DNA from: a virus
Length of the DNA: 25,437 nt
Direction: 5' to 3' (one strand)
IMG/VR virus record: IMGVR_UViG_3300009159_000286
Coordinates: 1 to 25,437 of that record
The translations under genes were made by a program, and so were the position numbers. Each line of letters begins with the position of its first letter. Within the stretch, counting starts at the first letter, position 1. Positions 1 to 25,437 of the stretch are shown in pieces. The notes under the pieces are model-generated. The model searched no databases, was not told where the DNA came from, and was given only the letters and a program-made list of their open reading frames with translations.

Positions 1-674
1 ACGTTAATAGGTTGCATTTGATTGTATGCTTGTTGTTGAAAGCCTTGTTGATTAGCAGCAAGACCTGTATTCATGCCTTGAACTACTGCGCTATTAAGTC
101 TATCATTTTGGTTTTGAGCTTGTAATGTTTTAGCTTGATTATAAGCATCTGTACCTGCTGCAATACCTCTATTAGCTAATTGTTGTTCTAGTTGAGCATT
201 TTCACGATCAAGTTGTGGTGAAAGTCTAGCCATAATAGCATCTTGATATGATTGACCAGGATTAATACCTGTTTGAGCCAATTTAGATGTGTCTACACCA
301 GGTGTAGATAATACTTTATTAGCATAATCTAAACCACTTTGTGCAGTTCCTAAAAGACCTGTATTAAGTGCTGTAGTTTGATTTAATAATTTTTGTTGAT
401 CTGGTGCTAATGTTTGTGTAGCGGTATATAAAGTATTACCGTATGGATCAGTACCAGGATTAGCTGTATATGTTAAATTACCATAAGGTGTAATTTGGTT
501 AGTACGGTTTGCAGCAGCAGTTGCTCTAGCAGCTTCTAAGTTACCAGCAGCAGTTTGTTGGGCAGCACCCACATAATCTGGTGGTGGTGGAGCAGATCCG
601 CCTTTACCACCGCCATAAAATGTAAAATAATCATTTAACGCAGGCATTAACCATTTAAAATCTAACAATTTCAT
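1..674 (-). CDS. Virion/ejection-type structural protein, N-terminal part (partial, runs off the left edge)
   Basis: An open frame of 224 codons starts at an ATG at 674 and reaches the window edge without a stop. The start overlaps the stop of the GNAT gene in an ATGA, so translation is probably coupled. The N-terminus has a short hydrophobic stretch, then Gly and Pro-rich sequence, and a motif around residues 55-75 with two YGN elements (YGNLTYT, then DPYGN) seen in many podophage virion proteins. After residue 80 it becomes Gln, Ala and Asn-rich and probably helical. Its place after the gp10-like tail gene suits an internal virion (DNA-ejection) or distal tail protein. The exact role is inference, because the C-terminus is missing. 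Confidence 0.75.
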   Translation of the reverse strand, partial: MKLLDFKWLMPALNDYFTFYGGGKGGSAPPPPDYVGAAQQTAAGNLEAARATAAANRTNQITPYGNLTYTANPGTDPYGNTLYTATQTLAPDQQKLLNQTTALNTGLLGTAQSGLDYANKVLSTPGVDTSKLAQTGINPGQSYQDAIMARLSPQLDRENAQLEQQLANRGIAAGTDAYNQAKTLQAQNQNDRLNSAVVQGMNTGLAANQQGFQQQAYNQMQPIN

Positions 675-1138
675 ACTTTGTCCTTTATATATCTATCTTT
701 AAGTTTTAACCACTTACATTCATCTTTAGACATGGTATAAACAATACCATCTCCATTTGGAAAATAGTCTTTAAGCAATGCTTCTTTCTTAAATCCTAAA
801 TGTTCGTTTACTTTTTGAGCTTTTAGGTTAGCTGTAGATACTAACCCTTTTAACTGTTTTACTTGTAATGTATTAAACGGATAATCAAATATTGCAAAAT
901 AAAAGTGACGTGATACATGACGTGGATTGTCACATCTTGAATGAATTGCTATACTTGAACCTGTATAACTATCATACATAACACCTACTATTATTTCATT
1001 ATTGTAATTTTGTCCTATAGCTTGGCAAAGATGAGTCCATGATCCGCCAGCTTCTTGGCAAACCCATTCTCCCACTTCTTGACCTTGAATTATTATAGTA
1101 CTGCACCTTTTTCTAAAACTAAATCTGTTGATACCCAT
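671..1138 (-). CDS. GNAT-family acetyltransferase-like protein
   Basis: A 155-aa protein. Its C-terminal half looks like the GNAT fold: a beta strand with FAIFDYPFN, then the motif-A/B-like region NLKAQKVNEHLGFKKEA (about residues 104-120), and a final strand with VYTMSKDECKWL. Such proteins would transfer an acyl group from acyl-CoA; the substrate is unknown. It lies between the gp10-like tail gene and the partial virion gene, in a late structural operon, which is odd for a metabolic enzyme but recurrent in environmental podophages. The ATG at 1138 gives a 46-base overlap with the upstream gene. An alternative start at ATA or ATT near 1091-1098 would follow an AAAGGTG element and remove most of the overlap. 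Confidence 0.7.
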   Translation of the reverse strand: MGINRFSFRKRCSTIIIQGQEVGEWVCQEAGGSWTHLCQAIGQNYNNEIIVGVMYDSYTGSSIAIHSRCDNPRHVSRHFYFAIFDYPFNTLQVKQLKGLVSTANLKAQKVNEHLGFKKEALLKDYFPNGDGIVYTMSKDECKWLKLKDRYIKDKV

Positions 1139-2619
1139 CTTACATCTATACCTTGTGATGCTGTGCTTACAATAGGCGCACCGTAATAGCCAACGCCATT
1201 AATGCCTTGCCATTGTTGTAATACGTTTAATCCACCACCCCATTTACCTGCATCCCATAAAGCACTATCCCATGTTCCAGATGCTGTAGGTGTAAAGTTA
1301 AGTATTGTAGTAGGTGTATTTAAGTTAAAATCAACATTAATATTTGCATAAATTGCAGGGCTTCCAGACGTTCTAAAAATGGGTTTAGCCATTGTAAAAC
1401 GTTTTAATTCACCTGGACTATTAAATGATGAAAATGCTTGTAGTGCATTAGCAGTAATATTACTCCCATTATCTGCATTTGTGTACCATGCACGACCTAC
1501 ATAACCATCTCCACCAAAATAAGGTTGATCGTTATATAGCTCCCAACATGTAGCGTTCCATCCTGTGTAATTACACCAGTTTGTAGTAATGGTATTCATA
1601 GCATATTGCGTAGTTTGTGTAGGATCAGGTACATTTAACCATAATTGATTTTCTTCTGGATAAAACATTATTTGCCATCCAAAATTAGAACCATAATTAG
1701 ATATAGCTTCTGATACAGCCCATTGTATTTTGTCTGTAATAGCTACTCTAGGATCAAGCCTAGATGATTGTAACTCTGAAGCTAATGGTGTAAGACCATC
1801 TTTACCTAGTAATAGTAAGTCACCACCATATTTATACATACAACGAGTGCCTACTGGTGTTCCTAAATCCCATACTCCTGCTAATGCAAAGTCATTATCT
1901 GGATCTGAACCTTTATATACAACTACTTGACCTTTAGATGTATAGATAGCATAGTAATCATCTACGCCATAACCTGCATCTATTGTCCATGTTGCATGCT
2001 GTACAATATTTCCACCTTTGTAAGCAAAAGAGCTTAAATCTAATGATTTAGCTAAACCGCCTAATGATAATGTAGGTAAATACCATATTTTTAATGTGCT
2101 AGTTTGTGTAAAAAATACTCTATTTTTAAATACAATTGGATTGTTTAAAGTAGTAGTAGTTACACCTGTAATAGCTGGTGTGGATGCACCTGTAATAGAT
2201 GTCCATGTTGTTCCATCATATATATAAGGGGTATTTACGCCATTAGCCATATATAAATATGATCCGCCAGCAGTAGTAATATTACAATATTGCCAACGTG
2301 AATTAGATAATCCTGATAATAATGCAGCACCTACTGCACCACCATTAGTAACGTTATACACAGCACCATTAGATATAGCTAAAAGTTTACCAGAAGTACC
2401 GCTTTGATAATTCATAAGCGTGTCTACTTGTGCAGGTAACCCTGTAGCCCATTTACTATATCCATTTCTTAGAATAAGCTCTGTAGTAGCAGGAAACCAG
2501 TTTGTAAGATACACTGCATCTGTTGCAGGCATATCACTAAGGCTATCTCTTGCGTTCCATCCACCGACTGGTGCTGGTAATGATACGCTTCCTGATGATT
2601 TTCTTTTTACTGGAAACAT
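1093..2619 (-). CDS. P22 gp10-like tail/packaged-DNA stabilisation protein (probable)
   Basis: A 508-aa protein, close in length to P22 gp10 (472 aa). After a short basic start comes the segment LPAPVGGWNARD and then repeated beta-rich stretches with aromatic residues (WYLPTLSLGG, VWDLGTPVGT, WCNYTGWNATCW), fitting a beta-propeller-like tail hub or nozzle. It follows the gp4-like adaptor gene and a 134-aa gene, as the gp4 and gp10 genes are neighbours in P22. It starts in a TAATG overlap with the 134-aa gene. The protein would close the portal after packaging and form part of the short tail. The assignment rests on position, size and fold impression, so a generic tail or structural protein remains possible. 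Confidence 0.6.
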   Translation of the reverse strand: MFPVKRKSSGSVSLPAPVGGWNARDSLSDMPATDAVYLTNWFPATTELILRNGYSKWATGLPAQVDTLMNYQSGTSGKLLAISNGAVYNVTNGGAVGAALLSGLSNSRWQYCNITTAGGSYLYMANGVNTPYIYDGTTWTSITGASTPAITGVTTTTLNNPIVFKNRVFFTQTSTLKIWYLPTLSLGGLAKSLDLSSFAYKGGNIVQHATWTIDAGYGVDDYYAIYTSKGQVVVYKGSDPDNDFALAGVWDLGTPVGTRCMYKYGGDLLLLGKDGLTPLASELQSSRLDPRVAITDKIQWAVSEAISNYGSNFGWQIMFYPEENQLWLNVPDPTQTTQYAMNTITTNWCNYTGWNATCWELYNDQPYFGGDGYVGRAWYTNADNGSNITANALQAFSSFNSPGELKRFTMAKPIFRTSGSPAIYANINVDFNLNTPTTILNFTPTASGTWDSALWDAGKWGGGLNVLQQWQGINGVGYYGAPIVSTASQGIDVRWVSTDLVLEKGAVL

Positions 2620-3023
2620 TAATTATAGTCCTTGAATGGGCTTAATCCTTGTGATCTTCTTAAATCTGCAAATTCTTGTGCTTTTTGTCTAGCAGATGGT
2701 GTAATGTTTTGCTTTTGAACAATTTGAGCTAATTCATTTGCATTTAATGTAGGAACAATAGATGGAAAATCACCTTTATCATCACCAATAGATAATTCTG
2801 TTACTGCTTCACCTTTAGGATTGTAATGAACACCTTGCCATCCTGTAGTTTTAGGCATCATTTGACCACCATAAATTCCATTAGGATTCATATAAGCTCT
2901 TAATCCACCACCATTAGCATTTGGATTTTGAAATGGATTAGGGTAGTTACCTACGCTTAAACCACCTTGTTCTGGTTGTGCGCCTTGCAATAGTTGTGCT
3001 AACTTTAAAGTGTAGTTATCCAT
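2619..3023 (-). CDS. Conserved phage protein of unknown function
   Basis: A 134-aa protein rich in Gly, Asn and Pro in its first half. The second half has an ordered pattern: TELSIGDDKGDFPSIVPTLN, then a helix-forming LAQIVQ segment, then QEFADLRRSQGLSP near the C-terminus. The same pattern (a 'Pxh-PtL...' strand followed by 'A..F...R...G..PF') occurs as a short domain in virion-associated proteins of many phages, but I know no established function. It lies between the adaptor and gp10-like genes, so a tail or connector accessory role is plausible. Its stop overlaps the next ATG by one base. Confidence 0.7.
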   Translation of the reverse strand: MDNYTLKLAQLLQGAQPEQGGLSVGNYPNPFQNPNANGGGLRAYMNPNGIYGGQMMPKTTGWQGVHYNPKGEAVTELSIGDDKGDFPSIVPTLNANELAQIVQKQNITPSARQKAQEFADLRRSQGLSPFKDYN

Positions 3024-3025
3024 AA

Positions 3026-3928
3026 CTATTGTCCGTAGTTAGCGTCAGGGATATTCTCAAAGCCAATTAAGACTGATCCTGGTACTGGAGCAAAGCTTAA
3101 TGTAGCTGATCCAGAATCGTTAGCCTTAGCAAAGCTTAATTGTTGTAAGTAATCTCTTGTAAATGCTGTTGCGTCAAAACCTTTAATCTCAAAGTATTTC
3201 TTTTTGAGTGCTGTAACCATTAAACGATCAGGGAATATACAAGTATCTGAATCGTTTTGGAAAGATGTTTCTGGTACGCCTGCGGCTGTTGTAGCCCATG
3301 CGTTACTCATGTATTCAAAACCTAAATATTCACTTGTATTCATTGCAGGCCATACTTGGAAGTATCCGCCTAAGATTCTGTAACGGATTCTAGGGCCTGT
3401 TGAAATATAGCTAGACTTTAAGAACTGCCATTGTTGCGCACTTGTAGGGCCTAACATTTCCCAGCGTTTAGACTTGTCGTAATGTGTACGATCTACTTGT
3501 CTATCCCAATCGCTAGGTAATGGGTATTTAGCTTGTGAAAAATAAAGTGTATATACACCGCTTGTAGTTGCGGCTTGTGATAATGTAAGTGAATTAGTGC
3601 CTGTTACGGTATTAACATAAGTATCTTGATTGATACCTGTGCCTGTTACGATATATAGGTTACTTAACCCTGTGGTTGATTCTACAGTTGTTACATTGAC
3701 AGAATTAGCCACAAGGGTACAAGTAAGTGTTGTATAGACTGTATAAAAACGGTATTCTTTGTCTAATGCTTCCCAGTTATGATCTCTTTGAATCTCATAT
3801 CCTACTGAGTTTATAAGAGAATAAATTTGAACAACATCTGCAGATGTATTACCTACAACTTGCGTAGGCTGAGTTAAACCCATTTCACCTGTAGCTTGCT
3901 GAACGAGTTGCAATAGAGTTGATGCCAT
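3026..3928 (-). CDS. P22 gp4-like head-tail adaptor / tail accessory protein (probable)
   Basis: A 300-aa protein. The first 65 residues look helical and carry the pattern seen in podophage adaptor proteins: LLQLVQQATGEMGL, later QIYSLINSVGYEIQRDHNWEAL. A beta-rich Thr/Val insert follows at about residues 70-135. The last part has YPLPSDWDRQVDRTHYD and IRYRILGGYFQVWP, typical of this family. It would extend the portal ring after packaging and form the platform for the tail hub. The gene order coat, decoration, 200-aa protein, adaptor, 134-aa protein, gp10-like protein supports the role. The resemblance to known adaptors is general, so I hold it as probable. Confidence 0.65.
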   Translation of the reverse strand: MASTLLQLVQQATGEMGLTQPTQVVGNTSADVVQIYSLINSVGYEIQRDHNWEALDKEYRFYTVYTTLTCTLVANSVNVTTVESTTGLSNLYIVTGTGINQDTYVNTVTGTNSLTLSQAATTSGVYTLYFSQAKYPLPSDWDRQVDRTHYDKSKRWEMLGPTSAQQWQFLKSSYISTGPRIRYRILGGYFQVWPAMNTSEYLGFEYMSNAWATTAAGVPETSFQNDSDTCIFPDRLMVTALKKKYFEIKGFDATAFTRDYLQQLSFAKANDSGSATLSFAPVPGSVLIGFENIPDANYGQ

Positions 3929-3931
3929 TTA

Positions 3932-4534
3932 TTAGTCCTTTTTAGGTTCTTTCGTATCGGCTTTGACCTCAGTTTTATCTTCTGATTTAGCTTTTTCTTC
4001 TACCATTTTTGCTAGTCTAGTCATCTGATCTTTAAGATCAGCAATTTCTTGCTCTCTTAATTTAAGTTCGTCTGCCTGTCTTTGTACAAATGATGAATCT
4101 TTTGCGTTTTCTAAAAACGCTTTAGCTTTATCTCTTAAAGCTAATGGTGACATACCTGCTGTCATACCGATTGCCATAAGTTGTTGATCTGAAGCTGCTG
4201 CCACTTGTTCTACAGTGTAGAACTTAAAGTGTTTTAATTCTGTAGCTTGTGCTGCGTTAAGGATAGGCCAATCTCTTAATATTGTGCCTTGCACGTTATC
4301 AGGATTGTGGTTGCCATCCGCTTTTTCGTTTAAATACATAGACCATTGTGTAGGAAATTGTGATTTATGTGAGTTATTCACAAAAGTATCAATAATACTT
4401 AGTTGATTTCCTGGTATTTCAATTCTAACAAAGTCAGCCATGTAGCTAATTGGTCTACCTTCTTTATTAGTTAGAAAATCGTTTTGTAGTTCTTTACTAT
4501 AAAATCTTACTGCTAATGCGCCTGTTTCTGACAT
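3932..4534 (-). CDS. Conserved phage protein with C-terminal coiled coil
   Basis: A 200-aa protein. Residues 1-130 form a mixed domain (IEIPGNQLSIIDTFVNN; FPTQWSMYLNEKADG; ILRDWPILNAAQATELKHF). About residues 145-180 are heptad-like and charged (ADELKLREQEIADLKDQM), predicting a coiled coil, and the end is a Lys/Glu-rich tail. A good ribosome-binding site, GGAG, lies six to seven bases before the ATG. It is the first gene after the hairpin that follows the capsid/decoration pair. Proteins of this type often sit beside coat genes in environmental podophages, but the function is not established; a head-completion or minor structural role is an inference from position. Confidence 0.7.
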   Translation of the reverse strand: MSETGALAVRFYSKELQNDFLTNKEGRPISYMADFVRIEIPGNQLSIIDTFVNNSHKSQFPTQWSMYLNEKADGNHNPDNVQGTILRDWPILNAAQATELKHFKFYTVEQVAAASDQQLMAIGMTAGMSPLALRDKAKAFLENAKDSSFVQRQADELKLREQEIADLKDQMTRLAKMVEEKAKSEDKTEVKADTKEPKKD

Positions 4535-4590
4535 TTAATTCTCCAAAGTAGTTTGGTTTGTCAAGCATACTCACCATGAATATACTTGAG

Positions 4591-4614
4591 AAACCCCCCT
4601 ATTGCTAGGGGAGT
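4591..4614 (-). terminator. Hairpin with GNRA loop after the capsid/decoration genes, probable partial terminator
   Basis: Read on the minus strand, CCCCTA and TAGGGG pair as a perfect 6-bp stem closed by the tetraloop GCAA (a GNRA loop), with two further pairs beyond one mismatch. The 3' side is followed by GGTTTCTC, a short and broken T tract, so termination would be incomplete. It lies in the 88-base gap between the 96-aa gene and the 200-aa gene. Partial termination just after the coat gene would raise coat protein above the tail proteins, as the T7 terminator after gene 10 does. Confidence 0.6.
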
Positions 4615-4622
4615 ACTTATTA

Positions 4623-4913
4623 CTATACTGAAGCCTTGCTGAACCAACCATAGTCACCTGATACCATAGCTGTAGCTGGAGATGTATAAGAACCACCTGT
4701 AGCTGCAACTAAGAAAGTTGTTGTGTTGATATCGCAAACAGTTGTTGATGCTGTGATAGTAGCATTAGCCTTAGCAAATACATAACGTAAGCCATCTGAT
4801 CCCCATACTTGAACGCCAAGTAATTGGTTTACAGGGTAGCCTAGTGCAATATTTGCGGCTGTTACTGTGTTAGTTAAATCAATTCCCACTAAAGGGGTTA
4901 CTGAAAAAGCCAT
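4623..4913 (-). CDS. Small head protein, candidate capsid decoration protein
   Basis: A 96-aa protein rich in Thr, Ala, Val and Gly with almost no charge, typical of an all-beta virion protein. Notable segments are LGYPVNQLLGVQVWGSDG and the C-terminal end SGDYGWFSKASV. It is encoded 18 bases after the major capsid gene and before the capsid-region terminator, so it would be made at capsid-like levels. That position and size suit a decoration or cement protein on the head surface. I recognise no named family; the role is an inference from context. Confidence 0.7.
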   Translation of the reverse strand: MAFSVTPLVGIDLTNTVTAANIALGYPVNQLLGVQVWGSDGLRYVFAKANATITASTTVCDINTTTFLVAATGGSYTSPATAMVSGDYGWFSKASV

Positions 4914-4931
4914 GTTATATTCTCCCTTTAA

Positions 4932-5927
4932 TTAAGCTGTGAGGACACCGTTAAATTGTGCGCCTGAGCTAGTAAGATTACCTGCCCAACCGATTAATTT
5001 AACAATAGCGTCTTGGTTTACAGATTGACGTTCACCACCGATTGGCACAAAGTTTCTGTCTTTGTGAGGGCGGAAGAAAATGTAGTCTGTGTTTAAGAAA
5101 TACATGTGGTTAGCTGGTTCTTGCGCACCAATACCGCCACCTAGTACCACGTCAGCAGATGTACCGCCACCGTAGAATTTGAGTGAAGCGAAACCTGAAC
5201 CGGCCATTTCTGGATCAGTTACACGTTGGATTGCTTGTAAGCTATTTACATATAGGTTGTAGTAGTTGTTATCTGCAACGATTAAGTCAGCCTTATCAGT
5301 ACCACGAACTAGCTTGATAGCTAATTGAGTCATGTAAGATTGAATGTTAGCTGCTGAAACTGCTGCACCACCGTTAGTTACGCCAGAGAACGCTTGGTTC
5401 TGCCAGAATGACCATGTAGCACGATTAATACCACCGTAAGTACCTGATGTTGGTGCATCTGCAACTGCTGCAGCTAAACCAGTTAGGTTCTTACCACCGT
5501 TACCAGTACCATTACCATAAAGGTCAAGGTTGATACGGTTAGCTAATTGTGCTTCTGCTACTTTGATACGACCTTCTAGTAAGTCAATGATTGCTTCCTT
5601 ACCAGAGTTTTGTAACATTTCAAGACCAGAGATAGTAACTGCTGAAGCGTATTGAGCAATGCTGAATTGAGCTGCAGAAATTGGGCTATTTGGAGAAATG
5701 TTTAATGTTTCAAAGCCACTGTATGAACTTGTGTTGTTTGTTGAAGAATCATTGTACATGATTTCTTCTAAAATGACGTTACCGCCTGAAAATGGGCGTA
5801 CATTACCCTTTGACTTCAATTTTAATAGAAGCGGATTATTGTTAGTTACGTTGTCAGCTAATTCACCAGAACGAGATTGAATGGTGGTAGCGATAATGTC
5901 ACTAACTGAAGAATTGGCAAATGCCAT
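4932..5927 (-). CDS. Major capsid (coat) protein, HK97-fold type
   Basis: A 331-aa protein. It has the features of environmental podophage coat proteins: an N-terminal helix, the early segment NNNPLLLKLKSKGNVRPFSGG, a beta hairpin region with ILEEIMYND (about residues 52-60), a long central helix (LEGRIKVAEAQLANRINLDLY, about residues 116-137) and a C-terminal part with MYFLNTDYIFFRPHKDRNF. A strong ribosome-binding site, AAGGAG, stands seven bases before the ATG, fitting high expression. It follows the scaffold-like gene directly and precedes a candidate decoration gene and a terminator, the standard order for a head module. The alternative, another major virion protein, is unlikely. Confidence 0.9.
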   Translation of the reverse strand: MAFANSSVSDIIATTIQSRSGELADNVTNNNPLLLKLKSKGNVRPFSGGNVILEEIMYNDSSTNNTSSYSGFETLNISPNSPISAAQFSIAQYASAVTISGLEMLQNSGKEAIIDLLEGRIKVAEAQLANRINLDLYGNGTGNGGKNLTGLAAAVADAPTSGTYGGINRATWSFWQNQAFSGVTNGGAAVSAANIQSYMTQLAIKLVRGTDKADLIVADNNYYNLYVNSLQAIQRVTDPEMAGSGFASLKFYGGGTSADVVLGGGIGAQEPANHMYFLNTDYIFFRPHKDRNFVPIGGERQSVNQDAIVKLIGWAGNLTSSGAQFNGVLTA

Positions 5928-5951
5928 AGTAAAACTCCTTTGTTAGTTTGA

Positions 5952-6941
5952 TTAAATATTTTCGCTAGAAAAAGTGTCTACAATAGACGCTAATTGGTCA
6001 CGAAGATTATTGCCTTTACCACCTAGATTCATTGTCGCTGTAGGCGAGCTTGACTTAGGGGATATAGCCTTAGCTTTGACTAGGGCAAGTTTACTTTTCT
6101 GCTCTGTTTGGCTAGAACGAGTCTGTTCAGACTGTACCTTTTGCCAAATGTCATCATGTAAACGAATTGCTTTGTCGTAAGCAGTATTCAAGTCAGAAGC
6201 CATATTGTTCTGGAGTAATCCAGCCATAATTTCTCTGACGTCATCAAAGTAAGGTTTGTCCTTACTGAAAGATTCGATTTCACCCTTTAACTGGGTTTGT
6301 TCTATTTGTTCTTGTTGCGATTGGAATTGTTGCCATTGATTCTTAATCTGGCTTAATTCCTGTGCGATCATAGAGAATTGTGGGCTAGCTTGTTGGCCGC
6401 CAGTCAATCCATTTAAATCAACACCATAATCGTTTGCTAATTGCGCAAACATCTGTAATTTTTGGTCAGGGTTTCCAAATACCAAAGTCTGATGTGCAGT
6501 ACCTAAGCTATTAATCCATTGTGCTGGATCAATACCATTTTGTTGTAGTGTAGGAGCAAATTTCTCCATTGTAGAAAGAATAGGCTGTGCTTGATCCCAT
6601 TGGCTCTTGTAAGTAGAAACACCTTTAGCAAAGTCTGCTTCACGTTGAGAAATATAATCCTGTAATATAGGATCTAATTTACCCCATGATTCTTCATAGT
6701 CTTTTTTCCATGAAGATGGTCTTGGTTTAGCAGATTTAACCTCTGCTACGACTTCTTCTTGGACTTCACTTGGTGTTTCTTCTGTAACTTCTTCTTTAGT
6801 GCTTTTAAACTTACCTGATTCATCCCTAGGTTTGTCTGATACTTCTGTTTCTACAACTTCTGGTGCTGTTTCAACTGTTTCTACTGCACTTTCTATTTGG
6901 TCACGCAAAGATGGCGTTTCCAGAGTAGTCTGGTTTTCCAT
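5952..6941 (-). CDS. Scaffolding protein
   Basis: A 329-aa, highly charged and largely helical protein directly upstream of the coat gene. The first 90 residues are Glu, Thr and Val-rich and probably disordered (EEVTEETPSEVQEEVVAEV), followed by SSWKKDYEESWGKLDP, a motif common in scaffolds of this phage type. The middle has a Gln-rich coiled-coil stretch around residues 195-220, and the C-terminus is basic, as expected of a segment that binds coat protein. Scaffolds organise coat subunits into the prohead and then leave it. Neighbours and composition both support the call; there is no sequence motif that proves it. Confidence 0.85.
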   Translation of the reverse strand: MENQTTLETPSLRDQIESAVETVETAPEVVETEVSDKPRDESGKFKSTKEEVTEETPSEVQEEVVAEVKSAKPRPSSWKKDYEESWGKLDPILQDYISQREADFAKGVSTYKSQWDQAQPILSTMEKFAPTLQQNGIDPAQWINSLGTAHQTLVFGNPDQKLQMFAQLANDYGVDLNGLTGGQQASPQFSMIAQELSQIKNQWQQFQSQQEQIEQTQLKGEIESFSKDKPYFDDVREIMAGLLQNNMASDLNTAYDKAIRLHDDIWQKVQSEQTRSSQTEQKSKLALVKAKAISPKSSSPTATMNLGGKGNNLRDQLASIVDTFSSENI

Positions 6942-6958
6942 TTAAAACTCCTAGTTAA

Positions 6959-7324
6959 TTATGCTGATAAGTTTGCAAACCAGTTACCATCTCCTAATGA
7001 GATAAATACTGCTGATTTAAGTGTTGCAATTGATAGAGCTGCATCTGCTGAACCACCATTAATTTTGAAACCTGAAGCAGGCCAAACTTTAATTGTGTTA
7101 GCTGATGTATTAGCTATCCAATATTTGTCACCTGGAGCTGAATCTGATGGCAATGTTGGGCCATAGTTAGCTGTAGATGATGAATATTCAACAACTGATG
7201 TAGGTAATGTTTGACCACCTTGTGCTGCTGCTGTTGCTGTTTGTGCTTTTGTTACAAAACCAACAATAGCTTGAGCTGTTTGACCAGCGTTACCACTACC
7301 TTGAATTGTTTTTACTAATGCCAT
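6959..7324 (-). CDS. Small beta-rich virion protein, possible head fibre or decoration protein
   Basis: A 121-aa protein, low in charge and rich in Ala, Thr and Gly. The second half has the pattern GDKYWIANTSANTIKVWPASG, then INGGSADAALSI and a final GDGNWFANLSA. This strand-turn pattern, ending with an aromatic residue after GNW, recurs in small phage surface proteins. It is encoded just before the scaffold gene in transcription order. It could be a second decoration protein or a short head fibre. The role is an inference from composition and position. Confidence 0.65.
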   Translation of the reverse strand: MALVKTIQGSGNAGQTAQAIVGFVTKAQTATAAAQGGQTLPTSVVEYSSSTANYGPTLPSDSAPGDKYWIANTSANTIKVWPASGFKINGGSADAALSIATLKSAVFISLGDGNWFANLSA

Positions 7325-7333
7325 AATGTTCTC

Positions 7334-7615
7334 CTATTTATACCTTAGTTTTTCATAAACCTGACGTGCCACTTGCTCTTTCAACTGACCACCGTCAGGC
7401 TTCTGTGGTCTTGCTGAACTCTGCTCCGCCACTACTAAATTGTGACGTTTTAAATGCTCTTTATGTGCTTTACGACCTTCTATTATCTCACCTGTCACCA
7501 TAGACCTGTAAGGTTGATAATCAGCCATAATATAATGTGAATTTACCTGTTCTGTATAGTATTCGTCAGCAGGTATAAGCTTATGTGTTATTGGATCTTG
7601 TATATATCTAGCCAT
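7334..7615 (-). CDS. Conserved hypothetical phage protein (93 aa)
   Basis: A 93-aa protein with the conserved core seen in many podophages: YIQDPITHKLIPADEYY, then HYIMADYQPYRSMVTGEIIEGRKAH (in two parts, about residues 27-52) and KEHLKRHNLV. This core resembles a short regulatory-protein-like fold found in genes near phage scaffold and coat genes, but here no Cys pairs are present, so it does not bind zinc in the usual way. Function is unknown. It is one base from its upstream neighbour and close to the next gene, within the late operon. Confidence 0.7.
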   Translation of the reverse strand: MARYIQDPITHKLIPADEYYTEQVNSHYIMADYQPYRSMVTGEIIEGRKAHKEHLKRHNLVVAEQSSARPQKPDGGQLKEQVARQVYEKLRYK

Positions 7616-7616
7616 A

Positions 7617-7946
7617 TTATGCCCAAGGCAATGGTTGTTCTGTAGCTGTTACAGGTGGATGCGATTGAAAATAGATGTCATTAGCAATCTGTGCTTCATA
7701 ATCTGTGACTGCTTTAGATCCTATAGTATTTTGTATCCATCCTATAACTTGAAATTCTTTTAATTCGCTATAAGGTATAAAATCTGATCCTTGTGGCAAG
7801 TTAAATTGAGTGCTATCGCTTACAGATGATGAATATGTAGCTTCTTTGCCTGTTAATGTCCAATTTGCAACTACTACTACGTCTGTAAAGTCATTTACTT
7901 GTGGTAGAGTGTACATTGCAGTTACTTTCCAGTCATAAGTTATCAT
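7617..7946 (-). CDS. Hypothetical late protein, probable fibre-associated (109 aa)
   Basis: The frame is open from 7994, but the ATG at 7946 is the better start: it is preceded by AAGGA five bases upstream, and that element overlaps the stop of the previous gene. The resulting 109-aa protein starts MITYDWKVTAMYTL, then has DFTDVVVVANWTLTG and FIPYSELKEFQVIGWIQ. The pattern (an N-terminal strand with Trp, then a 'W...a' strand, then a helix with 'V.GWI') matches small proteins encoded beside tail-fibre genes in marine and freshwater phages. No enzyme motif is visible. Confidence 0.65.
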   Translation of the reverse strand: MITYDWKVTAMYTLPQVNDFTDVVVVANWTLTGKEATYSSSVSDSTQFNLPQGSDFIPYSELKEFQVIGWIQNTIGSKAVTDYEAQIANDIYFQSHPPVTATEQPLPWA

Positions 7947-7953
7947 ATTATCC

Positions 7954-8313
7954 TTACATGAGAAGCAATATAGCTTCTTCATCTTCCCTTTCACGTTGCA
8001 TTTCCATAGCCATATTAATAATTCTCTCGGCTATTTCTACATTTTGAGATAAAAGTCTAAAATCTATGGCACTTGTAGTTAAATACTTAGAATTGGAATA
8101 AGGCTGGACTAATTCTTTAATTTGCTCTACAACTTGTGGTTCATCTAGTAACGCATGTAAAGATTCTTTTACAGTTTGTCTAAATGATTTATTGTGCTTA
8201 CGTTCTTTTTTTAATCCACCTCTAGTAACTGGATTAACATTGGGTATAACTGCGCCAACAATCTGGAAAGCATTACTTTGAAATGCGTTACTTTGAAATC
8301 CAGAATAATACAT
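7954..8313 (-). CDS. Hypothetical late protein with SNAFQ repeat (119 aa)
   Basis: A 119-aa protein whose N-terminus has a short tandem repeat, FQSNAFQSNAFQ (residues 6-17), an element that recurs in small phage virion-associated proteins. A basic region follows (RGGLKKERKHNKSFRQ), then helices up to an acidic end. No known domain is recognised. The ATG is in a TAATG overlap with the 56-aa gene, which supports the start. It lies between the fibre cassette and the head module. Confidence 0.6.
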   Translation of the reverse strand: MYYSGFQSNAFQSNAFQIVGAVIPNVNPVTRGGLKKERKHNKSFRQTVKESLHALLDEPQVVEQIKELVQPYSNSKYLTTSAIDFRLLSQNVEIAERIINMAMEMQREREDEEAILLLM

Positions 8314-8483
8314 TATTCACTCGCTTGTTCTAATGTATTACCTTCTTCTAACCATTTTAAATAATCTTGATAATCTGTATTTAAAGGGTCTGTAATTGGA
8401 ATAATCCAACCATCTGACCTTTCAATACACACATCTTTTATAAATGTATTAGTTGTTTTAATTTCTTTATATGTATATTCCAT
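8313..8483 (-). CDS. Small fibre-associated protein (56 aa), chaperone-like candidate
   Basis: A 56-aa gene on the minus strand between the 315-aa fibre gene and the 119-aa gene. The protein has SDGWIIPITDPLNTDYQDYL, then KWLEEGNTLEQ at the C-terminus. The pattern 'Y..WL..GNT...A' is widely found at the ends of tail-fibre assembly and fibre-associated proteins. It starts two bases after the fibre gene's stop and ends in a TAATG overlap with the next gene, so it has no non-coding flank. A role in fibre folding is inferred from motif and position. Confidence 0.7.
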   Translation of the reverse strand: MEYTYKEIKTTNTFIKDVCIERSDGWIIPITDPLNTDYQDYLKWLEEGNTLEQASE

Positions 8484-8484
8484 A

Positions 8485-9432
8485 TTATAACTCTATGCTT
8501 AATGGGAAATAAACGCCATTAAAATTAATTGATTTATCATACCAAGTATTATCAGAACCAGTATTTTGCCAACCAACCCATGCAGATGAAGCCGACATAG
8601 TTCCCATACTTCCTCCAGAAGTATAATTATATGATGGAGTTCCAACTCTTGAACCTACAGACGGAGTTGCTCTCATTGGTGGAAAAAATACCATTGTATA
8701 AGAATCCCACAATTTAAAACCACCGCCCGGAGCAAAAACTGTTGGATAAAAGTTTTGATAATATCTCTGACAATTAATTAATTCTTGACCATAAAGTCTG
8801 CGTTCAAACGGTGTTGCTGTTGAGCCTATTTCTAGTTGTGCGTTTTCATATTGTAATGTATTTGTTGCTGTTAAAGCACCTGTTGTAAACTCTATTGCTA
8901 TACCATTACCTGCGTTAGCACCTGCGTTAAAACTAAAACTATAATTAGTAGCTGTTGAAGTAACAGTAAGTGTACCTGTTGCTATAGATGTTTTAGCACT
9001 AAATGTATCACTAGTATTAGCATAATATGCTGTCCATGTTACAGTAGTAATAGATGAGCTTTTAATGGTAACTGAACCTACTACTGTTGTGCTTATTAAA
9101 TCATAAGCATTAAAAGACTCTATACGTTGTCCAAATAACGTTCCTGTGTTAGATGCTGCACCTGTAAATTTATAAGCATATTGGTTAGGTGATGTTCCAG
9201 CAACTCTTTGACCTGTAATATTTGCACCTGTGCATGATCCATACCATCTATCTACTGTATAAGCAATTGCTGCTGCAGCAGTAAATGTTTGAGATGCACC
9301 TGCATTACGTTGGTCAATAGCAAAAGCACCATTAATTAGTCTGTTCTTTAGCACATAAGGTGACGCTGCGGCTCCTTGTAGAGATGAGTCGTTAAAGGTA
9401 ACTCCGCTTGTGCCGTCTATAATCAAGCTCAT
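8485..9432 (-). CDS. Tail-fibre / receptor-binding protein with beta-sandwich domain
   Basis: A 315-aa protein starting with the fibre N-terminal motif SLIIDGTSGVTFNDSS, followed by NRLINGAFAIDQRNAG and VDRWYG. These mark the jelly-roll carbohydrate-binding-like domain of many aquatic phage fibres. The segment LEIGSTATPFERRLYGQELI (about residues 201-220), followed by NCQRYYQ, is the signature end of that domain. The last 75 residues are rich in Gly, Ser, Tyr and Trp and probably form the variable tip. The start overlaps the stop of the 53-aa XkdW-like gene by ATGA. The protein would bind the host surface; the receptor cannot be told. Confidence 0.85.
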   Translation of the reverse strand: MSLIIDGTSGVTFNDSSLQGAAASPYVLKNRLINGAFAIDQRNAGASQTFTAAAAIAYTVDRWYGSCTGANITGQRVAGTSPNQYAYKFTGAASNTGTLFGQRIESFNAYDLISTTVVGSVTIKSSSITTVTWTAYYANTSDTFSAKTSIATGTLTVTSTATNYSFSFNAGANAGNGIAIEFTTGALTATNTLQYENAQLEIGSTATPFERRLYGQELINCQRYYQNFYPTVFAPGGGFKLWDSYTMVFFPPMRATPSVGSRVGTPSYNYTSGGSMGTMSASSAWVGWQNTGSDNTWYDKSINFNGVYFPLSIEL

Positions 9433-9590
9433 GCTAGTTCCTTGTCTGTAGGTCTAGGTAGTGTATGTTCCCATTTAGCTATATAGTCGCCTTTACCGTC
9501 TGAGTCGTTTTGTAAAGTGATGACACCAGATGCAAAATCAAATGTTGATAATTCTGGGTATAAAGCTATAATTTTTTCGTATAAAGTCAT
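9429..9590 (-). CDS. XkdW-like small fibre-associated protein (53 aa)
   Basis: A 53-aa gene fully packed between two fibre genes: its ATG overlaps the stop of the C1q-like gene (TAATG) and its TGA overlaps the ATG of the 315-aa fibre gene (ATGA). The protein starts MTLYEKIIALYPELSTFDF, has LQNDSDGKGDYIAKWEH in the middle, and ends RPTDKELA. This strand-turn-strand pattern followed by 'PT..eL' resembles the XkdW family and homologous short genes beside fibres in aquatic phages. Function is unproven, with a fibre accessory or assembly role likely. Confidence 0.75.
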   Translation of the reverse strand: MTLYEKIIALYPELSTFDFASGVITLQNDSDGKGDYIAKWEHTLPRPTDKELA

Positions 9591-10144
9591 TATGCACTCC
9601 TAATCATTGCACCAGAAAATGCTGTTGAACCCTCTGATGCATTTATTGTAGCAGTTCCTGTAGTTGCAATATAACCATACATTTCAATGTAATCAGTAGA
9701 ACCGTTGCAGTATACAACGTCTGAACCAGTTGTTCCATAGAGAGCAGAAATATCTCCCTTTCTTCTATATATTGAACCGTTTTTATATATTGCACATATT
9801 ACTCTTGTAACTACGCCAGTTGATGCTTGTGCATTTACACTTACATTAATTTGATAATAACCAGCTACTGTAGGAGTAAAGCGATAATTTGTAGCATTAT
9901 CATAATTACTATTTGTATCAAAATCTTCTGTATTGCATTGAACTTTAGTCCAAGTTGCTGAAGATATTGTTTGTTGAGAACTTAAATAAGCACTAAACGC
10001 TGGGCCTGTTCCACCAAAAGTAGAACCTGTAGTAATTACAGTCCCACTTGTAGTAGGCAATGTTAGCGTAGTTGTGCCTGATACTGCTGGAGCAGCTATT
10101 GTGATAGCACCTGATGTATCTCCGCTAACTACTATGCTAGACAT
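9590..10144 (-). CDS. Fibre-type protein with C1q-like C-terminal domain
   Basis: A 184-aa protein. Residues 1-45 are a repetitive Thr/Gly-rich N-terminal segment (SSIVVSGDTSGAITIA) shared in pattern with the 223-aa fibre protein. From about residue 55 the sequence follows the C1q/TNF-like jelly roll: ATNYRFTPTVAGYYQINVSV, IYKNGSIYRR, VVYCNGSTDYIEMYGY and the final TAFSGAMIRSA. C1q-like domains form trimers and act as binding tips. The call of a trimeric fibre tip is well supported by the pattern; the ligand is unknown. Confidence 0.8.
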   Translation of the reverse strand: MSSIVVSGDTSGAITIAAPAVSGTTTLTLPTTSGTVITTGSTFGGTGPAFSAYLSSQQTISSATWTKVQCNTEDFDTNSNYDNATNYRFTPTVAGYYQINVSVNAQASTGVVTRVICAIYKNGSIYRRKGDISALYGTTGSDVVYCNGSTDYIEMYGYIATTGTATINASEGSTAFSGAMIRSA

Positions 10145-10449
10145 TATGCTGTTCCTTTAGGGTATTTTGCTTTTACTGCTTGACAAGCATCTATATATGC
10201 TTGAATTTGAGCTTGATCGCCTTTAACAATACCATCTAAATAGTCTTTAAAATCTGGGTATTCTTTTGCTCTTAATCTTTGATATTCTGTAGCTTTATAT
10301 TTAGCCTCAAGTTTAACAATCTCTGCATTTACTTCTTCTAGTGTAGGCGGTTGTGTATTTGCATCTTGCCAAATAAGGGTATCGTATGTATCACCCATAA
10401 GACTAAAAGATGATGTAGGTCTTAAATTAGATATGGCTTTATTTATCAT
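10144..10449 (-). CDS. Fibre-cassette accessory protein (101 aa)
   Basis: A 101-aa protein between two fibre genes, overlapping both by one to four bases. The N-terminus has NLRPTSSFSLMGDTYDTLIW, then a helical region with PTLEEVNAEIVKLEAKY, and the C-terminal helix pair carries RAKEYPDFKDYLDGIVKGD. Proteins with 'Y..lR...YP...D.LD' next to fibre genes are common in aquatic phages, sometimes annotated as fibre-assembly helpers. Proof of function is lacking. The 'W.....PT..Ev' element resembles the start of fibre chaperone families. Confidence 0.7.
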   Translation of the reverse strand: MINKAISNLRPTSSFSLMGDTYDTLIWQDANTQPPTLEEVNAEIVKLEAKYKATEYQRLRAKEYPDFKDYLDGIVKGDQAQIQAYIDACQAVKAKYPKGTA

Positions 10450-11117
10450 CCTTTTACCTCTATAGCTATAAGTGAAGATGCTCCTCTAGGAAAATAAGCA
10501 TTATCAGTTTCACCTGGATTAAAATTAATGTAAGCACTACCAGATAAGTAATTTGGAGCGCCTTGAACTTTATAAGTAATAGCACTTGTAGTTGCAGGAC
10601 TATCTAAATACATCATTGTTATTGGAGCACCATTTGCTGAACCTGCTGCATTTCCAGAACTATAAAATCCTCCAACTCTTGTTTTGTTACCTGCTGCATC
10701 ACCTAAAAAAGTTGAAGTATTTCCACCTGTAAATTTAAAATATATTATTCTATCATCACCGCACGTAGATGTTAAATGAGCAATTAATAATATTTTATTA
10801 GATGATGATGACGGTGTAATAGTAACAGATAAACTTGTAATATCACTAAAGTTTGCGTTTACTCCACCTGTAGCTAATGTTTGTGTTCCTGTAAATATAG
10901 CTTGAGATGCTTGTAATACTGTTCCTGTTGGTAAACTAGAAGATGATAGTTTACCAGTTGCTGTTAATGTTCCTGCAAATGTAGCATTTTGTGATGTATC
11001 TATAGTTAAAGCAGTAGTAGCAGATGCACCTGTAGCAAACTGTAATTGACCGCTAGTATCCGCAGTCATGTTTAATGCTGTGCCTGATGTTGTTCCTGAA
11101 CTAATTATACTTGCCAT
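10446..11117 (-). CDS. Fibre-type protein with C-terminal beta-sandwich tip
   Basis: A 223-aa protein. The first 55 residues form a Thr, Ala and Ser-rich repeat-like stalk (SGTTSGTALNMTADTSGQLQ; TIDTSQNATFAGTLT) typical of phage fibre proteins. The rest has alternating strands: SLSVTITPSSSSNKILLIAH, then ITMMYLDSPATTSAITYKV and the final PRGASSLIAIEVKG. This is the common 'SSNKILL...Y.DSP....YK...SSLIAIE' beta-sandwich domain of aquatic phage and metagenome fibres, related in form to C1q-like tips. Translation follows directly after the 811-aa fibre gene with no gap. Confidence 0.8.
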   Translation of the reverse strand: MASIISSGTTSGTALNMTADTSGQLQFATGASATTALTIDTSQNATFAGTLTATGKLSSSSLPTGTVLQASQAIFTGTQTLATGGVNANFSDITSLSVTITPSSSSNKILLIAHLTSTCGDDRIIYFKFTGGNTSTFLGDAAGNKTRVGGFYSSGNAAGSANGAPITMMYLDSPATTSAITYKVQGAPNYLSGSAYINFNPGETDNAYFPRGASSLIAIEVKG

Positions 11118-13553
11118 TTATAGTACCACCCATCTTGAGCCACTTGAAACTGTGACTGATTGTCCTGTTGCAACTGTAACTGGCCCTACACTCATAGCAT
11201 TGTTACTAGCTGTAATTGTATAACTACTTGCAATAGATTTTGCATTAACTATTATACCATTAGATGCTACTTGTTGTGGTGCTGTTTGATCGCCTGTAGT
11301 GCTGTTATATGTAAAGCTAGATGATAAGGCTGGTGTTGTCGTTCCTTGACCATAAGGTACATAAGTAGATGTATATGTAACAGATGGTGCTTTACTGTTA
11401 AATGTTGTCCAGTCCGCAGAGCTTAACGCACCACGATTACTTGCTGAAGCAGTAGGTACTTGTAAAGTAATAACCGGTGTGGTTGTTCCTGTAGCTACTG
11501 TAGAGCTTAAATCTGTACCTGTTGTTCCTAATGTTAAAGCAGCAACGCTTGTGACTGTTCCTGAACCTTTACCATTAAAGGTATTCCAGTCAGTAGATGT
11601 TAAGTAGCCATTAGTTGTAGTATTAGCTGCAGCCATAGATATAGCTGGAGTAGCTCCACCGCTAGACACTACTGGAGCAGTACCTGTTACGCTAGTAACT
11701 GTACCTTGTGGATTTGATGCTGTTGTTATGCTTGTTACACGACCATAAGTATCTATAGTAACTACAGGAATTAATGTTGATGATCCTGTAGTACCAGCAG
11801 TTGCCACTCCACTAGCTAAATCAATGACAGGTGTATTTCCGCCTGTGCTTGTAATTCTACCTGTTGTACCTGATACTGATGTTACTGTACCAGATCCTTT
11901 ATTATTAAATGTAGTCCAATCTGTACTTGTAAGGTAGCCAGATACGCTTGTAGTAGCTGCTGGCATAGCAATAGTTGGAGTTGTGCCACCTGTGCTTGTA
12001 ACAGGGCTAGTTGCACCTACAGATGTAACATAAGTACCTGCTGGTTGTTTACCGTTAAACGTATTCCAATCAGTGGAGCTTAAATATCCGTTTGTGCTTG
12101 TTGTAGCTTGGCTAATACTAATTGCTGGAGTAGTACCACCTGATGATGCAATAGGTGATGTTCCTGTAACAGATGTAACTGTTCCTGCAGCAGGTGTTGT
12201 CCATGTAGGAGTTGCACCTGTGCCAGCAGAAGTTAATACTTGACCTGCTGTACCTTGTGAACCATCAAAGCTGGTTGTACCTGTTACACTAAAGTCTACA
12301 AAACTACCATTTTTAGGTGTTGTAGCACCTATAGTCATGTTATCTATTGTACCTACGCTAGTAGGATTTACTTGAATACTTCCTGATCCTGTTGGATTAA
12401 TATGTACATGACCAGTACCAGTAGGACTAATATCTATTTGTGCATTAGAGCCATTTAAGTTTGTAGAAACATTTAATGAAATATTATCACCGCCACCAGC
12501 ACCCATACTCATTTGAGTTGTGCCTGATGCGTTTTTAAGTGCTAAACCACCTGAATTTGTAGCTTGGACAATAGGAGTTGTAACACTTGTAGAAGCTGAA
12601 AGCGTAGTAAATCCAGTAGCCGCACCTGTATCACCGATTGTGACTACAGAGTTTTGCAATAATTTGCCAGTTGTAGTATCGTAACGAGCAATAGCGTTAT
12701 CTGTTGCGCTTGCTGGGCCTACTACATCACCACCTAAAGATGGACTTGAATTTGTAATTACACCAGTTGCATTATCGTAACTAATGCCTGTGCCAGCACT
12801 GACAGAAGTCCTAGCCCTAGCAGTTGTAAAGTATTGGTTTGTGCCTTCAGCAACATCAGTAGTCGTTAATACTACTGTTCCTGTGTATCCGTTTACGCTT
12901 GTAACAGCGTCTGTATTGTCAATCTTTTGCCATGCTGAACCGTTATATACAGCCCAATCGCCTACTAACCAATCTGTAATACCGTTTAAGTTTGTAGAGC
13001 CAGCAACATTGACTACATAATAGTAACCTTTTGTGCCTACAGATGATGTTAGCGTTGGAGTGTTAGTGCTTGCGTTCCATGTACCTTGATAACTTAATGC
13101 ACCTAATACTGCTGCAGGAAGCTGACTAACAGGAACTGTACCGCCACCATCTAATGTAGCAACACCTAAAGCAACACCTTTTTCTGTAGTAGGAATATAT
13201 CCTGTTACAGTTACGCCTGACATTGTGCCACCAGTAATAGCTACTGCATTAGCATTTTGCGTAGACATTGTTCCTAAGCCAGTAATATCTGTGCTAGGTA
13301 CTGTAGAACTTGCTGTAAATGCTGATGTACCGTTACCCTTGACATAACCTGTAAGAGTTGTAGCACCTGTACCACCGTTACTAACACCTAATGTGCCTGT
13401 AAATGTGTGATCGTTATTCCAATCACTTGGCAATACAATATCAGCTAAGACTGTGCCAGGCGGAAAGTTGCCTAATGCAATCTGAGCATCTAAGTCGGTC
13501 TGTGTCCAATCCGATATGGTATCCGTCTTGGCATGCTTAATCGTTATTGCCAT
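11118..13553 (-). CDS. Large tail-fibre protein with repeated stalk modules
   Basis: An 811-aa protein. The N-terminus (residues 1-60) has LPSDWNNDHTFTGTLGVSNGGTGATTL, a standard start of phage fibres seen here in two parts around residues 42-68. The central region has a carbohydrate-binding-like segment (SYQGTWNASTNTPTL; YYYVVNVAGST; WLVGDWAVYNGSAWQKID, residues about 155-215). From about residue 450 to 720 it has five related modules built from GTVTSV and, in four of them, a TSTDWNTFN-type element. The C-terminus is Ser/Thr-rich and ends SGSRWVVL. It starts in a TAATG overlap with the portal gene. The protein is probably the main fibre shaft, with the smaller fibre proteins as additional tips. 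Confidence 0.85.
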   Translation of the reverse strand: MAITIKHAKTDTISDWTQTDLDAQIALGNFPPGTVLADIVLPSDWNNDHTFTGTLGVSNGGTGATTLTGYVKGNGTSAFTASSTVPSTDITGLGTMSTQNANAVAITGGTMSGVTVTGYIPTTEKGVALGVATLDGGGTVPVSQLPAAVLGALSYQGTWNASTNTPTLTSSVGTKGYYYVVNVAGSTNLNGITDWLVGDWAVYNGSAWQKIDNTDAVTSVNGYTGTVVLTTTDVAEGTNQYFTTARARTSVSAGTGISYDNATGVITNSSPSLGGDVVGPASATDNAIARYDTTTGKLLQNSVVTIGDTGAATGFTTLSASTSVTTPIVQATNSGGLALKNASGTTQMSMGAGGGDNISLNVSTNLNGSNAQIDISPTGTGHVHINPTGSGSIQVNPTSVGTIDNMTIGATTPKNGSFVDFSVTGTTSFDGSQGTAGQVLTSAGTGATPTWTTPAAGTVTSVTGTSPIASSGGTTPAISISQATTSTNGYLSSTDWNTFNGKQPAGTYVTSVGATSPVTSTGGTTPTIAMPAATTSVSGYLTSTDWTTFNNKGSGTVTSVSGTTGRITSTGGNTPVIDLASGVATAGTTGSSTLIPVVTIDTYGRVTSITTASNPQGTVTSVTGTAPVVSSGGATPAISMAAANTTTNGYLTSTDWNTFNGKGSGTVTSVAALTLGTTGTDLSSTVATGTTTPVITLQVPTASASNRGALSSADWTTFNSKAPSVTYTSTYVPYGQGTTTPALSSSFTYNSTTGDQTAPQQVASNGIIVNAKSIASSYTITASNNAMSVGPVTVATGQSVTVSSGSRWVVL
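11398..12118 (-). repeat. Four diverged repeats inside the large fibre gene
   Basis: Related stretches of about 60 bases begin near 11398, 11575, 11905 and 12055 on the plus strand (each starting TTAAA or similar, then a core close to GTATTCCAATCAGT). On the coding strand they encode the GYL(T/S)STDW(N/T)TFN element of the fibre stalk. They differ at many third positions, so they are old repeats and not a recent duplication. Such repeats allow the fibre to change length by recombination. Confidence 0.75.
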
Positions 13554-15766
13554 TATTGAACGCCTATAATTTTACCGTTTACATCTCTAATAACTTGTTT
13601 AGGTTTAGTCATGTGATTCACTAGCATTTCATGTGCAGCTTGTTGTTGAGCTACTAAGTTTGCATTAGCTTCTTGAGCCATCATATTTGCATTTACTAAT
13701 GTTGCCATACTTGAATTAACATCATTTAATAAGTTTGTGATGTCATCTGGTAGTTTAGGATTGCCATTTTCATCTATATGAGTAAGTGGATCTTGTGGGT
13801 TAGTAGACATATATTGTGTTTTCAATTTAGTCTTAGCATCTAACTCAGCAATCACAATCTTAGTTTCATTTTCTAATTGTGTTTTCCATGTATCGTATTC
13901 TAATCTTTGTTTAGCTAAGGCTTGATCTAGCTCTGCTTTATGCTGACGTTCTCTCATGTCATTGTCAGCTTGAGCTTTTTGTTTCTGAGCTTCTAATTGA
14001 ATTTCGTGATCTCTAGCCTGTACTTGAGATTGTAACTCAGCTTGCCTTGCTTGTGCTTCCATTTGTATCTTCATTATTTCTGGATCAGGCGGTGGTGGTT
14101 GTGGGTTTTTAGATGCTTGTTTGATGTGATCTGCTAATGTATCAAACTCACCTTCTAATTCACGACCTACACGATAGCCTGTTACACCAAACTTGAGTAA
14201 GTCCATAAGTAATGGAGTAGCTTCTGCTGGCATAGCTTTAGATGCTTCTACTGCTTTTTGTAAATATGTACCTACTGCACCTAAAAACTCTACACGATCA
14301 GCCTTTTCTTGTTGCTCATCTTGGTAAAGCATAGAATCTGTAGCTACTTCAATACGGAATGTACGCATAGGATTGTTTTTAAGCAATTCTATAGCTTGTG
14401 GTACTAATGCTTGATCGTCTGGCATTAACTGTGCAACGCCACCAATCTTAATAAGTGTTTCTGGTTGGAATTGTCCGCAGATAACTTGTGCTTTTAGTTT
14501 AAGTATGTGTGAAGCATAGCAAGCCACAGCATCTTGGTATTCTTTTAAGCGTAATGATGCAAATTGACTCTTAATTTGAGCTGATGTTGCAGTTTCTATA
14601 ACATTAGATTGGCCACGAATAATGTCAGATATACTAGTAATATCGTAGATTTCTTGCTTAATCTGTGCCATAGCTTCATAAGCATTTTTAAGAGCCATAG
14701 CGATAGGTGTGATGTCCACAATATCAATAGCACCTCTAAGACCTTGTTTCTCAGAGAAAGCAGGCCAGTTCTTAACAGGGATAAGTGTATTGTTTTCACC
14801 TTCGGTAAATAAGCGTTGTAATGTTGGTTCTGATGCGTCATATACACCACGAACTTTTAATGCGTCTATAAGGCCAGAAATGCGTGTAGAGAGTATGTCT
14901 AAGGCATTAGCTTGATCTTGATAGAGTGTGAAGTCTGGGATTGGTACAAGTGATTCGTTAGTAATAGTTGAGTAAAGTGGTTTAGGGCATGGGAAGAATT
15001 CTTCTAGCTCTAACGGATCATCTCTTTCATCTAAAATTTCGTTAAGTGATTTAGAGATCCACAATACTGTTTCAGTTTCACGATCCCATAGTTCAATAAC
15101 TAGGCCTTTTTTGCCTATGCCATCTGAATCTTTATATTTTTGGTCATCTGGGCTTGAATCTAATGGTACTTTGTTACCTAATTCTTCACCAAAGCGTTCA
15201 ACTAAAGCTTTGCGTGTCATATAGACTTTACGCCATACTTTGTTTACTTCATCCCATGTTCTTGCTGGCTCATGTCCAAAGTCTTTCCAATGTACATAGT
15301 CAATAGGTGCTGCTTCTGAATCTAAGTATTCTGCTGCTTCATCTGATTCTTCGTCTGATTCTGATGTTGAGTAGTCCATAGACTCAATCTTAGGCTCATA
15401 GCGAATCCATGCTGATCCACGACCACCTAAGAATCTGTCATATACGCTAGACTCTAAGCAGTGTTTAAGATCCTCATAATGAGTAATCTCAAAGTCCATG
15501 GCTCTTTCTAAGATCATGGATGCTACTCTACCTACTGGATCGTTGTCTTTAAATCTGCGTGATACATCTGGCTTAGGCATGCGTGAAAACGTAGCAGCTT
15601 TTAATGTCTGTACGTTAGCCCATAGCATGTTATAGCGTGTTTGAGTGGAATTGACCTGACGATCATCCCTATATCTACGCAATATCTTGTCAGTACGGTT
15701 CATCCATTTGGAGAACTCTTTGTCATACTGCGTGACAACATTTAGGTAAAGTTCTACTTTAGTCAT
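13553..15766 (-). CDS. Portal protein (P22-type)
   Basis: A 737-aa protein, close to P22 gp1 (725 aa). Typical portal features are TRYNMLWANVQTLKAATFSR (about residues 42-61), ILERAMDFEITHYEDL, YDRFLGGRGSAWIRYEP and VHWKDFGHEPARTWDEV, then LYQDQANALDILSTRISGLI and DIIRGQSNVIETATSAQIKS in the stem/wing part. An acidic Ser/Glu/Asp-rich insert lies near residues 131-150. From about residue 560 a proline-rich stretch (PQPPPPDP) leads into a long Gln/Glu/Lys/Ala-rich coiled coil to about residue 645, as the C-terminal barrel of P22 portal. Twelve subunits would form the packaging vertex. It lies two genes after terL. Confidence 0.93.
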   Translation of the reverse strand: MTKVELYLNVVTQYDKEFSKWMNRTDKILRRYRDDRQVNSTQTRYNMLWANVQTLKAATFSRMPKPDVSRRFKDNDPVGRVASMILERAMDFEITHYEDLKHCLESSVYDRFLGGRGSAWIRYEPKIESMDYSTSESDEESDEAAEYLDSEAAPIDYVHWKDFGHEPARTWDEVNKVWRKVYMTRKALVERFGEELGNKVPLDSSPDDQKYKDSDGIGKKGLVIELWDRETETVLWISKSLNEILDERDDPLELEEFFPCPKPLYSTITNESLVPIPDFTLYQDQANALDILSTRISGLIDALKVRGVYDASEPTLQRLFTEGENNTLIPVKNWPAFSEKQGLRGAIDIVDITPIAMALKNAYEAMAQIKQEIYDITSISDIIRGQSNVIETATSAQIKSQFASLRLKEYQDAVACYASHILKLKAQVICGQFQPETLIKIGGVAQLMPDDQALVPQAIELLKNNPMRTFRIEVATDSMLYQDEQQEKADRVEFLGAVGTYLQKAVEASKAMPAEATPLLMDLLKFGVTGYRVGRELEGEFDTLADHIKQASKNPQPPPPDPEIMKIQMEAQARQAELQSQVQARDHEIQLEAQKQKAQADNDMRERQHKAELDQALAKQRLEYDTWKTQLENETKIVIAELDAKTKLKTQYMSTNPQDPLTHIDENGNPKLPDDITNLLNDVNSSMATLVNANMMAQEANANLVAQQQAAHEMLVNHMTKPKQVIRDVNGKIIGVQ

Positions 15767-15768
15767 AC

Positions 15769-16044
15769 TTATGCAAATACCACAGTAGCACTAAGAGTAC
15801 CTGTTACAACAATGTAAACACCTGATGTTGTAGAGATAGGCATTGGATACCATGTACCTGCCACTAATGTTACTGTATCAATTACCTTAGCTGTAGTAGT
15901 TGTAGTAGCACTATCATAGATAGTTACTGTTCCTACTGTAGATGTTGATGCAAAGATACCTAGTAAGCTAGTACCAAATGGACATACGTTACCTGTTGCT
16001 GTTAATAATTTATAACCACCTACGTTTTGATTTGTTCCTGCCAT
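15769..16044 (-). CDS. Small beta-rich protein between terL and portal (91 aa)
   Basis: The frame is open from 16059, but the ATG at 16044 is preferred: AAGGA stands six bases before it and overlaps the terL stop codon. The resulting 91-aa protein, starting MAGTNQNVGGYKLL, is rich in Thr, Val and Gly, almost uncharged, with VTIYDSATTTTTAKVIDTV and WYPMPISTTSGVYIVVTG. The pattern fits an all-beta surface or decoration-like protein. Similar short proteins appear near head genes of aquatic phages. The role is unknown. Confidence 0.7.
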   Translation of the reverse strand: MAGTNQNVGGYKLLTATGNVCPFGTSLLGIFASTSTVGTVTIYDSATTTTTAKVIDTVTLVAGTWYPMPISTTSGVYIVVTGTLSATVVFA

Positions 16045-16045
16045 T

Positions 16046-17377
16046 TTAGATCCTTCCACCTTGTGTTTTAGGGACTGTATCCCATAATTCGTTTAATGTT
16101 ACTTTTGTTTGGCCTACATGTAATCCTCTAGGCTTATCGTCTTTCTTATCCACCTTAGCTTCTTCTTGCCAACATACAGCTAGGTATCTAAATGCGTCAC
16201 TAGCATGAGATGTCCAATCGTGTTTAGGTTTATCTCTGAATATCTTGCGATCCTCATCCCACTCACGTTGATATTGCTTTAGAGCTTCTATGCCATCAGC
16301 ACAGTTCTCTTTGTCAATCCATACTCTTGGAAACATAAGTCTTGCAGCCTGAATACCATCCATCATAGATAGATTAGTAGTAATCCGCATATTTTTCCAC
16401 TCAAAGTGAGTAGCTAACTGTTCTACAATAGATTTACCACCGGATGCTAAAGTTTTAGCTTTAGCGTCATGTGGCAAATGATGTAGACCAAACTTATAGG
16501 GTTTGGTAAGCACTTGCGCAGCATAGTGAGCTATTTCTTTACCACTTGAAGCATAATAGTCAATGACATGGACTTCACCATGAATGACCTGATAGAACCA
16601 TATAGCAGTATCATCACTATATCCTAGATCCCATACTGTGTGTACAGGGACTTCTTTATCATACTTAACTTCTGTGATTCTGTTTTCTTGTTCGGCTTGG
16701 TATAACTCTCTACCCCATATAGCACCAGGTATAGCAGCATCAAAATCACATTCCATCTCTTGACGCCAGGCATCTTCAGTCATCTCGTTTTTCAGAGAAT
16801 CATACTCGCTAGGCAGAAGTATATTACTTTCTGATGCAGTGATCTTGAGTGCCAACCATTCGCTACTTGTGGTAGCCCTGTTATACACTTCCCAGAATTG
16901 GTTGCGACCTTTAGGTGTGCCAATAATAATAGCTTTACCTTGTCTATCGGCTAACGCTGGGCGTATAACGTAATTCCATACTGACGGTTTCCAGTCACCA
17001 TACTCATCAGCGACTAACAGATCAAAGAATAATCCACGCAAACTATCTGCATTGTCTGCACCAAATAATTGTATTCTTGCGCCATGCGCAAAATCTATAC
17101 GCATTTCTGATTCATTTATTGTAGTGCCTTGTATAGACCTTGAAAAATATTTGAAATAATCCCAGCTAACTGATTTAGCTTGTCTATAAAAAGGCGCAAT
17201 ATAACCACCACGAAAGTCTGTGCGTTCTGTCATAAGTGCTTCTCTTATGAGATGATTTACACAAGCTACTGTTTTACCTGCTCTACGGTGAGCAACTACT
17301 ACAGCCCATCTTTTGTTTGTATCGTGTAATGGGTAGAAGGCTTCTCTGGGAGAATAAGGTATTACTATTTCTTCCAT
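16046..17377 (-). CDS. terL: Terminase large subunit (packaging ATPase and nuclease)
   Basis: A 443-aa protein with both terminase domains. The ATPase part has Walker A AHRRAGKT (residues 29-36), Walker B FFDLLVADEY (117-126, with D124 and E125) and the coupling motif IIGTPKG (151-157). The RNase-H-like nuclease part has VWDLGYSDDTAIWF (D250), IDYY (D273), LPHDAKAK (D304) and HASDAFRYL (D394), giving the acidic metal-binding residues. It cuts the concatemer and drives DNA into the prohead through the portal. The start overlaps the terS-like gene by 13 bases. No key residue is missing, so it should be active. Confidence 0.96.
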   Translation of the reverse strand: MEEIVIPYSPREAFYPLHDTNKRWAVVVAHRRAGKTVACVNHLIREALMTERTDFRGGYIAPFYRQAKSVSWDYFKYFSRSIQGTTINESEMRIDFAHGARIQLFGADNADSLRGLFFDLLVADEYGDWKPSVWNYVIRPALADRQGKAIIIGTPKGRNQFWEVYNRATTSSEWLALKITASESNILLPSEYDSLKNEMTEDAWRQEMECDFDAAIPGAIWGRELYQAEQENRITEVKYDKEVPVHTVWDLGYSDDTAIWFYQVIHGEVHVIDYYASSGKEIAHYAAQVLTKPYKFGLHHLPHDAKAKTLASGGKSIVEQLATHFEWKNMRITTNLSMMDGIQAARLMFPRVWIDKENCADGIEALKQYQREWDEDRKIFRDKPKHDWTSHASDAFRYLAVCWQEEAKVDKKDDKPRGLHVGQTKVTLNELWDTVPKTQGGRI

Positions 17378-17652
17378 GTGTAAATGACTTCACCACTATG
17401 TTCTGTGTTCTGATCTATTTGCTGTGTGGCCTTACCTTCTAATCTATCACCAATCTCTTTGAGTGCTGATACATCACCAGCCATAGCCTTGTCTATAAGA
17501 GCATGAGCTAATAAGTTTATGTTCTCACCTTGAGTAATAGCTTTTCTTACTGCGTCTGTCCATATCTTAGCTTTAGCAGCGTTGTTATTGCCCTTAGGTG
17601 CGCCACCTTTGTTCTCAGTTGATTCAACCTTTAAGTCTTTGTTTTCATTCAT
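17365..17652 (-). CDS. terS: Terminase small subunit-like protein (95 aa)
   Basis: The open frame extends to 17799, but its first 49 codons overlap the DUF6321-like gene and look artificial. The ATG at 17652 gives a 95-aa protein starting MNENKDLKVES. It has KGGAPKGNNNAAKAKIW (about residues 15-31) and a helical part with LLAHALIDKAMAGDVSALKE and IGDRLEGKATQQ, the standard pattern of small phage terminase-associated DNA-binding proteins. It would recognise the packaging site and load TerL. It directly precedes terL with a 13-base overlap. The ribosome-binding site is weak, and an RNA hairpin lies just before it. Confidence 0.75.
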   Translation of the reverse strand: MNENKDLKVESTENKGGAPKGNNNAAKAKIWTDAVRKAITQGENINLLAHALIDKAMAGDVSALKEIGDRLEGKATQQIDQNTEHSGEVIYTWKK

Positions 17653-17660
17653 TTCACTAA

Positions 17661-17678
17661 AATTGGGGTAGCCCAATT
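17661..17678 (-). other. Stem-loop between the DUF6321-like gene and terS
   Basis: On the minus strand AATTGGG pairs with CCCAATT around the loop CTAC, a perfect 7-bp stem, followed by TTAG. It fills the short gap between the stop of the 59-aa gene and the terS start. The T run is too short for a clear terminator. It could stop transcription partly, stabilise mRNA ends, or limit terS translation, since the stem ends eight bases before the ATG. Confidence 0.45.
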
Positions 17679-17686
17679 CCTCGTTA

Positions 17687-17866
17687 TTAGTATTTGTATT
17701 TTGTAAGTGCTTTTGCCATTTTTTTAGGATCAGCTTGTGAATCTTTAAAGTCTTGCTTTGTTGGTGCGCCTTTAGTTCCAGGTTTACGCATGTGTTCACC
17801 TGATCCAGCTTTAATTCTATCTTGTTTAGCGTGGATATTAGCCCATAAACCAGGTTTGTTTGTCAT
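17687..17866 (-). CDS. DUF6321/DUF5872-like small basic protein (59 aa)
   Basis: A 59-aa gene in the gap before terS. The protein reads as one motif: KPGLWANIHAKQDRIKAGSG, then EHMRKPGTKGAPTKQDF and a Lys-rich end. The pattern LWANIHAK...I..GSGE.MR.PG.KGAP is that of a short domain of unknown function found in many phages, which I recall as DUF6321/DUF5872. It is basic and could bind nucleic acid, though this is inference. The ATG is preceded by AAGATATC, a weak ribosome-binding site. Confidence 0.8.
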   Translation of the reverse strand: MTNKPGLWANIHAKQDRIKAGSGEHMRKPGTKGAPTKQDFKDSQADPKKMAKALTKYKY

Positions 17867-17875
17867 ATGATATCT

Positions 17876-18232
17876 TTACTTTAAGTTTTCTAACTTGTAG
17901 ATAGTGCGTAAGAATGTTTCTACAATCTCATCTATCTTGTTTTGTAGTGCTGTATCATCTTTGCTAAATGCTTTATAGCGATTAGTTTCTACATATTTAA
18001 GTTTTTCAGCGATACAGTATAGTGGTTCTTTGTAACCAGACTTTTCTGTAAGAATAGGTATGTTTAATATACCATGTGCGCCTTGTGTAATTTCTGCTAG
18101 ATCATCTGTTAAGTCTAGTAGATCATCATAGAAATTTTGTAGAGCTTTATGTTGTGAATAGCTTTTAGTAGATAAGTGGTATCTATGTGCTAGTTCACGA
18201 GTTAAGAATAGTGTGGCTATAAATTCATTCAT
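17876..18232 (-). CDS. DUF5856-like phage protein (118 aa)
   Basis: A 118-aa helical protein starting MNEFIATLFLTRELAHRYHL, then KSYSQHKALQNFYDDLLDLTD and a final helix ending YKLENL. The arrangement FLTRELAHRYH / H.AL..FYDD / E..QG.HG is shared with the DUF5856 family of phages, which has a ferritin- or Dps-like helix bundle pattern with several His and Glu residues. No function is established. It is found near terminase genes in several phage groups, as here. Confidence 0.75.
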   Translation of the reverse strand: MNEFIATLFLTRELAHRYHLSTKSYSQHKALQNFYDDLLDLTDDLAEITQGAHGILNIPILTEKSGYKEPLYCIAEKLKYVETNRYKAFSKDDTALQNKIDEIVETFLRTIYKLENLK

Positions 18233-18233
18233 A

Positions 18234-18587
18234 TTAGGATACCTGAGTGGCTTGTGGCATTTGTCTTGGGGATGCTAAACCTACACCGAATCTGTTTTGA
18301 CCTTGTTGGTTCATACCTATTGGGCCTTGTGGTGCTTGGTTCATGTTAGGAATCATAGGCTGTAAGTTATATGAAGCGTTAGATTGTGGCATTTGCATAT
18401 TACCCATCTGTGGGGTAGGATTGCCATATTGGCTTGGTGCTAACATGCTTGGCTGTGCTTGTGACATACCTTGCATAGATTGTCTAGGCATGTTTTGCAT
18501 AGCATTACCTAACATCACATTGCGTGGTTGTGGTGTTGTTTGCGGTGATTGCATTGTTTGGAAGTTATTTTGTGGTGAACCGATCAT
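18234..18587 (-). CDS. Low-complexity Met/Gln/Pro/Asn-rich protein (117 aa)
   Basis: A 117-aa protein made almost only of Met, Gln, Pro, Asn, Gly, Ser and Ala, with pieces such as MQNMPRQSMQGMSQAQPS and GNMQMPQSNAS. It has almost no acidic residues and no predicted fold, so it is probably disordered. Such proteins occur in the pre-terminase region of some aquatic phages, without known function. It starts two bases after the stop of the 53-aa gene and ends one base from the DUF5856-like gene. Confidence 0.6.
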   Translation of the reverse strand: MIGSPQNNFQTMQSPQTTPQPRNVMLGNAMQNMPRQSMQGMSQAQPSMLAPSQYGNPTPQMGNMQMPQSNASYNLQPMIPNMNQAPQGPIGMNQQGQNRFGVGLASPRQMPQATQVS

Positions 18588-18588
18588 A

Positions 18589-18750
18589 TTATTTACTCAT
18601 TAAAGCTTGCGCTAGTTTATGGGGATCTTTCTTTACGCCTTCTGCTGCTAATTTTTTAGCTGTAGCTTGTGGGATGCCTACTTTTTTAGCAATAGCAGGA
18701 TTATGCTCTGCGGCTCTAAAAAGCTTATTCTGTTTGGCTGAGTAAGGCAT
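18589..18750 (-). CDS. Small basic phage protein (53 aa)
   Basis: The frame is open from 18858, but the ATG at 18750 gives the coherent 53-aa protein MPYSAKQNKLFRAAEHNPAI, followed by AKKVGIPQATAKKLAAEGVK and a Lys/Ala-rich end. The core 'QNKLFRAAEHNPAIAKKVG' followed by a second helix is a known short motif in phage proteins, sometimes fused to larger genes. It is basic and could bind DNA or RNA. It overlaps the zinc-ribbon gene by 26 bases in another frame. Confidence 0.7.
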   Translation of the reverse strand: MPYSAKQNKLFRAAEHNPAIAKKVGIPQATAKKLAAEGVKKDPHKLAQALMSK

Positions 18751-18886
18751 CTTGTTCTTTCTGAAGTAATTTGGGTATATCTGTAGACTTTTTAGTTGTA
18801 TCACCATCTCTAATACATTCAGGGCAAGTTGGATAGCCGGTATATTCATAGACATCACCGCAATCCTGGCATACTGTAATTTTCAC
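18725..18886 (-). CDS. Small zinc-ribbon protein (53 aa), first gene of the late operon
   Basis: The preferred start is the GTG at 18886, with AGGAA five to six bases before it; an upstream GTG at 18922 would lie inside the terminator hairpin and is rejected. The protein has two CxxC pairs, C6-C9 and C21-C24 (VCQDCGD and CPECIRD), so it should bind one zinc ion, followed by a charged helix. Small zinc ribbons bind nucleic acid or protein. In Mu the zinc-finger protein Com activates mom translation; the fold type is comparable, but this gene is far from the Mom-like gene, so no link is claimed. Confidence 0.7.
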   Translation of the reverse strand: MKITVCQDCGDVYEYTGYPTCPECIRDGDTTKKSTDIPKLLQKEQDALLSQTE

Positions 18887-18904
18887 TTGGTTTCCTGAGT
18901 TATA

Positions 18905-18937
18905 AATATAAAAAAAGCCCACGTTTTAAGTGAGCTT
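18905..18937 (-). terminator. Strong rho-independent terminator at the start of the late operon
   Basis: On the minus strand AAGCTCAC pairs with GTGGGCTT (8 bp, one G-T pair) around the 7-base loop TTAAAAC, followed by TTTTTATATTTATA. This is a classical intrinsic terminator. It stops leftward transcripts from the replication genes and also those from the promoter just upstream, before they reach the zinc-ribbon gene and the late operon. Confidence 0.88.
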
Positions 18938-18967
18938 ATGTGAAAGTAATAGATACAATTCTCCCAC

Positions 18968-19003
18968 AACTGCGATTATACCAAAACTGACTATGCTTGT
19001 GTA
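18968..19003 (-). promoter_or_regulatory. Predicted late promoter (extended -10), pointing into the late operon
   Basis: On the minus strand a perfect -10 box TATAAT (18980-18975) is preceded by TGG, an extended -10 element, and a -35-like TACACA (19003-18998, four of six consensus bases) at a 17-base spacing. The predicted start is near 18968, only about 30 bases before the terminator hairpin. It lies in the gap after the Q-like gene. Confidence 0.75.
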
Positions 19004-19010
19004 TTATATT

Positions 19011-19343
19011 TTAGGCATTTATACGTCTGCCACCAATGGTTAAAAGATTGTCCATAGCAAGCTCTAACTTAAATTCATAAGCAAATGGCTTTCTAGTCTT
19101 TAAAAAGCGTGTGTAAATAGCTTCTTGTTGTTCCTTGGGTAGTGAATGAATGATACTGTCTATAGTATGTACATTTTTTAAGTCTTGAGCTGACACCATA
19201 TCTTCAAAAGCATCTGCTGTTGATTCTCCCCCTGAACTAAATCCTATTGCTTTTTTTGGAAAACCTAGCTTATGGCTATCATGTGCTTTCATATATAAAG
19301 CCCAATCCTCACATATACACAATAAGCGATCCATTGTTATCAT
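19011..19343 (-). CDS. Q-like late antiterminator (probable)
   Basis: A 110-aa protein resembling the phage antiterminator Q group of short proteins. It has W14 in an N-terminal helix, the segment HKLGFPKKAIGFSSGGEST (residues 24-42), DAFEDMVSAQD, then IIHSLPKEQQEAIYTRFL (64-81), a sigma-region-4-like helix pattern, and a basic end GGRRINA. Q proteins bind DNA and RNA polymerase near the late promoter and let it pass terminators. The gene is the last of the minus early operon and stands directly before a strong promoter and terminator, just where Q stands in lambda. The ATG at 19343 overlaps the previous stop by ATGA and has AAGGTG upstream. The family call is from pattern memory. Confidence 0.7.
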   Translation of the reverse strand: MITMDRLLCICEDWALYMKAHDSHKLGFPKKAIGFSSGGESTADAFEDMVSAQDLKNVHTIDSIIHSLPKEQQEAIYTRFLKTRKPFAYEFKLELAMDNLLTIGGRRINA

Positions 19344-19486
19344 TCATCCCACCTTGTTTTAAAATGCCACCATTGTTTTCTTAATTTACTTATTTTGTCG
19401 TAAACTCTTTTATTTTTGTCTGATTCACGAATTTTTACATGACGTTTGTGTACACCAAATAAACTTTTAACTCGATAAAGAATCAC
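19340..19486 (-). CDS. Small basic protein (48 aa, GTG start)
   Basis: A 48-aa gene, GTG at 19486, linked to both neighbours by four-base overlaps (GTGA with the upstream stop, ATGA with the Q-like start). The protein is strongly basic with aromatic residues: LYRVKSLFGVHKRHVKIRES, then KLRKQWWHFKTRWDE. It could bind nucleic acid, or be a translational bridge to the Q-like gene. No family is recognised. The double overlap is the main support. Confidence 0.6.
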   Translation of the reverse strand: MILYRVKSLFGVHKRHVKIRESDKNKRVYDKISKLRKQWWHFKTRWDE

Positions 19487-19602
19487 GATTTAACTTTTTC
19501 TTCTATAAGCCTGGCAAATTGCACCATGCGATCTACGCTAACTGGCTCATATCCTGTTGGGAATACTTTTTTGTATATAGCAATAATATCTTCTTGCGTC
19601 AT
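19483..19602 (-). CDS. Small conserved early phage protein (39 aa)
   Basis: A 39-aa gene with an ATG at 19602 overlapping the previous stop by ATGA. The protein MTQEDIIAIYKKVFP, ending VDRMVQFARLIEEKVKS, matches the pattern 'MT.edII.......V....RFA.LV......' of short helical proteins common in early regions of proteobacterial phages. The function is unknown. Confidence 0.65.
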   Translation of the reverse strand: MTQEDIIAIYKKVFPTGYEPVSVDRMVQFARLIEEKVKS

Positions 19603-19979
19603 GTTCCTATTTTCACTCCTTCACCGGCTATGGAACTGCTATGAAATGAATCTTGATCTGTGTTAAATCTTAAATTATGTTTAGTATCTTTTTCGGTATA
19701 AACTTGCGAGCCTGTTATTTGATCTTCTGTAAAGTTTACCTTATGGCCAAATATAGATTGTAATGGATGCGGCTTGGGTTTTAAGTAATATGTAATGTCA
19801 TTGTATTTGTATGATGAAAGCTGATCTTCATTCCTAAGTCTAAACATAACCCATTTAATTCTATTGTAATGCACATCAAGCTTTTTAGACATTTCTTGGC
19901 AAGTCATTTTATCCTCGCCTATTGCTTCCATGACTGCATCTTTGTATTGATGGTAATACTGCTCTGTTTGAAATTTCAA
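19599..19979 (-). CDS. Winged-helix/HTH-like protein (126 aa)
   Basis: The frame begins with a TTG at 19979 that overlaps the upstream stop as TTGA, matching the coupling style of this operon; the ATG at 19931 is an alternative. Residues 14-60 look like a winged helix: AVMEAIGEDKMTCQEMSKKL, DVHYNRIKWVMFRL, then a strand pair with LSSYKYNDITYYL. The C-terminal half is polar and without clear structure. It probably binds DNA; as the early operon has no other regulator, a control role is possible. No family name can be given. Confidence 0.6.
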   Translation of the reverse strand: MKFQTEQYYHQYKDAVMEAIGEDKMTCQEMSKKLDVHYNRIKWVMFRLRNEDQLSSYKYNDITYYLKPKPHPLQSIFGHKVNFTEDQITGSQVYTEKDTKHNLRFNTDQDSFHSSSIAGEGVKIGT

Positions 19980-20293
19980 CTGACGTCTTTCACTTTACAA
20001 TGCCACCTTTTCTTATCATCCTGAAACCATCCGTGAATGTGTATGGACCACCCCGCATCACGAACCGCACCTACATATTCATTGTTACCAATTTTAGTGG
20101 CTCTTGCGGACATATTTGTGGCTGTGGTGGTTTGAATGGCTAATACTTCTTTACCTTTTAAGGCTAGTATATCTATAAATCCAAATAGATCTTGTCGTAT
20201 TCTTGCAAATGCGTTCCAATGTTCTACTATAGCAACGGTGTATCCTTCATCTCTTAACTTTTTAAGACTCAGTTGAGTCGGACTCGTTGCCAA
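19976..20293 (-). CDS. Small PD-(D/E)XK-like nuclease-fold protein (about 105 aa)
   Basis: Possible starts are ATG at 20323 or 20305 and TTG at 20293. Only the TTG has a ribosome-binding site (GGAG, six bases away), and it starts the protein at SPTQLSLKKLRDEGY, where the conserved part begins. Then come EHWNAFARIRQDLFGFIDIL, LKGKEVLAIQTTT and DAGWSIHIHGWF. The D35/D41, E49 and Q54 pattern (D...E-x4-Q) recalls the PD-(D/E)XK core as in VRR-NUC and Holliday-junction nucleases, although Lys is replaced by Gln. It lies near NinB and the YbcO-like gene, so a recombination role is plausible. Confidence 0.6.
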   Translation of the reverse strand: MATSPTQLSLKKLRDEGYTVAIVEHWNAFARIRQDLFGFIDILALKGKEVLAIQTTTATNMSARATKIGNNEYVGAVRDAGWSIHIHGWFQDDKKRWHCKVKDVS

Positions 20294-20513
20294 ATTGTTC
20301 TCCATTAGGTTTAGATATGCCATCTAAGAAACGCTTTTCTACTTCACCTGTAGATTTGTTTAGTTCGTATTCTGCAAAGTATTGATCGGCTGATTCTTGT
20401 AATTCTTTAAATGTTTCTTTACGTCTAAATATACGATCAAAGTTTTCTTCAAACTCTTTACTGTTCATGCGTGATTGTAATAAATCACCTGTGATTGGGT
20501 TTTTATCTGCCAT
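20262..20513 (-). CDS. Conserved early phage protein (83 aa)
   Basis: An 83-aa acidic protein with MADKNPITGDLLQSRMNSKE, FEENFDRIFRRKE and a C-terminus rich in Glu, Ser and Asp. The opening 'KNPITGD....r.nS..Fe.nfD.IF' is common among phage early proteins, without a known function. It has AAGGA six bases before its ATG and starts just after the 36-aa membrane gene. Its end overlaps the nuclease-fold gene. Confidence 0.7.
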   Translation of the reverse strand: MADKNPITGDLLQSRMNSKEFEENFDRIFRRKETFKELQESADQYFAEYELNKSTGEVEKRFLDGISKPNGEQFGNESDSTES

Positions 20514-20515
20514 AA

Positions 20516-20626
20516 TTATTCCTTGTTACAAGAATTAACAATATAAACACAAGCTGCTTCAAAGGCCACAAAGATTACTGCAAAAGGTAAAAAGCATATA
20601 CCTATAAATCCTACTAAATATTTCAT
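20516..20626 (-). CDS. Single-span membrane peptide (36 aa)
   Basis: A 36-aa gene with a very good ribosome-binding site (GGAGGT before AAAATG), which overlaps the end of the YbcO-like gene; the ATG overlaps its stop by ATGA. The peptide MKYLVGFIGICFLPFAVIFV continues with a hydrophobic, then polar end containing two Cys, so it is almost entirely one membrane span. Small early phage membrane peptides can alter host membrane functions or exclude other phages; here this is only a possibility. Confidence 0.75.
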   Translation of the reverse strand: MKYLVGFIGICFLPFAVIFVAFEAACVYIVNSCNKE

Positions 20627-20913
20627 TTTACCTCCAAATGGTTGTTAGTGAATAACCATCCTATAGTTTTTCTGTGCGCTTCTTCCCATGCTGCTATTCT
20701 ATCATGTTTATCTAATGATTTGTCATTATCTATCATGTGGTGGCATTGGTGGCATAAGAACGCTATACGGTGATCGTGGGCTTTTATACCTGTACCTTTA
20801 CCATCTCTTAGTTGATTACTATGTGCGGCCACTACAGTTCCGTCTTGCATAGAACACATCATACATGGTGCGCCATCTGCTAACTTTAATAGTTTAGGGT
20901 TTCTGTAATTCAT
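20623..20913 (-). CDS. YbcO-like (DUF1364) HNH-type nuclease
   Basis: A 96-aa protein with the metal-binding pattern of the YbcO/DUF1364 family: C17 and C20 (APCMMC), H31 in AAHSNQ, then GKGTGIKAHDHRIAFLC (residues 38-54) and CHQCHHMID (C54, C57, H58, H59, D62). Such proteins have an HNH-like fold and are found in the nin region of lambdoid phages, where they are thought to process recombination or replication intermediates. The family call is good; activity is inferred. It stands between the Mom-like gene and the small membrane peptide. Confidence 0.85.
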   Translation of the reverse strand: MNYRNPKLLKLADGAPCMMCSMQDGTVVAAHSNQLRDGKGTGIKAHDHRIAFLCHQCHHMIDNDKSLDKHDRIAAWEEAHRKTIGWLFTNNHLEVK

Positions 20914-21569
20914 GCAAACATCACTTGTTGTGTTTGAACAACACCACCAGCGTCATATCTTTTACTTTCGCCTTTTGGGTATTTATTAATAATTGGATAA
21001 GATAATAATTCTAACATTTGTTTTTTTTGTTGTTTGTTGCCACAAAAATATATGTATCTATGTTTTGGTTTTGCTTTAACTATTTCTATATTGTTTTCTT
21101 TAGCCCATTCTTTAGGTTTTGTTATACCCCTTGATGTTAAAGTTCTTGCATGTGTTTTTTTACCATTAACAATATATTCATCATCATGTGCAGTTACTGC
21201 ACCTGTATATAAAAAATTAGTAGATTGATAAACATAACCAATATGGCCTTGACCACCATCAGCATAAGAAACAACTGCCATTGGTTTTGGCAACATAGCT
21301 AAACTTCTACCAACAATAAAAGAAGCTGCGTTTTTAGTTTTGGTTTCTATACACAATCTATTTAATTCTAAAATTTTATCTTCCCATCCTGCGCCAAGCA
21401 TATGTTTTTGAACTTGTGGTGTTGGTGTTGGGCCATAAGTAACTACACCTACTAATGTGTCATTTTCATACAATCCAAAAGCATATCTTACTATTGGCAT
21501 ACGTTTAGCATAATGCTTTTCTAAAAGCCATGGTTTTGTTTCTTCGCTTTTAATAGGCATTACATACAT
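20910..21569 (-). CDS. mom: Mom-like DNA adenine modification protein
   Basis: The frame is open from 21605, but the ATG at 21569 overlaps the ninB stop as TAATG and gives 219 aa, near the length of Mu Mom. It has HYAKRMPIVRYAFGLYEN (H19, Y20), ILELNRLCI, ASFIVGRSLAMLPKP, VVSYADGGQGHIGYVYQSTN (residues 99-118) and KHRYIYFCGN, matching the GNAT-related Mom family. Mom changes adenine to N6-carbamoylmethyladenine and shields phage DNA from restriction. H19/Y20 and D104/Y114 fit the conserved residues of that family as I remember them. It would protect packaged or replicating DNA. No adjacent Com-like regulator is present. Confidence 0.87.
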   Translation of the reverse strand: MYVMPIKSEETKPWLLEKHYAKRMPIVRYAFGLYENDTLVGVVTYGPTPTPQVQKHMLGAGWEDKILELNRLCIETKTKNAASFIVGRSLAMLPKPMAVVSYADGGQGHIGYVYQSTNFLYTGAVTAHDDEYIVNGKKTHARTLTSRGITKPKEWAKENNIEIVKAKPKHRYIYFCGNKQQKKQMLELLSYPIINKYPKGESKRYDAGGVVQTQQVMFA

Positions 21570-21925
21570 TATAAATCCCATCCCCATCCCATAGTTTGCG
21601 CCCATATTTCTATTTGGTGTTGATATTCTGACATTTCACTTGTAGTAAGTTTGGTAGTAGATTTGATAACTTCACATGGAAAGCCACATATTTCTGTTTG
21701 TGATCTAAGTAACCGGTAAGACATAAGTTCGTGCATGTTTTGTTTGTCTATGCCTAAATGATTACCAATGCTTGTATAAAGCTCCCATAACCTTTCGTTT
21801 TGCTCTAAACTACGACTTGCTTTAGCTTCTACAACTGTTACACGCCATCTTTTAGTCCAATCAAGTGATCTTAATTTTATAATCAGATTTTCTAGGTTGC
21901 TTTCTACTAAATTCCATTTCAGCAT
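21569..21925 (-). CDS. ninB: NinB-like recombination protein
   Basis: A 118-aa protein with the NinB pattern: KRWRVTVVEAKASRSLEQNE (residues 25-44), RLWELYTSIGNHLG, MHELMSYRLL, then a C-terminal helix with SEMSEYQHQIEIWAQTMGW. In lambda, NinB (Orf) assists RecA-type recombination by acting on single-stranded-DNA-binding-protein-coated DNA. The size is a little below lambda NinB (146 aa). The ATG is preceded by AAAGGATGGG; it lies inside the end of the 56-aa gene. It is followed by the Mom-like gene in TAATG overlap. Confidence 0.85.
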   Translation of the reverse strand: MLKWNLVESNLENLIIKLRSLDWTKRWRVTVVEAKASRSLEQNERLWELYTSIGNHLGIDKQNMHELMSYRLLRSQTEICGFPCEVIKSTTKLTTSEMSEYQHQIEIWAQTMGWGWDL

Positions 21926-22031
21926 GATCCCATCCTTTACTTTTAAATGTTTGTCCGTCTTTGGAAGTGGCTTTATATTCTACGTTACCAAAATGCTTTT
22001 GTATAGACTTTAAAAATTCATTTATGCTCAT
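21861..22031 (-). CDS. Small hypothetical protein (56 aa) overlapping ninB
   Basis: A 56-aa frame whose ATG overlaps the helicase stop as ATGA. The protein reads MSINEFLKSIQKHFGNVEYK, then TSKDGQTFKSKGWDHAEMEF and a basic end. It overlaps the first 65 bases of ninB in another frame, which is more than usual here. Without this gene, 103 bases before ninB would be empty, unlike the rest of the operon. The start overlap and normal codon composition favour a real gene; the final part may be non-conserved. Confidence 0.55.
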   Translation of the reverse strand: MSINEFLKSIQKHFGNVEYKATSKDGQTFKSKGWDHAEMEFSRKQPRKSDYKIKIT

Positions 22032-22942
22032 GGGCTTTCCTTGTATCGTAATCCTTTAGCATCAAACCAAAAGTTAAAACTACCTTCCCATTGTGCGTTT
22101 CTCTGCTTCTGAACAAACACCTTGCAGTCTGGAATAATTTTAAGTTCGTCATCAGATGTTTTGCCTTCATCAATTAATTTTTCCTTATAACGATTGCGCC
22201 ATACACATAAGATTGAATCTGATAAATTACGAATATGAGAGCTGCCCATCAAATCTGTTGCATCAGGCACTTCTGTTTCATCTTTCATCTTACGAGTATG
22301 AGCTACTAAGAATACATGAATGTTTAAATCTCTACATGTAACCGCCAGTGAATTAGTCAGCCTTTTTTGTGCATCTAAGGATTCTTCACTCACATCCTGA
22401 AGCTTCATTAAACTATCTATTACAAATACATCACATCCTAAAATATGTTTTCCATAGTGTAATGTAGCAATCATATCTTGAGATGTTGTTGTACCTGTTT
22501 GATCGTAGATATATAACTTATCTGCAGCTCTACTACAAAACTTTCTTATGTAATCATCTGTAGGTTCTGGTGATCCTAATGCTTGTGTAATCATACGAGA
22601 TAATGTTAATACTGGTCGCATTTCTAAAGACGCTACTAAACATTTAGTACCTTGTCGCATCATAGACAAGATAACTTGTGATAACCACATTGACTTACCA
22701 TGACCAGAAGGCCCTGTAATTATCGTAAGTTCAGCCATCCGAACACGAAACTTATCTTCCGTCTTAACCCACCCCAACGATTTACCAGAATGAATTTCCT
22801 CACCGAAATACTTGATGACATCATCAGTAAATATGTCTGTGCTTTTAACTTTAAACTCTGCTTGAGAATATCCTTCATTGTAAAACTCCTTAACAGTTTC
22901 TTGGGTTACTGTGAGCTTTTCTATTACATCACCTAAATTCAT
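22028..22942 (-). CDS. DnaB-type replicative helicase (RecA-fold domain)
   Basis: The ATG at 22942 overlaps the initiator stop as ATGA and is preferred to 22957; it gives 304 aa. There is a Walker A GPSGHGKS (residues 77-84), the DnaB-type SLEM motif (105-108) with the catalytic Glu, Walker B VFVID (172-176), and later VAHTRK and DLMGSSHIRNLSDSILCVWR, the last helicase motifs. It lacks a primase domain and the DnaB N-terminal domain; about 65 residues precede the ATPase core. It would form a ring that unwinds DNA at the fork and be loaded by the initiator encoded just before it. No separate primase is visible, so host DnaG may be used. Confidence 0.88.
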   Translation of the reverse strand: MNLGDVIEKLTVTQETVKEFYNEGYSQAEFKVKSTDIFTDDVIKYFGEEIHSGKSLGWVKTEDKFRVRMAELTIITGPSGHGKSMWLSQVILSMMRQGTKCLVASLEMRPVLTLSRMITQALGSPEPTDDYIRKFCSRAADKLYIYDQTGTTTSQDMIATLHYGKHILGCDVFVIDSLMKLQDVSEESLDAQKRLTNSLAVTCRDLNIHVFLVAHTRKMKDETEVPDATDLMGSSHIRNLSDSILCVWRNRYKEKLIDEGKTSDDELKIIPDCKVFVQKQRNAQWEGSFNFWFDAKGLRYKESP

Positions 22943-23559
22943 ACTCCGCCTTCCCATGCGTTTTTAGTTTTAACAGTTTCTTCCACAGGATCATTCCACC
23001 TAGACTGATTAATATAAGTTGTAGTGGCTGGCACATAACCTTCTTTCCATGACTTAGTATCTTTCATTTTTTTGATATGGTCAAGTATTTCATCTTTAAT
23101 CTCATACAATTTTCTACTACGCCATTTTTCTTCACATTTAGTTTTAGATATTTTACGAGTTGGATATATGTCCCAAAATTCTATAAAACTACTTCTGGAC
23201 AACACATATATATCTTTATCTCTATCTATATCTCTATCTCTATCTAGTATAGACTTTGTATAGTCACACTCTATTATCCACTTACTCAATGATTTTATTA
23301 CAGAATTTATAAATTCTATAGGGTATCTTAACCGATAAGCAATGGCCTGATCTTCAGGTAAATAACCATCATATTGACTAGCTAAACACCATAATTTGAT
23401 TAAAATAGCTTGTTGATCGTGAGTCATTGCATTAAATTCAAAATCTTCTAATAAGTCAATTCCGTATAGTTTGAACCAGGGCATTTTTTTAGTTTCATCT
23501 GCATGAGTCTTTGGTTTGTAATGTTGGAATTTATCCCAGTTCTTAACTTTGTATTTCAT
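22939..23559 (-). CDS. Replication initiator / helicase loader (O- or DnaD-like)
   Basis: A 206-aa protein. Residues 1-95 look like a winged helix typical of phage replication proteins: VKNWDKFQHYKPK, KMPWFKLYGIDLLEDFEF, then LIKLWCLASQYDGYLP. A charged linker (LDRDRDIDRDKDI, residues 105-117) is encoded by a hexamer repeat. Residues 120-206 have SFIEFWDIYPTRKISKTKC and YVPATTTYINQSRWND, as at the end of O-like proteins. It would bind the origin and load the helicase encoded next. In lambda the origin lies inside the O gene, and here the repeat sits in the same kind of place. Confidence 0.8.
   Translation of the reverse strand: MKYKVKNWDKFQHYKPKTHADETKKMPWFKLYGIDLLEDFEFNAMTHDQQAILIKLWCLASQYDGYLPEDQAIAYRLRYPIEFINSVIKSLSKWIIECDYTKSILDRDRDIDRDKDIYVLSRSSFIEFWDIYPTRKISKTKCEEKWRSRKLYEIKDEILDHIKKMKDTKSWKEGYVPATTTYINQSRWNDPVEETVKTKNAWEGGV
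23210..23245 (-). repeat. Six tandem AGATAN hexamers, candidate replication origin repeats
   Basis: On the minus strand six exact-period hexamers follow one another: AGATAG, AGATAG, AGATAT, AGATAG, AGATAA, AGATAT. They encode the Asp/Arg/Ile/Lys linker of the initiator. An AT-only stretch (ATATATAT) overlaps the last copy. Only the sixth base varies, which is compatible with a protein-level repeat, a DNA iteron set, or a simple microsatellite. Confidence 0.85.
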
Positions 23560-23568
23560 GTAAACTCC

Positions 23569-23745
23569 TTAAAATAAACATTCTTCATATAATTCTGTGA
23601 TTGGCACAGACTTTGCTTTAGGAATAACCTGCAGCTTACAATTAGGCCTATTCTCAAGAAACCATTTTGCAGATGCCCTATTACTAAAGGCTCTAAGCGG
23701 CTTGCCATCAAATTCATCTAATATAATAAAGCGCAGATAATCCAT
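23569..23745 (-). CDS. Conserved early phage protein (58 aa)
   Basis: The open frame begins at a TTG at 23781; the ATG at 23745 is preferred because the conserved part starts there. The 58-aa protein has MDYLRFIILDEFDGKPLRAF, RASAKWFLENRPNCKLQVIP and ends YEECLF. The pattern (a strand with 'R.l..d..G...RaF..r..A..Fl' and a final strand with 'l.v.p') recurs in a group of short early phage proteins; it has no function assigned. It is the first gene of the minus early operon, next to the divergent promoter region. Confidence 0.7.
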   Translation of the reverse strand: MDYLRFIILDEFDGKPLRAFSNRASAKWFLENRPNCKLQVIPKAKSVPITELYEECLF

Positions 23746-23795
23746 GTGAAAAACATTAGCATAGTTAAATTCTATATGCAAACTATTTTATTTCT

Positions 23796-23812
23796 ATTAT
23801 TTATTAAATAAT
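23796..23812. promoter_or_regulatory. Perfect palindrome in the divergent early region, possible operator
   Basis: ATTATTTA and TAAATAAT form 8-bp arms around a single T. It lies two bases before the -35 box of the plus-strand promoter and about 50 bases before the first minus-strand gene. It could bind a dimeric regulator of both directions. The arms are A/T only in an AT-rich gap, so chance is not excluded. Confidence 0.35.
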
Positions 23813-23814
23813 GC

Positions 23815-23842
23815 TTGACATGGTTCAAAATGCCATTAATAT
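23815..23842 (+). promoter_or_regulatory. Predicted rightward early promoter
   Basis: A perfect -35 box TTGACA (23815-23820) is followed by a 16-base spacer and TAATAT (23837-23842), which matches four of six -10 bases. The start would be near 23849, about 28 bases before the first plus-strand ATG at 23877, which has AGGAG upstream. No other signal of this quality is seen in the gap. No equally clear leftward promoter was found; TTGAAC at 23828-23823 is a weak candidate -35 for that direction. Confidence 0.65.
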
Positions 23843-23876
23843 GGGTATTGCAACATTTAACCCTTAGGAGAATTAC

Positions 23877-23972
23877 ATGAGTATAAAAACAATGATAGTA
23901 ACAGCAATAGCATTTTGGTGTTATGTGGCATTATGCCTATATGTAATTGGTAAATTGTCAGGAGCAATATAA
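23877..23972 (+). CDS. Membrane micropeptide (31 aa), first rightward early gene
   Basis: A 31-aa gene with AGGAG before its ATG. The peptide starts MSIKTMIVTAIAFWCYVALC and is hydrophobic for about 20 residues, then ends GKLSGAI: one membrane span with a short basic N-terminus. Its TAA overlaps the next ATG. Being the first gene after a good promoter suggests an early host-takeover or exclusion role, which is not provable here. Confidence 0.7.
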   Translation: MSIKTMIVTAIAFWCYVALCLYVIGKLSGAI

Positions 23973-24082
23973 TGGAAAGACATTTAGATCCTGATGCTTA
24001 TTTAGACGAAATGGAACGTCTTGAACAAATGGAAGAAGAAGCGCAACATAAACTAGATCAACAGGAGAAACATGATGACTAA
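23972..24082 (+). CDS. Small acidic protein (36 aa)
   Basis: A 36-aa gene starting in a TAATG overlap; GGAG stands nine bases upstream. The protein reads MERHLDPDAYLDEMERLEQM and goes on with Glu, Gln and His-rich sequence, a single charged helix likely to form a coiled coil. No family is recognised. It is within a chain of overlapping small early genes, which is the main support. Confidence 0.65.
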   Translation: MERHLDPDAYLDEMERLEQMEEEAQHKLDQQEKHDD

Positions 24083-24143
24083 ATTTATTGTTTGCTTTAT
24101 GATTGTGTTTGTATCATACTTTGCCTGGAGAATTATATGTTAA
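24072..24143 (+). CDS. Membrane micropeptide (23 aa)
   Basis: A 23-aa frame with AGGAG four bases before the ATG. The peptide begins MMTKFIVCFMIVFVSYFAW and ends RIIC, nearly all one membrane span. It overlaps the end of the acidic 36-aa gene by 11 bases, and its own 3' end overlaps the next start by 7. Such a short gene is hard to prove, but the ribosome-binding site and place in the chain support it. Confidence 0.55.
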   Translation: MMTKFIVCFMIVFVSYFAWRIIC

Positions 24144-24313
24144 GGCCGTTATCAGAAATAATTAAAGAATTAAAATTAATTAACCAAGATTTAAAAGATC
24201 ATAACGATAGGATGGATGCTAAATATGGATCAACTGATGTTTTACCAACAAGTGATGCAAGAACTAGAAATGATGGAAGCTGCCCTTATAAATGTGAAGG
24301 AGAAAACGAATGA
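24137..24313 (+). CDS. Small early protein with C-terminal Cys pair (58 aa)
   Basis: The ATG at 24137, with GGAG six bases before it, is preferred to a start at 24092 that would overlap two genes. The 58-aa protein has an amphipathic helix (LRPLSEIIKELKLINQDLKD), a polar part, and ends DGSCPYKCEGENE with two Cys three residues apart. It could be a small adaptor or have a partial metal site. No known family is recognised. Its stop overlaps the annealing-protein start by ATGA. Confidence 0.65.
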   Translation: MLRPLSEIIKELKLINQDLKDHNDRMDAKYGSTDVLPTSDARTRNDGSCPYKCEGENE

Positions 24314-24825
24314 GTAAACCAGGCATAATTGAAATTCATGGTAAAGAATACAAAACAGTTGCTTTAAGAGTCAATGAATTTAGAGAATCAACTATTTACA
24401 AAGGATGGTCTATTATGACTGAAATTGTAAAAATTGATGATGACCAATGTGTAATAAAAACTCAGATTGTTAATCCTGAAAGCAAGATTGTAGCTACAGG
24501 CCATGCGCAAGAATTTCGTAAAGCATCAAGAATTAATGGTACATCTTATGTGGAAGTATGTGAGACAAGTTCAATTGGCAGAGCACTTGCAGTTTTAGGC
24601 CTTGCGGGGACTGAATTTAGTTCAGCAGATGAAGTTGTTAATGCTATTCACCAACAAAACAATCCAGTTAAGGAAGTGGTTACTGCAGCTCAATTAACGG
24701 TTGCTAAAAACAAACTTGTAGAAGCTAGTAAAGAAGGTAAACTTAAAGAAGCATTTTTTGCTTTAACACCAGCAGTTCAAGAAGAATTGCGTGAATATGC
24801 TAATGATCTTAAAAAGTCTGCATGA
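24310..24825 (+). CDS. Probable single-strand annealing / recombination-associated protein
   Basis: A 171-aa protein. Residues 5-105 have the pattern of a phage family encoded beside exonucleases: IIEIHGKEYKTVALRVNEF, GWSIMTEIV, VIKTQIVNP, VATGHAQEFRKAS, then SYVEVCETSSIGRALAVLGL (79-98) and GTEFSSADEVVNAI. The core 'NGTSYVE.CETSaIGRALA..G' is shared with proteins that bind or anneal single-stranded DNA in several phages. The C-terminal 50 residues are helical. Its stop overlaps the start of the lambda-exonuclease-like gene, forming a typical nuclease-annealase pair. Biochemical role is inferred from family and neighbour. Confidence 0.7.
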   Translation: MSKPGIIEIHGKEYKTVALRVNEFRESTIYKGWSIMTEIVKIDDDQCVIKTQIVNPESKIVATGHAQEFRKASRINGTSYVEVCETSSIGRALAVLGLAGTEFSSADEVVNAIHQQNNPVKEVVTAAQLTVAKNKLVEASKEGKLKEAFFALTPAVQEELREYANDLKKSA

Positions 24826-25370
24826 GTCACTTACTAGATAATCGTAGGCATAACATAGTAACAGCATCTAATGCTTGGGCTTCTGTCAATGAAAGACAAA
24901 AGCTCTGGCGTCAGATGACTATGCGTGAACCACCTTTTGAAGGTAATGAAGCTACTGCATGGGGTAATTTACATGAGAAAGATGCTTTATCAGCTTTTGA
25001 AAAGGAAATGGGTGACTTTTGTATGCCTGGCAATAAGCTTATAGTGCATGATACTTTGCCTATGGGGGCTAGTGCTGATGCTTATTTTAATGATGATCCA
25101 GTAGAGCTTAAATGCCCTTTTAGCATGGAGTTTTATCCTACTATGCCTGATCGTTATTATTATCAAGTACAAATGCAAATACATTGCACCGGTAGAGATC
25201 AAGGATGGTTTAGTGTATGGACACCTAATGGCATTACAGTTGAGCTAGTAAAGAAAGATGATAAATGGCTTGACTGGTATAAGCCTTTGTTGTTAGAATT
25301 TATGGAGTTTGTAGAAATAGATGTAGAACCAACAAGATGGAAACGTAAACCAATTTATACTAAGGAGTAA
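24822..25370 (+). CDS. Lambda exonuclease / YqaJ-type recombination nuclease
   Basis: A 182-aa protein of the PD-(D/E)XK superfamily. It has IVTASNAWASV (residues 12-22), ATAWGNLHEKDAL (E52), PMGASADAYF (D86), DPVELKCPFS (E95, K97) and YYYQVQMQIHCTGRDQGW, with Q115/Q117 as in the YqaJ and lambda exo pattern. It would degrade one DNA strand from a double-strand end and give 3' single-stranded tails for annealing. It is a little shorter than lambda exo (226 aa). The ATG overlaps the annealing-protein stop by ATGA. Confidence 0.88.
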   Translation: MSHLLDNRRHNIVTASNAWASVNERQKLWRQMTMREPPFEGNEATAWGNLHEKDALSAFEKEMGDFCMPGNKLIVHDTLPMGASADAYFNDDPVELKCPFSMEFYPTMPDRYYYQVQMQIHCTGRDQGWFSVWTPNGITVELVKKDDKWLDWYKPLLLEFMEFVEIDVEPTRWKRKPIYTKE

Positions 25371-25373
25371 TAT

Positions 25374-25437
25374 ATGGCAGAATCATTTATACCTAAACCA
25401 GGCGTTGCATATTTAAGACCTAACACAAGAAAGACTG
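25374..25437 (+). CDS. Early protein, N-terminal part (partial at the right edge)
   Basis: An ATG at 25374 with AAGGAG seven bases upstream begins a frame that is open to the window end. The visible residues MAESFIPKPGVAYLRPNTRK suggest a small early protein of the type that follows the nuclease and may act in replication or DNA binding, but too little is seen to name it. It starts three bases after the preceding stop, so it belongs to the same operon. Confidence 0.65.
   Translation, partial: MAESFIPKPGVAYLRPNTRKT

Follow-up and report, generated by a model that had tools for sequence, protein, structure and literature searches.

The sequence analysed (IMG/VR record IMGVR_UViG_3300009159_000286, positions 1 to 25,437) comes from a freshwater phage, and the whole stretch of 25,437 nucleotides is referred to here as the window. 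On its minus strand a 110-aa open reading frame is followed by an extended -10 promoter, an intrinsic terminator and a late gene with a GTG start, an order that had been claimed in a sequence-only reading and that was confirmed by the window sequence and its open reading frames. The features, with the basis of each assignment in brackets, were as follows.

19011..19343, minus strand: Q-like gene of 110 aa, proposed late antiterminator (open reading frame, homologue annotations, profile similarity and AF2 model)
18998..19003, minus strand: -35 element TACACA (sequence)
18975..18983, minus strand: extended -10 element, TGG TATAAT, with TATAAT at 18980-18975 (sequence and promoter scoring)
18910..18968, minus strand: leader RNA of about 59 nt (start near 18968 read from the -10 element; predicted ends)
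18951..18965, minus strand: conserved pause-like motif GGGAGAATTGTATCT (nG-N8-YRYCY; G-11 G-10 ... Y-1), predicted pause RNA about 14 nt (lineage comparison)
18958..18963, minus strand: -10-like hexamer GAGAAT, candidate sigma-dependent pause element at about +6 to +11 (assigned by inference)
18939..18968, minus strand: leader hairpin 1, GTGGGAG...CTTTCAC (folding and covariation)
18915..18937, minus strand: intrinsic terminator stem-loop AAGCTCAC-TTAAAAC-GTGGGCTT (terminator scan and fold; T run 18916-18910)
18725..18886, minus strand: first late gene, GTG start at 18886, encoding a 53-aa CxxC...CxxC protein (open reading frame and relatives)
18589..18750, minus strand: second late gene, 53 aa, phrog_16759 (PHROG match)
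16046..17377, minus strand: terminase large subunit, late operon (open reading frame and family match)

TACACA and TATAAT are separated by a spacer of 17 nt and TGG directly precedes TATAAT. With a start near 18968 the terminator stem begins after 31 nt, and it consists of 8 bp, four of them G-C, followed by seven T (18916-18910); the terminator is moderate and not strong as had been claimed. The GTG at 18886 is preceded by AGGA, and in relatives the same protein starts at the same place with ATG. Upstream of the Q-like gene lie NinB-like and YbcO-like genes, forming a nin-like block with the Q-like gene at its end, and this neighbourhood is comparable to the NinB/YbcO-type nin-Q blocks of DLP12 and P22. 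A gene for a Mom-family DNA modification protein (20910-21605, minus strand; Pfam E 7.9e-39) was also found among the early genes, beside the YbcO-like nuclease gene.

The 110-aa protein has close homologues at 42 viral loci, and more distant ones, at about 24-72% identity, were obtained by profile search and via the terminase. One scan of IMG/VR gave 548 stretches matching the Q-like family; GTDB genomes yielded no relative. A homologue is present in two named phage genomes, where it already has an annotation: phage antitermination protein Q in MW202481 (61% identity) and antitermination-like in Methylophilales phage Venkman (60%). In Venkman (L367; Q region examined, 12602-13352) the late genes lie on the opposite (minus) strand and no cassette of promoter and terminator was found, possibly because it was lost at the end of the record. 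In phages with a related terminase (pelagiphages, P26218), the regions examined lacked both Q and the cassette.

Taken singly, the promoter and terminator matches in the window were at the level expected by chance when compared with shuffled sequence (10 promoters found and 13.0 expected; 4 terminators found and 2.4 expected), and the case for the cassette therefore rests on comparison between relatives. A strict extended -10 promoter followed by an intrinsic terminator was present within 150 nt after 65 of 131 distinct Q homologues, with 0.0018 expected per locus as estimated from the remainder of the same loci on both strands, and several loci that failed the strict rule show the cassette by eye. 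At about 16 loci a gene for a methyltransferase or another protein is inserted after Q, and there a single cassette was found behind the insert on the same strand. The position directly behind the Q stop codon is a recurrent insertion point, occupied by genes for DNA methyltransferase-like or other products in L010, L015, L034, L088, L165, L166, L191 and others. The association also held one-to-one in the opposite direction: when IMG/VR was scanned with the leader motif of two lineages, 66 contigs were obtained with one match each, and Q was located upstream on the same strand in all 53 contigs that had at least 1.3 kb of upstream sequence. Judged by these comparisons, the arrangement of Q, promoter and terminator is far beyond chance, unlike its single matches. 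No minus-strand promoter in the window scores higher than this one, which shares the top score, and the stretch from the terminator to the large terminase gene contains none of the 25 best sites.

The 110-aa protein alone matched no Pfam or PHROG model, and single-sequence searches of Pfam, PHROG, NCBIfam and PDB gave nothing usable. An HMM comparison with the phage Q families, proposed in the sequence-only reading as a check, gave a divided result, with a profile similarity to the phage 21 Q (21Q) family PF06530 (Phage_antitermQ) above that of 150 shuffles but no Q family cut-off reached. For PF06530 itself there was no match for the window protein, and the best relative scored 16.4 bits against a cut-off of 26; one homologue matched at E 0.0086, collinearly and under the family cut-off. 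That PF06530 is the 21Q family is indicated by its E. coli member QuuD, which finds the 21Q structures at 7.6e-7. When the profile of the window family was aligned with nine PF06530 proteins using hhalign, the score was 28.8 over 64 columns (p 3.9e-4; probability 35.6%, which is weak), compared with a maximum of 24.8 in 150 column shuffles and 11.7 for the reversed profile. PF03589, the lambda-type Q family, was matched by gp23 of P22 and not by the window protein or its relatives, and members of the window family matched sigma region 4 models weakly.

The AF2 model (pLDDT 80) consists of a helix at residues 4-21, a flexible conserved loop at 22-41, a short helix and a C-terminal bundle. The best solved neighbours of the bundle (residues 56-110) were sigma region 4 domains, at weak scores (Z up to 5.0). 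Foldseek returned no significant solved structure from PDB, and 21Q was not among the structures listed, an absence that excludes nothing; among viral models only uncharacterised relatives were returned. In 21Q a helix is followed by a ring-forming part and a sigma-region-4-like body (PMC6606751), and the order of elements in the AF2 model fits this order. The profile similarity is weak but significant, and it suggests that the 110-aa protein is Q-like and remotely related to 21Q while falling outside PF06530.

Given this protein and the conserved arrangement behind it, the late genes are very probably controlled by a Q-type switch in which the 110-aa protein would act as antiterminator. The sequence-only reading had proposed a lambda-like switch, and this is supported by the gene order, by the conservation of promoter and terminator in divergent relatives, by the profile similarity to the 21Q family and by the lack of another strong promoter. 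A plain copy of lambda pR' is not supported, given that lineage P has no conserved QBE in the spacer and that its conserved element is the transcribed leader. The poor -35 element in the window lineage and the weak likeness of the C-terminal half to sigma region 4 would also fit a protein that activates the promoter directly, with a terminator that is leaky or merely ends early transcription, but a terminator separates the promoter from its genes in nearly every readable lineage and the consensus -35 and extended -10 elements of most lineages need no activator, so that we regard direct activation as very improbable. It is also improbable, if slightly less so, that promoter, leader and terminator form a stand-alone small RNA gene while the late genes are expressed otherwise and the Q-like protein acts elsewhere. 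Such a gene would have a complete promoter and terminator and a conserved leader fold, and in many relatives an exposed TCTCC loop resembles an anti-Shine-Dalgarno seed; this element is missing in the window lineage, and the cassette is located downstream of Q and directly before the late genes, even behind inserted genes, while the region from the cassette to the large terminase has no further strong promoter. A small RNA role and a Q-type switch could coexist.

The characterised factors of this kind that were compared here, lambda Q, 21Q, AlpA and probably GafZ, use a binding element between -35 and -10 (PMC6606751, PMC9371919, PMC11150451). In lineage P no conserved element was found at this position, and in the window lineage (lineage A) its absence is less clear. 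Conservation in lineage P was 0.72 bits per position in the spacer interior and 1.73 in the first 32 motif bases. Among 252 lineage P pairs with a Q identity of at least 95%, the mean identity was 0.52 for the spacer, down to 0.08, and 0.95 for the leader start; in the extreme case the Q proteins were 100% identical, the spacers shared 1 of 13 bases and the leader starts were 97% identical. The contrast was smaller in lineage A (1.19 bits for the spacer and 1.58 for the leader), where the spacer is partly conserved and ACACAAGCA is conserved around -35. Since identical Q proteins are found with unrelated spacers and with near-identical first transcribed bases that carry a pause-like motif and a hairpin, it seems to be the transcribed leader, and not an element of the -35/-10 spacer, that carries the loading signal.

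Clustering of the leaders gave 19 lineages. The motif nG-N8-Y[G/A]YCY, starting at +3 to +8, was present in 18 of these (1.5 expected) and the strict form GG-N8-YGYCY in 12 (0.2 expected); because the motif was defined after viewing the same leaders this excess is descriptive, and its weight lies in the recurrence in lineages that share little other identity. The elemental pause signal is G-10, Y-1, G+1 (PMC12288461), and the leader motif matches it. A match of this type occurs in lambda pR' at +16, the site at which sigma-dependent pausing has been reported (PMC7876045). A -10-like hexamer lies inside the motif, with the consensus GATAAT in most close relatives and GAGAAT in the window; its A2 and T6 are each kept in 14 of 18 lineages and the key T is missing in some. 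The two elements predict different pause positions, about +14 for the G-10/Y-1/G+1 motif and about +21 for the hexamer.

The leader also has a strand-specific potential to fold as RNA. For the first 38 nt of 78 leaders the mean z-score was -1.49 for the sense strand and -0.74 for the antisense strand. In the 29 P/H leaders 92.5% of cells pair, and the covariation score was 0.353; shuffles gave 0.170 and sliding gave no more than 0.077. Several pairs show compensatory changes, among them U-A/C-G, G-C/A-U, C-G/A-U and A-U/C-G, although much of this covariation tracks the P/H split and thus reflects few independent events. In the lineage A hairpin 97.8% of cells pair, largely through changes that tolerate G-U. 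A leader that functions purely as DNA, as a palindromic protein site, is less likely, since folding is better for the sense strand and G-U often preserves the pairs. In L018 (about 3310-3440), and also in L058, about 120 nt without any Rfam match are inserted between hairpin and terminator, which indicates that the spacing between the two is uncritical. At the leader site nothing reached the Rfam gathering score in the window or in the relatives searched, and a weak Trp_leader match was not accepted (27.1 bits, cut-off 41). Most leader lineages outside the window lineage carry a TCTCC(G) element (e.g. L093, L224, L177, L190 and L347) between leader hairpin 1 and the terminator or within the terminator loop; it often forms a hairpin loop with compensatory stem changes and resembles an anti-Shine-Dalgarno sequence or a small-RNA seed.

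It is possible, though less likely than not, that the Q-like antiterminator is loaded through the first 15-35 transcribed bases, by a pause site and a nascent RNA hairpin, and not through a DNA element in the spacer. A different reading of the Q-type switch, in which the protein loads at a conventional promoter element and the hairpin serves solely to shield the long late mRNA at its 5' end, would agree with a hairpin that begins within the first bases of the transcript and with the partial conservation of the -35/spacer region in the window lineage. It is rather unlikely given the unrelated spacers alongside identical Q proteins and the near-invariant sequence inside the hairpin, which goes beyond what pairing needs. 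In the probable Q-type switch as a whole, RNA polymerase would initiate at the extended -10 promoter that follows the Q-like gene and pause within the first 14-22 transcribed bases. Without the 110-aa protein, transcription would end at the terminator after about 59 nt. Once the early 110-aa protein had accumulated it would join the promoter-proximal paused polymerase, possibly with its sigma-region-4-like body and with the flexible loop forming a ring at the RNA exit channel as in 21Q, and the loaded polymerase would then pass the leader terminator, and those further on, to transcribe the terminase and virion genes.

The leader had been described as unusually short, but about 59 nt is ordinary. 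Counted from +1 through the T run of the terminator, the leader has about 60 nt in P22 and about 45 nt in SfI (a 21-type Q with TGAGCA repeats), and the target terminator of AlpA begins at +54 (PMC7969949). Constant production of the window leader as a stable RNA was a further prediction of the sequence-only reading. Phage 21 Q/pR'/tR' (PF06530; 6jnx, 6p18) resembles the present system in its small Q-like protein with a helix, a flexible loop and, as predicted for the window protein, a sigma-region-4-like part, encoded by an early gene directly before pR', and in a very short leader that ends at a terminator with the late genes behind it. It differs in that the binding site of 21Q is a pair of TGAGCA direct repeats located between -35 and -10 (PMC6606751), whereas the lineage P spacer is unconserved even between identical Q proteins, and in that the window protein scores under the PF06530 cut-off. 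The systems of lambda and P22 have the same gene order and logic, and the P22 leader is of similar length, but there is no detectable protein similarity to PF03589, and lambda has a QBE in the spacer and a much longer leader. A resemblance of the leader start to lambda or P22 pR' in sequence was dropped, as 13/200 and 11/200 shuffles, respectively, were as good.

The processive antiterminator AlpA of Pseudomonas aeruginosa has a similar site with a promoter, a -10-like element and a terminator from +54, but its element GGGACG sits in the spacer (PMC9371919), and the likeness concerns the layout of the site. A small leader hairpin before an intrinsic terminator also directs antitermination by LoaP (dfn hairpin) and in HK022 put RNA (PMC12691694; PMC9378689). 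LoaP is a NusG paralogue, whereas the 110-aa protein has no match to NusG, and put needs no phage protein; the RNA recognition proposed here is putative.

The kind of switch is already known; what appears to be new, from comparison of the sequences, is the Q-like family and a conserved element that would be transcribed and not located in the promoter spacer. The combination of the same protein, unrelated spacers and the same transcribed start represents a natural swap experiment, and loading of a Q-like factor by a pause and an RNA element alone is therefore directly testable. If true, loading at the leader would combine the early loading of Q-type factors with the leader-RNA recognition known from N/nut, put and LoaP. 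The results also define a Q-like family of aquatic podoviruses that is large and has had no model so far, and whose late promoter should be predictable from sequence.

Two minor observations were made in the relatives. In L016, L018 and L038 the codon aligned to the window GTG is ATT, with GGAG a few bases upstream, possibly representing a rare ATT start. In another related virus (L072, 1171-1252) an int-alpA RNA (RF02996) was found above the gathering score.
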